Source: Actinotalea solisilvae (lineage in GTDB: Bacteria > Actinomycetota > Actinomycetes > Actinomycetales > Cellulomonadaceae). Taken from it: a stretch of DNA of 64,000 bases. This document shows, in pieces, positions 1 to 64,000 of this stretch. The stretch spans positions 1-64,000 of the forward strand of contig NZ_JADDKQ010000004.1 of the NCBI RefSeq assembly GCF_016464425.1, in the 5' to 3' direction. The notes beneath the pieces are model-generated. The model saw nothing but the letters and a program-made list of their open reading frames with translations. It ran no database searches and had not been told where the DNA came from. How positions within the stretch are numbered: position 1 is the first letter of the stretch; each line of letters begins with the position of its first letter. A program made the translations under genes and the position numbers.

Positions 1-1233
1 GCCCGCCAGGCCTCCGCCGGAGCCGGCCGACCCCCCGCCCCCCGCGGTACCGGACGCGGCGCCGCCGATGAGCCCTGCGGGCGCGCCGGTCGCGTTGGCG
101 CCGCCGGGTCCTCCGGCTCCACCGGGTCCACCGGGTCCACCGGTGCCCGCGCCGGACGCGTTGCCCCGGTTCGCGGCCGCGCGACCGAGGCCGGCCGCGC
201 CGAGCGCGGCCCCGCCGATCGCCACGCCGCCCGCGAGCATGCCGCCCGCGCCGCCGGCGCTGCCGCCGAAGCCTCCGCCCACGCCGTGCCCGGGACCGCC
301 GGACGCGCCGCCGACGCCGATGCCGGCCCCGACGCCCGCCGCGCCGCCGACGGACACCGAGCCGAGGACGGAGCCGTCCGCCGTGCCCGAGCCGCCGGTG
401 CCGACCCCGCCGCCGGTGCCGGTGCCGGTCCCCGTGCCGCCGCCGATCCCGACGAGCACGCCGCCGGTGCCGCCGCCGCCGCCCGTGCCGATGCCGGTGC
501 CGGTCCCCCCGCCGCCACCACCGCCGATGCCGATGCCGACGAGGACGCCCGTGCTGCCCGTGCCGCCGGTCGGGCCGCCGGTCGTGGGCCCGCCCTGGTA
601 GCCGGGGCCGCCGCCGTAGGTCGGCAGGCCGGGGCCCGAGCCCGTCGGGACGTAGGGCGTCCGCGGCGGCCCGGACGGCCCGGACGGTGAGTCGTCGCGG
701 TCGTTGGACTGCTTGAAGGCGTTGGTGGCGATCTGCGTCGCCGTGCTCATCTCGGCGGAGAGGGTGGCCATCGCGGAAGCAGCCTGCGCCTCACGCTCCT
801 GGCGCCGCTTCTGGATCCAGTAGGACTCCGCGGTCGCGGCCGGCAGCGTGCCCGCGCCGGGCACGGTCACGGGCGTGCCCGTGCTGTACCCCTGGCTGAC
901 GGCCTGCTGCTGCCACGGCTCGAGGCCCTCGGGCGGCAGCGCCTCGTACTCCGTCTGGGCCGTGGAGAGCGCCGCCTGCGCGCGCGTCGTCGCGTCGACG
1001 ATCCGCGTGAGGCTCTCCGAGTAGGTGACGAACTGGACGCTGACGTCGTGGAACGCGTCCAGGGCGGCGTCGGCGGACTGGCCCGTCATGCCCGGCTCGC
1101 GCCCGATCGAGTCGAGCACCTGCGCCTGGAACTGGAGCTCCGGCGCGGTGTCGCCCAGCTCGACGACGCGCGACGCCGCGATACCGGGGTTGCCGTTCTC
1201 GGTCTTGGCGAGGTTCTCCACGTTCGAGCCCAT
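1..1233 (-). CDS. Gly-rich ESX-associated protein, 3' part missing (partial)
   Basis: The reading frame opens with ATG at 1233 and runs off the left edge without a stop, so at least 411 residues are coded. Residues 1-180 look alpha-helical, with alternating hydrophobic positions and a YEALPPEGL stretch near 96-104. From about residue 185 the protein is almost pure Gly/Thr/Pro/Ser with many GTG and GGG runs. I see no signal peptide. The ATG overlaps the stop of the upstream mycosin by one base, so the two are translationally coupled. A helical head, a low-complexity tail and a position next to WXG100 genes suggest a PPE-like type VII substrate or partner. That role is inferred; I do not recognise the family. 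Confidence 0.7.
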   Translation of the reverse strand, partial: MGSNVENLAKTENGNPGIAASRVVELGDTAPELQFQAQVLDSIGREPGMTGQSADAALDAFHDVSVQFVTYSESLTRIVDATTRAQAALSTAQTEYEALPPEGLEPWQQQAVSQGYSTGTPVTVPGAGTLPAATAESYWIQKRRQEREAQAASAMATLSAEMSTATQIATNAFKQSNDRDDSPSGPSGPPRTPYVPTGSGPGLPTYGGGPGYQGGPTTGGPTGGTGSTGVLVGIGIGGGGGGGTGTGIGTGGGGGTGGVLVGIGGGTGTGTGTGGGVGTGGSGTADGSVLGSVSVGGAAGVGAGIGVGGASGGPGHGVGGGFGGSAGGAGGMLAGGVAIGGAALGAAGLGRAAANRGNASGAGTGGPGGPGGAGGPGGANATGAPAGLIGGAASGTAGGGGSAGSGGGLAG

Positions 1234-2567
1234 CACGGCTCCCTTCCTGCCGCGGGTGCGGCGCTGGCGGCCCGGCGTCGGGCCAGGAGGACGACGGCGG
1301 CGACGGCGACGACGCCGACCCCGCCCAGGACGATGGGGAGTGCGGGACCGGCCCCCGACCCGACGCCGTCGGCGTCGGAGTCCGGGCGGGGCGCGGCGGT
1401 GGCCTCAGCGGTGGGCGTCTCGGACGGCTCGGCGGTCGCCTGCGGCGACGCCGCGGCGATCGCGTCGAGGACCTGCTGGGTGGTCGGGACGACAGTCCCG
1501 GGGTCGTCCAGCGGACGAAGGAACGGGTTCTCGTCGGGGTACTGCGTGGGGTCGGCCTCGAGGAGCTTGAGGATCGCCACCGGGCCGTACCCCCACTGGG
1601 GGTGGTGCTCGAGGTCGGGGTTCTCGATCGCCGTGTTGCGGATGAGCGCCTGCATCATCTGGTTGCCCGTGGCGTCCGGATGCTGCGACCACGCGAGCGC
1701 GATCGCCCCCGCCGTCCACGGCGCGGCCATGCTCGTGCCGCTCGCGAGCCGGTAGCTGTCCCACGAACCCGCGGCCGCGTCGTACCAGCGGATGTCCTCG
1801 CCCGGCGCGACGACGGCGAGGTACGGGCTCGAGGTGGTGTCGGTCTCGGGGTCGAGCTGGAGCGCCGAGTCCGACATCTCGACCATCACGACGCCGTTGC
1901 CCGACCCGGGCCAGCCGATGACGCCGTCGTTGCCCGGCGCGGCCACGATGACGACACCGGCGGCGTACGCCCGGGCGACCGCCTCGCCGATGGTGTTGTT
2001 CCACGCGCTGCCGCTCGACATGCTGATGATGTCGGCCCCCTGGGCCACGGCGTCGTCGATGCTCTCGGCGACCGGTGCGAGGTCGTCGACGTACCCGGCG
2101 GACCCGAGGCACGCGGGGCCGTCGAGGTCGCCCTCCTGCCAGCCGGGCGCGTGCATGGAGTACGTGAGGACCGTCGCGCCGGGCGCGACACCGCGGATGC
2201 CCGGCTGCCCACCAGCCCCGGCGCCCGTCCCGACGAGGAGCGCCACCGTGCCCGTCGCGTGCTCCGCGTCCGGCCCGGTCGACGTCTCGCTGGGCGTCAC
2301 GCCGTCGGGCGCGCCGCAGAAGCTCGGCCGGACGACGACGTTCGCCCCGACGAGGTCGGGTGCTGCCGGGTTCACCGGGCCGTCGATGACGGCGATCGTG
2401 ATGCCCTCGCCCGTGGTCTGCGCGTGCGCCTCGTCGATGCCGGTCTCGGTGATGTACCAGAGGCCGTCGCCGGCGCCGGTCGAGGCCGCGGCGGGCAGGG
2501 CCGACGCGAGCAGCGCGGCGCCCAGCGCGAGCGCCGCCGCGGGGCGGGCCGTCCGCCGCACCGTCAC
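1233..2567 (-). CDS. Membrane-anchored mycosin-like S8 serine protease
   Basis: This is a subtilisin-family protease of 444 residues. The N-terminal signal peptide (about 1-28) ends near LPAAAS. The catalytic triad is Asp62 (AVIDGP), His103 (EHATGTV) and Ser279 (ASGTSMAAP), with oxyanion Asn213 (APGND). After a Pro/Ser/Thr linker, one transmembrane helix (about 410-432) is followed by an Arg-rich cytoplasmic tail, as in mycosins that act on the outer face of the membrane in type VII secretion. The HATGT context of the histidine departs from the usual HGT. The GTG start at 2567 overlaps the upstream stop by four bases (GTGA). It is the second mycosin of the locus; the other is at 6917-8209. 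Confidence 0.85.
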   Translation of the reverse strand: MTVRRTARPAAALALGAALLASALPAAASTGAGDGLWYITETGIDEAHAQTTGEGITIAVIDGPVNPAAPDLVGANVVVRPSFCGAPDGVTPSETSTGPDAEHATGTVALLVGTGAGAGGQPGIRGVAPGATVLTYSMHAPGWQEGDLDGPACLGSAGYVDDLAPVAESIDDAVAQGADIISMSSGSAWNNTIGEAVARAYAAGVVIVAAPGNDGVIGWPGSGNGVVMVEMSDSALQLDPETDTTSSPYLAVVAPGEDIRWYDAAAGSWDSYRLASGTSMAAPWTAGAIALAWSQHPDATGNQMMQALIRNTAIENPDLEHHPQWGYGPVAILKLLEADPTQYPDENPFLRPLDDPGTVVPTTQQVLDAIAAASPQATAEPSETPTAEATAAPRPDSDADGVGSGAGPALPIVLGGVGVVAVAAVVLLARRRAASAAPAAGREP

Positions 2568-3106
2568 TGGCTCGCGTAGCTGGCGCCGCCACCGGGCGTC
2601 GGGCCGAGCAGGTCGGCGAAGGGCGACGTCGACGCCGTCGTCGTCGTCGCGGCCATGATCGCCGGCGGGGTCAGGAACGGCGACGGAGCCGTCGCGGGGA
2701 CCGTGTAGCCCGGCGCGTAGGGCACGGGCGCGGGGATGTAGTCGGGCCCCTCGGGCTGCGTGTCCGCCCGGGTCAGCAGCCGGGCGAGGGCCTCGGCCGT
2801 GGCGGCGTCCATGTTCTCGATGTCGGCGGCGTTGCGCTGCAGCGTCTCGCACAGCCGCCGGACCTCGGCCCACAGGTCCTTGAGGCGGTCCTCCGCCGTG
2901 TCGAGCACCGTGGACATGGCGAGAAGGAAGTCGACCGCCGGCGGCGCCGCCGACCAGACCGCCGTGGTCTGGACCGACTGGGCGGACTTCACCCGGGGCA
3001 GGAAGTCGGTCTCGATCTGGTCGAAGAGCGCGTTGAGGTCGTCCACGCAGCGCTGGACGCGCTCCGGTGTCATCTCGACCGACGTTGCCACGTTCTCGTC
3101 CTCCAT
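2564..3106 (-). CDS. Helical ESX-locus protein of unknown function
   Basis: This is a 180-residue protein that I do not recognise. Residues 8-115 are predicted helical with heptad-like spacing (for example RVQRCVDDLNALFDQIE) and one Trp near 51. Residues 116-180 are Pro/Ala/Thr-rich and probably disordered. There is no signal peptide or membrane helix. It lies between the WXG100 pair and the mycosin and is coupled to the mycosin by a GTGA overlap, which suggests a secreted partner or chaperone. The ATG at 3106 follows GGGGGAACG. A GTG at 3091 follows GGAGG at better spacing and is an alternative start that would give 175 residues. Confidence 0.65.
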   Translation of the reverse strand: MEDENVATSVEMTPERVQRCVDDLNALFDQIETDFLPRVKSAQSVQTTAVWSAAPPAVDFLLAMSTVLDTAEDRLKDLWAEVRRLCETLQRNAADIENMDAATAEALARLLTRADTQPEGPDYIPAPVPYAPGYTVPATAPSPFLTPPAIMAATTTTASTSPFADLLGPTPGGGASYASQ

Positions 3107-3138
3107 CGTTCCCCCTGAACCGGTGGCGGTGGCGCCAC

Positions 3139-3168
3139 GCCCCCAACCCCGGCGGTGGGGTTGGGGGC
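3139..3168 (-). terminator. Perfect hairpin between the esx pair and downstream genes
   Basis: A perfect 12-bp stem (GCCCCCAACCCC, 3139-3150, with 3157-3168) encloses a 6-nt loop. It sits downstream of the WXG100 gene and upstream of the next gene on the same strand, without a U-tract. It could partly terminate transcription or protect the short esx transcript, giving more Esx protein than downstream products. Confidence 0.55.
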
Positions 3169-3257
3169 GAGCGTCACGAACACCGGACCACGCACGCGGG
3201 GCGCGCGCGGCCGTGCTGGTACGGCTGCTGGGCGTCCGGCCTCACGGCCGGCACGGC

Positions 3258-3542
3258 TCACCAGCGAGCGGCGTTGTTCTTCTCCGTCGCGTTGTACTCC
3301 TGGCCCGACGTGTCGACGGCCTTGCCGATGTCGGCGAGGAGGAGCTTCATGTCGCTGATCGCGGACGTCCACTTGGCCTTGGCGGCCTCGTACGACGACG
3401 ACGCCTCACCGGACCAGTTGGCGCGCAGCGGCTGCAGCGAGCGGTCCATGTCGGCGAGCTTGGCCTCGAGCTGGTTCGCACCGGTCGAGATGTCGGCCGC
3501 CGCGGTGGACAGGGCGGAGAAGTTGACCTTCAGGTCGCTCAT
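3258..3542 (-). CDS. WXG100 family type VII secreted protein (Esx-like)
   Basis: At 94 residues this has the usual WXG100 length. Two helices are joined by the W-x-G turn at Trp43-Ser-Gly45 (NWSGEA), and the C-terminal YxxxE export signal is Tyr83-Glu87 (YNATE). WXG100 proteins form antiparallel dimers and are exported through the ESX membrane complex. The ATG at 3542 is used. The second WXG100 gene ends only 26 bases upstream, so the two probably form a co-expressed heterodimer. The perfect hairpin downstream may set expression. The family is clear; the export role is inferred from the family and the neighbouring eccB/eccD. Confidence 0.92.
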   Translation of the reverse strand: MSDLKVNFSALSTAAADISTGANQLEAKLADMDRSLQPLRANWSGEASSSYEAAKAKWTSAISDMKLLLADIGKAVDTSGQEYNATEKNNAARW

Positions 3543-3568
3543 CGATGTGCCTTTCTGCCTGGTCGGGG

Positions 3569-3880
3569 TCAGCCGAGCCGGCTGGTGAGGCGGCCCATCG
3601 AGGCGGACTGCGCCTCGTCGGACGCGGTGTACGTGCTCTGCGACGAGATCAGGTTGCTCTCGAACTCGTTGAGCGCGCTGATGATCTTGTTCGCGTCGCC
3701 GTTCCACCGCTCCATGAGCGTGTTGAACGCGACTGCGCCCTGACCGACCCACGCACCGCGCAGGCCCTCGAGCTTGCCGCGCAGCACGCTGAGCTCGTTC
3801 TGCAGCTCGCTGCGGGACTGCGCCACTGCGGACGCGCCGGCCTTGAGCGCACCATCGGCTGCGGAGACTTCGCCAGCCAT
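3569..3880 (-). CDS. WXG100 family type VII secreted protein (Esx-like), second of pair
   Basis: This is a 103-residue protein with the W-x-G turn at Trp44-Val-Gly46 and a YxxxD export motif at Tyr84-Asp88 (YTASD) near the C terminus. The ATG at 3880 was chosen over the GTG at 3886 because GGGGGAGG then sits five bases from the start; the GTG would overlap that ribosome-binding site. It is the first gene of the leftward arm of the locus and probably pairs with the WXG100 protein just downstream. The two share the fold but differ clearly in sequence, as expected for an Esx heterodimer. Confidence 0.92.
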   Translation of the reverse strand: MAGEVSAADGALKAGASAVAQSRSELQNELSVLRGKLEGLRGAWVGQGAVAFNTLMERWNGDANKIISALNEFESNLISSQSTYTASDEAQSASMGRLTSRLG

Positions 3881-4181
3881 AGCCACCTCCCCCTACCACG
3901 ACCCCTCGGGGCCTCTCGAGAACCCGACCGGACAGCCAGGGTCGGCACCCTGCGGCGCCAGGCATGAGGCTAGACGATCACGTCGGACCGGTGGCAACCG
4001 CTCGCGGACCTGTGCACGGACTCTTCACCAACGGCCACACCAACGAGTGACGTCGCGTCCGACACGTGAAGGAACGGTCGAGGTCCGGGGGCGCGAGGGC
4101 GCGGGCGTCACGGTCGCCCGGCCGCCCGGCCTCACTATGCTGACCGCCGACGCACGCGCCACCACGACCGAAGGGCCGCCG
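3881..4181. other. Divergent intergenic region of the ESX locus
   Basis: These 301 bases without a gene separate the two arms. For the leftward arm the best sigma-A-like match is TTGCCA (3992-3997) and TAGCCT (3967-3972) on the minus strand, with a long 19-base spacer, so it is weak. For the rightward arm GAAGGG precedes the eccD ATG. I see no long palindrome. Confidence 0.4.
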
Positions 4182-5531
4182 ATGTCCGCAGCCACCTCGA
4201 CCCCCGGCGTCCTGGGGACGCTCGTCCGGGTCTCGGTGAGCGCCGGTGACCGCGCCGTCGACCTCGGCGCGCCGGGCAACGTCCCCGTGGCCGAGCTGGT
4301 CCCCGGCCTGGCGCGCACGCTCGGGCTGCTCGACGCGAGCACGGTGTACGGCGGCTTCCGGCTGGTGCGCACCGACGGGCGGCCGCTCGACTCCGACCGC
4401 AGCCTCCAGGCGCAGGGCGTCGAGGACGGGTCGGTCCTCACGCTCGAGTCCGGCGCCCAGGTCGCCGACGTCCGCGTCTACGACGACGTGGTCGAGGCCG
4501 TGGCCGACGCGGTCGAGGGCCAGTACGCGCCCTGGACCCCGCGGGACTCCGCCCTCACGGCCGTGGTCGCCGCGGCCGCGTTCCTGCTCACCGGCGCTGC
4601 GCTCCTGCTCGGGGCCGACGTCGGCTCGCTCGTGCCCCCGGTCGTCGCGGGCGCCGGCGCGCTCCTCGTCCTCGGTGCGGGTGCCGTCGTCGGCCGCGTC
4701 GGCGGGCACGACGTGGGCGCGCGCACGCTCGTGCTCGTCGCGACGGTGTTCGGGCTCGTGGCGGGGCTCACCGCGACCGCCGAGCCGCCGTCGTGGGGCG
4801 TCCCCGCGGCGCTCGCCGGCCTCGGCATGCTGCTCGTCGCGGCGCTCGGCGTCCCCGTGCTCACGACCGGCCGCGAGATCTGCGTCGCCCCGGGGGTGCT
4901 GGGTCTGACGGTCGCCGTCGTCGGCGCAGTGGTGGCGGGGACGGGCGCGGCGCCGGGGACGGTGCTCGCGATCGTGGTCGCCGTCGTCGTCACCGCGGGC
5001 AACGCCATCCCCTGGCTCGCGCTCGCGAGCACGCCGCTGCGCGTGGTGTCGCCGCGCAGCGACGCCGAGATCCTGCTGGACCCCGTCCCGCTCGACCCGG
5101 CCCAGGTGCGCGAGCAGTACGGCCGCGGCCACCGGCTCCAGGTCGCCCTGCGGCTCGCGGTCGCGACGCTCGCGGTCGCGGCGGCGCCGGCCGTCGTCGC
5201 CACGGGCGTCCCGGGGACGCTCCTGGTCACCGCAGCGTTCGCCGGCATGCTCCTGAGCGTCCGGCAGACCTACTCGCGCCAGGACGTCCTCGTCGTCATG
5301 GGCGCCGGCATCCTCGGGCTCACGGTCACCGGCGTGCTCGCCGCGGCGGCGCACCCGACCTGGCGCACGGGCCTCGCCATGGTCGCGGGCGGAGCCGCCG
5401 CCCTGGTCATCGCGCTGAGCCTGGTCGCGCCCCGTCAGCGCGTCGCGATGGGCCGGGCCGCGGACACCCTCGAGCTCACGTGCCTCGCGGTGCTGCTCCC
5501 GCTCGGTGTCGCGGCGGCGGGTCTGGTCTGA
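4182..5531 (+). CDS. eccD: Type VII secretion integral membrane protein EccD
   Basis: This 449-residue protein has a ubiquitin-like N-terminal domain (about 10-90, with TVYGGFRLVRTDGRPL) joined by a charged linker to about eleven transmembrane helices from residue 124 to the C terminus. That is the EccD architecture, the dimeric barrel of the ESX membrane complex. The ATG at 4182 is preceded by GAAGGG at seven bases. An upstream in-frame ATG at 4137 lacks a ribosome-binding site. eccB follows after three bases. The family call is secure. The channel cannot be complete without EccC, which is not in this window. Confidence 0.9.
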   Translation: MSAATSTPGVLGTLVRVSVSAGDRAVDLGAPGNVPVAELVPGLARTLGLLDASTVYGGFRLVRTDGRPLDSDRSLQAQGVEDGSVLTLESGAQVADVRVYDDVVEAVADAVEGQYAPWTPRDSALTAVVAAAAFLLTGAALLLGADVGSLVPPVVAGAGALLVLGAGAVVGRVGGHDVGARTLVLVATVFGLVAGLTATAEPPSWGVPAALAGLGMLLVAALGVPVLTTGREICVAPGVLGLTVAVVGAVVAGTGAAPGTVLAIVVAVVVTAGNAIPWLALASTPLRVVSPRSDAEILLDPVPLDPAQVREQYGRGHRLQVALRLAVATLAVAAAPAVVATGVPGTLLVTAAFAGMLLSVRQTYSRQDVLVVMGAGILGLTVTGVLAAAAHPTWRTGLAMVAGGAAALVIALSLVAPRQRVAMGRAADTLELTCLAVLLPLGVAAAGLV

Positions 5532-5534
5532 CCC

Positions 5535-6920
5535 GTGGCGAACAAGAAGGACCTCGTCGAGGCCCAGACCTTCAGCCGGCGACGCCTGCTCACCGCGTTC
5601 GTCTCCGGCGCCCCGGGCGGGCGCGAGCTCGAGCCGACCAAGCCCCTGCGCGCCGTCGTCACCGGCGTCGCCCTCACGGGCCTCCTCGTCGTGGGCAGCC
5701 TCGTGTTCGGCCTGCTCAAGCCGGGGCTCCCCCAGGGCTGGGACGACAACTCGCTCATCGTCACGCGCGACGGCGGCTCCCGCTACGTCGCGATCGACGG
5801 CACGCTCTACCCGATCCTCAACACCGCCTCGGCGCGCCTGCTCATCGCGGGCGAGTTCCGGGTCATCCAGGTCGACGACGAGAAGATCGCGTCGACCCCG
5901 CGCGGCGAGACGCGCGGCATCCCGGGTGCCCCCGACGACCTGCCGACCCGGTCCTCGCTGATCAGCTCGGGCTGGCTCGCGTGCACCGAGCCGGAGGGCG
6001 GCCTCGCGACGATCCTGCGCACGGGCGACGTCGTCACGCAGGTCCAGGAGGACCTCGCCGCCGCCGAGGCCGCCGCCGCCACGCCGCTCGGGCTCCTCGT
6101 GCGCACCGCGGACGACGTCTACCTCGTCGTCGAGGGCCGGCGGCACCTCGTGCCGCGTGCCGAGGCGCCCGCGGTGCTCCGGGCGATCCGCCAGGAGACG
6201 GTCCAGCCCTGGCAGGTGAGCGCGCAGTGGCTCAACCTCTTCCCGGCCGGCGAGGACCTGTCCCCCGTGACGACCCCGGGTGCGGGTGACCCGCTCCCGG
6301 ACGACGTGCCCGCGCCCCCCGGTGCCGTCGTCGGCTCGGTCGTCTCGGTGACGGACACCGGCGCCCGGTACGTCGTCGACCAGAACGGGGACCTCGCGCC
6401 GCTGAGCCCGTTCGCGCTCGAGCTCTACCGGATCGGCTCCGGTGCCGTCACCGGCGCCGACGTCGAGGTCACCGCGGGTCAGATCAGCGCGATGAACACG
6501 GCCGAGCGTGCGGCGGGCGGCGCCGACTGGCCCGACGAGCTCCCGGCCGCCCTGCCCGAGGACGAGGTCGCGTGCGCCTACCTCACGACGCAGGCGGAGA
6601 CCGGCGAGCCCGCGCAGGTCGAGCTCGTCGCGCACCCCGACGTCGTCATCGAGGTCGGCCGCCAGTCGGTCGAGGTCCAGCCCGCCGCGGGCGCGCTGGT
6701 GCACGCGACCGCGGGCCCCGGCATGACGGGGCCGACGCTCCTCATCGACCAGACGGGCACGGCCTACCCGGTGCCGGTCGCCACCGACGAGATCCTCGGC
6801 CGGCTCGGCTACGCCGCCGACGACATCGTGGACGTCCCGCAGGCGTGGATGAACCTCTTCCCGGGCGGTCCCGCGCTCACCGAGCAGGGGGCCGCGCAGG
6901 CCGTGCTGGCGGCCGGGTGA
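5535..6920 (+). CDS. eccB: Type VII secretion protein EccB
   Basis: This 461-residue protein has the conserved EccB head: KDLVEAQTFSRRRLLTAFVSG at residues 5-25, then one transmembrane helix at about 40-62, then a large extracytoplasmic domain with repeated beta modules (RYVAIDGTLYPILN, YLVVEGRRHLVP, RYVVDQNGDLAPL, TAYPVPVATDEIL). EccB is the external core subunit of ESX complexes. The GTG start lies three bases after the eccD stop, and its own stop overlaps the next GTG, so eccD-eccB-mycP are one translationally coupled unit. Length and motif order are typical. Confidence 0.92.
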   Translation: MANKKDLVEAQTFSRRRLLTAFVSGAPGGRELEPTKPLRAVVTGVALTGLLVVGSLVFGLLKPGLPQGWDDNSLIVTRDGGSRYVAIDGTLYPILNTASARLLIAGEFRVIQVDDEKIASTPRGETRGIPGAPDDLPTRSSLISSGWLACTEPEGGLATILRTGDVVTQVQEDLAAAEAAAATPLGLLVRTADDVYLVVEGRRHLVPRAEAPAVLRAIRQETVQPWQVSAQWLNLFPAGEDLSPVTTPGAGDPLPDDVPAPPGAVVGSVVSVTDTGARYVVDQNGDLAPLSPFALELYRIGSGAVTGADVEVTAGQISAMNTAERAAGGADWPDELPAALPEDEVACAYLTTQAETGEPAQVELVAHPDVVIEVGRQSVEVQPAAGALVHATAGPGMTGPTLLIDQTGTAYPVPVATDEILGRLGYAADDIVDVPQAWMNLFPGGPALTEQGAAQAVLAAG

Positions 6921-8209
6921 GGACGCTCGGGCGCCTCGTCCTCGGCGCGGCCGGTCTCGCGCTGGCGTCGGGGCTCGCGCTGCCCGGGGCCGCGGCCGCG
7001 CCCGGGTCCGCCGGCGCTCCCGGCACGCCGACGCCGTCGGGGCGCGTGCCGACCGCCGTCGGCCAGTGCACCCCCGAGAAGGTGCAGTACGTCGCGCAGG
7101 AGCCCCCCGCGCTGAACCGGCTCGGCGCGCGTGACGCGTGGCGCACCGCGACCGGCGCCGGCATCGTCGTCGCGGTGGTCGACTCGGGCGTGGACCCGGC
7201 GAACACCCACCTCACGCCCGCGGTGCTGCCCGGCGTCGACGTCGTCGGGCTCGAGGGTGACCCGCGCGGCTGGACCGACACGGCGGGGCACGGCACGGCG
7301 GTCGCGGGGATCATCGCCGCGCGCCCGTGGGAGGGCTCCGGGCTCGTCGGGCTCGCGCCCGACGCCACGATCCTGCCGGTGCGCGTCTACTACGCGGACG
7401 ACGAGCAGGCGGTCGAGGCGGGCGTCCAGCCGCAGACGGGTCGCATCGCCGAGGGCATCCTCTGGGCGGTCGACAACGGCGCGCGCGTCGTCAACGTGTC
7501 CATCAGCAGCACCGTCGACGACCCGGTGCTGCGCGACGCCGTCCGCGTGGCCACCGAGCGCGGCGCGCTCGTCGTCGCCAGCGCGGGCAACCGGACGACG
7601 GCGGAGGACACCACGGACTCGCCGCGCTACCCCGCGGCGTACGACGAGGTCCTCGCCGTGACCGCGGTCGACGCCGGGGACAGCGCCACCGAGGACTCGA
7701 TCCACGGCCCGCACGTGGAGATCGCCGCTCCCGGCACCGACGTCCTCACGACGTTCCACGCCGCGGGCGACTGCGTGCTCGGCGGCGCGGCGTCGTCGAG
7801 CTACGCGACGGCGTACGTCAGCGCGGCGGCGGCGCTCGTGGCGCAGGCCTACCCGGGCGAGCGGCCGGCGCAGTGGGCCCACCGTCTCACGGTCACCGCG
7901 GCGCGCTTCGTCGCGGACGCGCGGGACGACTGGGTGGGCTGGGGCGTCGTGCGGCCGTCGTCCGCGCTCGCGTTCGTCGACGACGGCTCGGCCCCCGGGC
8001 CGCCGAGCCCGGCGTACGAGGCGCCCGTCGTGACGCCCCCGCGCCCGGCGGACCTCGAGCTCGGCGCGCCCGAGGATGTCCTCGCGCCCGCCCAGGCGGT
8101 CTCCACGTGGTGGCTGCTCGGCGGCGTGGGTGCGTGCCTCGCCGCGCTCGTCGTGTCGCGGCTCACGGGGCGCCGCCGCCGGGAGCGCGCCGCGGCCGCG
8201 ACCACCTGA
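6917..8209 (+). CDS. mycP: Type VII secretion-associated mycosin (S8 serine protease)
   Basis: This 430-residue protease has a signal peptide (about 1-28), catalytic Asp89 (VVDSGVD), His125 (GHGTAVAG), oxyanion Asn225 (SAGN) and Ser295 (SSSYATAYV), then a Pro-rich linker and a C-terminal transmembrane helix (about 397-417) with an Arg-rich tail. Cys51 and Cys286 are placed like the mycosin disulfide. Mycosins stabilise the ESX complex and process exported proteins. The GTG start overlaps the eccB stop (GTGA). The serine is in SSSYA rather than the usual GTSFA, so activity is likely but not certain. Confidence 0.9.
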   Translation: MRTLGRLVLGAAGLALASGLALPGAAAAPGSAGAPGTPTPSGRVPTAVGQCTPEKVQYVAQEPPALNRLGARDAWRTATGAGIVVAVVDSGVDPANTHLTPAVLPGVDVVGLEGDPRGWTDTAGHGTAVAGIIAARPWEGSGLVGLAPDATILPVRVYYADDEQAVEAGVQPQTGRIAEGILWAVDNGARVVNVSISSTVDDPVLRDAVRVATERGALVVASAGNRTTAEDTTDSPRYPAAYDEVLAVTAVDAGDSATEDSIHGPHVEIAAPGTDVLTTFHAAGDCVLGGAASSSYATAYVSAAAALVAQAYPGERPAQWAHRLTVTAARFVADARDDWVGWGVVRPSSALAFVDDGSAPGPPSPAYEAPVVTPPRPADLELGAPEDVLAPAQAVSTWWLLGGVGACLAALVVSRLTGRRRRERAAAATT

Positions 8210-8359
8210 CGGGACCCGGACGACGTCGCACGTGACGCGACGCACGGGGCGGGCCGCTCAGGTTCCGGCGTCGACGTGCCGATGCCACAGGGACGGGCGA
8301 TCCGGGCAGCGGCGTGCTGCCCGACGACGACCGTGGACGGACTCAGGAAGAGGTGACGG

Positions 8360-9820
8360 ATGGCGACGCCCGGCGCGGTGCCCGCGAGCATGGCCAAGCG
8401 ACTGCTCGCGGCCGTGATCGACGGCGCCGCGGCGATGCTGCTCGGCGGCGCGTTCGTCGTCACCGGGCTGCTCCCGGTCGTCGAGGCCGTGCGGTCCGGC
8501 TCGGCCGCGGTCCCGCCGACGTCGCCCCTCGTGGTCGTCGGGTACGTCCTCGTCCTGGCGCTCGCGGCGTTCCAGTGGTGGTTCCAGGGCGCGCGCGGCT
8601 ACACGATCGGCAAGCGGCTCGTCGGCCTGCGCACGCTCGCGGCGACGACCGGTCGCCCGATCGGGCTCGGCAAGGCGTTCGTCCGGCTCCTCGTCCCGGC
8701 CGCCGGGTCGCTCGCGTGCGGCGTCGGCCAGGCGCTCGTCTACGCGTCGCCCTTCTTCGACGGGACGGGCCGCCGGCAGGGCTGGCACGACAAGGCGGCG
8801 GGCTCGATGGTCTTCGACGTGGCGGTCGGCGTCGACCCCGCGGAGGCGTCCGCGTCGGCGCCCGACGTCGCGCGCCGGATCGACGGCCTGCTCGCCCCGG
8901 CCGCGCCCGCGACGCCGCGTCCGCCCGTGTCCGGCGCCCCCGGGGCCGCGCTGCCCGTCGGCCCGGTGCCGTCCGACCCGCGCGGCGCGGTGCCGCCGCC
9001 CCCGCCGCCCCCGCCGCCGCCGTCGTCGGCGCCCGACGAGCCGCGGCCGGGCCCGCTGCTCGCGCCCCGCCTCCCGCTGACCCCCCCGGGCGCGGGCGCT
9101 GCGCCCGCCGGCCCGCCGCCGGCACCCGCTCCGGCGCCGGCTCCTGCCCCCGTCACGTCGGTCCCCGTCACCTCCGTCCCCGTCGCCCCGGCGCCCGGCC
9201 CGGCCGGCCCGCCGGCGCCCGCACCTGCGGTGCCGGACGGCACGGGGATCATCTCGTCGGTCCCCGTCGCGACGTCGCGCCCGCAGCACCGCCTCGGCGA
9301 GCCGTCCGAGCACGACACGGCGCCGTCGGAGGTGGCGTCCGCGCCCGAGGCGTCGGATGCTGCTCTGGTGACCTCGCCACAGCAGGGCGTCCAGCCCCTG
9401 CCGCCCCTCGACGACGACGTGGAGCGCACGCGCCTCGGCCACGCCAGCCGGCTGTCGGTGCCCGAGGTGGAGCGCACCGGTCGCGGCGCGCCGCGCGCGA
9501 CGCTCCAGCTGTGGGACGGCCGGACGCTCACGCTCGAGGGCACGGCCCTCGTCGGTCGCAACCCCGCCCCGCGCGACGGCGAGGCCGAGCCGGACCAGCT
9601 GCTCGCGGTGCCGGACCCGGGCCGGTCCGTCTCCAAGACGCACCTCGTGCTCGGCGTCGACACCGACGGCGTGTGGCTGCGCGACCGCAACTCCACCAAC
9701 GGCACCGTGGTGACGCTCGGCGACGGTCAGCAGATCCTCTGCGCGCCCGAGCAGAAGGTGCGCGTGCCCGACCGCGCGTCCGTCGCGTTCGGGGACTTCT
9801 GGCTCACGGTCGCCGGCTGA
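8360..9820 (+). CDS. RDD membrane domain - Pro-rich linker - FHA domain protein
   Basis: This is a 486-residue fusion. Residues 10-155 form an RDD-type membrane domain (KRLLAAVIDGAAAML, then TIGKRLVGLR and QGWHDKAAGSMV). Residues 175-365 are Pro/Ala-rich with a poly-Pro run. Residues 375-486 form an FHA phosphothreonine-binding domain with GRNP, SVSKTHL and NSTNGT in the usual order. The ATG at 8360 follows AGGAAGAGG. FHA domains bind phosphorylated Thr on partners of Ser/Thr kinases, and EccC-linked FHA proteins occur in type VII systems. Its position after mycP suggests phospho-dependent control of secretion, which is inference. The gene ends 17 bases inside the convergent rarD-like gene. 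Confidence 0.85.
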   Translation: MATPGAVPASMAKRLLAAVIDGAAAMLLGGAFVVTGLLPVVEAVRSGSAAVPPTSPLVVVGYVLVLALAAFQWWFQGARGYTIGKRLVGLRTLAATTGRPIGLGKAFVRLLVPAAGSLACGVGQALVYASPFFDGTGRRQGWHDKAAGSMVFDVAVGVDPAEASASAPDVARRIDGLLAPAAPATPRPPVSGAPGAALPVGPVPSDPRGAVPPPPPPPPPPSSAPDEPRPGPLLAPRLPLTPPGAGAAPAGPPPAPAPAPAPAPVTSVPVTSVPVAPAPGPAGPPAPAPAVPDGTGIISSVPVATSRPQHRLGEPSEHDTAPSEVASAPEASDAALVTSPQQGVQPLPPLDDDVERTRLGHASRLSVPEVERTGRGAPRATLQLWDGRTLTLEGTALVGRNPAPRDGEAEPDQLLAVPDPGRSVSKTHLVLGVDTDGVWLRDRNSTNGTVVTLGDGQQILCAPEQKVRVPDRASVAFGDFWLTVAG

Positions 9821-10727
9821 ACGGTCGCGTCTGGCGCAGGCCGTCCGCGGTGAGCACGACGAGCGCGAGCCAGACGAGCCCGAAGCCGACCCACCGCGCG
9901 AGCGGCATCTCCTCGCCGAACCAGAGCACGCCGACGAGGAACTGCAGCGTCGGGGCGAGGTACTGGAGCATGCCGACGACGCTCAGGGGCAGCCGCCGCG
10001 CGGCGCCGCCGAACAGCAGGAGCGGCACGGCCGTGATGACGCCGGACGCCACGAGCGCGGCCGCGTGGCCCGCGCCGTGGGCGCCGAAGGCGGCCGAGCC
10101 GGTCGCCGCCAGCCACCCGAGGTAGGCGAGCGCCACGGGCGACAGCACCGCGGTCTCGACCGCGAGGCTCGCGACGGCCGGCACGGTGCGCCCGACGCGG
10201 TTCTTGATGAGGCCGTAGAGCCCGAAGGTCACGGCGAGCGTGAGCGCGATCCACGGCAGGCGGCCCACGCCGACCGTGATGACGACGACCGCAGCGGCGC
10301 CGACGCCGAGCGCGACCCACTGCGCACGCCGCAGGCGCTCGCCGAGCGCGAGGACCGCGAGCGCGACCGTGACCAGCGGGTTGATGTAGTAGCCGAGCGC
10401 GGTGTCGACGGTGTGGCCGGTGAGCACGCCGTGGACGAAGACCAGCCAGTTGACGGCCACGAGCGCGCCGGCGCCGGCCAGGGTGCCGAACATCCGCCGG
10501 TCCCGCAGCGCGCGCGTGAACGCGGACCACCCGCCGGTGAGCGGCAGCAGGACGAGGCAGAAGAGCAGCGACCACACGACGCGGTGGGCGATGATCTCGA
10601 CCGGACCCGCGGGCGCCAGCAGGGGGAAGTACAGGGGCAGGAAGCCCCAGAGCAGGTACGCCCCGAGCCCGAGGGCGAGGCCCGTGCGGTCCAGCGGGGC
10701 GGTCGACGGGTCCCCGGGCGAGCGCAC
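9804..10727 (-). CDS. rarD: RarD-type EamA/DMT family permease
   Basis: This 307-residue protein has ten predicted membrane helices in two EamA repeats. It shows the RarD signature near the N terminus (AYLLWGFLPLYF, then EIIAHRVVWSLLF) and GYYINPLV in the middle. RarD proteins are drug/metabolite-superfamily exporters, named for a chloramphenicol-related phenotype in Pseudomonas; the substrate here is unknown. The GTG at 10727 is the first possible start and has only a weak ribosome-binding site. Its 3' end overlaps the convergent RDD-FHA gene by 17 bases. It has no obvious link to its neighbours. Confidence 0.88.
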   Translation of the reverse strand: MRSPGDPSTAPLDRTGLALGLGAYLLWGFLPLYFPLLAPAGPVEIIAHRVVWSLLFCLVLLPLTGGWSAFTRALRDRRMFGTLAGAGALVAVNWLVFVHGVLTGHTVDTALGYYINPLVTVALAVLALGERLRRAQWVALGVGAAAVVVITVGVGRLPWIALTLAVTFGLYGLIKNRVGRTVPAVASLAVETAVLSPVALAYLGWLAATGSAAFGAHGAGHAAALVASGVITAVPLLLFGGAARRLPLSVVGMLQYLAPTLQFLVGVLWFGEEMPLARWVGFGLVWLALVVLTADGLRQTRPFSRRP

Positions 10728-10833
10728 CGGCCCAACCTACGCCCGCCTACACTGACCTCAGCGTCCTGGTGCGGCGCGCCGTCGCCAGGGCGACCGGCGC
10801 CCCGCCGTCCCCCATCGGAAGGCACCACTGCCC

Positions 10834-12195
10834 GTGAGCAGCACCCGCCCCCTGCGAGTCGCCGTGGTCGGCGCCGGGCCGGCCGGCATCTACGCGTCCG
10901 ACATCCTCTCGAAGTCCGGGCTCGAGGTCTCCATCGACCTGTTCGAGCGGCTGCCCGCGCCGTTCGGCCTCGTGCGCTACGGCGTCGCGCCGGACCACCC
11001 GCGCATCAAGCAGATCATCGTGGCGCTGCACAAGATCCTCGACCGGGGGGACATCCGGCTCCTCAGCAACGTCGACTACGGCACCGACCTGGACCTGGAC
11101 GACCTGCGTCGCTTCTACGACGCGGTGATCTTCTCCACGGGTGCGATCCGTGACGCCGAGCTGCCGATCCCGGGCATCGACCTGCCCGGCTCCTTCGGCG
11201 CGGCGGACTTCGTCTCCTGGTACGACGGCCACCCGGACGTGCCGCGCACGTGGCCGCTCGAGGCGAGGTCCATCGCCGTGATCGGGGCCGGCAACGTCGC
11301 GCTCGACGTCGCGCGCATCCTCGCCAAGCACCCCGAGGACCTGCTGCCGACGGAGATCCCCGACAACGTCCACCAGGGTCTCCTCGCGAGCCCGGTGACC
11401 GACGTCCACGTGTTCGCGCGCCGCGGGCCGGCGCAGGTGAAGTTCAGCCCGCTCGAGCTGCGCGAGCTCGGCCACGTGCGCGACGTCGACGTCGTCGTCT
11501 ACCCCGAGGACTTCGACTTCGACGAGGGCTCGATGGCGGCGATCCACTCGTCGAACCAGACCAAGCAGGTCGTCAAGACCCTCACGGACTGGACGCTCAA
11601 GGAGCCCGAGGAGCTCACGGCGAGCCGGCGCATCCACCTGCACTTCCTGCACAAGCCGGTCGCCGTGCTCGGCGAGGACCACGTCACCGGGCTCCGCACC
11701 GAGCGGACGGTCCTCACGGGCGACGGCTCGGTCGCCGGCACGGGGCAGATGCACGACTGGCCGGTCGAGGCCGTCTACCGCGCGGTCGGCTACTTCGGCT
11801 CCCCGCTGCCGGGACTGCCGTTCGACGAGGTCGGCGGCGTCGTCCCCAACCGCGAGGGGCGCGTGGTCGAGGCCGACGGCGAGCCGCTGCGCGGCGTCTA
11901 CACGACCGGCTGGATCAAGCGCGGCCCGGTGGGGCTCATCGGCCACACCAAGTCGGACGCCACCGAGACGATCAAGCACCTCGTGTCCGACGTCGAGGAC
12001 CTGCCGCGCGCCGTCGAGCCCGACCCGGACGCCGTCACGGCGTTCCTCACCGAGCGCGGCGTCGGCCACGTCGAGTGGTCGGGCTGGATGCTGCTCGACG
12101 CCTACGAGCAGTCGCTGGGCGAGCCACACGGCCGCGAGCGGATCAAGGTCGTCCCGCGCGAGGACATGCTCGCAGTCATCCGCGGCGAGGGCTGA
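10834..12195 (+). CDS. fprA: Ferredoxin/adrenodoxin-type NADP+ reductase FprA
   Basis: This 453-residue flavoprotein passes electrons between NADPH and ferredoxin. The FAD-binding Rossmann motif is GAGPAGIYA (about 14-22), followed by the family's APFGLVRYGVAPDHP segment. The NADPH site is GAGNVALDVAR (about 151-161), and the C-terminal TGWIKRGPVGLIGHTKSDA stretch is characteristic of adrenodoxin reductase-like FprA. The start is GTG at 10834. It appears monocistronic and is closed by a hairpin just after the stop. It probably supplies reduced ferredoxin to iron-sulfur or P450 enzymes encoded elsewhere. Confidence 0.95.
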   Translation: MSSTRPLRVAVVGAGPAGIYASDILSKSGLEVSIDLFERLPAPFGLVRYGVAPDHPRIKQIIVALHKILDRGDIRLLSNVDYGTDLDLDDLRRFYDAVIFSTGAIRDAELPIPGIDLPGSFGAADFVSWYDGHPDVPRTWPLEARSIAVIGAGNVALDVARILAKHPEDLLPTEIPDNVHQGLLASPVTDVHVFARRGPAQVKFSPLELRELGHVRDVDVVVYPEDFDFDEGSMAAIHSSNQTKQVVKTLTDWTLKEPEELTASRRIHLHFLHKPVAVLGEDHVTGLRTERTVLTGDGSVAGTGQMHDWPVEAVYRAVGYFGSPLPGLPFDEVGGVVPNREGRVVEADGEPLRGVYTTGWIKRGPVGLIGHTKSDATETIKHLVSDVEDLPRAVEPDPDAVTAFLTERGVGHVEWSGWMLLDAYEQSLGEPHGRERIKVVPREDMLAVIRGEG

Positions 12196-12230
12196 CCCGC
12201 CCCCACCCGCTCCAGTTCGTGGGGGGCGGG
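12196..12230. terminator. Hairpin between convergent fprA and ABC transporter genes
   Basis: An 11-bp GC stem (CCCGCCCCCAC, 12196-12206, with 12219-12230, one bulged G) begins right after the fprA stop and ends 8 bases before the converging gene's stop. It probably terminates both strands. There is no U-tract, as is common in actinobacteria. Confidence 0.6.
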
Positions 12231-12238
12231 GGGTGAGG

Positions 12239-12988
12239 TCAGGCGAGGCGGCGGAGGAACTCGCGCGTGCGCTGCTGCTGGGGGTCGCCCAGCACCTGGT
12301 CCGGCGTGCCGCGCTCGTGGACGCGGCCGGCGTGCAGGAAGCACACCTCGTCGGCGACGTGACGGGCGAAGCCCATCTCGTGCGTCGCGACGAGCATCGT
12401 CATGCCCTCGGCCTTGAGCTCGACGAGCAGGTCGAGCACCTCGCCGACCAGCTCCGGGTCCAGCGCACTCGTCACCTCGTCGAGGAGCATGAGCCGCGGC
12501 GACGAGACGAGCGCGCGCGCGATCGCGACGCGCTGCTGCTGACCGCCCGAGAGCTCGTCCGGGAAGGCGCTCGCGCGTGACCCCAGGCCCACGCGGTCGA
12601 GGATGGCGCGGGCGCGCTCCTCCGCCTCGGCGCGGGGGACGCGGTGCACCAGGCGCGACGCGAGCGTGACGTTGTCGAGCACCCGCATGTGCGGGAAGAG
12701 GTTGTACGCCTGGAAGACCATGCCCATCCGGGCGCGGTCGGCGTCGGCGTCGCGCCGTGGGTCGGTGATGTCCTCGCCCTCGAGCAGCACGACGCCGTCG
12801 TCGACCTCCTCGAGCAGGTCGACCGTCCGCAGGAGCGTCGACTTGCCGGAGCCCGAGGCGCCGATGAGCACGACGCAGCGGTGGGCGTCGACGTCGAGGT
12901 CGATGCCGTCCAGCACGACCGTCGCGCCGAACGCCTTGCGCACGCCGCGGATGCTCAGGAGCGGCTCGCCGGCCGCGGCCGCGGTCAC
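12239..12988 (-). CDS. Polar amino-acid ABC transporter ATP-binding protein
   Basis: This 249-residue ATPase has Walker A GASGSGKST (about 43-51), a Q-loop in VFQAYNLFPHM, signature LSGGQQQRVAIARAL, Walker B LMLLDEVTSALD and a switch histidine in VATHEMGFA. FQAYNLFPHM and the EVTSALDPELVGEVL stretch are typical of the GlnQ/HisP branch that imports polar amino acids. The GTG start overlaps the permease stop by four bases. It is the last gene of a binding protein - permease - ATPase operon. The substrate is not decided by sequence. Confidence 0.92.
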   Translation of the reverse strand: MTAAAAGEPLLSIRGVRKAFGATVVLDGIDLDVDAHRCVVLIGASGSGKSTLLRTVDLLEEVDDGVVLLEGEDITDPRRDADADRARMGMVFQAYNLFPHMRVLDNVTLASRLVHRVPRAEAEERARAILDRVGLGSRASAFPDELSGGQQQRVAIARALVSSPRLMLLDEVTSALDPELVGEVLDLLVELKAEGMTMLVATHEMGFARHVADEVCFLHAGRVHERGTPDQVLGDPQQQRTREFLRRLA

Positions 12989-13854
12989 CGGAGCGGCCCC
13001 GCGCCCGCGACGCCTGCGGTCGCACCCAGCCAGCCGCTGCGGCGCGAGAGCGCCTCGGTGAAGCGCGTGAGCGGCACGGTGAGCAGGACGAAGAGGAACC
13101 CGGCCACCACGTAGGGCGTGAAGTTCGCGTTGACCGACGTCTGGATCTGCGCCGCCCGGACCGCGTCGATCGCGCCGAGGATCGAGATGAGCCCCGAGTC
13201 CTTCTGGAGCGCGACGAGGTCGTTGAGCAGCGCCGGGACGACGCGCCGCACGGCCTGCGGCAGCACGACGGTCCGCATCGTCTGCGCCCGGCTCAGGCCG
13301 AGCGAGCGCGCGGCGGCGACCTGGGACGGGTGGACGGACTCGATCCCCGCGCGGAACACCTCGGCCACGTAGGCCGAGTAGGTGAGCACGAGCGCGAGGC
13401 CGCCGAGGACGACGGCCTGGGTGGGGATGCCCTGGAGCCGCAGCCCGGGCAGACCGAAGCCGACGAGCAGCAGCACGAGGATGAGGGGCAGCCCGCGGAA
13501 GACGTCGACGTAGGCCGTCGCCGCCGCGCGCAGCGGGAAGAAGACGGGCCCGCGGAGCGTGCGCGCCACCGCGAGGGCCAGCGCCACCACGACGATGACG
13601 ACCGCGCACACCGCCATGACGCGCAGGTTGAGCCACAGCCCCTCGAGCACCGCGGGCAGCGAGGCGAGCGCGACCTCGGGGTCGAAGAAGGACTGCCGCA
13701 CGCGCGGCCAACCGGGCGACCGGACGAGCGCGAGGACGGCGACGCCGGTGAGCGCGACGGTGCTGAGCACCGCCACGAGGGTCGAGCGCCGTGCCTGACC
13801 GCGGCGGTACGCGAGCCGCTCGACCTGCAGGGCCGACGGCGACCAGCCGCTCAC
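12985..13854 (-). CDS. Polar amino-acid ABC transporter permease
   Basis: This 289-residue membrane protein has an N-terminal helix at about 27-45, four or five further helices, and the EAA-type loop AAARSLGLSRAQTMRTVVLP (about 180-199), with VFRGLPLILVLLLVGFG before it, as in HisM/GlnP permeases. It starts with GTG at 13854 and is coupled by a GTGA overlap to the ATPase. It has 57 bases between it and the binding-protein gene upstream. Only one permease gene is present, so it probably acts as a homodimer. Confidence 0.92.
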   Translation of the reverse strand: MSGWSPSALQVERLAYRRGQARRSTLVAVLSTVALTGVAVLALVRSPGWPRVRQSFFDPEVALASLPAVLEGLWLNLRVMAVCAVVIVVVALALAVARTLRGPVFFPLRAAATAYVDVFRGLPLILVLLLVGFGLPGLRLQGIPTQAVVLGGLALVLTYSAYVAEVFRAGIESVHPSQVAAARSLGLSRAQTMRTVVLPQAVRRVVPALLNDLVALQKDSGLISILGAIDAVRAAQIQTSVNANFTPYVVAGFLFVLLTVPLTRFTEALSRRSGWLGATAGVAGAGPLR

Positions 13855-13911
13855 CTCACGCCCCGGGGGCGACGCGCGCGGGGGAGCGGCGGCACCGGCC
13901 GGGCCGGGTCG

Positions 13912-14766
13912 TCACTCGAGGACCGGCGCGCCGGCGGCGTCGGTGAGCCACTGCGCCTCGAGCTCGGCGAGCGTGCCGTCCTCGCGCAGGGCGTCGACGG
14001 CCGCCGTGACGTCCGCGGTGAGCGCGCTGCCCTTGTCGAGCACGAGCCCGAACTGGTCCGGCGAGTCGCCGGCGGGCAGCTGGCCCACGAGCACGCCCCC
14101 GTCGAGCTCGGCGGCCGTGATGTAGAGCGCCGTGGGCAGGTCGACGACGATCGCGTCGACGAGCCCGGCCGTGAGCGCCTGCTTCACCTGGTCGTTGTCG
14201 TTGAAGAGCTGCACGGCGGTGGTCGGGGCGATGGACGCCTCGGCGACCTGCGCGCTCGTCGTGCCGACCATCGCGCCGATCCGCAGCGCGGCGAGGTCGG
14301 CGAGCGAGGCGGCGTCGGCCGCGGCGCTGCCCTCGACGGTCACGACGGCCTGCGCCGTGTCGTAGTAGCTCGAGGAGAAGTCGAGGTTCTCGCGACGCTC
14401 GTCGCTGATCGAGACCTGGTTGATCGCGACGTCGAACGGCTTGGCGCCCGGCGCGATGATCTGGTCGAACGTCACGGTGACCCACTCGACCTGGTCGGCC
14501 GCGAAGCCCAGCTCCTCGGCGACCGCGTACGCGACCGCCGACTCGAAGCCCTCGCCGCTGGTCGGGTCGTTGTCGACGACCCACGGCTCGTAGGCCGGGT
14601 CGGACGTGCCGATCGTCAGGACCCCCTCGGCGAGCGTCGGCAGCGACGCGTCGCCACCCTCGGCGCCCGCGGTCGGGTCGGCGCCGCCGCCCTCCTCGAC
14701 GGGTGCACACGCGCCGAGCGCCAGGGCGCTCGCGGCGGCCAGGACGATCAGGGAGGCGGTGCGCAC
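13912..14766 (-). CDS. Amino-acid ABC transporter substrate-binding lipoprotein
   Basis: This 284-residue protein has a lipoprotein signal peptide ending in the lipobox LGAC (Cys20), a short Gly/Ala-rich linker, then an SBP_bac_3 domain: GVLTIGTSDPAYEPW near 48-62, FDVAINQVSISDER in the middle and a conserved C-terminal LREDGTLAELEAQWL. It captures the substrate outside the cell for the permease and ATPase downstream. The GTG at 14766 is preceded by AGGAGTT. It is the first gene of the operon. Family features suggest a polar amino acid; the exact ligand cannot be read. Confidence 0.92.
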   Translation of the reverse strand: MRTASLIVLAAASALALGACAPVEEGGGADPTAGAEGGDASLPTLAEGVLTIGTSDPAYEPWVVDNDPTSGEGFESAVAYAVAEELGFAADQVEWVTVTFDQIIAPGAKPFDVAINQVSISDERRENLDFSSSYYDTAQAVVTVEGSAAADAASLADLAALRIGAMVGTTSAQVAEASIAPTTAVQLFNDNDQVKQALTAGLVDAIVVDLPTALYITAAELDGGVLVGQLPAGDSPDQFGLVLDKGSALTADVTAAVDALREDGTLAELEAQWLTDAAGAPVLE

Positions 14767-14921
14767 GGGGAACTCCTGCGTTTCGAGACGGGGATGACCG
14801 ACGGGTGGACGGCCGGCGGCCAGCGTACCGGGAACCGGGCCCGTGCCCCGAGCGTTCTCCCAGGCAGGAGCGCCGGTCGTCGGGCATCCTCGGGTGAGCG
14901 GGTCGGGCAGGGAGGAGTCAC

Positions 14922-15794
14922 GTGGGACGCCGGCACGTCAACGGGCTCAAGACGGCGCTGCTGTTCGGCGCGCTCTGGGGGCTCCTGCTCGGGGTGGGGT
15001 CGCTCGTCGGGCGCGCTCAGTACCTCTGGCTCTTCGCCGGCCTCGGCGTCGTCGGCACGGCGTACGGGTACTGGAACTCCGACCGGATCGCGATCCGCGC
15101 GATGCACGCCCGGCCCGTGAGCGAGATCGAGCAGCCCGCGATGCACCGCATCGTGCGCGAGCTCTCGACCGCCGCGCGCCAGCCGATGCCCCGCCTCTAC
15201 GTCTCGCCCACGGCGGCGCCCAACGCGTTCGCGACCGGCCGCAGCCCCCGGCACGCCGCCGTGTGCTGCACCGAGGGCATCCTCGCGCTGCTGGACGAGC
15301 GCGAGCTGCGGGGCGTGCTCGGCCACGAGCTCATGCACGTCTACCACCGCGACATCCTCACGTCGTCGGTCGCCGCGGCGTTCGCGGGCATGATCACGGC
15401 CCTGGCGCAGTTCCTCATGTTCTTCGGGGGAGGGGACCGCGACCGCGGCGGCAACCCGGTCGCGATGCTCGCGATGGTCGTCCTCGCCCCTGTCGCCGCG
15501 ATGCTCGTCCAGCTCGCCGTGAGCCGCACGCGCGAGTACGACGCCGACGAGGACGGCGCGCGCCTGACAGGGGACCCCCTGGCGCTGGCGTCCGCCCTGG
15601 CCAAGCTCGAGCGCGGCACGCAGCGCGCCCCGCTGCCCGCGAACCGCGACCTCGTGGACGTGTCGCACCTCATGATCGCCCACCCGTTCCGCGCCGGCGG
15701 GATGGCGAACCTGTTCGCGACGCACCCGCCGATGGCGCAGCGGATCGCGCGGCTGCAGGAGATGGCGGGCCACGGCGGCGTCGTCCGCGACTGA
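14922..15794 (+). CDS. htpX: HtpX-type membrane zinc metalloprotease
   Basis: This is a 290-residue M48 protease. Two N-terminal membrane helices (about 10-45) are followed by the zinc motif HELMH (about 133-137, HExxH) and two further helices. The third zinc ligand is a Glu in the [11 protein letters not shown] segment. HtpX degrades damaged membrane proteins with its active site facing the cytoplasm. The GTG start follows GGAGGAG. It stands alone, 155 bases from the divergent ABC operon, and is followed by a strong terminator. Length and motifs are typical. Confidence 0.95.
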
Positions 15795-15838
15795 CCCGCA
15801 CCGCCCCGGGCACGCCGCCGGGGGCGCGGCGGCGACGC

Positions 15839-15880
15839 ACGAACGCCCCGTCCCGGCCGGGGCCGGTGCGGGGCGTTCGT
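15839..15880. terminator. Bidirectional terminator between htpX and tRNA-Tyr
   Basis: A perfect 12-bp stem (ACGAACGCCCCG, 15839-15850, with 15869-15880) encloses a GC-rich loop that can itself pair. It lies between the rightward htpX and the leftward tRNA-Tyr, so it can end transcription from both sides. Confidence 0.8.
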
Positions 15881-15886
15881 CGCGGG

Positions 15887-15968
15887 TGGCAGGTGAGGGA
15901 TTCGAACCCCCGTAGCATGACGCGGCTGATTTACAGTCAGCTCCCTTTGGCCGCTCGGGCAACCTGCC
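15887..15968 (-). tRNA. tRNA-Tyr (anticodon GTA)
   Basis: On the minus strand the acceptor stem GGCAGGT pairs with ACCTGCC, with discriminator A at 15887. The anticodon loop CTGTAAA gives GTA, and a long variable arm makes it class II, as expected for bacterial tRNA-Tyr. The length is 82 nt and CCA is not encoded. Confidence 0.95.
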
Positions 15969-15982
15969 AGGGTGCGGATGGA

Positions 15983-16012
15983 AGGATAGCAACTCCGCGC
16001 GGCCTCGCTGCA
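15983..16012 (-). promoter_or_regulatory. Candidate promoter of tRNA-Tyr
   Basis: On the minus strand TGCAGC (16012-16007), an 18-base spacer and TATCCT (15988-15983) with an upstream TG give an extended -10 placed about 15 bases before the tRNA 5' end. Confidence 0.45.
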
Positions 16013-16088
16013 CACGGCACCGTCGGGGCGCCACGGCCCGCGCGCCGGACCACGGCCGGAGCACCGGCCCGGACCCAGGAGGACAGAC

Positions 16089-16580
16089 ATGGCATCGGAG
16101 TCGTCGTTCGACGTCGTCAGCAAGGTGGACCGCCAGGAGGTCGACAACGCGCTCAACCAGGCCGCGAAGGAGATCGCGCAGCGGTACGACTTCAAGAACG
16201 TCGGGGCGTCCATCGCGTGGAGCGGGGACGCGATCGTCATGACCGCGAACTCCGAGGAGCGCGTCAAGGCCGTCCTCGACGTCTTCGAGACCAAGCTCAT
16301 CAAGCGCGGGATCTCGCTCAAGGCGCTCGACACGGGCGAGCCCAAGGCGTCGGGCAAGGAGTACCGCCTCGCCGCGACCCTCAAGGAGGGGCTCGGCAGC
16401 GAGGACGCCAAGAAGATCTCGAAGATCATCCGCGACGAGGGCCCCAAGGGCGTCAAGTCGCAGATCACGGGCGACGAGCTGCGCGTCTCGGCCAAGAGCC
16501 GCGACGACCTCCAGGCCGTCATCGCGCTGCTCAAGGGCTCGGACCTCGACGTCGCGCTCCAGTTCGTCAACTACCGCTGA
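16089..16580 (+). CDS. yajQ: YajQ family nucleotide-binding protein
   Basis: This 163-residue protein is typical YajQ (UPF0234): [19 protein letters not shown] at the N terminus, QRYDFKN, a central KRGISLKAL segment and the closing [13 protein letters not shown]. The fold is two ferredoxin-like domains. Homologues bind nucleotides, and a Xanthomonas member binds cyclic di-GMP; the role in actinobacteria is unclear. The ATG at 16089 follows AGGAGGA. It lies alone between tRNA genes. Confidence 0.95.
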
Positions 16581-16621
16581 CGGGCCCGGCCCGCGGGAGA
16601 GCGGCGCGGGGGAGGCCCGAT

Positions 16622-16651
16622 TTCACGGGCACCGCGAGGCCCGTGTACCCT
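16622..16651 (+). promoter_or_regulatory. Candidate promoter of the tRNA-Thr/tRNA-Met/rpmG unit
   Basis: TTCACG (16622-16627), an 18-base spacer and TACCCT (16646-16651) end 10 bases before the tRNA-Thr 5' end. The -35 is imperfect. tRNA-Met and rpmG follow without another obvious promoter. Confidence 0.4.
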
Positions 16652-16661
16652 GGCACGCGCT

Positions 16662-16734
16662 GCCCCGATAGCTCAGTCGGCAGAGCGTCTCCATGGTAAG
16701 GAGAAGGTCAAGGGTTCGATTCCCTTTCGGGGCT
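16662..16734 (+). tRNA. tRNA-Thr (anticodon GGT)
   Basis: The acceptor stem GCCCCGA pairs with TCGGGGC, with discriminator T at 16734. The anticodon stem TCTCC/GGAGA encloses the loop ATGGTAA, giving GGT. The T-loop is TTCGATT. The length is 73 nt, without an encoded CCA. Confidence 0.95.
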
Positions 16735-16799
16735 CTGTTGGTGCCTGGACACCGTCACCGCACGTACAGCGTGCACCGGCGTGCCAGGGCACCGATAGT

Positions 16800-16876
16800 G
16801 GCGGGGTAGCTCAGGTGGTTAGAGCACACGACTCATAATCGTGGTGTCGCGGGTTCGAGTCCCGCCCTCGCTACCA
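16800..16876 (+). tRNA. tRNA-Met (anticodon CAT), elongator type
   Basis: The acceptor strand GGCGGGG pairs with CCTCGCT (a G-U first pair), followed by an encoded ACCA end. The anticodon stem CACGA/TCGTG encloses CTCATAA, giving CAT. It lacks the three G-C pairs of initiator tRNA, so it is elongator Met; a lysidine-modified tRNA-Ile cannot be fully excluded by eye. It lies 79 bases before rpmG. Confidence 0.9.
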
Positions 16877-16955
16877 CAGTGGACAGGCGTTCCGGCGGAC
16901 GGCCGGACGCATCAGACGTAGGCGCCGTTCGACCGGCGCGAGAGGTGGCAAGACC

Positions 16956-17126
16956 GTGGCCAGCAAGTCCCAGGACGTCCGCCCGAAGATCACGCTCGCG
17001 TGCGTGGAGTGCAAGGAGCGGAACTACATCACCAAGAAGAACCGGCGCAACGACCCGGACCGCCTGGAGATGAAGAAGTTCTGCCCGCGCGACGGCAAGC
17101 ACACCGTCCACCGCGAGACCCGCTGA
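16956..17126 (+). CDS. rpmG: Ribosomal protein bL33 (zinc type)
   Basis: This 56-residue protein of the large subunit begins [20 protein letters not shown]. It carries two cysteine pairs (C-V-E-C near 16-19 and an FC near the C terminus), so it is close to the zinc-binding (C+) form, with only the single Cys43 visible in the second half. The GTG start follows AGAGGTGG at eight bases. It follows tRNA-Met and precedes the two hydratase genes, an order common in actinobacteria. Confidence 0.93.
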
Positions 17127-17129
17127 CCT

Positions 17130-17145
17130 GACGCCCCCGGGCGTC
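17130..17145 (+). terminator. Short hairpin after rpmG
   Basis: GACGCCC (17130-17136) pairs with GGGCGTC (17139-17145) four bases after the rpmG stop and 15 bases before the next start. It is a weak terminator or attenuator candidate. Confidence 0.35.
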
Positions 17146-17159
17146 GGTCCACCCGGTCG

Positions 17160-17615
17160 ATGGGGATCAACCCCGCCTACGCCGGCCGCGAGTACGCGCC
17201 CACGGCGCCCTACGTCGTGGGCCGCGAGCACCTGCGCGAGTTCGCGCGCGCCGTCGGCGCGACGCACCCCGCGCATCGCGACGTGGACGCCGCCCGCGCG
17301 CTCGGCCACCCCGACGTCGTCGCGACGCCGACCTTCGCGGTCGTCGTGGCGCAGCGCGCCGAGGCCCAGCTCATCGAGGACCCCGAGGCGGCGATCGACT
17401 TCAGTCGCGTCGTCCACGCCGACGAGCGCTTCACCCACCACCGCCCGATCCACGCGGGCGACGAGCTGGTGACCGTCCTGCACATCGACTCCGTCGTCGA
17501 GCGCTCCGGCCTCGCCACCGTGACGACGCGGTGCGAGATCGCCGACGCGGCCGGGCACCCCGTCTCGACCGTGGTCTCGCGCCTCGCGGTCCGGCTCGCG
17601 GAGTCTGGCGCGTGA
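17160..17615 (+). CDS. HadA-like MaoC-N hot-dog subunit of a (3R)-hydroxyacyl dehydratase
   Basis: This is a 151-residue single hot-dog-fold protein (FAS1-like dehydratase family). It has the typical YVVGREHLREFARAVG start and RARALGHPDVVATPTF-like core. The D-x4-H hydratase motif is missing at the matching place (GATHPAHRDVD), as in mycobacterial HadA, which acts as the substrate-binding half of a heterodimer. The next gene carries the catalytic residues and overlaps by four bases, so the two probably form a HadAB-like enzyme that dehydrates 3-hydroxyacyl chains. No mycolic-acid genes are visible, so a role in general lipid metabolism is likely. The ATG at 17160 has no clear ribosome-binding site. 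Confidence 0.85.
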   Translation: MGINPAYAGREYAPTAPYVVGREHLREFARAVGATHPAHRDVDAARALGHPDVVATPTFAVVVAQRAEAQLIEDPEAAIDFSRVVHADERFTHHRPIHAGDELVTVLHIDSVVERSGLATVTTRCEIADAAGHPVSTVVSRLAVRLAESGA

Positions 17616-18034
17616 GCCGCCCCGTGCTCGAGCAGCTCGCCGTGGGCGACGTCGTCGGGACGCGGACGGTGACGTTCACGCGCCAGGACCTCGTGCGCTA
17701 CGCCGGGGCCAGCGGCGACCTCAACCCGATCCACTGGAACGAGCGCTTCGCGGGCGACGTCGGCCTCCCGGGCGTCATCGCCCACGGCATGCTCACCATG
17801 GGCGCCGCGGTGAACCTCGTGACCGACTGGGCGGGGGACCCGGGCGCGATCGCCGACTACGGCGTGCGCTTCACCCGGCCCGTCCCCGTCCCGGACCCGG
17901 GCGAGGCCGTCCTCGAGGTCTCGGGCGCGGTCGGCGCGGTCGACGCCGAGGCGCGCACCGTCCGCGTGGACCTCACGGTGACGGCGGCGGGCGAGCGCGT
18001 GCTCGGCAAGGCGCAGGTCACCGTCCGCCTCTGA
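17612..18034 (+). CDS. HadB-like MaoC dehydratase, catalytic subunit
   Basis: This 140-residue hot-dog protein carries the hydratase-2 motif GDLNPIHWNE (catalytic Asp and His around 37-42), then GLPGVIAHGMLTMG. It is the catalytic partner of the HadA-like protein, with the GTG start overlapping that gene's stop (GTGA). Together they would remove water from (3R)-hydroxyacyl-thioesters. In related genomes as I recall them, murB follows directly; here a LacI/MFS cassette lies between. Confidence 0.88.
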   Translation: MSRPVLEQLAVGDVVGTRTVTFTRQDLVRYAGASGDLNPIHWNERFAGDVGLPGVIAHGMLTMGAAVNLVTDWAGDPGAIADYGVRFTRPVPVPDPGEAVLEVSGAVGAVDAEARTVRVDLTVTAAGERVLGKAQVTVRL

Positions 18035-18084
18035 CGGCCCGGCCCGCACGGCCCCGGCGGCGCCACGTCCCGCGGCACGGGTCC

Positions 18085-19158
18085 TCAGGCGGGCGGCGGG
18101 CCCGTCGTGGTGCCGATCCGCAGCTCGACCGCGAGCTGGACGGGCCCGGGGGAGTCGCCCGCGAGCAGGGCCGCGACCGCGTGGCCCAGGGCCTCGCCCT
18201 TCGCGGCGAGCGGCTGCACGACGGTCGTGAGGACGTCCGGGCCGAGCCACGGCAGGTCGATGCCGTCGAACCCGGCGACCGACACGTCCTCGGGGACGCG
18301 CAGGCCCAGATCGCGCGCCGCGAGCATGACGCCCGCAGCCAGCAGGTCGGACTGCGCGACCACCGCCGTCGGGCGGTCCGGGCCTGCGAGGGCGACGCGC
18401 GCCGCCGCCTGCCCCTCCTCGACCAGCGAGGCCGCCGACTCGACCACGACGGCCGGGACGACGCCGGCGTCGGCGAAGCCCTCGAGCCGGTGGCGCGTGG
18501 GCGTCCAGTCGAGCTGCTCCATCCGCTCCGGCCCGACGACGCCGCAGCGCCGCTCGCGACCGAACGGGAGGGTCACCGCGGCGATGCGCTCGTGACCCAG
18601 GCCCGTGAGGTGCCGGACGAGCTCGGCGGTGCCGCTGCGGTCCTCGATCCCCACGAGGGGCACGCCCTCGAGCTCGGGCCCCTCGCCGATGACCATCGGG
18701 ACGCCGCGCTGCTGGAGTGCGGCGAGCACGGGGGAGTCGGAGTGCGCACCCCAGATGAGCACGGCGACGTCCATGGGCGCACTCGCGAGCAGGGGGTCGA
18801 GCACGGGTGCGTCCCCGGTCGCGACGTCGCCGGGCGTCGCGGGCACGAGCAGGACGCCCAGGCCCATCGTCCCCAGGGTGCCCACGAGCCCGTCGAGCAC
18901 CTGGATCGAGACCGGGTCGCGGAAGCTGCGCCGGAGCTGGTCTCCGATGACGACGGCGACGATGCCCGACCGTCCGCTGCGCAGCGAGCGGCCCAGCGGG
19001 TTGGGGCCCGCGTAGCCGAGCGAGGTGGCCGCGGCGAGCACGCGGGCGCGGGTCTCGGCGGCGATGGGGCCGGCGCCCGAGAACGCGAGCGAGGCCGTCG
19101 ACACCGAGACCCCCGCCGCGCTCGCGACGTCGGCCAGCGTCGGTCGGCTGTGCCCCAT
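18085..19158 (-). CDS. LacI family transcriptional regulator
   Basis: This 357-residue regulator has an N-terminal helix-turn-helix (PTLADVASAAGVSVSTASLA, residues 6-25), hinge and periplasmic-binding-like domain (about 62-350) with the usual VSVAGFDGIDLPWLGPDVLTT-type C-terminal segment. It is divergent from two MFS transporter genes and most likely represses them. A LacI-type operator candidate with a central CG lies at 19240-19253. The ligand is unknown. The operon has no sugar hydrolase, so the transporters may themselves define the signal. Confidence 0.92.
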   Translation of the reverse strand: MGHSRPTLADVASAAGVSVSTASLAFSGAGPIAAETRARVLAAATSLGYAGPNPLGRSLRSGRSGIVAVVIGDQLRRSFRDPVSIQVLDGLVGTLGTMGLGVLLVPATPGDVATGDAPVLDPLLASAPMDVAVLIWGAHSDSPVLAALQQRGVPMVIGEGPELEGVPLVGIEDRSGTAELVRHLTGLGHERIAAVTLPFGRERRCGVVGPERMEQLDWTPTRHRLEGFADAGVVPAVVVESAASLVEEGQAAARVALAGPDRPTAVVAQSDLLAAGVMLAARDLGLRVPEDVSVAGFDGIDLPWLGPDVLTTVVQPLAAKGEALGHAVAALLAGDSPGPVQLAVELRIGTTTGPPPA

Positions 19159-19239
19159 CTCACCCGCCCTCGTCGTGCTGCCTGGCCGTCCTGGTGTTGA
19201 CGGTGCGCCAGCCTATCGGCGAAGATCTACGAGGCGGGC

Positions 19240-19253
19240 TCGAATCGTTTCGA
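19240..19253. promoter_or_regulatory. Candidate LacI-family operator
   Basis: TCGAATCGTTTCGA is a 14-bp near-palindrome around a central CG; only one symmetric pair of positions (6 and 9) departs. It lies in the 181-base region between the regulator and the MFS pair, 87 bases before the MFS start, in a locally AT-richer stretch. Confidence 0.55.
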
Positions 19254-19339
19254 AAATCGGGCATCGCTCGCACACCACCCGAACCACCCGGCCCGGCGTC
19301 GTGCCTCCTCCCCGCCCGGTCACCCCCTGGAACGAGCCC

Positions 19340-20707
19340 ATGCCCGCGCTCCCCCGCGCCCCCCGCCCGCCCCGCACCGCACCCGCCCGCAGGCCCCCCG
19401 CGCGCGACGCGCACCTCGCCCCCGAGGTCCTGCGCGCGCGGACGCTGCTCATCGGGCTCTACGCGCTCCTCGGCCTGACCGTCTCGAGCTGGCTCGCGCG
19501 GCTGCCCACCGTCCGCAGCGCGCTCGACCTCGGCACGGCCGAGCTCGGCACGATCCTGCTCGTGGGCGCGGTCGGCTCGCTCGCCACGGTGCTCGTGGCG
19601 GGCGGCGTCGTCGCGCGGTGGGGGAGCCGGCGGACGCTGCTCACGGCCGCGGTGATGTTCTCGGTCGCGAACCTGCTGCTGGGCCTCGCGCCCACGGTGG
19701 GCGAGGTCGGCGTGCTCGTCGTCGGCGTGCTCCTCCTGAGCTCATCGTTCGCGCTCGGCAACGTCCCGATGAACGTCGAGACGGTCGTCATCGAGCGGCG
19801 CATGGGCCGCACCGTCGTGCCGCAGTTCCACGCCGCGTTCTCCCTGGGCAGCGTCACCGGGTCCGCGCTGGGCGCGCTCGCGTCGTGGGCCGACGTCCCC
19901 CTGCTCGTGCAGTTCGGCCTGGTGAGCGTGGGCACGCTCGTGTGGCGCTTCGCCGCCGTGCCGGGCGCGGTGCTCCCGGCCGAGCCCTCGCCGGTCGCCG
20001 CGGCCGACCTGCACGACGCGCCGCCGGCCCGCCGCGGTGCCGGTCTGCGGGCCGCGCTGTCGGCGTGGCGCGAGCGCCGCACGCTGCTCATCGGCGTCGT
20101 CGTCATGGCGGCCGCGCTGTCCGAGGGCACCGCGAACAACTGGCTCGCGATCTCGGTCGTCGACGGGTTCGGCCAGCCGGAGGCGGTCGCCGCGCTCGTC
20201 TTCGGCACGTTCGTCGCGTCCATGACCGCGGCCCGCCTCGCGGGCACCTACCTCATCGACCGCTTCGGCCGGGTCGCGGTGCTCACGGCGTCGGGCGTCA
20301 CGAGCCTCGCCGGACTCGTCCTCTTCGGCCTCGCCCCCTCGCTCCCGACGTCGGTCGTCGGCGTCGTCGCGTGGGGCCTGGGCGCCGGTCTCGTGGTCCC
20401 GATCGGCATGGCCGCGGTCTCGGGCGACCCGCTGCGGGCCGCCGGCCGCGTCGCCGTCGTCTCGGCCTTCGCGTCGGTCGCCTCGATCACCGCACCGCCC
20501 CTCATCGGCCTCGCGGCCGAGGCCATGGGCGCGCGCCACGCGCTGCTGCTCATCACGGGCGTCATGCTCGCGGGCACGCTGCTCTCGGGCTCGGTGCGCG
20601 AGCCGGGTGGCGCGCGCGCCCCGCGCCGGGGCACGGTGGGCCGCGACGCCGTCGCCCCCGCACCCGCCCTGTCCGCGACGCCCGAGCTCAGCGAGGCCCT
20701 CCCGTGA
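19340..20707 (+). CDS. MFS transporter (YbjJ-like), first of tandem pair
   Basis: This 455-residue carrier has twelve predicted helices. It shows the YbjJ-like N-terminal SSWLARLPTVRSALDLGTAELG pattern and a mid-protein RTLLIGVVVMAAALSEGTANNW segment. The substrate is unknown. The ATG at 19340 is used, with a weak ribosome-binding site; the Arg/Pro-rich first 30 residues are cytoplasmic. The gene overlaps the next MFS gene by four bases and is a clear paralogue of it. Probable control is by the divergent LacI regulator. Confidence 0.88.
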   Translation: MPALPRAPRPPRTAPARRPPARDAHLAPEVLRARTLLIGLYALLGLTVSSWLARLPTVRSALDLGTAELGTILLVGAVGSLATVLVAGGVVARWGSRRTLLTAAVMFSVANLLLGLAPTVGEVGVLVVGVLLLSSSFALGNVPMNVETVVIERRMGRTVVPQFHAAFSLGSVTGSALGALASWADVPLLVQFGLVSVGTLVWRFAAVPGAVLPAEPSPVAAADLHDAPPARRGAGLRAALSAWRERRTLLIGVVVMAAALSEGTANNWLAISVVDGFGQPEAVAALVFGTFVASMTAARLAGTYLIDRFGRVAVLTASGVTSLAGLVLFGLAPSLPTSVVGVVAWGLGAGLVVPIGMAAVSGDPLRAAGRVAVVSAFASVASITAPPLIGLAAEAMGARHALLLITGVMLAGTLLSGSVREPGGARAPRRGTVGRDAVAPAPALSATPELSEALP

Positions 20708-22053
20708 CGACCGCCCGCGTGCCCAGCACCGCCGTCCGCGCCGCGTCGACCGCGGTCTTCGTGTCCTTCCTGCTCAACGGGTTCAACTTCGCGAGCTGGG
20801 CGTCGCGCCTGCCCGCGGTGCGCGACGAGCTCGGCATGGAGCCCGAGCAGCTCGGCCTCCTCCTGCTCGTGGCGTCCATCGGGTCGATCTGCGCCCTGCC
20901 GCTCTCGGGGCTCGTGGTGCAGCGGCTCGGCGCGCGCCGGGCGATCATCACGTTCGCGACCGTCAACGTCGCGGGTCTCCTGTTCGCCGCGCTCGGCGTC
21001 GCCCTGACGTCGCTGTGGCTCGTGGTGCCTGCGCTCGTGCTCTTCGGCGTCGGCACCGGCGTGTGGGACTCGGCGATGAACCTCGAGGGGGCCGCCGTCG
21101 AGCAGGCGCTCGGCCGCGCGATCATGCCGCGGTTCCACGCCGGGTTCTCGTTCGGCACCATGGCCGGGGCCGGCGTCGGCGCGATCGCCGCCGCGCTGCA
21201 CGCGTCGGTCCTCGCGCACCTGTCGATCGGCCTCGTCCTCTCGCTCGTGGGCGTCGTCGTCTCGGCGCGCTGGTTCCTGCCCGAGGGCACGCACGACGCG
21301 CACAGCGACGACACTGACGCCGCCAGCTCACCCCATGCGCCCCGGCGCAGCCGGCTGGGCGCGTGGGGCGAGCCGCGCACGCTCCTCATCGGCCTGGTCG
21401 TGCTCGCCGCGGCCCTCACCGAGGGTGCCGCCAACGACTGGGTCAGCCTCGCGGTGGTGGACGGCTTCGGGACCGACCACGCGACCGGCGCGATCGGGTT
21501 CGGCATCTTCGTCACCGCGATGACCGCGATGCGCCTGCTCGGCACGGGGCTGCTCGACCGCTGGGGCCGCATCGCCGTGCTCCGCCTGTCGGCCGGGCTG
21601 TCCATCGTGGGGCTGCTCGTGTTCGGTCTCGTCCCGAGCCTCGTCGTCGCGCTCGTCGGCGTCGTGCTCTGGGGCATGGGCGCCGCTCTCGGCTTCCCCG
21701 TCGGCATGAGCGCCGCCTCGGACGACCCGCGCCGGGCGGCGCCGCGCGTCGCCGTCGTGGCGACCATCGGGTACTCGGCGTTCTTCGTCGGCCCGCCGCT
21801 GCTCGGCATGCTCGCCCAGCACGTCGGCTACCGGCAGGCGCTGCTCGCGATCGCGGTCCCCGTGGTCGTCGGCCTGCTGGTCCTGCCCGCGGCGCGGCCG
21901 CTGCCGACCGCGGCCGGCCTCGCACCCCGCGACGGCGCGGCCCCCGCGGGCGACGCGGGGCCGCAGGACGTCCCGCGGGACCCGCGCGACGGCACGACTG
22001 CCGACCCGGCCACGAGCGTCCCCGGGCGCGGCGGGCCTAGCCTGGAGCCGTGA
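20704..22053 (+). CDS. MFS transporter (YbjJ-like), second of tandem pair
   Basis: This 449-residue carrier has twelve helices. Its ASWASRLPAVRDELGMEPEQLG start and RTLLIGLVVLAAALTEGAANDW middle match the upstream carrier closely, so the two arose by duplication. The GTG overlaps the upstream stop (GTGA), and its own stop overlaps the murB GTG in the same way. Translation of murB is therefore coupled to transporter expression. The C-terminal 45 residues are Pro/Gly/Asp-rich and probably disordered. The substrate is unknown. Confidence 0.88.
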   Translation: MTTARVPSTAVRAASTAVFVSFLLNGFNFASWASRLPAVRDELGMEPEQLGLLLLVASIGSICALPLSGLVVQRLGARRAIITFATVNVAGLLFAALGVALTSLWLVVPALVLFGVGTGVWDSAMNLEGAAVEQALGRAIMPRFHAGFSFGTMAGAGVGAIAAALHASVLAHLSIGLVLSLVGVVVSARWFLPEGTHDAHSDDTDAASSPHAPRRSRLGAWGEPRTLLIGLVVLAAALTEGAANDWVSLAVVDGFGTDHATGAIGFGIFVTAMTAMRLLGTGLLDRWGRIAVLRLSAGLSIVGLLVFGLVPSLVVALVGVVLWGMGAALGFPVGMSAASDDPRRAAPRVAVVATIGYSAFFVGPPLLGMLAQHVGYRQALLAIAVPVVVGLLVLPAARPLPTAAGLAPRDGAAPAGDAGPQDVPRDPRDGTTADPATSVPGRGGPSLEP

Positions 22054-23183
22054 CCACCGCCGTCGAGACCCCTGTGCTCTCCGCCCTCACCACGCTGCGC
22101 CTGGGCGGTCCGGCCGCCCGGCTCGTCGACGCCGCCAGCGAGGCCGAGCTGGTCGCGGCCGTGCGTGACGCCGACGCCGCGGGCGAGCCCCTCCTGGTCC
22201 TGGGCGGCGGCTCGAACCTGGTCGTCGCCGACGAGGGCTTCGGCGGCGTCGTCGTGCGCGACGCGCGCCGGGGGGTCGAGGTCGAGGACGCCGACAGCTG
22301 CGGCGGCGCGAGCATCCGCGTGCCCGCGGGCACGCCGTGGGTCGACGTCGTCGACCGCGCGGTCGCGTCCGGCTGGGTCGGCGTCGAGGCGCTCGCGGGC
22401 ATCCCGGGCTCGACCGGTGCGACGCCCGTGCAGAACGTCGGCGCGTACGGGCAGGAGGTGTCGGGCGCGATCTCGACCGTCCGCACGTGGGACCGCGAGC
22501 AGGGGCGCGTCCGCACCCTGGCCCTGCCGGACCTCGCCTTCGGCTACCGCACGTCGGTGCTCAAGCGCTCACTCCGCACGTCCGAGGGGGCGCCGTCGTC
22601 CTTCGCGCCGACGCCCCGCTACGTCGTGCTCGACGTCGGCTTCCAGCTGCGCCTCGGCACGCTCTCGGCGCCGGTCGCCTACCCCGAGCTGGCACGCCGG
22701 CTCGGCGTCGAGGTGGGGGCGCGCGCGCCGCTCGCCGACGTGCGGGCCGCGGTCCTCGAGCTGCGCGCCGGCAAGGGCATGGTCCTCGACGCCGCGGACC
22801 CCGACACGTGGAGCGCCGGCTCGTTCTTCACCAACCCCGTGCTGCCCGCCGAGGTCGCCGACACCCTGCCCGAGGGTGCGCCTCGGTTCGCGGTGCGGTC
22901 CGCGCGGCCCGAGTCGACCACGGGCCCGAGCCTCGGCGCGGTCGACGCCTCGCTGGTCAAGACGAGCGCGGCGTGGCTCATCGAGCACGCGGGCTTCGGC
23001 AAGGGCTACGGCCTGCCCGGCCCGGTCGGCCTCTCGACGAAGCACCCGCTCGCGCTGACCCACCGCGGGGACGGCACCACGGCGCAGCTGCTCGCCCTCG
23101 CCCGAGAGGTGCGCGACGGCGTGCGGGACCGGTTCGGGATCGAGCTCGAGCCCGAGCCGGTGCTCGTCGGCTGCTCGCTCTGA
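22050..23183 (+). CDS. murB: UDP-N-acetylenolpyruvoylglucosamine reductase MurB
   Basis: This 377-residue flavoenzyme reduces UDP-GlcNAc-enolpyruvate to UDP-MurNAc with NADPH, the second committed step of peptidoglycan synthesis. FAD-binding motifs are TTLRLGGPA (about 12-20), VLGGGSNLVVAD (about 50-61) and GIPGSTGATPVQNVGAYGQE (about 117-136). FGYRTSVLK and the serine in SAGSFFTNP are the catalytic-region motifs, and the C-terminal half is complete. The GTG overlaps the MFS stop. The long inserts are common in actinobacterial MurB. Confidence 0.95.
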   Translation: MTTAVETPVLSALTTLRLGGPAARLVDAASEAELVAAVRDADAAGEPLLVLGGGSNLVVADEGFGGVVVRDARRGVEVEDADSCGGASIRVPAGTPWVDVVDRAVASGWVGVEALAGIPGSTGATPVQNVGAYGQEVSGAISTVRTWDREQGRVRTLALPDLAFGYRTSVLKRSLRTSEGAPSSFAPTPRYVVLDVGFQLRLGTLSAPVAYPELARRLGVEVGARAPLADVRAAVLELRAGKGMVLDAADPDTWSAGSFFTNPVLPAEVADTLPEGAPRFAVRSARPESTTGPSLGAVDASLVKTSAAWLIEHAGFGKGYGLPGPVGLSTKHPLALTHRGDGTTAQLLALAREVRDGVRDRFGIELEPEPVLVGCSL

Positions 23184-23205
23184 GCGCGTCGCCGCCCGCG
23201 CGGCC

Positions 23206-23637
23206 TCAGCGGTCGCGCGCCACCGTGGCCGCCTCGCGTCCCGGGCCGTGCCCGCGGGCCGCACCGGGCGGGGGAGCGGCGAGCAGGGCGCCGCGGACGA
23301 GGCCGAGCACGGCGTCGTCGTCGAGCCCGGACGCGCGTGCGCTCGCGACCAGGCGGTCCGCGGCGTTCCGCAGCGAGCCGTCCGCGGGCAGGACGGCGTC
23401 GGCCACCACGGTGCCCGTACGGCGCCGGGTCGCGACGACCCCGGCGGCCTCGAGCTCGCGGTAGGCGCGCGCGACGGTCCCCGACGCGACCCCGAGGTCC
23501 GAGGCGAGCGCGCGGATCGTGGGCAGCCGGTCGCCCGCCCGCAGGCGCCGGGCCGAGACGTGGGCGAGCACCTGGAGCCGGATCTGCTCGTACGGCGGCA
23601 CGCCCGAGGCGAGATCGACCTCGATGTGCAGGCTCAT
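23206..23637 (-). CDS. GntR family regulator, YtrA/YhcF type
   Basis: This 143-residue regulator has a winged helix-turn-helix of the GntR type: PPYEQIRLQVLAHVSARRL at 14-32, LPTIRALASDLGVASGTVAR at 38-57 and RTGTVV at 73-78. The short alpha-helical tail without an effector domain marks the YtrA subfamily, which usually controls adjacent membrane or ABC genes. The gene overlaps the upstream membrane-protein gene by four bases (ATGA), so it is last in a two-gene operon and probably autoregulated through the inverted repeats at 24665-24696. Confidence 0.9.
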   Translation of the reverse strand: MSLHIEVDLASGVPPYEQIRLQVLAHVSARRLRAGDRLPTIRALASDLGVASGTVARAYRELEAAGVVATRRRTGTVVADAVLPADGSLRNAADRLVASARASGLDDDAVLGLVRGALLAAPPPGAARGHGPGREAATVARDR

Positions 23638-24650
23638 CGGGCCACCGCGGCCGCGGCGTCGTCGGCGGGCGCCGGCGCGACGGCGGCGTCGCCCTGCTGC
23701 AGGGTGAGTGCCACCGCGACGACCAGCACGGCGAGCCCGACGACGGCCAGGGCGGTGCCGCCCAGCAGGTAGGCCGTGCTGCCGGAAGGGGTCGCGCCGT
23801 CCACGGTGACGTCCCCGAGGCCGCGGACCGCGACGCCGGCGACCACGAGCACCGCGCCCGCCGTCGCGCCGAGCACGAGCTGCGTGCCGCGCAGCACCCG
23901 GTGCGCGCTGAGGCGGCGCAGGCCGAGGTCCCAGGCGTCGGCCGCGTCGGCGACCGCGGCGCGGCGGGTCACGAGGCGCAGGACGACCTCCTGGCCGGCC
24001 AGGACGAGGCCGGCCGCGACGAGGAGCGGCAGCCCGTAGAACCAGCCCGGGAAGGGGCTGTGCGTCGCGGCGCCGCCGAGGAACGTCCGGGCCACGGAGC
24101 GCCCGTCCGGCTCCGCGACCAGCGCGCACCCGGCGAGCGTCACGGCCAGCAGGGCGGCCCAGGTCCAGGTGAGGCGGCGCACGCGCGGAGGCGCGACGTC
24201 GCGCACGGCACGCGGCCGCAGGCTCGCGCGCCGCAGCGTGCCGCTCGGCCGCGGCCACGTGAGCTCGCCGACGGCGTGCACGAGGAGGAAGGCCAGGCCG
24301 ACCCCGGCGGGCGTGAGCCCCACGAGCACGCCGCCCCCGAGGAAGCCGGAGCCGCCCACGCTCCGCGCGTATGCGCGCAGGACCGCGTGCAGGCCGGGCA
24401 GGGCGCCGTACCCGAGCAGGGGCAGCGCGACGACCGCGACCGTCCACGCGGCGACGTGCACGACGGCGGCGTGCCGACGGGCCGCGGCGGCGGCACGGCT
24501 CGGTGCGGGCGGACGGCGGGTCGCCCGGACCGCGAGCAGGACCAGCACGGCGAGCAGCAGGGCGGGGACGCCGAGGCCCACGACCGTCCAGAGGATGTCG
24601 TAGACGGGGGGCACGAGGACGTCGGCCTGACCGTCGGGCTGCGCGTGCAC
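23634..24650 (-). CDS. Multi-pass membrane protein of unknown function
   Basis: This 338-residue protein has about eight predicted membrane helices (first at 18-41, last at 296-315). I recognise no catalytic motif; the sequence is Ala/Leu/Val/Arg-rich. It resembles DUF1648-like membrane partners of YtrA regulators only in context, not clearly in sequence. The GTG at 24650 follows GAGGT at five bases. Its operon partner is the GntR regulator, so it is probably a stress-responsive envelope protein. That is inference. Confidence 0.75.
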   Translation of the reverse strand: MHAQPDGQADVLVPPVYDILWTVVGLGVPALLLAVLVLLAVRATRRPPAPSRAAAAARRHAAVVHVAAWTVAVVALPLLGYGALPGLHAVLRAYARSVGGSGFLGGGVLVGLTPAGVGLAFLLVHAVGELTWPRPSGTLRRASLRPRAVRDVAPPRVRRLTWTWAALLAVTLAGCALVAEPDGRSVARTFLGGAATHSPFPGWFYGLPLLVAAGLVLAGQEVVLRLVTRRAAVADAADAWDLGLRRLSAHRVLRGTQLVLGATAGAVLVVAGVAVRGLGDVTVDGATPSGSTAYLLGGTALAVVGLAVLVVAVALTLQQGDAAVAPAPADDAAAAVAR

Positions 24651-24664
24651 GTCGACCTCGTTCC

Positions 24665-24696
24665 ATCAATGAATCAAGACATTGATACATTGACAT
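24665..24696. promoter_or_regulatory. Candidate operator of the GntR operon
   Basis: ATCAATG (24665-24671) and CATTGAT (24680-24686) form a perfect inverted repeat with an 8-base gap, followed by a third half-site CATTGACA (24689-24696). The run is strikingly AT-rich for this genome and lies 15 bases upstream of the membrane-protein start. Confidence 0.6.
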
Positions 24697-24711
24697 CGCG
24701 CGGCACCGCGG

Positions 24712-25761
24712 TCAAGGGGCGGGCCGCGCCGGCTGCTCCGGACGGGCGAGCCACGCGTCGACGCCCGCGAGCAGCCGCCGTCGCGTCGCCTCGCCGGCCC
24801 GCGAGGCCCGCACCGACCCCCGCGCGAGCTCGGCGAGCTCGGCGTCGGAGAACCCGTGCACACGCCGGGCGACCTCGTACTGCTCCACGAGCCGGGAGCC
24901 GAAGAGCAGCGGGTCGTCGGCGCCCAGCGCGAGCGTCGCGCCGGCGTCGGTGAGGGTGCGCAGGGGCACGTGGTGGTCCTCCGCGTACACCCCGAGCGAC
25001 ACGTTCGACGCGGGGCACACCTCGAGGGCGACGCCGCGCCGCACGACGTCGTCGAGCACGTGGCGGTCCTCCGCCGAGCGCACGCCGTGGCCGAGGCGGT
25101 CGGGCGCGAGGTGGTCGAGGACCTCCGTCACGTGCTCCGCGCCGAGCAGCTCGCCGCCGTGCGGGACGGACGCGAGGCCCGCGCGCCGCGCGATCGCGAA
25201 GGCGGGCGCCCAGTCCGCCGTCGTGCCGCGGCGTTCGTCGTTGCTCAGCCCGAAGCCGACGACCTCGCCCGGGCCGTCGCCGGCGTAGCGCACCGCGAGC
25301 CGCGCGAGCGTGCGCGCCTCGAGCGGGTGCCGCACGCGTGACGAGGCGACGACGACGCCGACCTCGACCCCGGTGAGCGCGCTCGCGGCGCGCGCCTCGT
25401 CGAGCACGATCTCGAGCGCGGGCGTGATCCCGCCCACGAACGGCGCGTACGACGTCGGGTCGACCTGGATCTCGAGCCGCCCCGAGCCCTCGGCGGCGTC
25501 GTCCGCGGCGGCCTCGGCGACGATCCGGCGCATGTCCGCCTCCGAGCGCACGCACGCGCGCGCCGCGTCGTAGAGCCGCTGGAAGCGGAACCAGCCGCGC
25601 TCGTCGACGGGCGGGCGCGTCACCTGGCCGTCGGGGTCGAGCAGCGCGCCCGGGAGGCGGACGCCGCGGGCCTGCGCCATGTCGGCGAGGGTCTGCGGCC
25701 GCATCGAGCCGGTGAAGTGCAGGTGGAGGTGGGCCTTGGGGAGGCTCGCCAGGTCACGCAC
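24712..25761 (-). CDS. add: Adenosine deaminase
   Basis: This 349-residue zinc enzyme converts adenosine to inosine in purine salvage. The metal site HLHLHFTGS lies at 11-19, with further zinc and catalytic residues in SVPHGGELLG (His, Glu), RLGHGVR and GADDPLLFG. Motif order and length match bacterial adenosine deaminases; the substrate could be a related aminopurine, since the first motif reads HFTG instead of HLDG. The GTG at 25761 is used. It sits at the usual place in the murB - add - aspC order, between two regulatory cassettes. Confidence 0.85.
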   Translation of the reverse strand: MRDLASLPKAHLHLHFTGSMRPQTLADMAQARGVRLPGALLDPDGQVTRPPVDERGWFRFQRLYDAARACVRSEADMRRIVAEAAADDAAEGSGRLEIQVDPTSYAPFVGGITPALEIVLDEARAASALTGVEVGVVVASSRVRHPLEARTLARLAVRYAGDGPGEVVGFGLSNDERRGTTADWAPAFAIARRAGLASVPHGGELLGAEHVTEVLDHLAPDRLGHGVRSAEDRHVLDDVVRRGVALEVCPASNVSLGVYAEDHHVPLRTLTDAGATLALGADDPLLFGSRLVEQYEVARRVHGFSDAELAELARGSVRASRAGEATRRRLLAGVDAWLARPEQPARPAP

Positions 25762-25818
25762 CGCGTCAGTGTGCCAGCCGAGCGCGTCCGGCTCGCGTCG
25801 GGGCCGTGCGGGCGGGCG

Positions 25819-26463
25819 TCAGGGCTGGCGCAGGATGCCGCGCTCGAGGGCGACGGTCACGGCGCGGGTCCGGTCGTCGACGCCGAGCTTGGCGAAGACG
25901 CGCAGCAGGTGCGTCTTGACGGTCGCCTCGGCGATGAACAGCTCGGCGCCGATCTGCGCGTTGCTGCCCCCGCGCGCGACGCCCGCGAGCACCTCGAGCT
26001 CGCGCGGCGTGAGCCGCTCGTCGGCCCGGCGCACCTGCTGGACGAGGCGTCGCGCGACCGACGGCGCGAGCACCGTCTCGCCCCGTGCGGCCGCCCGGAC
26101 CGCCTCGACGAGGTCGTCGCGCGGGGTGTCCTTGAGCAGGTAGCCGGTCGCCCCCGCCTCGACCGCGCGCAGGATGTCCGCGTCCGTCTCGTAGGTGGTG
26201 AGCACCACCACGCGGACGCCCGGGAAGCGGCTGACCACCTGCTGCGTCGCGCCCGCGCCGTCGAGGACGGGCATGCGCAGGTCCATGAGCACGACGTCGG
26301 GCCGGAGCGCGTCCGCGAGCTCGACCGCCTGCGCGCCGTCGCTCGCCTCGCCGACGACCTCGAGGTCGTCCTCGCCCGCGAGCAGGCCGACGATCCCGGC
26401 GCGGACGACGGGGTGGTCGTCGGCCACCAGCAGCCGGACCGTGCCGGCGGGGCCCGCGCTCAC
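25819..26463 (-). CDS. NarL/LuxR-type response regulator
   Basis: This 214-residue regulator has a receiver domain (about 8-125) with the acidic pair in VADDHP, phospho-acceptor Asp in VLMDLRMP (near 58-62) and Lys in YLLKDTP. The C-terminal LuxR helix-turn-helix (about 145-208) begins LTPRELEVL and includes EATVKTHLLRVFAKL. The GTG start overlaps the kinase stop (four bases). It is the last gene of the ABC-2 ATPase - permease - kinase - regulator operon and probably controls that operon, perhaps through the palindrome at 29530-29553. Confidence 0.93.
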   Translation of the reverse strand: MSAGPAGTVRLLVADDHPVVRAGIVGLLAGEDDLEVVGEASDGAQAVELADALRPDVVLMDLRMPVLDGAGATQQVVSRFPGVRVVVLTTYETDADILRAVEAGATGYLLKDTPRDDLVEAVRAAARGETVLAPSVARRLVQQVRRADERLTPRELEVLAGVARGGSNAQIGAELFIAEATVKTHLLRVFAKLGVDDRTRAVTVALERGILRQP

Positions 26464-27701
26464 GAGGCGGCCTCCGCGACGTCGGCCGGGAGCGTGACCC
26501 GCACGCGCGTGCCGCCCTCGGTGCGCCGGCTCACGGCGACCTCGCCCCCGCCCGAGGTGACCCGCTCGCGCATGCCGCGCAGCCCGAAGCCCTCGGCGAC
26601 GCCGGGGTCGATGCCGCGACCGTCGTCGAGCACCTCGAGGTGGGCCGTCGTGCCGCCCTCGCCGGGCTCGGCCGCGAGGACGAGCTGCACGTGCGCCGCG
26701 CCCGCGTGCCGCCGGACGTTGGCGAGCGCCTCCTGCGCCGCGCGCAGCAGGATCACCTCGCGGTCCCGGCCCAGGTCGGCCGCCGTCCTGGGCAGGACGA
26801 CCTCGACCTGCACGCCCGTCTCCTGCCCGAACCGCGCCGCGAGCCGCTCGAGCGCCTCGGCGAGCGTCGAGCCCTCGAGGCCGACGGGCGCGAAGGCCGC
26901 GACCAGCGCGCGCGCCTCGGCGAGGTTGTCGCGCGCGGTCCGCTCGACGAGGTCGATCCGCTGGGCGGCCTGCTCCGGCCGCCCGCGCCGCAGGTCCGAG
27001 GCCGCCGTCTGGCTGAGCATGACGATGCTCGTGAAGCCCTGGGCGAGCGTGTCGTGGATCTCGCGCGCCATGCGCTCGCGCTCGGCGGCGACGCCCTCGG
27101 CGTGGTGCGAGCGCCCGAGCTCGGCCTGCGCCGCCTCGAGCTGCTCGAGCAGGTACGCGCGCTCCTCGCCCCGCTCCGCGACGTTCGTCGTCCACAGCCC
27201 CAGCAGCACCGCGAACGCGAGGGCGATGGTGCCCTGCGTCAGCGCGCTGGGCAGGTCGGCACGGTCGGGCCCGAGGGCGACCACGAGCGCGCCGAACACG
27301 CCGACCGTGAGGACGAACGAGAGGAGGGTGCCCAGCCGGCGCGAGTCCGCGAAGAACCAGATCTGCGAGTACGCGACGAAGAGCAGGATCGTCGCCATCG
27401 TGTCGAGCAGCACCGTCGCCGACACGAGGACGATGAGCAGCCCGAGGTAGACGAGCGCGAGCCTCCGGTTCCCCGTCCGGGCGGCACGGCGCGCCACGAC
27501 CGTGTACGCGACCACCAGCGCGCCCATGACGGCGAGGGCGGCGACGCGCGTCCGGTCGGCGCCCCAGCCGTCGTCGACCACGACGGCGAGCGCGCTGATC
27601 GCCATCATGAGGTAGAAGGCGACGTCCCAGCCGCGGAGCGTCCGGGCCCAGAAGGCCGAGCGCTCCGCGGTCGGGTCCCCCGCGCGGTCAGCCGTCGTCA
27701 C
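26460..27701 (-). CDS. Sensor histidine kinase (HisKA_3 type)
   Basis: This 413-residue kinase has about six membrane helices (residues 27-195) with very short loops, so it probably senses a membrane-linked signal. A coiled coil (about 196-230) is followed by the phosphorylation segment MAREIHDTLAQGF and the ATPase motifs QEALANVRRHA, VLDDGRGID and GFGLRGMRER. The GTG start at 27701 lies 14 bases inside the permease gene. It pairs with the LuxR-type regulator. Kinases of this short-loop kind often sense antibiotics or cell-envelope damage together with an ABC exporter. Confidence 0.92.
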   Translation of the reverse strand: MTTADRAGDPTAERSAFWARTLRGWDVAFYLMMAISALAVVVDDGWGADRTRVAALAVMGALVVAYTVVARRAARTGNRRLALVYLGLLIVLVSATVLLDTMATILLFVAYSQIWFFADSRRLGTLLSFVLTVGVFGALVVALGPDRADLPSALTQGTIALAFAVLLGLWTTNVAERGEERAYLLEQLEAAQAELGRSHHAEGVAAERERMAREIHDTLAQGFTSIVMLSQTAASDLRRGRPEQAAQRIDLVERTARDNLAEARALVAAFAPVGLEGSTLAEALERLAARFGQETGVQVEVVLPRTAADLGRDREVILLRAAQEALANVRRHAGAAHVQLVLAAEPGEGGTTAHLEVLDDGRGIDPGVAEGFGLRGMRERVTSGGGEVAVSRRTEGGTRVRVTLPADVAEAAS

Positions 27702-28557
27702 GCCGGCGCCACCGGAACGTGCGGGTGCCGAGGACGAGCCCGACGATCAGCCATGCGCCCAGGATGGCAGCCGTGGTGCCCAGCTCCCAGGACCCGGAGG
27801 GCTCGAGCGCCTTCGCGCCGTCCGGCAGGAACACCGAGCGCATGCCCTGGGCCATCCACTTGAGCGGGAAGACCGACGCGAGGTCCTGCATCCAGCCCGG
27901 GAGCGCGTAGAAGGCGAAGAACACGCCCGAGACGAACTGGAGCACGAGGACGACGGGCGTCACCACGGCGCTCGCGGACTTGCCCGTGCGGGGGACCGAG
28001 GAGAAGGCGACCCCGCAGACCGTGCCCGTGGCGGTACCCAGCACGAGGACCCACGCGAAGGTCGCCCAGTGCTCGGCGTCGGGCACGGGCACGTCGTAGA
28101 CGACGAACGCGAGCGCGAGCAGCAGTGCGACCTGGACGCCCGTGTTGACGAGCACCTGGCCCACCTTGCCGAGGAAGAAGGCGGTGACCGGCAGCGGCGT
28201 GCCGCGCAGGCGCTTGAGGGCGCCCGTGTCGCGCTGCACGGCGAGGTCGATCGCCATCGTCTGGAAGCTCGTCAGCATGATGCCCGTCGCGAGGATGCCC
28301 GGGAGGAAGTACTGGGCGAACGCCACCTCGACGGACCCGTCGGACTGGACCTGGTCGTCGAAGACCGTCGCGAAGATCGCCATCATGATGATCGGGTAGG
28401 CGAAGATGAAGATCACGGCGTCGCGCTCGCGGAAGAACTCGACGAGCTCGATGCGCGTGCGCGCCAGGGCGAGCGTGAGCGTGGACGGCAGGGGTGCGGC
28501 CGCGCGGGCGCGGGCCGCCGGGGCGGCCGGGGTGGGGGTCGACGTCGCGGTGCTCAT
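27688..28557 (-). CDS. ABC-2 type transporter permease
   Basis: This 289-residue protein has six predicted helices and the ABC-2 pattern: helix 1 at FIFAYPIIMMAIFATVF, the conserved RDTGALKRLRGTPLPV loop (about 114-129) and the LKWMAQGMRSVFLP signature near the end. It is the membrane subunit of a drug or lipid exporter. The ATG at 28557 overlaps the stop of the ATPase (ATGA). The C terminus overlaps the kinase gene by 14 bases, an unusually long overlap. Confidence 0.92.
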   Translation of the reverse strand: MSTATSTPTPAAPAARARAAAPLPSTLTLALARTRIELVEFFRERDAVIFIFAYPIIMMAIFATVFDDQVQSDGSVEVAFAQYFLPGILATGIMLTSFQTMAIDLAVQRDTGALKRLRGTPLPVTAFFLGKVGQVLVNTGVQVALLLALAFVVYDVPVPDAEHWATFAWVLVLGTATGTVCGVAFSSVPRTGKSASAVVTPVVLVLQFVSGVFFAFYALPGWMQDLASVFPLKWMAQGMRSVFLPDGAKALEPSGSWELGTTAAILGAWLIVGLVLGTRTFRWRRRDDG

Positions 28558-29474
28558 CGCACGGACTCCTCGAGATCGGCGGGGGCGGGGGTGTCGGTCG
28601 TGGCCTGCGCGGTGGACGCGCGGGATGTGCGCTCGCCGACCATCTCGAGGTAGACGTCCTCGAGGGTCGGGCGCAGGACCTCGAGCGCGGTGACCTCGCC
28701 GGGGGCGAAGCGGCGCACGAGGTCGGCGACGAGCGCGGTGGGCGTCGGGGTGCGCACCTCGCGGACCTCGCCCGCCTCGTGCCAGCGGACGAGCGCCTCG
28801 TGCGTCGCGCGGCCGCCGAGCGCGCGCGGCGCGTCCAGCGCGACCACGCGGCCGTCGCGCACGACGGCGACGCGGTCGGCCAGCTGCTCGGCCTCGTCGA
28901 GGTAGTGCGTGGTGAGCAGGATCGTCGTGCCGTCGTCGCGCAGGCCGCGCAGGAGGTCCCAGAACGAGCGGCGCGCCTCGGGGTCGAAGCCCGTCGTCGG
29001 CTCGTCGAGGAAGAGCAGCTCGGGCCGGCCCACGATGCCGAGCGCGACGTCGAGCCGCCGCCGCTGCCCGCCCGAGAGCTGGCGCACGCGCGTGCCGGCC
29101 TTGGCGGTGAGGCCGACCGCCTCGACGAGCTCGTCGGGGTCGCGCGGGGAGGGGTAGAACCGCGCGACGTGCCGCACGAGCTCGCGCACGGTGAGCTCGG
29201 CCTGGTCGTCGGCGCTCTGCAGGACGATCCCGACGCGGCTGCGCCACGCGCGGTCGGCCTTCCGCGGGTCGACGCCGAGCACGGTGACGTCGCCGCTGTC
29301 GCGGTCGCGGTAGCCCTCGAGGATCTCGATGGTGGTCGTCTTGCCGGCGCCGTTGGGTCCGAGCACGGCGAAGACCTCGCCGGCCTCGACGGTGAGGTCG
29401 AGCCCGTCGACGGCGCGCTTGGCGCCGTAGTGCTTGTGCAGGTCCCGGACCTGGACCGCGGGTGTCGTGTTCAT
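28554..29474 (-). CDS. ABC-2 exporter ATP-binding protein
   Basis: This 306-residue ATPase of the DrrA type has Walker A GPNGAGKTTTIE (about 39-50), signature LSGGQRRRLDVALG, Walker B LLFLDEPTTGFDP, switch LTTHYLDEAEQLADR, and a C-terminal domain ending LEDVYLEMVGE, typical of drug and lipid exporters. The ATG at 29474 is the only good start. It is the first gene of the operon and is preceded by a perfect 24-bp palindrome. Confidence 0.93.
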   Translation of the reverse strand: MNTTPAVQVRDLHKHYGAKRAVDGLDLTVEAGEVFAVLGPNGAGKTTTIEILEGYRDRDSGDVTVLGVDPRKADRAWRSRVGIVLQSADDQAELTVRELVRHVARFYPSPRDPDELVEAVGLTAKAGTRVRQLSGGQRRRLDVALGIVGRPELLFLDEPTTGFDPEARRSFWDLLRGLRDDGTTILLTTHYLDEAEQLADRVAVVRDGRVVALDAPRALGGRATHEALVRWHEAGEVREVRTPTPTALVADLVRRFAPGEVTALEVLRPTLEDVYLEMVGERTSRASTAQATTDTPAPADLEESVR

Positions 29475-29529
29475 GCCACGAGCGTCCCGTGCGCCGGGTG
29501 CCCGGCGTCAGCCCCGCCCGGTGGGACCT

Positions 29530-29553
29530 GGGGTCCACCGACCGGTGGACCCC
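29530..29553. promoter_or_regulatory. Perfect palindrome upstream of the ABC/two-component operon
   Basis: GGGGTCCACCG (29530-29540) and CGGTGGACCCC (29543-29553) are exact inverted copies around AC. The site is 56 bases upstream of the ATPase start and 50 bases after the aspC stop. A dimer-binding operator for the LuxR-type regulator is the simplest reading. A terminator for aspC is the alternative. Confidence 0.55.
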
Positions 29554-29602
29554 CGCGACAGCCCGCGAGTCAGCCCGGCGCGTCAGCCTCGCGCGCGGGC
29601 GG

Positions 29603-30880
29603 TCACTCCGCCTCGGCGAGCAGCGTCTGGATGCGACCGACGCCCTCGGCGAGGTCGGCGTCGCCCAGCGCGTAGGACAGGCGCAGGTACCCGCTCGGCC
29701 CGAACGCCTCGCCCGGCACGACGGCGACCTCGGCCTGCTCGAGGATCAGCGTGGCGAGCTCGGCCGACGTCGTGGGCGTGACCCCGCGGATCGTGCGGCC
29801 CAGGACGCCGCGGACGCTCGGGTACGCGTAGAACGCGCCCTTCGGGGTGGGGCAGACCACCCCGTCGATCGCCGAGAGCATCTCGACCATCGTGCGCCGG
29901 CGCCGGTCGAACGCCGTGCGCATCTCCTCGACGGCGGACAGGTCCCCGGTGAGCGCCGCGATGGCCGCGCGCTGCGAGACGTTGGCGACGTTGGACGAGA
30001 GGTGCGACTGGAGGTTGGTCGCGGCCTTGGTGACGTCGGGCGGCGAGATCATCCAGCCCACGCGCCAGCCGGTCATCGCGTACGTCTTGGCGACGCCGTT
30101 GAGGACGATCGTCGTGTCCGCGAGCTCGGGCACCGCGCGCACGACCGGGGTGAACACCGCGTCGTCGTAGACGAGGTGCTCGTAGATCTCGTCGGTGATG
30201 ACCCAGATGCCGTGCTCGAGCGCCCAGCGCCCGATCTCGGCGGTCTGCTCGGGCGAGTAGACGGCGCCCGTCGGGTTGGACGGCGAGCAGAAGAGCAGTG
30301 CCTTCGTCCGCTCGGTGCGCGCGGCCTCGAGCTGGTCGACGGTGACGAGGTAGTCCTGCTCCTCGCCCGCGAACACCTCGACGGGCACGCCGCCCGCGAG
30401 CCGGACGGCCTCGGGGTAGGTGGTCCAGTACGGCGCGGGCAGCAGCACCTCGTCGCCCTCGTCGACGACCGTGGCGAACGCCTGGTAGACCGCCTGCTTG
30501 CCGCCGTTGGTCACGAGCACCTGGCTCGGCGAGACCTCGTAGCCGGAGTCGCGCAGGGTCTTCGCGGCGATCGCCTCGCGGAGGTCGGGCAGACCCGCGG
30601 CCGGCGTGTAGCGGTGGTTCGCGGGCACCCGGCAGGCGGCGACCGCGGCCTCGACGATGTAGTCGGGCGTCGGGAAGTCCGGCTCACCCGCCCCGAAGCC
30701 GATGACCGGCCGGCCCGCGGCCTTGAGCGCCTTGGCCTTGGCGTCGACCGCGAGCGTCGCCGACTCGGCGATCGCGGCGATGCGCGTGGACACGCGGCGC
30801 GCGGTCGCGCGGGCGGCGTGGCCCGGCTCGTTCGAGGGGCTGGACGGTGCGGCGGCGGGCGTCTGGCTCACGCGGCCCAT
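29603..30880 (-). CDS. aspC: Aspartate aminotransferase (class I/II, PLP)
   Basis: This 425-residue enzyme transfers the amino group between aspartate and 2-oxoglutarate. Motifs in order are [67 protein letters not shown] (PLP lysine in AKT) and [13 protein letters not shown]. The first 30 residues are Ala/Ser-rich and poorly conserved. ATG at 30880 is given; a GTG at 30871 is possible and neither has a clear ribosome-binding site. It is divergent from tRNA-Trp/secE, the usual actinobacterial order. Confidence 0.92.
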
Positions 30881-30977
30881 AGTGGCAGAGGGGTCAGTCG
30901 CTGGGGCGGGCGTCCGCGCTCCGGGCAGGGCCCCGGGCCGCCACCCGGGGTCCGGGGAGGGGTCGCCCGGGCGGCCG

Positions 30978-31007
30978 TTCGACCCATGCCCCGGGACCAC
31001 GTACACT
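30978..31007 (+). promoter_or_regulatory. Candidate promoter of tRNA-Trp - secE - nusG
   Basis: TTCGAC (30978-30983), an 18-base spacer and TACACT (31002-31007). The start site would be near 31014, about 100 bases before tRNA-Trp. Confidence 0.5.
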
Positions 31008-31111
31008 CGACCGCTGGTGGTTGACGCCCGCCATGATGTCGTGCGCCCGTCGCGCGGTCCTCGCGGACCGCAGGGTGCACGGGACGCGGCGGACGGCGAC
31101 GCACCAGGTGA

Positions 31112-31184
31112 AGGGCAGTGGCGCAATTGGTAGCGCACCGGTCTCCAAAACCGGCGGTTGTGGGTTCGAGTCCCGCCTGCCCTG
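31112..31184 (+). tRNA. tRNA-Trp (anticodon CCA)
   Basis: The acceptor AGGGCAG pairs with CTGCCCT, with discriminator G at 31184. The anticodon stem CCGGT/ACCGG encloses CTCCAAA, giving CCA. It is 73 nt long without an encoded CCA end and lies 87 bases upstream of secE, as in many actinobacteria. Confidence 0.96.
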
Positions 31185-31271
31185 CGTTGAACGGCGGCCG
31201 CACCGGCCGCACCCCCGAGCGACACCAGGGTCCGGCGGTGCCGCCGCGGGACGAGACGTAGGGAACTGACT

Positions 31272-31559
31272 GTGAGCGAATCCGCACGCGCTGCGGCGTC
31301 GGGTGCCGAGGGCACCGGGCGTGGCAGCGACCCGCGCCCCTCGCGGGGCCGGGAGCAGGAGCGTCGTGGTCTGTTCGCGCGCATCGCGCTCTTCGTCCGC
31401 CAGGTGGTCGCCGAGCTCAAGAAGGTCGTCCGGCCCACGCGCGCGGAGCTGCTGCGGTACACCGCGGTCGTCCTGGTCTTCGTCGCGGTGGTCATGGCGT
31501 TCGTGACGCTGGTCGACCTCGGGGTGGGCACGCTCGTCGGGTGGGTCTTCGGCGGCTGA
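31272..31559 (+). CDS. secE: Preprotein translocase subunit SecE
   Basis: This 95-residue protein has one C-terminal membrane helix (about 66-87) after the conserved [24 protein letters not shown] amphipathic segment. It clamps SecY in the translocon. The N-terminal 35 residues are a charged Ser/Arg-rich extension common in actinobacteria. It starts with GTG at 31272 and lies between tRNA-Trp and nusG. Confidence 0.95.
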
Positions 31560-31713
31560 CGCCGGCCGGGCCGCGCCCGGACCGCGCCGCGGACCGGGCG
31601 ACAGCCGGTCCCAGGGTCCTCCGGACCGCCCGAGCAGCAGGACGACGCACAGCAGCACCTCGCAGGAACCCACGCACGATCCCCAGACAGGCAGCAGAAA
31701 GCAGGTTCACCCC

Positions 31714-32529
31714 GTGTCGCAGGAGTCGCTGGAGCCGACCGAGCAGGACGAGACCCCCGTGGTCGACGCCGACGGTGACGAGCTCGCCCTGACCGCGGAC
31801 GAGGCCGTCGTCGAGACCGACGAGACCGACGAGGGCACCTCGACCGAGGAGTCCGACGAGCCCGACGACGCCGACGAGTCGCCCGCCGTGGCGCCCGTCG
31901 ACGAGCAGCCCGCCGCCGACGAGGACGACGAGGACGCCGACCCGGTCGAGGCGTTCAAGGCCCAGCTCCGGCGCGAGCCGGGCGACTGGTACGTCATCCA
32001 CTCCTACGCGGGGTACGAGAACCGCGTGAAGGCGAACCTGGAGAACCGCATCCAGAGCCTCAACATGGAGGACTACATCCACCAGGTGGAGGTCCCCATG
32101 GAGGAGGTCGTCGAGATCAAGAACGCGCAGCGCAAGACCGTGCGCCGCGTCCGGATCCCCGGCTACGTCCTCGTCCGCATGGACCTCACCGACGAGTCGT
32201 GGGGCGCCGTGCGCCACACGCCCGGCGTCACGGGCTTCGTGGGCCACACCCACCAGCCGGTCCCGCTGACGCTCGACGAGGTCTTCTCGATGCTCGCGCC
32301 GTCGCTCGCCCCCGCGGCCGCCCCGGCGCGCACCGCCGCGGCCGCCCCCACGATCGCCGTCGACTTCACGGTCGGCGAGTCGGTCACCGTCACCGACGGG
32401 CCCTTCGACACGCTCCCCGCGACGATCTCCGAGATCAACGCGGAGGCGCAGAAGCTCAAGGTCCTCGTCTCCATCTTCGGCCGGGAGACCCCGGTCGAGC
32501 TGTCGTTCAACCAGGTCGCCAAGATCTGA
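31714..32529 (+). CDS. nusG: Transcription termination/antitermination factor NusG
   Basis: This 271-residue protein starts with GTG. Residues 1-78 are a very acidic, Asp/Glu-rich extension. The NGN domain (about 89-185) begins [19 protein letters not shown] and contains [11 protein letters not shown]. An Ala/Pro linker (about 195-212) leads to the KOW domain (about 218-271) with [12 protein letters not shown]. NusG binds RNA polymerase and links it to Rho or the ribosome. The acidic head and Ala/Pro linker make it longer than the E. coli protein. It lies 154 bases after secE and 70 before rplK. Confidence 0.95.
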
Positions 32530-32599
32530 CCGAGCCGGGCAGCACTGCAACCGGGTCATCGCCCACGGCGTCGGCCCACGAGAAGGAACGGAAGGCATC

Positions 32600-33031
32600 A
32601 TGCCCCCCAAGAAGAAGGTCTCCGGCCTCATCAAGCTGCAGATCAAGGCCGGTGCCGCGACGCCGGCGCCGCCGATCGGCCCGGCCCTGGGTCAGCACGG
32701 CGTCAACATCATGGAGTTCTGCAAGGCGTACAACGCGGCCACCGAGGCACAGCGCGGCGACGTCATCCCCGTGGAGATCACCGTCTACGAGGACCGCAGC
32801 TTCACCTTCATCACCAAGACGCCGCCGGCCGCCGAGCTGATCAAGAAGGCCGCGGGCGTCGCGAAGGGCTCGCCCACGCCGCACACGGTCAAGGTCGCCA
32901 CGCTCACGCAGGCCCAGGTCCGTGAGATCGCCGAGACCAAGCTCGTCGACCTCAACGCGAACGACGTCGAGGCCGCGGCCAAGATCGTCGCCGGCACCGC
33001 GCGCTCGATGGGCATCAAGGTCGAGGGCTGA
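32600..33031 (+). CDS. rplK: Ribosomal protein uL11
   Basis: This 143-residue protein is of normal length. The N-terminal domain contains [17 protein letters not shown] (thiostrepton and release-factor region), and the C-terminal rRNA-binding domain ends [11 protein letters not shown]. It forms the base of the L7/L12 stalk GTPase centre. The ATG follows GGAACGGAAGG-like purines. Confidence 0.97.
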
Positions 33032-33058
33032 CCCGCACCACCAGCACGACCCGCACGG

Positions 33059-33082
33059 CCCGGTGACCGCACGGTCACCGGG
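33059..33082 (+). other. Hairpin between rplK and rplA
   Basis: CCCGGTGACCG (33059-33069) pairs exactly with 33072-33082, leaving a tetraloop if the last pair opens. It lies 27 bases after the rplK stop. It may stabilise or process the transcript, or attenuate rplA; it has no U-tract. Confidence 0.5.
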
Positions 33083-33140
33083 ACACCCAGTGGCAGGGCC
33101 CTTGGCGGCCCGTCGACCACGACTGCTGAAGGAGCAGAGC

Positions 33141-33863
33141 ATGGCCAAGCACAGCAAGGCGTACCGCGCCGCCGCGGACACGATCGACCGCGAGCGTCTC
33201 TACGCGCCGCTCGAGGCGATCCGTCTCGCGCAGAAGACGTCGACCACGAAGTACGACGCGACCGTCGAGGTGGCCTTCCGCCTCGGGGTCGACCCCCGCA
33301 AGGCGGACCAGATGGTCCGTGGCACCGTCAACCTCCCGCACGGCACGGGCAAGACGGCGCGCGTCCTCGTCTTCGCGACGGGTGAGCGTGCCGAGCAGGC
33401 CCGGGCCGCGGGCGCCGACGAGGTCGGTGGCGACGAGCTCATCGAGAAGGTGGCCGCCGGCTACACCGACTTCGACTCGGCCGTCGCGACGCCCGACCTC
33501 ATGGGCAAGGTCGGCCGCCTGGGCAAGGTGCTGGGCCCCCGCGGTCTCATGCCGAACCCCAAGACGGGCACCGTGACGATGGACGTGGCGAAGGCCGTGT
33601 CCGACATCAAGGGCGGCAAGATCGAGTTCCGCGTCGACAAGCACTCCAACCTGCACTTCATCATCGGCAAGGCGTCGTTCGCCGACGTCGCGCTGGTGGA
33701 GAACTACGCCGCCGCGCTCGACGAGGTCCTCCGCCTCAAGCCGGCCGCGTCGAAGGGCCGGTACATCACCAAGGCCTTCGTCACCACGACGATGGGCCCG
33801 AGCATCCCGCTCGACCAGAACAAGACGCGCAACCTCACGGTCGAGGAGACCGACGAGGCGTGA
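33141..33863 (+). CDS. rplA: Ribosomal protein uL1
   Basis: This 240-residue protein of the L1 stalk contains [20 protein letters not shown], the [14 protein letters not shown] loop and the closing [17 protein letters not shown]. It helps release deacylated tRNA and is the usual autogenous repressor of the L11 operon. The ATG at 33141 follows AAGGAGCAG. It ends the operon at a strong terminator. Confidence 0.97.
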
Positions 33864-33878
33864 CGTCCTGAGCACGTC

Positions 33879-33914
33879 CGAAGGGCCCGGCAGCAGCAGC
33901 TGCCGGGCCCTTCG
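33879..33914 (+). terminator. Terminator of the nusG-rplK-rplA unit
   Basis: A perfect 16-bp stem (CGAAGGGCCCGGCAGC, 33879-33894, with 33899-33914) has an AGCA loop. It starts 15 bases after the rplA stop. Confidence 0.85.
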
Positions 33915-33934
33915 TGCGTCCGGTGCCCGACCGG

Positions 33935-34594
33935 TCAGTGGCCGTGCCCCGAGGGCGTCGCGACGTCCCCGGACGGTTCGGGCGTGCCGTGGGTGCCGTG
34001 CGGGACGGCGGCGGCGCCCGCGGGCGTGGCGGCCAGTCCCGGGGTGGTGAGCGCGGCCACGACGACGGCGGCCGCCCCCCATCCGAGGAGCGTGCGCCAG
34101 GCGCCCGGGGCGGTCGCGCGGCCCGGGGCCCCGGCTGCGGGCGCACCGCGGCCGCCGTCGGTGCGCGACGCGAGCGCGGACGCTCCCGCCGCGAGGACGC
34201 CCAGGGCCACGACCGCGACGTCGGCGGCCGACAGCCCGCCGTCGTGCGGGACGACGCGCTGCGCCACGAGCGCGGGCCACGCGCCCGCGACCACGAGGAG
34301 GGACACCGCCGCCGGGCGCGCCGAGACCGGTCGGCCCGCGCGCAGCGCGAGCAGCGACCACCCCGTCTCGGCGAGCCCGACGGCGGCCAGGGCGAGCGCC
34401 CACGCGGGACTCGTCGCGTGGGCGCTCGCCAGTCCGAGGTGGACGACGCCGGCCCCGAGCGCCCCGAACGCCGCGAAGGCGAGGCGGGTGCTGCCCGGCC
34501 CGGCCGGCGCGACGGGCCCGACGCGGACCGCGGGGACCGCGCGGACCGCGGGGACCGCCGGGGCGGGGGCCAGGGCGAGGGCCGGCGCGGCCAT
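33935..34594 (-). CDS. Membrane protein with His-rich tail, unknown function
   Basis: This 219-residue protein has about five predicted membrane helices (first near 30-50, last near 175-195) and an Arg-rich loop at 130-150. The C terminus (about 200-219) is His/Gly/Pro-rich (HGTHGTPEPSGDVATPSGHGH pattern, given here only as composition), which may bind a metal. I do not recognise the family. The ATG overlaps the stop of the DUF4383 gene by one base, so they are cotranscribed. A helper role for the DUF4383 protein is inferred. Confidence 0.65.
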   Translation of the reverse strand: MAAPALALAPAPAVPAVRAVPAVRVGPVAPAGPGSTRLAFAAFGALGAGVVHLGLASAHATSPAWALALAAVGLAETGWSLLALRAGRPVSARPAAVSLLVVAGAWPALVAQRVVPHDGGLSAADVAVVALGVLAAGASALASRTDGGRGAPAAGAPGRATAPGAWRTLLGWGAAAVVVAALTTPGLAATPAGAAAVPHGTHGTPEPSGDVATPSGHGH

Positions 34595-35019
34595 CAGGCG
34601 GTCCGGGCCGTGGTCGCGCGCGTGGTGCCGGTGGCGTCGCGGTCGGCCGCCAGGCCGACGCCGAGCAGCAGCAGGGCGCTCGCGAGGTGCAGCACGTTGT
34701 CGGCGCCGTTGAGGGCCAGGATGTTCGCGGCCGAGCCGACGAGGAACAGGCCGACCACGCCGACGAGCAGGTAGACCGCGCCCACGGTGGCGTTGACGCC
34801 GCGAGCCGCCCGCACGGAGGTGCGCGCCGCCACGAGGAGCGCCGCGCCGATGCCCAGGTGGACGATGTTGTGCAGGGGGTTGACGTCGAACACGACGAGC
34901 GGGTTGCCCTCGGTCGCGGCGAACCCGACGCCGCCCGTGACGGCGAAGCCGGCCGCGCCGACCAGGAGGTACACGACCCCGAAGACGGTGCCGAGCAGTC
35001 GGTTCGGTGAGCTGTTCAT
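34594..35019 (-). CDS. DUF4383 family membrane protein
   Basis: This 141-residue protein has four predicted helices. The motif NPLHNIVHLGIGAALL (about 47-62) and the later ADNVLHLASALLLL mark the DUF4383 family, widespread in actinobacteria and of unknown function. The ATG at 35019 follows GAGAGG. It is first in a two-gene operon divergent from the sigma/CHAT operon. Confidence 0.88.
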   Translation of the reverse strand: MNSSPNRLLGTVFGVVYLLVGAAGFAVTGGVGFAATEGNPLVVFDVNPLHNIVHLGIGAALLVAARTSVRAARGVNATVGAVYLLVGVVGLFLVGSAANILALNGADNVLHLASALLLLGVGLAADRDATGTTRATTARTA

Positions 35020-35220
35020 GGTGCGTGCCTCTCGTTCCAGCGGACGGCGGGCGCCGTCGTCGGTCGGTGGTGGTTCGGAGCGCCGGTCGCCCCGGATGGG
35101 TCGGTCCTCGGGTGCGCGCGAGATCCGTCCCCCGTCGGGTGTCACAGACGCGCCGTCGCGCGCTCCTCCCCGATGAGGCACGCGCGTGCCAGGACGGGAG
35201 GAGCCCGGTGTCGCAGGTCG

Positions 35221-35250
35221 TTGTGGGCCCACGGTCGGCGTCGATACGCT
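35221..35250 (+). promoter_or_regulatory. Candidate sigma-A-like promoter of the sigma/subtilase/CHAT operon
   Basis: TTGTGG (35221-35226), an 18-base spacer and TACGCT (35245-35250), 35 bases upstream of the sigma gene. The same -10 occurs at the rplJ and rpoB promoters, so this operon may use the housekeeping sigma factor. Confidence 0.45.
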
Positions 35251-35285
35251 CGACGTCTCCGCCGGACCCGGAAGGGCTCAGGTCG

Positions 35286-35912
35286 ATGAACCCCACAGCG
35301 GGACCCGCAGCCGACGACGTCGGAGAACGCACCGGCCTCGCCGCGCTCGCCGCCGCCGCGCTCGAGGCCTACCGCGCGGGGCGCACCGCCCCGCTCGAGG
35401 ACCTGGTCCGCGAGGCGACGCCGCTGCTCTGGCACGTCGTGCGGTCGCAGGGGGTCGAGCGCGACGAGGCGCAGGACGTCGTCCAGGGCGTCTGGCTCGC
35501 CTTCGTGCGCAGCGCCGCGACCATCCGCGAGCCCGACGCGGCGCTCAAGTGGCTGCTCGTCAGCGCCCGCCGGGCGGCGTGGCAGGTGGTCGCTCACCGG
35601 CGCGGCGACGCCCGCCGCACCACCGCGCTCGACGACGACGGCGTCGCGCACCCCGAGCTCCGCTCCCCGGACCCGGCGCCCGACGAGTCGGTGGTGACCG
35701 ACGAGCGCGACCGCGCCCTGTGGCGCCGGTTCGTCCTGCTGCCCGAGCGGTGCCAGCAGGTGCTGCGCTTCGTCGCCATGGCCGACCGGCCCGACTACCG
35801 CGCGATCGCCGAGGTCACGGGGATGCAAGTGACCGCCGTCGGCGTGACGCGCGGCCGCTGCCTGGCCAAGCTGCGGGCGCTGCTCGCGACCGAGGAGGTG
35901 TGGGGCGCATGA
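35286..35912 (+). CDS. Sigma-70 family (ECF-like) RNA polymerase sigma factor
   Basis: This 208-residue factor has region 2 (about 45-105), containing DEAQDVVQGVWLAFVR and the -10-binding helix RRAAWQVVAHRRGD, and region 4 (about 140-205), containing PERCQQVLRF, YRAIAEVTGM and TRGRCLAKLRALL. No other domain is present. The ATG at 35286 is 35 bases after a sigma-A-like -10. Its stop overlaps the next ATG (ATGA), which in many operons marks a partner or anti-sigma. It is the first gene of the CHAT operon and may switch on target genes for the protease cascade, which is inference. Confidence 0.9.
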   Translation: MNPTAGPAADDVGERTGLAALAAAALEAYRAGRTAPLEDLVREATPLLWHVVRSQGVERDEAQDVVQGVWLAFVRSAATIREPDAALKWLLVSARRAAWQVVAHRRGDARRTTALDDDGVAHPELRSPDPAPDESVVTDERDRALWRRFVLLPERCQQVLRFVAMADRPDYRAIAEVTGMQVTAVGVTRGRCLAKLRALLATEEVWGA

Positions 35913-36400
35913 GCACCGACGAGACGTTCCCGGCCGACGCGCCGCTCGACGCGGGGGACCTGCGCGTCCTCGCGGGCCTGCGGCGCACGCTCGACGCTGT
36001 CGACCCCGTGCCCGCCGACCTGGTCGAGCGGTCGCTCTTCGCGCTCTCGCTCGAGGCGCTGCACACGCAGGTCATGGAGCTCCAGCTGCTCGAGGTGCCC
36101 GAGATGGCCGTGCGCGGCGGCGACACGACGGTCGAGGCGCGGACCATCACCTTCACGGCGGAGCCCGTCACGGTCATGATCACCCTGTCCGTGTCGCCGT
36201 CGGGCGGCGTGCGGATCGACGGCTGGGCCGCACCGGCGCGCCGCTACGACGTCGAGCTCCTGCGTCCGGGCGGCAGCGTGCGCACGCAGACCGACGACGA
36301 CGGCGGCTTCGTGCTGCCGGACGTGCCCCCCGGCCCGGCCGGCCTCGTGCTGCGGCACGACTCCGGACCGGCCGTGAGCACGCCGGTGATCGAGCTGTGA
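35909..36400 (+). CDS. Small protein with carboxypeptidase-regulatory-like beta domain, sigma partner
   Basis: This 163-residue cytoplasmic protein has no signal peptide or membrane helix. Residues 20-65 are helical (RVLAGLRRTLDAVDPVPADL). Residues 68-163 look all-beta and end with ELLRPGGSVRTQTDDDGGFV and LPDVPPGPAGLVL, a carboxypeptidase-regulatory (transthyretin-like) pattern. I know no enzyme of this kind. The start is coupled to the sigma-factor stop, so it could be a soluble anti-sigma-like regulator or the adaptor between the sigma factor and the protease gene products. Confidence 0.7.
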   Translation: MSTDETFPADAPLDAGDLRVLAGLRRTLDAVDPVPADLVERSLFALSLEALHTQVMELQLLEVPEMAVRGGDTTVEARTITFTAEPVTVMITLSVSPSGGVRIDGWAAPARRYDVELLRPGGSVRTQTDDDGGFVLPDVPPGPAGLVLRHDSGPAVSTPVIEL

Positions 36401-36464
36401 CGCGCGTCCCGCGCGACGACCGACCGACCCGCACCACGACCAGCACCACCACCGAGGGGGACGC

Positions 36465-38132
36465 ATGACGCAGGAGAGCAGTGACCGCCGCGCCCGCGCA
36501 CGCTCGGAGCGGCCCGAGAGCCTCGCCTGGCGCGTGCGGACGCTCGACCCCCGCAGCGCCGCGCGGCGCGGCGGCGCGGCGGACCCCGCGCCGACGTCGT
36601 ACCTCACGGACCAGCTGATCGTCTTCGGGAGCCAGGCCGACGCCGCCGACCTCTCCCCGCTCCTCGAGGTCGCCGAGCGGCGCGGCTGGACGCTCGACGT
36701 CGACCCCGCGGACCTCCGCGACGCACGTCTGCTCGAGCAGGCGGACCTCTCCGGGCTCGCGCGCGAGGCGATGCAGTCGGGCGCCTCGTTCGCGGTCCGC
36801 GTGCGCCCCGGGAAGGGCTCCGTGGCGCCCGCGCCGGACGCCTGGGAGCTCGTCGAGTCCTTCCGTGCGCTGGACTCGGGTGCCCTCCGCGTGTCGCTCG
36901 ACCACCTCGTGGTCGCGACGCCGGGCATCGGCGGGGCGCCGCTCACCGACCCGCACCCGCTGACGGACCCGCACCCCCTGACGGACCCCCACCCGCTGAC
37001 CGACCCGCACCCGGTCTCCGGGATCCCCGAGTACGCCGTGCCCGGCTGGGGCGGGCGCAGCGCGGTGGCGTGGGTCGGTCCGCGGCCCGTGCGTCGTCAC
37101 GGCGACGGCGAGTCGGTCGTGACGACGAAGGGCGGCCTGCCCCGACCGGTGGTCGCCGTGCTCGACACGGGTGCCGGCACCCACCCCTGGCTCGGACCGG
37201 ACGTCGTCGTCCGGGACCCGAGCGTGCTCGGCGTGCCCGTCGGCCCGTTCCCGGTGCTGCCCCCGGCCGAGGACCCGGAGGACGGCGGCATGGCGGGCTC
37301 CCCCTTGACCGGCGGGCTCGACCCCGCCGCGGGCCACGGGACCTTCATCGCGGGCATCGTGCACCAGCGGTGCCCGGACGCGGTCGTCCTCTCGTGCCGG
37401 CTGTACGGCGGGGTCGGCGTGATCGCCGAGTCGGACCTGCTGCGCGGCCTGCGCCGGCTGCTCCTGTTCCACCTGCTCGGGCTCGCGGGGCGTGAGGGCT
37501 ACGTGCCGGTCGACGTGCTCAACCTGTCGCTCGGCTACTACCACGAGCGGCCGGAGGACGCGCTCTTCGACAGCCCGTTCGGGTCCGTGCTCGCGGCGCT
37601 CCGGACCCAGGGGGTCGCGGTCGTCGTGTCCGCGGGCAACCACGGTGACCCGCGTCCGCTGTTCCCGGCGGCGTTCGCGCCCCCGGTCGCCGGCAGCCCG
37701 CCGGTGCCCGTGCCGCCCGCCGTGCTCGACGACGTCCCGCCCGTCGTCTCGGTGGGGGCGCTCAACCCCGACGGCACGACCGCACTGTTCAGCAACGACG
37801 GGCCCTGGATCACGTGCCTGCGGCCCGGAGCCGCGGTCGTCAGCACGCTGCCGACGCCGACGGACGGGTCGCGGGCGTCCTCGCGCTCGCTGCCCGGCCG
37901 GCGCGCGGGGGAGGAGCGCTCGACGCTGGACCCCGACGGGTTCTCGGGCGGCTTCGGCGTCTGGAGCGGGACGTCGTTCGCCGCACCCGTCCTGGCGGGC
38001 GACGTCGCCGCCGCGCTCCTCGAGGCGCGCGAGCAGGGCGGCGTGACCGCGTCGTCCGTCACCGACCCCGCCGGGCGTCGCGCGGCGGCGTGGGCGGCCA
38101 TCACGGCGGCCACGGGGCTGCGCCCCGCGTGA
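36465..38132 (+). CDS. Cytoplasmic S8 subtilase with PLTDPH repeats
   Basis: This 555-residue protein lacks a signal peptide and membrane helix. Residues 1-158 form an unknown N-terminal region, perhaps a prodomain (SYLTDQLIVFGSQADA near 45-60). Residues 159-182 are four exact PLTDPH repeats. The subtilase domain follows with Asp234 (AVLDTGAG), His291 (GHGTFIAG), Asn392 (SAGNHGD) and Ser504 (SGTSFAAP), all intact. The ATG follows GAGGGGGACGC. Between the sigma/adaptor pair and the CHAT protease, it is a likely executor or substrate of CHAT in a two-protease cascade, which is inference. Confidence 0.9.
   Translation: MTQESSDRRARARSERPESLAWRVRTLDPRSAARRGGAADPAPTSYLTDQLIVFGSQADAADLSPLLEVAERRGWTLDVDPADLRDARLLEQADLSGLAREAMQSGASFAVRVRPGKGSVAPAPDAWELVESFRALDSGALRVSLDHLVVATPGIGGAPLTDPHPLTDPHPLTDPHPLTDPHPVSGIPEYAVPGWGGRSAVAWVGPRPVRRHGDGESVVTTKGGLPRPVVAVLDTGAGTHPWLGPDVVVRDPSVLGVPVGPFPVLPPAEDPEDGGMAGSPLTGGLDPAAGHGTFIAGIVHQRCPDAVVLSCRLYGGVGVIAESDLLRGLRRLLLFHLLGLAGREGYVPVDVLNLSLGYYHERPEDALFDSPFGSVLAALRTQGVAVVVSAGNHGDPRPLFPAAFAPPVAGSPPVPVPPAVLDDVPPVVSVGALNPDGTTALFSNDGPWITCLRPGAAVVSTLPTPTDGSRASSRSLPGRRAGEERSTLDPDGFSGGFGVWSGTSFAAPVLAGDVAAALLEAREQGGVTASSVTDPAGRRAAAWAAITAATGLRPA
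36939..37010 (+). repeat. Four 18-bp tandem repeats coding PLTDPH
   Basis: Four in-frame 18-base units (36939-36956, 36957-36974, 36975-36992, 36993-37010) code the same hexapeptide. Most of the base differences are at third codon positions. The repeat joins the N-terminal region to the protease domain of the subtilase. Confidence 0.95.
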
Positions 38133-38156
38133 GCGCCGCGGCGCACGGGTGAGCCG

Positions 38157-40925
38157 ATGGGCGGGCGGATGACCCCGGGGGCGGGGACCGACGTCGTGCT
38201 CGACGCGCTCCGCGCGCTCGAGGAGGGCTTCGAGCACAACTCCGCGGGTCGGCCCGCCCGCGCGTCGAGCGCGTTCCGCGAGGTCCTGCGCCGCCTGCCG
38301 ACGTCGCCCGCCGACCCGCCGGGAGCCGCGCCCCGGGGGCAGCGCGCGGGCAGCCGACCGGCGCCGGACCCGGGGGACCACGCCGCCGACGTGGCGTACC
38401 TGCGGGCGCGCGCGCTGCTGGGCCTCGTCATGAGCGACTTCGAGCTGCGCGCCGATGTCGCCGCGAGCCTGGCCGTGCTCGACGAGGCCGAGACGTGGGC
38501 GCGCAGCGGCGGCGCGACCGGGGTCGAGGTCGCGGTGCTCGGCCAGCGCGGGCTCCTGCGCATGCGGGCCGGGGACCCGCGGCAGGCGCTGCGCGACCTC
38601 GACCGGGCCGTCGCGATGCTCGACGCCGCCGAGCCCGTCGACGCGTGCCGCGTGCTGCTCAACCGGGGCTCCCTCGCCCTCGAGCTGGGCCAGCGGGCGC
38701 GGGCGCGGGCCGACCTCGAGCGCAGCGCCGAGCGCGCGCACGCGATCGGGCACGCCCTGCTCGAGTTCAAGGCCCGGCACAACCTCGGCTACGTCGAGTT
38801 CCTCGCGGGGGACCTGCCCGCCGCGCTGGGAGCGATGGCCGACGCCGAGGAGCTCGGGCCACCGGACTCGCTCGCCGCGGCCCTCCTCGACCGCGCCCAG
38901 GTGCTGCTCGAGGCGGGGCTCACGAGCGACGCCGACCGGATGCTCGCGCGCGCGGCCCGGACCCTCGCGGAGCAGCGCCTCGTGCACGACCTGGCCCAGA
39001 CCGAGCTGGCGCGCGCGCACGTCGCCCTGGTCACCGGGCGACCGCACGACGCCCTGCGGTGGGCGCGCTCCGCACGTCGGCGGTTCGCGCGTCGGCACAA
39101 CGCGCAGTGGTCCGAGCGCGCGGAGCTGGCGGTGCTCCGGGCGTCGCTCGCGGTGCTCGAGGACGGCGGCGGTGCCCGGCCCGCGGGCACCGCCCCCGAC
39201 GGCGCGGACGCCGGGACGGGAGCTGCGGGCGCCGGGGCGGGAGCCGAGGCGCGCGACCGGGCCGCGCGCGTGCGGCTGGCGCGGCGGTGCGAGGCGCTCG
39301 CCGCGGTCGCGTCGGCCGGGGTCGCCCGGGCCGCCCGCGCCACCGCGGCCCAGGCGCTCGTGGCCGCCGGTGCGACCGACCGCGCCCGCGTGCTCGTGGA
39401 CGCGGTGGGGCGGCTGAGCACGCGCGACCTCGCCCTGACGCTCCAGGTCCGCGCGGTCCGCGTCCAGATCGCGCTCGCCGAGGGCCGGCCGGACGTGGCC
39501 CGGCGCGAGACGCGCGCCGGCCAGGCGCTGCTCGCCGACCAGCGGCGGCGGCTCGGCTCCGTCGAGGCGGTGACCGCCGCCGCGGTCCACGGGGAGCGCC
39601 TCGCGCTCCTCGACGTCGGCGCCGCGCTCGCGTCGCGGGACCCCGCCGCGGTGCTGGCGGCGGTCGAGCGCGGGCGGGCGACGACGGCCGGTCCGGCGCG
39701 CGTCCGCCCGCCGGACGACCCCGTCCTGGCCGAGGTGCTCGCCGAGCTGCGCCAGGGCATGGAGCGGGCGCGCGCCCGGCCGCCGGGCGAGGTGCCGCCG
39801 TCGGTCGAGCGGGAGCTGGCCCGCCTGCGGTCGCACGCGCGCGAGCGCACGTGGCGCCTGGGGGAGGGCACGCGCGCCCCCAGGGCGGTGACCGCGCGAC
39901 AGCTGCTGCGGGCGCTGCGGCCCGTCGGCCCGCGGAGCGCCGTCCCGACGGCGGCGCCCGGCACGACGGTCGCGGACCTCGTCGCCCACGACGGGCGCGT
40001 CCACGCGGTCGTCGCGGACCCAGCGGGGCTGCGGCTGCTCGACCTGGCGCCGCTCGCGGCGGTCGACGAGGTGGCACGCCGGCTGGGCGCCGACCTCCAG
40101 GTCCTGGCCAACCCGCTGCTGCCGGCGGCGCTCCGCGACGGCGTCCGGCGGTCCCTGGCGCGCGGCCTCGAGCAGCTGGACGCCCACCTCGTCCGCCCGC
40201 TGGGCGCGGACGGCCCGCTGCACGTCGTCGCCGGCGGCGCGCTCGTCACCCTGCCGTGGGGGCTCGTGCCGTCGCGGGTCGGCCGGGCGACGAGCGTGAG
40301 CCCGCGCCTGCAGCTCGCGCCGGTGGGCGAGCGCGCCACCGACGCCGTCGCGCTCGCAGGCCCCGGGCTGGGGCACGCGCGGGCGGAGGCCGAGGTCGTC
40401 GCCGCGACGTGGCCGCGCGCTCGGCTCCTGGTCGGCGAGGCCGCCACCGCGTCCGCCGCCACCGACGCCCTGCGCACCGCGGGCGTCGTCCACCTCGCCG
40501 CGCACGGACGGCACGAGGCCGACAACCCGCTCTTCTCGTGGGTCCGGCTCGCGGACGGCCCGCTCTTCGCGCACGAGCTCGAGGGCGCCGTGCTGCCGGG
40601 CTCGCTCGTGGTGCTGTCGGCGTGCGAGGTCGGGCGCGCGTCGGTGCGTCCGGGGGGCGAGGTGCTCGGCCTCGCGAACGTCCTGCTGCGCCTGGGCGCG
40701 GGCGCCGTCGTCGCGTGCCTCGCGCCCCTGCGCGACGCCGTCGCGGCGCGGGTCATGCCCACGCTGCACGTCCTCGTGCGGGGCGGCGCGAGCCCGGCCG
40801 AGGGGCTCGCCGCCGCGTGCTCAGGCGTCGACGAGCCGGTCGCGCTCACCTGCTTCGCGCCGCTCGCGGTGGACCTCCCCGAGCACCGCCGCGACGACGC
40901 CGGCGGCCAGCACCGCGGCGGGTGA
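38157..40925 (+). CDS. TPR-CHAT domain protein (caspase-like cysteine protease)
   Basis: This 922-residue cytoplasmic protein has helical TPR-like repeats over about residues 20-560 (for example AVLGQRGLLRMRAGDPRQALRD) and a C-terminal CHAT domain (about 620-910). The dyad is intact: His783 in VVHLAAHGRHE and Cys823 in VVLSACEVGR. CHAT proteases are relatives of caspases and separase; TPR-CHAT proteins include Csx29. TPRs usually hold the protease off until a signal is bound. The ATG at 38157 has a weak ribosome-binding site; the ATG at 38169 is an alternative. The last 105 bases overlap the convergent subtilase gene. It closes the sigma operon. Confidence 0.93.
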   Translation: MGGRMTPGAGTDVVLDALRALEEGFEHNSAGRPARASSAFREVLRRLPTSPADPPGAAPRGQRAGSRPAPDPGDHAADVAYLRARALLGLVMSDFELRADVAASLAVLDEAETWARSGGATGVEVAVLGQRGLLRMRAGDPRQALRDLDRAVAMLDAAEPVDACRVLLNRGSLALELGQRARARADLERSAERAHAIGHALLEFKARHNLGYVEFLAGDLPAALGAMADAEELGPPDSLAAALLDRAQVLLEAGLTSDADRMLARAARTLAEQRLVHDLAQTELARAHVALVTGRPHDALRWARSARRRFARRHNAQWSERAELAVLRASLAVLEDGGGARPAGTAPDGADAGTGAAGAGAGAEARDRAARVRLARRCEALAAVASAGVARAARATAAQALVAAGATDRARVLVDAVGRLSTRDLALTLQVRAVRVQIALAEGRPDVARRETRAGQALLADQRRRLGSVEAVTAAAVHGERLALLDVGAALASRDPAAVLAAVERGRATTAGPARVRPPDDPVLAEVLAELRQGMERARARPPGEVPPSVERELARLRSHARERTWRLGEGTRAPRAVTARQLLRALRPVGPRSAVPTAAPGTTVADLVAHDGRVHAVVADPAGLRLLDLAPLAAVDEVARRLGADLQVLANPLLPAALRDGVRRSLARGLEQLDAHLVRPLGADGPLHVVAGGALVTLPWGLVPSRVGRATSVSPRLQLAPVGERATDAVALAGPGLGHARAEAEVVAATWPRARLLVGEAATASAATDALRTAGVVHLAAHGRHEADNPLFSWVRLADGPLFAHELEGAVLPGSLVVLSACEVGRASVRPGGEVLGLANVLLRLGAGAVVACLAPLRDAVAARVMPTLHVLVRGGASPAEGLAAACSGVDEPVALTCFAPLAVDLPEHRRDDAGGQHRGG

Positions 40926-41660
40926 CGACCCGCGCAGGCGCACGACGCCGTCCCGCCCCGCCGCGGGCACGTCCGACCCGGGTGCGCTGAGGTCGCCCCG
41001 CGCGCTGCAGCCCGGCAGCAGGCCGGCGTCGTCGTGCGCGGTGACGGCGGTGACCCCGGAGACGGACGCGGGGAACGCGAGGACGTCGGGCCCGAGGTCG
41101 CCCGCGGCGACGACGACGCGCACGCCGCTCTCGGCGACCGTGCGCAGGACCATCGCCACCCGGCGGCCGAGGCGGCGTCGGCCGAACGGCAGCACGAGGA
41201 CCTGAGCGCCGTCGGCCACCACGCGCCGGACCGCGCGCACGAGCAGCTCGTCGCTGGTGAACCCGCCGACGGTGAGCACCGGGACCACGAGCAGGTCCGC
41301 GTCGGGCACGAGGCCGAGCACGTCGCGCTCGCCCTGGCCGACGAGCAGCGACGCGTGGGCCGTCGCACGCGCCGACCCCTCCGCCGTGGCCGCCACCGCG
41401 GGGACCCGCGTCCGGCCGCGGTCCCAGACGCGCGCCCCCCGGAGGTCGGGGTGCGCGGCGTCGACGACGCCGTCGAGCAGCGCGACGCGCACGCCGGCAC
41501 CGGTGCGGGGGAGGTGCGTGGGCGGGTAGGCCACGCGCGGGACGCCGAGCGGCGCCCGCCGTCGGTCGCCGAGCCACCGACCGGCCAGCCAGAGCCCGAC
41601 GTCGACGGGCTCCCCGCCGTCGACGTCGCGTACCGTCGGGGTGCTCAGCAGCGCGGTCAT
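40821..41660 (-). CDS. Second subtilase-like protein, atypical S8 peptidase
   Basis: This 279-residue cytoplasmic protein has the subtilase order Asp63 (VALLDGVVDAAHPDL), His102 (ATAHASLLVG) and Ser246 (LRGSSPAAVLAAG), but the oxyanion Asn is Asp188 (AAGDLG) and the motifs around His and Ser are loose. It may be a weak enzyme or an inactive regulator of the intact subtilase. The ATG at 41660 follows GAGGAGGG. Its 3' end overlaps the CHAT gene by 105 bases, and its 5' side faces the rplJ promoter. The pairing with the island is inferred from position and family. Confidence 0.75.
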   Translation of the reverse strand: MTALLSTPTVRDVDGGEPVDVGLWLAGRWLGDRRRAPLGVPRVAYPPTHLPRTGAGVRVALLDGVVDAAHPDLRGARVWDRGRTRVPAVAATAEGSARATAHASLLVGQGERDVLGLVPDADLLVVPVLTVGGFTSDELLVRAVRRVVADGAQVLVLPFGRRRLGRRVAMVLRTVAESGVRVVVAAGDLGPDVLAFPASVSGVTAVTAHDDAGLLPGCSARGDLSAPGSDVPAAGRDGVVRLRGSSPAAVLAAGVVAAVLGEVHRERREAGERDRLVDA

Positions 41661-41734
41661 CGCCGGTCCCTCCTCGTCGCGGCCCACGTCCTCCAGGAGC
41701 GCGCGGCCGGCGCCGTGTGACACCACGGCGCGAT

Positions 41735-41763
41735 TTGGTCCCCCCGCGACCGTCGCGTACGCT
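41735..41763 (+). promoter_or_regulatory. Promoter of rplJ-rplL
   Basis: TTGGTC (41735-41740), a 17-base spacer and TACGCT (41758-41763). Transcription would begin near 41770 and include the L10 leader. Confidence 0.65.
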
Positions 41764-41769
41764 GGCCAG

Positions 41770-42017
41770 GCCCAAGACCGCAGGTCGTCGGCTGCCCGTG
41801 CTCCTCTGCTCGCAGAGCGCGTGGGTGGTGGACCGAAGTCCCGCTCATCAGCGGAGGCCGGCGCAGGTGAGAGACTCAGGACCGGACGGCAGCGCCGTGC
41901 GCACGCAGGACGTGCGTGGCGCTCGTCCCCTTCGAGCCCCGCGCCTGCGCGGGGCTCTTCTCATGTCCGGGGTGACGTCCGTCCGACGCCGGCGGTACGA
42001 CCACCGGAAGGATTGCC
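41770..42017 (+). promoter_or_regulatory. Ribosomal protein L10 leader with attenuator
   Basis: The leader contains the conserved GACCGCAGGTC stem-loop near its start and the CGCAGGTG segment near 41867, features of the L10 leader RNA that binds the L10-L12 complex. It ends in a hairpin, GAGCCCCGCGC (41934-41944) pairing with 41947-41957, followed by TTCTCAT, an intrinsic terminator 60 bases before rplJ. Excess L10 would reduce rplJL expression. The rest of the 357-base gap (41661-41734) holds nothing else I can see. Confidence 0.75.
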
Positions 42018-42548
42018 ATGGCGAGGCCGGACAAGGCAGCCGCGGTAGCCGAGCTCTCGGACCAGTTCCGTGACTCGAACGCCGTCGTGCTGACCGAGTA
42101 CCGCGGGCTCACCGTCGCGCAGCTCAAGCAGCTGCGTCGCGCGCTCAGCGGCAACGCAACCTACGCCGTGGTGAAGAACACGCTGTCCGCCATCGCGGCC
42201 AAGCAGGCTGGCGTCGACATCGCCGACGACCAGCTCGCCGGCCCCTCGGCCGTCGCCTTCGTGACCGGTGACCCGGTCGAGGCGGCCAAGGGCCTGCGTG
42301 ACTTCGCCAAGGCCAACCCGCAGCTCGTCATCAAGGGCGGTGTCCTCGACGGACGCGCCATGACGGCCGCGGACATCACCAAGCTCGCGGACCTCGAGTC
42401 CCGCGAGGTCCTGCTCGCCAAGGCAGCCGGCGCCTTCAAGGCCAAGCTGTACCAGGCGGCTTACATGTTCACGGCGCCCACGGCCCAGGCCGTGCGCACC
42501 ATCGATGCCCTGCGCGAGAAGCGGGCGACCGAGGAGCAGGCGGCCTGA
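42018..42548 (+). CDS. rplJ: Ribosomal protein uL10
   Basis: This 176-residue stalk base protein has N-terminal [21 protein letters not shown] and the [14 protein letters not shown] rRNA-binding region. The C-terminal helix that holds L7/L12 dimers ends with [13 protein letters not shown]. The ATG follows GGAAGGA. It is controlled by the leader upstream and cotranscribed with rplL 99 bases later. Confidence 0.97.
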
Positions 42549-42647
42549 CCTCCGGGTCCTGACGCCTCGCCCCTCGACACACCACCCCACCTGCCCCCCG
42601 GCCCCACCGGCCGGACGGCGCAGGGCAATCAGGAAGGACACGCCACC

Positions 42648-43040
42648 ATGGCGAAGCTCACCACCACCGAGCTCCTCGACGCGTTCAAGGAGCTCACGCT
42701 CATCGAGCTCTCCGAGTTCGTGAAGGCCTTCGAGGAGACCTTCGAGGTCACCGCTGCCGCTCCCGTCGCCGTGGCCGGCCCGGCCGCCGGTGGCGCCGGC
42801 GCCGCTGCCGCCGAGGAGGTCGAGGAGAAGACGGAGTTCGACGTCGTCCTCGAGGCCGCCGGCGACAAGAAGATCCAGGTCATCAAGGAGGTGCGCGCGC
42901 TCACGAGCCTGGGCCTCAAGGAGGCCAAGGACCTCGTCGACGAGGCGCCCAAGCCCGTCCTGGAGGGCGTCAACAAGGAGGCGGCCGACAAGGCGAAGGC
43001 GGCCCTCGAGGGCGCCGGCGCGACGGTCACCGTCAAGTGA
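42648..43040 (+). CDS. rplL: Ribosomal protein bL12 (L7/L12)
   Basis: This 130-residue stalk protein recruits translational GTPases. The N-terminal dimerisation helix ([22 protein letters not shown]) is joined by an Ala/Gly hinge (about 45-58) to the conserved domain with [29 protein letters not shown]. It ends with TVTVK. A strong hairpin follows. Confidence 0.97.
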
Positions 43041-43092
43041 CGTCGTTCTGACCTCTGCTGGACCCGGCGCCTCACGGCGCCGACGCACGACA

Positions 43093-43128
43093 GCGAGGCC
43101 CGCACCCCTCCGGGGGTGCGGGCCTCGC
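43093..43128 (+). terminator. Terminator of rplJ-rplL
   Basis: A perfect 16-bp stem (GCGAGGCCCGCACCCC, 43093-43108, with 43113-43128) carries a TCCG tetraloop, 53 bases after the rplL stop. There is no U-tract. Confidence 0.85.
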
Positions 43129-43129
43129 C

Positions 43130-43170
43130 GCGTCCCCACCCGCTGCGTCCCCACCCGCTGCGTCCCCGAC
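43130..43170. repeat. 15-bp tandem repeat after the rplL terminator
   Basis: Two exact units of GCGTCCCCACCCGCT (43130-43144, 43145-43159) and a partial third lie in the 564-base gap between rplL and rpoB. Confidence 0.85.
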
Positions 43171-43202
43171 CCCGCGCCCACGCGGCCCGTCCCACGCCCG
43201 GC

Positions 43203-43285
43203 CGGACGCTCGCGTGCGAGCGTCCGTGCAGGTGGAGGCGTCGACGACACCTCCGGACGCACGGACGCTCGGATCCGAGCATCCG
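43203..43285. repeat. Two related 24-bp palindromes upstream of the rpoB promoter
   Basis: CGGACGCTCGC (43203-43213) pairs exactly with 43216-43226. CGGACGCTCGG (43262-43272) pairs with 43275-43285 with one mismatch. The two share the first ten bases and are 59 bases apart. Between them AGGTG/CACCT (43230-43234, 43248-43252) forms a further weak stem. The function is unknown. From 43286 to 43415 I see nothing else. Confidence 0.8.
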
Positions 43286-43415
43286 GACGGGAGGGGGCGC
43301 TGCGGCGGGCGCGGGCGCAGGTGGGGGAGCCGGCCGCGACGCCGCGTCCGCAGGGTGGAGAACCGGGGATGGGACCACGGCGCGAGGGCCGGGTCAAGTC
43401 GTCGGATGACCTCAG

Positions 43416-43444
43416 TGGACAGGCGGAGACAGCTCGGGTACGCT
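43416..43444 (+). promoter_or_regulatory. Promoter of rpoB-rpoC
   Basis: TGGACA (43416-43421), a 17-base spacer and TACGCT (43439-43444), one base from TTGACA. Transcription would start near 43451, giving a leader of about 150 bases. Confidence 0.7.
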
Positions 43445-43604
43445 AGCGCTTTGCGCTGGCTTGTGCCTGCACCCCTCAACCCGCCCCGGTCCCGCCGTCC
43501 TGCCCGAGCTCTGCCCGGTGCCCGGACGTCCGCCGCGGTCTGGTGACGGCAGGGTAGGCCATGACCCGGCGCGCGTGCACTCGATCCGCAGGGAAGGACC
43601 CCTC

Positions 43605-47111
<3,507 letters not shown>

Positions 47112-47118
47112 CCTCGCG

Positions 47119-47150
47119 GGTCCGCCGGGACACCCCTGTCCCGGCGGACC
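47119..47150 (+). other. Perfect hairpin between rpoB and rpoC
   Basis: GGTCCGCCGGGACA (47119-47132) pairs exactly with 47137-47150 around a CCCC loop, 7 bases after the rpoB stop and 63 before the rpoC start. There is no U-tract, and a full terminator here would starve rpoC, so partial termination or an RNA-processing/stability stem is more likely. Confidence 0.6.
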
Positions 47151-47213
47151 TCGCCACCGGCTCCCTCCGGCCGTATACCGGGGAACACAGACAGACGAAG
47201 GAAGTAGGACACC

Positions 47214-51098
<3,885 letters not shown>

Positions 51099-51110
51099 CG
51101 TCACCTCGCT

Positions 51111-51148
51111 GACGGAGGGGGTCCACCACGCGGTGGGCCCCCTCCGTC
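51111..51148 (+). terminator. Terminator of rpoBC
   Basis: GACGGAGGGGG (51111-51121) pairs exactly with 51138-51148; the loop contains a further CCAC/GTGG pairing. It begins 13 bases after the rpoC stop. Confidence 0.8.
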
Positions 51149-51227
51149 GCCTCCGGGCGCTCCCGGGACCGCCGCGCGGCGGGGCCGGGGCGCCCGCTGC
51201 ACCCGCCCCGGAGCGACCGAGGTCACT

Positions 51228-51257
51228 TTGACGCTCTCGCGGACCAGCAGGTAACGT
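51228..51257 (+). promoter_or_regulatory. Promoter of the rpsL-rpsG-fusA-tuf operon
   Basis: TTGACG (51228-51233), an 18-base spacer and TAACGT (51252-51257). The leader would be about 280 bases and contains the stem-loop at 51416-51441. The 446-base gap between rpoC and rpsL holds no gene. Confidence 0.7.
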
Positions 51258-51415
51258 AAGTCCCTGTGCCCGCGCCGTCGGGCCCTCGCGCGTGCATCGC
51301 GTGCGACCCGCCCGGGAGACCGGGACGGACGTCGTCGGGATGCCGGGTCGTCGACCGGGGTCGCGCGGTCCACCGTCCAGATGAATCCTGGCGGTCGGTC
51401 CGTGTCCACGACCGG

Positions 51416-51441
51416 CCGACACGCCCGGATGCGGGGGTCGG
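51416..51441 (+). promoter_or_regulatory. Leader stem-loop shared with rpsJ leader (rpsL copy)
   Basis: This 26-nt element pairs CCGAC with GTCGG and CCCG with CGGG around GATG, with ACG and G as internal bulges. It differs from the rpsJ copy (56227-56252) at three positions, two of them in the terminal loop. It lies about 100 bases before rpsL. Confidence 0.6.
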
Positions 51442-51544
51442 CAGTCGGCGGCGCAGGACGAAAGATCCCAGGTTCGGCACCAGCCGGACCTCGTGACCGG
51501 CGGTCGCCGGTCGACCAGAGCCAGACCGAGAAGACGGAGACGTA

Positions 51545-51916
51545 GTGCCCACGATCCAGCAGCTCGTGCGCAAGGGACGGACGTCCAAGACGACGTCGTC
51601 CAAGACGCCGGCCCTCAAGGGCAGCCCGCAGCGGCGCGGTGTGTGCACCCGCGTCTACACCACGACCCCGAAGAAGCCGAACTCCGCGCTGCGCAAGGTC
51701 GCACGCGTGAAGCTCTCGAGCCAGATCGAGGTCACCGCCTACATCCCCGGCGTCGGCCACAACCTCCAGGAGCACTCCATCGTGCTCGTGCGCGGCGGTC
51801 GTGTGAAGGACCTGCCGGGTGTCCGCTACAAGATCGTGCGCGGTGCGCTCGACACCCAGGGTGTCAAGAACCGCAAGCAGGCGCGCAGCCGTTACGGCGC
51901 GAAGAAGGGGAACTGA
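51545..51916 (+). CDS. rpsL: Ribosomal protein uS12
   Basis: This 123-residue decoding-centre protein starts with [16 protein letters not shown] (about 37-49) and the later [15 protein letters not shown] region keep the residues usually changed in streptomycin resistance. It is the first gene of the str operon; rpsG starts one base after its stop. A leader of about 280 bases precedes it. Confidence 0.98.
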
Positions 51917-51917
51917 G

Positions 51918-52388
51918 ATGCCTCGTAAGGGTCCGGCCCCGAAGCGGCCGCTCATCGTCGACCCGGTCTACGGGTCTCCTGTCGTCACGCAGCTCGTGAA
52001 CAAGGTCCTCCTCGACGGCAAGAAGTCCGTCGCCGAGGCCATCGTCTACGGCGCGCTCGAGGGTGCTCGCGAGAAGACGGGCGGCGACCCCGTCGTCGTC
52101 CTCAAGCGCGCGCTCGACAACGTGCGCCCGTCGCTCGAGGTCAAGTCCCGCCGCGTCGGTGGCGCCACGTACCAGGTGCCCGTCGAGGTCCGCCCGGTCC
52201 GCGCGACGACGCTCGCGCTGCGCTGGCTCGTGGACTACTCCCGCGCCCGTCGCGAGAAGACCATGACCGAGCGTCTGATGAACGAGATCCTCGACGCCTC
52301 CAACGGCCTGGGTGCCGCGGTCAAGCGCCGCGAGGACATGCACAAGATGGCCGAGTCGAACAAGGCGTTCGCGCACTACCGCTGGTAG
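51918..52388 (+). CDS. rpsG: Ribosomal protein uS7
   Basis: This 156-residue primary 16S binder and 30S head organiser contains [20 protein letters not shown] and ends with NKAFAHYRW, which is typical. The ATG at 51918 lies one base after the rpsL stop. It is the usual repressor protein of the str operon. Confidence 0.98.
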
Positions 52389-52487
52389 TCGCCGCCACGG
52401 CGGGCGACCGCCGCTCGGCCGGGGACGGCCACAGCTCCACCAGGCCCACCCGGCCACCACCGACTGCTCCAAGAAGGGCTTCACACC

Positions 52488-54590
<2,103 letters not shown>

Positions 54591-54709
54591 TCCCACAGGT
54601 CGTCAGCAAGTCCAGTTCCACACACAACCTGTAGCGACCCGCACGCCCCGCAGGAGTCAGCCGGCACCTGCATCGTTCGGCACAACTACCCAGTCCGAGG
54701 AGGACCCCA

Positions 54710-55900
54710 GTGGCGAAGGCCAAGTTCGAGCGGACCAAGCCGCACGTCAACATCGGGACCATCGGTCACGTCGACCACGGCAAGACGACGCTGACCGCTG
54801 CCATCTCGAAGGTGCTGCACGACAAGTACCCCACCCTGAACCCCTTCACGCCGTTCGACGAGATCGACAAGGCGCCGGAGGAGAAGCAGCGCGGTATCAC
54901 GATCAACATCGCGCACGTCGAGTACCAGACGGAGAAGCGCCACTACGCGCACGTCGACGCGCCCGGTCACGCCGACTACATCAAGAACATGATCACCGGT
55001 GCGGCGCAGATGGACGGCGCCATCCTCGTGGTCGCCGCGACGGACGGCCCGATGGCCCAGACGCGTGAGCACGTCCTGCTCGCCCGTCAGGTCGGCGTGC
55101 CCTACCTGCTCGTCGCGCTCAACAAGTCCGACATGGTCGACGACGAGGAGATCCTCGAGCTCGTCGAGATGGAGGTCCGCGAGCTGCTGTCGGCCCAGGG
55201 CTTCGACGGCGACGACGCGCCCGTGGTCCGGGTCTCCGGCCTCAAGGCGCTCGAGGGCGACCCGGAGTGGGTCAAGGCCGTCGAGGCGCTCCTGGACGCC
55301 GTGGACGAGTCGGTCCCGGAGCCGGTCCGCGACATGGACAAGCCGTTCCTCATGCCCATCGAGGACGTCTTCACCATCACGGGCCGTGGCACCGTCGTCA
55401 CCGGCAAGGTCGACCGCGGCAAGCTCGCGATCAACTCCGAGGTCGAGATCGTCGGCATCCGCCCGGCGCAGAAGACCACGGTCACCGGTATCGAGATGTT
55501 CCACAAGCAGATGGACGAGGCGTGGGCCGGCGAGAACTGCGGCCTCCTGCTCCGTGGCATCAAGCGTGAGGACGTCGAGCGCGGACAGGTCGTCGTGAAG
55601 CCGGGTTCGATCACGCCGCACACCGACTTCGAGGCCCAGGTCTACATCCTGGCCAAGGACGAGGGCGGCCGTCACAACCCGTTCTACTCGAACTACCGTC
55701 CGCAGTTCTACTTCCGCACCACCGACGTCACCGGCGTCATCACGCTGCCCGAGGGCACCGAGATGGTCATGCCCGGCGACAACACCGAGATGACGGTCGA
55801 GCTGATCCAGCCGATCGCCATGGAGGAGGGCCTCGGCTTCGCCATCCGTGAGGGTGGTCGGACCGTCGGCTCCGGCAAGGTGACGAAGATCCTCAAGTGA
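54710..55900 (+). CDS. tuf: Elongation factor Tu
   Basis: This 396-residue GTPase delivers aminoacyl-tRNA. It starts with GTG. Motifs are [12 protein letters not shown], the switch [25 protein letters not shown] and NKSDMV, with domain [15 protein letters not shown]. The 119 bases before it hold only a GGAGG ribosome-binding site that I can see. It ends the str operon at a strong terminator. Confidence 0.98.
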
Positions 55901-55905
55901 CGTGA

Positions 55906-55938
55906 GCGAGGGCCCGGGCCTGGTGCCCGGGCCCTCGC
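55906..55938 (+). terminator. Terminator of the str operon
   Basis: GCGAGGGCCCGGGC (55906-55919) pairs exactly with 55925-55938, five bases after the tuf stop. Confidence 0.85.
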
Positions 55939-55978
55939 CATGTCCGGTGTGCCCCCGGTGTGACCGGGGCGACGTCCG

Positions 55979-56013
55979 GCCGATTGGTAATCGGCTGGGG
56001 CGTCTGGCACACT
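55979..56013 (+). promoter_or_regulatory. Candidate S10 operon promoter with overlapping palindrome
   Basis: TTGGTA (55984-55989), an 18-base spacer and CACACT (56008-56013) precede a leader of about 270 bases. GCCGATT/AATCGGC (55979-55985, 55989-55995) is a perfect inverted repeat covering the -35. The 389-base gap from tuf to rpsJ otherwise holds only the leader stem-loop. Confidence 0.45.
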
Positions 56014-56226
56014 GTTCAGGTTGCCCGGCGCCGCCGTGCGCCGCGCAGGCAGGGGAGCGTTCCACGAGCCCCGCAGCGCGGTCGTCAGGTGTGAGACCGG
56101 CAGCCAAGCACGACAGACGTTGAGGAGCAGGTGCCTCGCCCACATCCGGGCGACGGGGACTGGCTCCACACAGCATCCAACGACCTCGCTCCTCACGGTG
56201 CGCAGCGCGAAGGTGTGTCGCGAATC

Positions 56227-56252
56227 GCGACACGCCCGAGTGCGGGGGTCGG
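56227..56252 (+). promoter_or_regulatory. Leader stem-loop shared with rpsL leader (rpsJ copy)
   Basis: The same 26-nt structure as at 51416-51441: CGAC/GTCG and CCCG/CGGG stems, with loop AGTG in place of GATG. It lies about 37 bases before the rpsJ start. Confidence 0.6.
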
Positions 56253-56289
56253 ACAGCCAGCGGTTCGAGAGAGAGAGTCAGACGACGCC

Positions 56290-56598
56290 ATGGCGGGACA
56301 GAAGATCCGCATCCGGCTCAAGTCCTACGACCACGAGGTCATCGACAGCTCGGCGCGCAAGATCGTCGACACGGTGACGCGCGCTGGTGCGACGGTCGTG
56401 GGTCCGGTGCCGCTGCCGACGGAGAAGAACGTCTTCTGCGTCATCCGGTCGCCTCACAAGTACAAGGACAGCCGCGAGCACTTCGAGATGCGCACGCACA
56501 AGCGCCTCATCGACATCATCGATCCCACGCCGAAGGCGGTGGACTCGCTCATGCGACTCGACCTGCCCGCGGACGTGAACATCGAGATCAAGCTCTGA
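56290..56598 (+). CDS. rpsJ: Ribosomal protein uS10
   Basis: This 102-residue protein is also the NusE antitermination factor that binds NusB and NusG. Markers are [34 protein letters not shown] and the closing [11 protein letters not shown]. It is the first gene of the S10 operon, with a long leader upstream. Confidence 0.98.
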
Positions 56599-56617
56599 GG
56601 CCGGTCAGGAGATCACG

Positions 56618-57280
56618 ATGACCACGCTTCCCCAGAACGCCAAGCCGATCACGGCACTGCTCGGGACCAAGCTGGGCATGACCCAGCTGTGGGACGAGGC
56701 CGGGCGCCTCGTGCCGGTCACGGTCGTGCAGGTCGGCACCAACGTGGTGACGCAGGTGCGCAGCACGGACGCCGACGGCTACGCCGCGGTCCAGCTCGCC
56801 TACGGGCCCATCGACCCGCGCAAGGTGACGCAGCCCCTCAAGGGCCACTTCGAGAAGGCCGGCGTCACGCCGCGCCGTCACGTCGCCGAGATCCGCACGT
56901 CCGACGCAGCCGAGTTCACGCTCGGCCAGGAGATCACCGCCGAGGCCTTCACGGCCGGCCAGGTGGTCGACGTCGTCGGCACCACCAAGGGCAAGGGCAC
57001 GGCCGGTGTCATGAAGCGTCACGGCTTCTCCGGCGTCGGCGCCTCCCACGGTGCGCACCGCAACCACCGCAAGCCCGGCTCGATCGGCGGCGCCTCGACG
57101 CCGTCGCGCGTCTTCAAGGGCCTGCGCATGGCCGGTCGCATGGGCCACGTGCGCCAGACCACCCAGAACCTGACCGTTCACGCGGTCGACGCCGAGCGGG
57201 GCCTCCTGCTCGTCAAGGGCGCCGTTCCCGGCCCCAAGGGCGGCGTCGTCCTCGTGCGTAGTGCCGCGAAGGGGGCGTGA
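56618..57280 (+). CDS. rplC: Ribosomal protein uL3
   Basis: This 220-residue protein sits near the peptidyl-transferase centre. Markers are [14 protein letters not shown], the [19 protein letters not shown] region and [17 protein letters not shown]. Position 19 bases after rpsJ and overlap with the rplD ribosome-binding region fit the S10 operon. Confidence 0.98.
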
Positions 57281-57282
57281 CC

Positions 57283-57981
57283 ATGTCCGCGCTGACCGTC
57301 GACGTGCTGGACGCCACGGGCAAGAAGGCCGGCACCGCCGAGCTCCCTGCCGAGGTGTTCGACGTCCAGACGAACGTTCCGCTGATCCACCAGGTCGTGG
57401 TGGCCCAGCTCGCCGCCGCCCGCCAGGGCACCCACTCCACGAAGAGCCGTGGCGAGGTGTCCGGTGGTGGCAAGAAGCCGTACAAGCAGAAGGGCACCGG
57501 CCGCGCGCGCCAGGGCTCGACGCGTGCGCCGCAGTTCGCCGGCGGTGGCGTCGTCCACGGCCCCACGCCGCGTGACTACAGCCAGCGCACGCCCAAGAAG
57601 ATGAAGGCGGCCGCCCTGCGCGGCGCCCTGTCCGACCGGGCCCGGGCCGGCCGCGTGCACGTCGTGGAGAGCTTCGCCGCCGAGGGCTCCGTGCCCTCGA
57701 CGCGCACGGCCGTCGCGACCCTCGCGTCGATCTCGCAGCGTCGCCACGTCCTCGTGGTGCTCGAGCGGGGCGACGAGGCCAGCTGGAAGTCGCTGCGCAA
57801 CGCCGAGCAGGTCCACCTGCTCCAGGCCGACCAGCTCAACACCTACGACGTGCTCGTCTCCGACGACGTCGTCTTCACCCGCGGTGCGCTCGAGGCCTTC
57901 CTCACGCGCCCCACGGGCAAGGCGGCCAAGGCCGTCGCGACGTCGACCGAGGCCGAGCAGGACGCTGAGGAGACGAAGTGA
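57283..57981 (+). CDS. rplD: Ribosomal protein uL4
   Basis: This 232-residue protein has a tunnel loop [19 protein letters not shown] followed by [16 protein letters not shown]. The ATG at 57283 was chosen because AAGGGGG (57269-57275) is seven bases away; the GTG at 57277 would be only one base from it. It ends in an acidic tail and overlaps rplW by four bases. Confidence 0.96.
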
Positions 57982-58280
57982 CCACGCTGAACAAGGACCC
58001 GCGCGACATCCTCATCTCGCCGGTCGTCTCCGAGAAGAGCTACGGCCTGCTCGACGAGGGCAAGTACACCTTCGTGGTCGACCCGCGCGCCAACAAGACG
58101 GAGATCAAGATCGCCGTCGAGCAGGTGTTCGACGTCGAGGTCGCCTCGGTCAACACGATCAACCGCAAGGGCAAGTCGCGGCGGACGAAGTTCGGCCTGG
58201 GCAAGCGCAAGGACACCAAGCGCGCGATCGTCACGCTGCGCTCGGGCACCATCGACATCTTCGGCGGACCGGTCGGCTGA
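57978..58280 (+). CDS. rplW: Ribosomal protein uL23
   Basis: This 100-residue protein lies at the tunnel exit and binds trigger factor and SRP. Markers are [21 protein letters not shown]-type start and [12 protein letters not shown]. The GTG overlaps the rplD stop (GTGA) and follows GAGGAG. Confidence 0.97.
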
Positions 58281-58314
58281 CGCCGGACCGACGAGACACA
58301 AGGGACTGACCTCC

Positions 58315-59157
58315 ATGGGAATCCGCAAGTACAAGCCGACGACGCCCGGCCGTCGTGGCTCGAGCGTCGCCGACTTCGTCGAGATCACGCGCTCCGAGCC
58401 CGAGAAGTCGCTCGTCCGGCCGCTGCACAAGACCGGTGGCCGCAACAGCACCGGTCGTGTGACGACGCGCCACCAGGGCGGCGGGCACAAGCGCGCCTAC
58501 CGCGTGATCGACTTCCGTCGTCACGACAAGGACGGCGTGCCGGCCAAGGTCGCGCACATCGAGTACGACCCCAACCGCACCGCGCGCATCGCGCTGCTGC
58601 ACTACGCGGACGGCGAGAAGCGCTACATCATCGCGCCGAACAAGCTGTCGCAGGGTGACGTGGTGGAGAACGGCGCCTCGGCCGACATCAAGCCGGGCAA
58701 CAACCTCCCGCTGCGCAACATCCCGACCGGTACCGTCATCCACGCCATCGAGCTCAAGCCCGGTGGCGGCGCGAAGATGGCCCGCTCGGCGGGCGCCTCG
58801 GTGCAGCTCGTCGCCAAGGACGGTCCCTACGCCCAGCTGCGTCTGCCCTCGGGCGAGATCCGCAACGTCGACCTGCGCTGCCGCGCCACGGTCGGCGAGG
58901 TCGGCAACGCCGAGCAGTCGAACATCAACTGGGGCAAGGCCGGCCGCATGCGCTGGAAGGGCAAGCGCCCGTCGGTCCGTGGTGTCGCGATGAACCCGAT
59001 CGACCACCCGCACGGTGGTGGTGAGGGCAAGACGTCCGGTGGTCGTCACCCGGTGAGCCCCTGGGGCCAGCCGGAGGGCCGCACGCGCCGTCCGAACAAG
59101 CCGAGCGACAAGCTCATCGTCCGTCGCCGCCGGTCCGGCAAGAACAAGAAGCGCTGA
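58315..59157 (+). CDS. rplB: Ribosomal protein uL2
   Basis: This 280-residue protein is essential for subunit joining and peptidyl transfer. Markers are [19 protein letters not shown] and the catalytic-site region [20 protein letters not shown] (with its conserved His). Length is as expected. Confidence 0.98.
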
Positions 59158-59172
59158 AAAGGAGCCTGACAG

Positions 59173-59454
59173 ATGCCTCGCAGCCTGAAGAAGGGCCCCT
59201 TCGTCGACGGCCACCTCCAGAAGAAGGTGGACGTGCAGAACGAGAAGGGGACCAAGACGGTCATCAAGACCTGGTCCCGGCGCTCGATGATCACGCCGGA
59301 CTTCCTCGGCCACACGTTCGCCGTGCACGACGGCCGCAAGCACGTCCCGGTCTTCGTGACCGAGTCGATGGTCGGCCACAAGCTCGGCGAGTTCGCCCCC
59401 ACGCGGACCTTCCGCGGCCACGAGAAGGACGACCGCAAGGGCCGTCGTCGCTGA
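59173..59454 (+). CDS. rpsS: Ribosomal protein uS19
   Basis: This 93-residue 30S head protein contains [18 protein letters not shown] at the start and [15 protein letters not shown]. It lies 15 bases after rplB. Confidence 0.98.
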
Positions 59455-59518
59455 CCTCACGGTCACCGACGACAACCCGGCGGTACGTCATCCACTGACA
59501 GAAGAAGGCAGGACAGCA

Positions 59519-59887
59519 ATGGAAGCCAAGGCGCAGGCGCGGTTCGTCCGTGTCACGCCCCAGAAGGCCCGGCGCGTCGTGGACCTCATCCGTGGCAAGC
59601 AGGCCGAGCAGGCCGTCGCGACGCTGAAGTTCGCGCCGCAGGCCGCGGGGGAGACGGTCCTCAAGGTCGTCGAGAGCGCGATCGCCAACGCCCGCGTCAA
59701 GGCGGACCGCGCGAACGTCGCGTTCGACGCCTCGACGCTCGTGGTCTCCGAGGCGTACGTGGACGAGGGCCCGACCCTCAAGCGTTTCCGCCCGCGGGCC
59801 CAGGGTCGCGCGAGCCAGATCCTCAAGCGCACGAGCCACATCACCGTGGTCGTCGCGCCGGTCGAGAAGAAGGAGAGGACCCGATAG
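59519..59887 (+). CDS. rplV: Ribosomal protein uL22
   Basis: This 122-residue protein lines the exit tunnel. Markers are [20 protein letters not shown] and [19 protein letters not shown]. Its TAG stop overlaps the rpsC GTG by one base. Confidence 0.97.
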
Positions 59888-60714
59888 TGGGACAGAAGGT
59901 CAACCCGCACGGGTACCGCCTCGGCATCACCACCGACCACCGGTCGCGCTGGTTCGCCGACAGCACCAAGCCCGGGCAGCGCTACCGCGACTACGTCCGC
60001 GAGGACGTCCAGATCCGCAAGCTCATGTCGACGGGCCTCGAGCGCGCCGGCATCGCCAAGGTCGAGATCGAGCGCACGCGTGACCGCGTCCGCGTGGACA
60101 TCCACACGGCGCGTCCCGGCATCGTCATCGGCCGCCGTGGCGCCGAGGCCGACCGCATCCGCGGCGAGCTCGAGAAGCTCACGGGCAAGCAGGTCCAGCT
60201 CAACATCCTCGAGGTCAAGAACGCCGAGATCGAGGCGCAGCTGGTCGCGCAGGGCATCGCCGAGCAGCTCGCGAGCCGTGTCTCGTTCCGCCGCGCCATG
60301 CGCAAGGGCATGCAGTCCGCCCAGCGCGCGGGTGCCAAGGGCATCCGGGTCCAGTGCTCGGGTCGCCTCGGCGGCGCCGAGATGAGCCGGTCGGAGTTCT
60401 ACCGCGAGGGCCGCGTGCCCCTGCACACGCTCCGCGCGAACATCGACTTCGGTCTCTTCGAGGCGAAGACGACGTTCGGCCAGATCGGCGTCAAGGTCTG
60501 GATCTACAAGGGCGACATGACCGAGAAGGAGTTCGCCCGCGAGCAGGCCACGGCCGGCCCGCGCGCGCCCCGCGGTGGTCCGCGCGGCGACCGTGGCGAC
60601 CGTCCGGCTCGTGGTCCGCGCCGTGACCGTGCCGAGGGCACGTCCGAGGCACCGGCCCAGCCGGCCGCCGAGGCCGCTCCCGCCGGCGAGGCTTCGACCG
60701 GAACGGAGGCCTGA
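59887..60714 (+). CDS. rpsC: Ribosomal protein uS3
   Basis: This 275-residue protein has a KH domain with [17 protein letters not shown], and the [20 protein letters not shown] region used in mRNA unwinding at the entry site. Residues 220-275 are an Arg/Gly/Pro then Ala/Glu-rich actinobacterial tail, probably disordered. It starts with GTG. Confidence 0.98.
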
Positions 60715-60716
60715 GC

Positions 60717-61136
60717 ATGCTGATCCCGCGCAGGCTCAAGCACCGCAAGCAGCACCACCCGTCGCGCTCCGGCGCGGCCACGGGTGGCACCGCGATCTCG
60801 TTCGGCGAGTACGGCATCCAGGCTCTCGAGCCCGCCTACGTCACGAACCGGCAGATCGAGGCTGCTCGTATCGCCATGACCCGCCACATCAAGCGTGGTG
60901 GCAAGGTCTGGATCAACATCTACCCCGACCGTCCGCTGACCAAGAAGCCGGCGGAGACCCGCATGGGTTCCGGTAAGGGTTCCCCCGAGTGGTGGATCGC
61001 GAACGTCAAGCCGGGCCGCGTGCTCTTCGAGCTCGCCGGCGTCCCGGAGCCCCTCGCCCGTGAGGCGATGCGGCGTGCGATGCACAAGCTCCCGATGAAG
61101 TGCCGTTTCGTGGTGCGCGAGGGTGGTGGCAACTGA
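60717..61136 (+). CDS. rplP: Ribosomal protein uL16
   Basis: This 139-residue protein near the A site contains [13 protein letters not shown], the [13 protein letters not shown] segment and [18 protein letters not shown]. The stop overlaps the rpmC ATG by one base. Confidence 0.98.
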
Positions 61137-61378
61137 TGGCTATCGGGTCGAAGGAGCTTGCTCCGACCGAGCTGGACGGCATGGACGACGACGCGCTCGT
61201 CGCCGAGCTGAAGAAGGCCAAGGAGGAGCTGTTCAACCTCCGCTTCCAGTCCGCCACCGGCCAGCTCGAGAGCCACGGTCGGCTCAAGGCCGTGCGTCGC
61301 GACATCGCGCGGATCTACACGATCCTGCGCGAGCGCGAGCTCGGCATCCGTACCGCACCCAGCTCCAGCGCTGAGTGA
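61136..61378 (+). CDS. rpmC: Ribosomal protein uL29
   Basis: This 80-residue two-helix protein at the tunnel exit has the [21 protein letters not shown] motif and the later [15 protein letters not shown]. The ATG overlaps the rplP stop (TGATG). Confidence 0.97.
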
Positions 61379-61392
61379 GCGAGAGGTCTGAC

Positions 61393-61698
61393 ATGAGCAG
61401 CGAGAACGCAAGCGCGGCGACGGCCGCCGAGTCGACGGGCGCCGAGCACCGGCCGTACCGCAAGACGCGGCGGGGCTACGTCCTCAGCGACAAGATGGAC
61501 AAGACCGTGGTGGTCGAGGTCGAGGACCGGGTCAAGCACCCGCTCTACGGCAAGGTCATGCGGCGCACGAGCAAGGTCAAGGCGCACGACGAGGCCAACG
61601 CGGCCGGCACGGGCGACCTGGTCCTGATCATGGAGACCCGCCCGCTGTCCGCGACCAAGCGGTGGCGCGTCGTGGAGATCCTCGAGAAGGCGAAGTAG
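61393..61698 (+). CDS. rpsQ: Ribosomal protein uS17
   Basis: This 101-residue protein has a Ser/Ala/Glu-rich N-terminal extension of about 20 residues before the conserved [20 protein letters not shown] core and ends [15 protein letters not shown]. The ATG at 61393 follows GAGAGG. Confidence 0.97.
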
Positions 61699-61710
61699 TC
61701 CAGCCGGTCG

Positions 61711-61733
61711 GGCGCCCCGCACCCCGGGGCGCC
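61711..61733 (+). other. Hairpin between the S10 and spc gene groups
   Basis: GGCGCCCCG (61711-61719) pairs with 61725-61733 in the 139-base gap between rpsQ and rplN, the largest gap in this cluster. It may be a partial terminator or processing stem. No clear promoter follows. Confidence 0.5.
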
Positions 61734-61837
61734 AGCCAGCAGGTCACCGACCGGACGCCCGACCACACACATCCGTTCGGCAAGGCTCGCTCGCGAGCAG
61801 CGCAGCGAGAACCAGCAGACGACAGGAGTAGGGAAAG

Positions 61838-62206
61838 ATGATCCAGCAGGAGTCGCGACTCAAGGTCGCCGACAACACGGGTGCGAAGCAGATCCTCTGC
61901 ATCCGGGTTCTCGGTGGCTCTGGCCGTCGCTACGCCGGAATCGGCGACGTCATCGTCGCGACCGTCAAGGACGCCATCCCCGGCGGCAACGTCAAGAAGG
62001 GCGACGTCGTCAAGGCCGTGATCGTGCGCACCACCAAGGAGCGCCGTCGCCCGGACGGTTCGTACATCAAGTTCGACGAGAACGCCGCCGTGATCCTCAA
62101 GGGTGACGGCGAGCCTCGCGGCACCCGCATCTTCGGCCCGGTGGGTCGTGAGCTGCGCGACAAGAAGTTCATGAAGATCATCTCGCTGGCGCCGGAGGTG
62201 CTCTGA
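61838..62206 (+). CDS. rplN: Ribosomal protein uL14
   Basis: This 122-residue protein of the subunit interface contains [20 protein letters not shown] and the closing [12 protein letters not shown]. The ATG follows AGGAGTAGGG. It is the first gene of the spc group. Confidence 0.98.
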
Positions 62207-62208
62207 CC

Positions 62209-62550
62209 ATGGCCAAGATCAAGAAGGGCGACCTCGTCGTCGTCATCTCGGGCCGCGACCGCGGCAAGCAGGGGCGCGTGCTCGAGGTCGTCAAGGACTC
62301 GGACCGCGTCATCGTCGAGGGCGTCCAGCGTGTGACCAAGCACGTCAAGGCCGGCCAGTCGAACCGCGGCACGCGCACGGGTGGCATCGAGACCGTCGAG
62401 GCCCCCATCCACGTCAGCAATGTGATGCTGGTCGACCCGGAGACCAAGAAGGGCACCCGGGTCGGGTACCGCACCGAGGAGATCGAGCGCGACGGGCGTA
62501 CCCGCACCGTCCGGGTCCGCGTGGCCAAGCGCTCCGGTAAGGACATCTGA
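62209..62550 (+). CDS. rplX: Ribosomal protein uL24
   Basis: This 113-residue assembly initiator has a KOW motif in [20 protein letters not shown] and the [21 protein letters not shown] region. It starts two bases after rplN, and its stop overlaps rplE. Confidence 0.97.
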
Positions 62551-63134
62551 TGAGCACCCAGACCGAGGCCGCGACCACCGAGACCCGTGAGGTCCCGCGG
62601 CTCAAGGCGCGCTACGCCGAGGAGATCCTCCCGGCGCTCCGCGAGGAGTTCGCGCACGAGAACGTCAACCAGGTCGCGCGCCTGGTGAAGATCGTCGTCA
62701 ACATGGGCGTCGGTGAGGCCGCGCGCGACTCGAAGCTCATCGAGGGCGCGATCAAGGACCTCACCGCGATCACCGGGCAGAAGCCGCAGGTGACCAAGGC
62801 GCGCAAGTCGATCGCCCAGTTCAAGCTGCGCGAGGGCATGCCGATCGGCGCCCACGTGACGCTGCGCGGCGACCGGATGTGGGAGTTCGCGGACCGGCTG
62901 GTCTCGCTCGCCCTCCCGCGCATCCGCGACTTCCGTGGCCTGTCGCCGAAGCAGTTCGACGGGCACGGCAACTACACCTTCGGCCTGACCGAGCAGGTGA
63001 TGTTCCACGAGATCGACCCCGACCGCACCGACCGGCAGCGCGGCATGGACATCACCGTCGTGACGACCGCGACCACCGACGACGAGGGCCGCTCGCTGCT
63101 CCGCCGTCTGGGCTTCCCCTTCAAGGAGAACTGA
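62550..63134 (+). CDS. rplE: Ribosomal protein uL5
   Basis: This 194-residue 5S rRNA binder contains [19 protein letters not shown] and [14 protein letters not shown]. The ATG overlaps the rplX stop (TGATG). Confidence 0.98.
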
Positions 63135-63135
63135 C

Positions 63136-63321
63136 ATGGCGAAGACTGCCCTGATCCAGAAGGCGGCGCGCAAGCCGAAGTTCGGCGTCCGTGCCTACAG
63201 CCGGTGCCAGCGGTGCGGCCGTCCGCACTCGGTCTACCGCAAGTTCGGCCTCTGCCGTATCTGCGTGCGCCAGATGGCGCACCGCGGCGAGCTTCCCGGT
63301 GTCACCAAGAGCAGCTGGTAA
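63136..63321 (+). CDS. rpsZ: Ribosomal protein uS14, zinc type
   Basis: This 61-residue S14 carries two CxxC pairs (CQRC near 24-27 and CRIC near 40-43), so it is the zinc-binding short form used in most growth conditions by actinobacteria. It starts one base after rplE. Confidence 0.97.
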
Positions 63322-63392
63322 CGACGACGCCGTAGGTCCGGCGGTGCACTCCGCACCGCCGCGATACCGCGGCGAGGAAGGGCGACAGCCCG

Positions 63393-63788
63393 ATGATGAC
63401 TGACCCGATCGCAGACATGCTCACCCGTCTGCGGAACGCGAACTCCGCGTACCACGACTCCGTCACGATGCCCTACAGCAAGCTCAAGGGGAACATCGCC
63501 GACATCCTCAAGGCCGAGGGCTACATCGCCGGCTGGTCCGTCGAGGACGCCCTCGTGGGCAAGAGCCTCACGATCCAGCTGAAGTTCGGCCCCAACCGCG
63601 AGCGCTCGCTCGCCGGCGTCCGCCGCGTGTCCAAGCCGGGCCTGCGCGTGTACGCCAAGTCGACCAACCTGCCCCGCGTGCTGGGCGGCCTCGGCGTGGC
63701 GATCCTCTCCACGTCCTCCGGCCTGCTCACCGACAAGCAGGCCGCCAAGAAGGGCGTGGGTGGGGAAGTCCTCGCCTACGTCTGGTAA
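63393..63788 (+). CDS. rpsH: Ribosomal protein uS8
   Basis: This 131-residue protein contains [19 protein letters not shown] and the closing YVW after [10 protein letters not shown]. Two successive ATG codons (63393, 63396) are possible starts. S8 is the usual repressor of the spc operon. Confidence 0.98.
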
Positions 63789-63812
63789 CCCGAGAACCGA
63801 GAGGAGAAGACC

Positions 63813-64000
63813 ATGTCTCGAATCGGCAAGGTCCCCGTCCCGGTCCCGGCCGGCGTGGACGTGAGCATCGACGGCGCCGAGGTGACGGTCAAGGGCCCCA
63901 AGGGCACCCTGACGCACACCGTCCCCGCGCCCATCCAGGTCGCCCAGGAGGACGGCACCCTCGTGGTGACGCGCCCGGACGACGAGCGCGCGTCGCGCTC
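63813..64000 (+). CDS. rplF: Ribosomal protein uL6, 3' part missing (partial)
   Basis: The first 62 residues are present ([19 protein letters not shown] and the following [12 protein letters not shown]); the gene runs off the right edge. The ATG follows GAGGAGAAG, 24 bases after rpsH. Confidence 0.97.

Follow-up and report, generated by a model that had tools for sequence, protein, structure and literature searches.

A recurrent actinobacterial module of an ECF-type sigma factor, a small partner protein, a repeat-tethered subtilase and a TPR-CHAT protease: a possible self-amplifying, protease-gated sigma switch

Introduction

The 64,000-nt stretch of DNA analysed here (the window) comes from a high-GC actinobacterial genome and carries, between rplA (L1; 33144..33863, + strand) and rplJ (L10; 42018..42548, + strand), two flanks that mark a conserved insertion site, genes for a sigma factor, a small partner protein, two subtilase-like proteins and a CHAT protease. 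This raises the question of whether these genes form a functional unit and, if so, how the proteases might be connected to the sigma factor.

Gene content of the locus

The set opens with an ECF-type sigma factor of 208 aa (35286..35912, +; open reading frame (ORF) and domain searches), whose end at 35912 overlaps in an ATGA the start, at 35909, of a small partner protein of 163 aa (35909..36400, +; ORF, domain search and model), a candidate anti-sigma factor. It is followed by a probably cytoplasmic S8 subtilase of 555 aa (36465..38132, +; ORF, domain search, model and alignment) and a TPR-CHAT protease of 922 aa with His783/Cys823 (38157..40925, +; ORF, domain search and alignment), the 3' end of which is overlapped for 105 nt by a facing gene for a subtilase-like protein of 279 aa (40821..41660, − strand), a pseudo-protease in all five relatives. 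The five ORFs and their coordinates, as well as the ATGA coupling, had been proposed in an earlier, sequence-only reading and were confirmed.

Profile searches agreed with the domain calls of that reading. The sigma factor matched TIGR02937 with 51.6 bits (cut-off 42.9) over residues 37–198 and Sigma70_r2 with 26.6 bits, above the curated cut-off, while a separate region-4 Pfam model was not found at E ≤ 1. Both subtilase-like proteins matched Peptidase_S8, and the 922-residue protein CHAT and, narrowly, TPR_2, above the curated cut-offs. A hydrophobic N-terminal stretch was looked for and was absent from the window proteins and likewise from the aligned small-protein, subtilase and CHAT families, which makes a cytoplasmic location plausible, as had been suggested for the subtilase.

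Recurrence of the module in Actinomycetota

A search with the subtilase retrieved 37 loci from named genomes, all of them titled as Actinomycetota, the nearest relative retrieved being Actinotalea ferrariae with 79% subtilase identity. Searching them by blastp with the window proteins detected the sigma factor and the small protein in 36/37 loci and CHAT also in 36/37 (locus L025 begins at a contig end, while L038 yielded no CHAT); the facing gene was detected in five. The set was adjoined by rplJ in 23 and by rplA in 20 of the 37 loci, with both flanking it in 20. Neither was present in a group of 13 loci (L031–L043), 11 of which had the order subtilase-sigma-small, with CHAT next in 10 of these. 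The sigma and small genes of this first set overlapped by 4 nt in 28/36 cases and were at most 16 nt apart in all 36.

A profile search with the small protein (E ≤ 1e-4) found its family in 35/396 genomes of a phylum sample and in 87/296 genomes of a class sample, the window's genome counted. The matches corresponded to 122 places beyond the window, from which 100 stretches covering 103 places were retrieved; the 19 places left out were mostly weak matches, several of them on short contigs. The sigma gene was directly 5' of the small gene in 94 of the 100 stretches, CHAT was present in 68, S8 in 57 and both in 54. After merging the two sets and removing three duplicates, the sigma gene stood directly 5' of the small gene in 127/133 distinct loci. 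The gene order varied and included sigma-small-S8-CHAT (35 loci), S8-sigma-small-CHAT (21) and a reversed CHAT before S8-sigma-small (13), among others. The sigma-small pair occurred without other module genes in 26 loci, some of them at contig ends, and neither CHAT nor S8 was nearby in 29 loci from 28 genomes. A CHAT search in 24 genomes (23 of those 28 and G479, whose locus has a weak CHAT fragment only) found CHAT elsewhere in the genome in 22; it was missing in G611, which is 75% complete, and in G386. In all 11 distant CHAT loci retrieved, an S8 match, mostly weak (54–90 bits), lay within about 1 kb of CHAT. One such locus, L219, additionally carries the sigma and small genes as a pair, and in L217 the separation may reflect a contig break.

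Co-occurrence in the class sample was strong: the CHAT family (E ≤ 1e-20) was found in 84/87 small-positive and in 19/209 small-negative genomes, with a Fisher P of 8e-51 that ignores shared ancestry and is based on scoring the best few candidates per genome. G581, one of the three small-positive, CHAT-negative genomes, has a CHAT gene visible in its retrieved locus L142. As judged from their recurrence, the four genes are a real Actinomycetota module with shuffled order. The sequence-only reading had stated that the proposal would be refuted if homologues almost never co-occurred outside this locus; they do recur together, and this objection falls. Chance assembly of unrelated genes is ruled out by the recurrence and co-occurrence. 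A Pfam scan of ten neighbour-cluster representatives gave matches to families without evident link to the module for eight and none for the remaining two.

The small partner protein

The gene coupling to the sigma factor makes the small protein a candidate anti-sigma factor. Its AlphaFold model (mean pLDDT 88, pTM 0.56) consists of two helices (15–31 and 38–62), a low-confidence linker (65–72) and a seven-stranded beta domain (78–149), in which no peptidase domain is apparent. The sole domain match of the window protein was to CarboxypepD_reg, below threshold, and the same model matched 20 of 31 family members at E ≤ 0.1, while anti-sigma families matched none of the 31. Fold searching returned nothing at E ≤ 0.001, the best result being a CBM56 beta domain (5.5e-3), and the family profile had no sequence match at E ≤ 1 among solved structures.

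Covariation between the sigma factor and the small protein exceeded its null, but small-CHAT covariation, with hub-like columns, exceeded its own null as well, and covariation was therefore set aside as a proof of sigma-small binding. A charge-complementary contact of sigma residues 144/150 with small-protein residues 36/40 (window numbers) was also considered; the charge test was negative.

Conserved proteases and a facing pseudo-subtilase

The active sites of both proteases, described as intact in the sequence-only reading, are preserved across the families. In the subtilase, D234 is kept in 97/98 aligned homologues scoring 60 bits or more and H291, N392 and S504 in 98/98, while H783 and C823 of CHAT are kept in 103/104 homologues scoring 150 bits or more, the only exception being a gap (both sets include a few duplicate loci). 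The subtilase model shows an alpha/beta N-domain (approximately 24–150), a low-confidence tether (153–204) and a catalytic domain (approximately 228–524). Foldseek aligned it with pro-subtilisins over about 500 columns at a TM of about 0.4, so low that a pro-domain-like label is only suggestive. Csx29 structures are present in the PDB; the CHAT profile had no match at E ≤ 0.01 among solved CHAT proteins.

The facing subtilase-like gene, earlier called atypical, proved to be so. The window copy keeps Asp63, His102 and Ser246 and has Asp at the expected place of the oxyanion Asn, while the residues at the Asp/His/Ser places of the five relatives are A/L/A, H/Y/A, D/L/G, G/Y/G and G/H/A, i.e., the Ser has been lost in 5/5 along with Asp, His or both. 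By these residues the gene is best called a member of a pseudo-subtilase lineage.

A promoter motif that travels with the operon

Two predicted promoters precede the sigma gene in the window. The distal one, TGTCACA-N15-GCTC (35140..35165, +), starts 146 nt 5' of the sigma ATG and is assigned to the module's own sigma factor; the other, a housekeeping-type TTGTGG-N18-TACGCT (35221..35250, +), would provide basal expression. A second copy of the TGTCACA-N15-GCTC promoter (41697..41722, −) starts 62 nt 5' of the ATG of the facing gene. The genome has six sites in all, including these two copies, and two sites of the reversed control pattern.

Since the bipartite motif was first seen on inspecting the aligned upstream regions of 18 sigma-first loci, the sigma-first counts describe the motif and do not test a prior hypothesis, while the sites 5' of the facing gene and in subtilase-first and Streptomyces-like loci are more independent evidence. 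With both strands searched, the form TGTATCA-N14..16-[C/G][C/T]TC had 34 sites in the 46,512 nt lying 5' of first genes (at most 350 nt each), compared with 38 in the other 4,495,352 nt. TGTATCA-N14..16-N[C/G]TC lay at most 750 nt from the first module gene in 60/134 loci versus 37/2680 random windows (1.4%), distributed over 36/84 sigma-first, 24/41 subtilase-first and 0/9 CHAT- or small-first loci. Present in the window's clade and in several others, the motif moves with the operon, being located 5' of the sigma or the subtilase gene, whichever opens the locus. The exact TGTATCA motif was missing in 74/134 loci. Of these, just seven are loci of the rplA-rplJ group, which instead carry the motif with one mismatch or as TGTCACA; the f95 loci retrieved lacked the exact motif save L106, L107 and L111, with sites more than 400 nt upstream. 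Allowing at most one mismatch and the TGTCACA form, the motif was 5' of sigma in all 22 sigma-first rplA-rplJ sequences tested (L011 and L014, outside this count, have the exact motif) and in 7/7 sequences of the Actinotalea group, against 19/2000 background windows. With at most one mismatch it was also 5' of the facing gene in 5/6 cases, the sixth having two mismatches, against the same background of 19/2000 windows; by this shared motif the facing gene seems to be co-regulated with the sigma factor.

All ten Streptomyces-like loci had the motif 5' of S8-sigma-small, and eight of them a further copy 34 nt 5' of the gene beyond CHAT, which in the one representative scanned encodes LuxR and AAA domains. 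Motif copies also lie 5' of second subtilase genes in L032 and L035 and, in L047, 5' of a trypsin-like gene. The additional subtilase in L032 matches a fervidolysin prodomain. Genome-wide, there was no excess: 61 family genomes had 59 motif sites versus 50 for the reversed pattern, with 17/59 directly 5' of sigma, while nine Streptomyces-like genomes had 38 versus 66, with 16/38 at the module. A wide sigma regulon is not supported, the motif being no commoner than its reversed control, and the regulon seems to consist of the module and its neighbours. The position of the motif 5' of the first module gene and of the facing gene points to a narrow, self-amplifying regulon, in which the module probably turns itself on via its own predicted promoter. 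The housekeeping-type pattern TTGT-N18-TA..T, picked after viewing the upstream alignment, was present nearer to the sigma start in 12/22 sequences versus 5/2200 background windows.

In form, the motif is similar to the ECF41 promoter, TGTCACA-n16-CGTC (PMC3426412). ECF41 is also described there as an ECF that regulates itself, recognises a TGTCACA-type -35 element and has a narrow regulon; it differs from the present case in using CGTC at -10, in a regulatory domain fused at its C-terminus and in targeting COE proteins.

A fast-changing repeat tether in the subtilase

The low-confidence segment of the window subtilase consists largely of LTDPHP repeats in four full copies (36942..37013, +), located between the N-domain and the catalytic domain. 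A perfect tandem repeat with a unit of 5–12 residues was present in 52/54 subtilase homologues of at least 300 bits (56/58 if the duplicate loci L044 and L046 are counted), ending 22–60 residues N-terminal to the catalytic Asp motif in the close homologues listed. Among the other module proteins of at least 100 bits, the same was found in 2/122 sigma factors, 0/54 small proteins and 6/106 CHAT proteins. Three or more repeat copies occurred in only 4/40 weaker S8 homologues, and the Streptomyces-type S8 proteins were without a repeat tether; of the other S8 proteins of the window's genome, only three of which were recovered, two lacked a repeat and one had a C-terminal repeat of 2.8 copies.

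The units themselves were highly diverse, with 43 different ones among 54 non-identical arrays (three of these from more distant homologues), 47 of which had a hexameric unit. All 43 contained Gly or Pro and 36 an aromatic residue. Between copies within an array, synonymous divergence reached up to 0.42 per site at a non-synonymous divergence of 0.033 (ratio 0.08), the latter figure being lowered by the detection of arrays via perfect runs. In contrast, between lineages the unit switched in all copies together, as in PLTDPH of the window versus PFTDPH of A. ferrariae, whose catalytic domains are 88% identical; synonymous divergence was 0.36 between these two species and 0.45 and 0.70 inside the arrays. 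For 13 pairs with differing units, both arrays were at least as diverged at synonymous sites as the genes in five, one array in five and neither in three, counts that are limited by codon bias and short arrays. The low non-synonymous change within arrays, combined with the change of unit between lineages, suggests that selection holds the copies alike, a pattern as would be expected of a motif fitting a changing partner.

The sequence-only reading had named a PLTDPH linker in the subtilase; this stretch turned out to belong to a tandem-repeat tether whose unit changes fast. A single conserved cleavage site of this sequence was rejected, TDPH being present in just 2/58 homologues of at least 300 bits. 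Each lineage's unit probably serves the CHAT of its own module as a docking or cleavage site present in several copies. Two loci that each hold two S8-CHAT pairs, L034 and L039, have differing units in the two pairs (MYDGHP or LYDGHP versus FTSGGP). A more far-reaching reading, which we consider somewhat unlikely, is that the tether represents a fast-changing recognition code, whereby the TPR-CHAT of each lineage would dock on or cut its own hexapeptide in the partner subtilase, keep paralogous or foreign protease pairs apart and link a caspase-like protease to a subtilisin zymogen, within a bacterial proteolytic cascade with sigma feedback. A search of the genome for the window unit in common codons found this array only.

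A possible protease-gated sigma switch and its alternatives

The nearest functional analogy is CASP, whose TPR-CHAT protease Csx29 cleaves the inhibitor of the ECF-like CASP-sigma, Csx30; autoregulation is suggested there by sigma sites within the locus (PMC10028731). The parts described for CASP/Craspase that recur here are a TPR-CHAT protease, an ECF-like sigma factor, a partner protein and a proposed positive autoregulation (PMC10028731; PMC9729208), and the window protein is indeed a TPR-CHAT protein with the His/Cys dyad; unlike CASP as presented in PMC10028731, the module includes an S8 protease as its second one. Cas7-11 has no counterpart, judging by the absence of a RAMP (PF03787) match in the whole genome, while 4/14 control genomes had one. 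By the Csx29/Csx30/CASP-sigma analogy, the set is read most economically as one in which a protease releases the sigma factor, in agreement with this part of the sequence-only reading, and we tentatively favour, at somewhat less than an even chance, an autoregulated, protease-gated sigma switch, similar to CASP without CRISPR, in which CHAT and the subtilase would free the sigma factor from the small protein. What the sequences contribute to this reading is the sigma-small coupling, the conserved active sites, the placement of the motif and the lack of membrane signals; binding, cleavage, the order of the steps and the signal we infer by analogy. Several findings speak against it: the small protein has no recognisable anti-sigma fold or family, its genes outnumber the sigma genes in L034 and L039, covariation did not set sigma-small apart from small-CHAT, the exact motif is missing in 74/134 loci and shows no genome-wide excess over its control, the Streptomyces-type S8 proteins have no tether, and 26 loci have the sigma-small pair alone.

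In such a switch, the housekeeping promoter would supply little of each protein at rest and the small protein would hold the sigma factor. A signal sensed by the TPR arm would activate CHAT, which would either cut the small protein itself or cut the repeat tether of the subtilase zymogen, leaving cleavage of the small protein to the released subtilase. The free sigma factor would then fire the promoter of the pseudo-subtilase and its own, which would make the switch self-amplifying. The main output would be the proteases themselves, and the pseudo-subtilase would most likely damp or target them.

The module also corresponds to a sequence-defined sigma factor group. ECF54 was reportedly defined in Casas-Pastor 2021 and Huang 2015. 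According to a review (PMC8999054), it is an actinobacterial ECF sigma with carboxypeptidase, subtilase and CHAT proteins conserved nearby, a description shared by the present module with its ECF-type sigma factor and, across the retrieved loci, a carboxypeptidase-regulatory-like protein, a subtilase and CHAT; this link rests on the published context description and not on a group model or on SFT86700.1 (Geodermatophilus amargosae). The earlier statement was that no characterised system with exactly this set is known; no characterised member was found here either, but the set is already named as the ECF54 context (PMC8999054). Our literature search found it solely as sequence-defined ECF54 without experiments, and the papers defining the group may hold more, e.g., a promoter motif. 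The self-promoter with a pseudo-subtilase target, a candidate anti-sigma role and a hypervariable tether were not found in this search, tandem repeats being addressed by a small part of it only; the self-promoter, pseudo-subtilase and repeat tether are features present here and absent from the account in PMC8999054.

The same account assumes the absence of an anti-sigma factor (PMC8999054), while here the carboxypeptidase-regulatory-like protein is small, non-catalytic by domain and locked to the sigma factor, and is proposed to be the anti-sigma factor. The published ECF54 proposal that the proteases degrade the sigma factor directly at rest appears fairly unlikely, since it leaves unexplained a protein coupled to the sigma factor in 127/133 loci and lacking a peptidase catalytic domain; a sigma factor inducing the proteases that destroy it would, moreover, form a damping loop, albeit a possible one.

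Two further readings are each unlikely. Instead of being an anti-sigma factor, the small protein could act on the two proteases, as their substrate adaptor, inhibitor or chaperone, and the sigma factor would only sense the state of the proteases through it. The beta domain, resembling carboxypeptidase-regulatory domains, is in line with this, and the small genes exceed the sigma genes beside the S8-CHAT pairs in L034 (2 to 1) and L039 (3 to 1), so that the small protein may serve the proteases; however, 26 loci have sigma-small alone, and a small gene without adjacent sigma is rare (6/133). The module could, equally improbably, serve actinobacteria in development or in the response to proteotoxic stress, and the LuxR/AAA regulator, in loci that have it, would then form a downstream branch. 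The vertical-looking positions, the narrow self-regulon and the motif at the LuxR/AAA gene in 8/10 Streptomyces-like loci speak for this reading; it is, however, compatible with the protease-gated switch and differs solely in the signal.

Defence systems are known to include CHAT and S8 proteases, and PADLOC 2023 gave matches, only weak ones to single component models and none of them strong (a subtilase model at 4.1e-6 with the main and at 1e-7 with the facing protein, BovA at 0.0012 for CHAT), but an anti-phage or regulated cell death system, raised in the sequence-only reading, has little in its favour and is very unlikely, given the fixed chromosomal sites (rplA and rplJ flanking 20/37 loci, a shared flank in 10/10 Streptomyces-like loci), the near absence of CHAT from plasmids (1/72,556 records, itself 11.85 Mb) and phages (1/50,697 records), no confirmed match of the subtilase profile among viral contigs and no RAMP match in the genome.

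Among other caspase-related arrangements, the EACC2-caspase systems also bring together a caspase-like peptidase, a TPR protein (DUF1822) and an ECF sigma factor, with sigma signalling proposed; as described in PMC8195603, they consist of a constant EACC2 and caspase with variable effector domains, and a set of S8 with TPR-CHAT is not part of that description. If the protease-gated switch is correct, the type III-E logic, in which CHAT cuts an anti-sigma factor, would exist as a stand-alone chromosomal signalling device, and caspase-like and subtilisin-like proteases would share one bacterial cascade. The small family is widespread, with about three in ten of the sampled class genomes (87/296) and no characterised member found in the literature search, and the repeat tether, with 43 units known, would offer a natural and testable specificity system.

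Motif sites at other genes

In Streptomyces-like loci, the predicted promoter motif of the sigma factor was found 34 nt upstream of a LuxR/AAA-type gene located on the far side of the CHAT gene (L064, L065, L069, L071, L122, L124, L129 and L131), and the mRNA of this gene is likely to be leaderless, since its start codon is so near the motif. Two further Streptomyces-like loci, L070 and L073, had no such site.

The genome holding the window contained four sites matching the motif pattern beyond the two at the module (L144, L145, L146 at G000:C25:207426, and L149); with the reversed control pattern giving two sites, these four may be chance occurrences. The L146 motif is located 53 nt upstream of a gene whose product resembles a Sua5/YrdC protein. 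In two related genomes (L190 and L191), the motif was present 148 nt upstream of another ECF-like sigma gene. In L171 and L192 it preceded an AbiEi-like gene by about 200–240 nt; both of the latter genomes also have an Oerskovia-type module.

Variation in gene arrangement

In several loci of family f95 (e.g., L085–L089, L095 and L096), the genes for the sigma factor and the small partner protein occupied a common site separate from the S8-CHAT pair, with DUF3071 (SepH), phosphodiesterase and DUF5998 genes nearby and, in some of them (L086–L089 and L096), also a thymidine kinase gene. The loci L034 and L039 (fetched a second time as L044 and L046) each carried two S8-CHAT pairs and one sigma gene, together with two and three small genes, respectively, and the tandem-repeated tether units differed between both S8 proteins within one locus.

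Further protease genes and doubtful records

The window genome harbored a second CHAT gene (G000:C28:136204-137160) inside an open frame of 1398 residues, and two additional subtilase domains were present in the window at 1587-2411 (-) and 7154-7945 (+), both with stronger Peptidase_S8 matches than the module subtilases. The unannotated 7.5 kb 'Bacteriophage sp.' record MT838002.1 from human faeces encodes, at 3316-4701, a match to half of the CHAT protein (36% identical), and is possibly bacterial DNA. The name or purity of the record titled Sphaerisporangium cinnabarinum ATCC 31213 (L011) is doubtful, because it shares an identical small protein with Cellulosimicrobium funkei (L027), and the sigma factors of the two are almost the same. 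In the window, an ORF at 34594-35232 (-), located after rplA and before the sigma gene, encodes a small, DUF4383-like multi-pass membrane protein.
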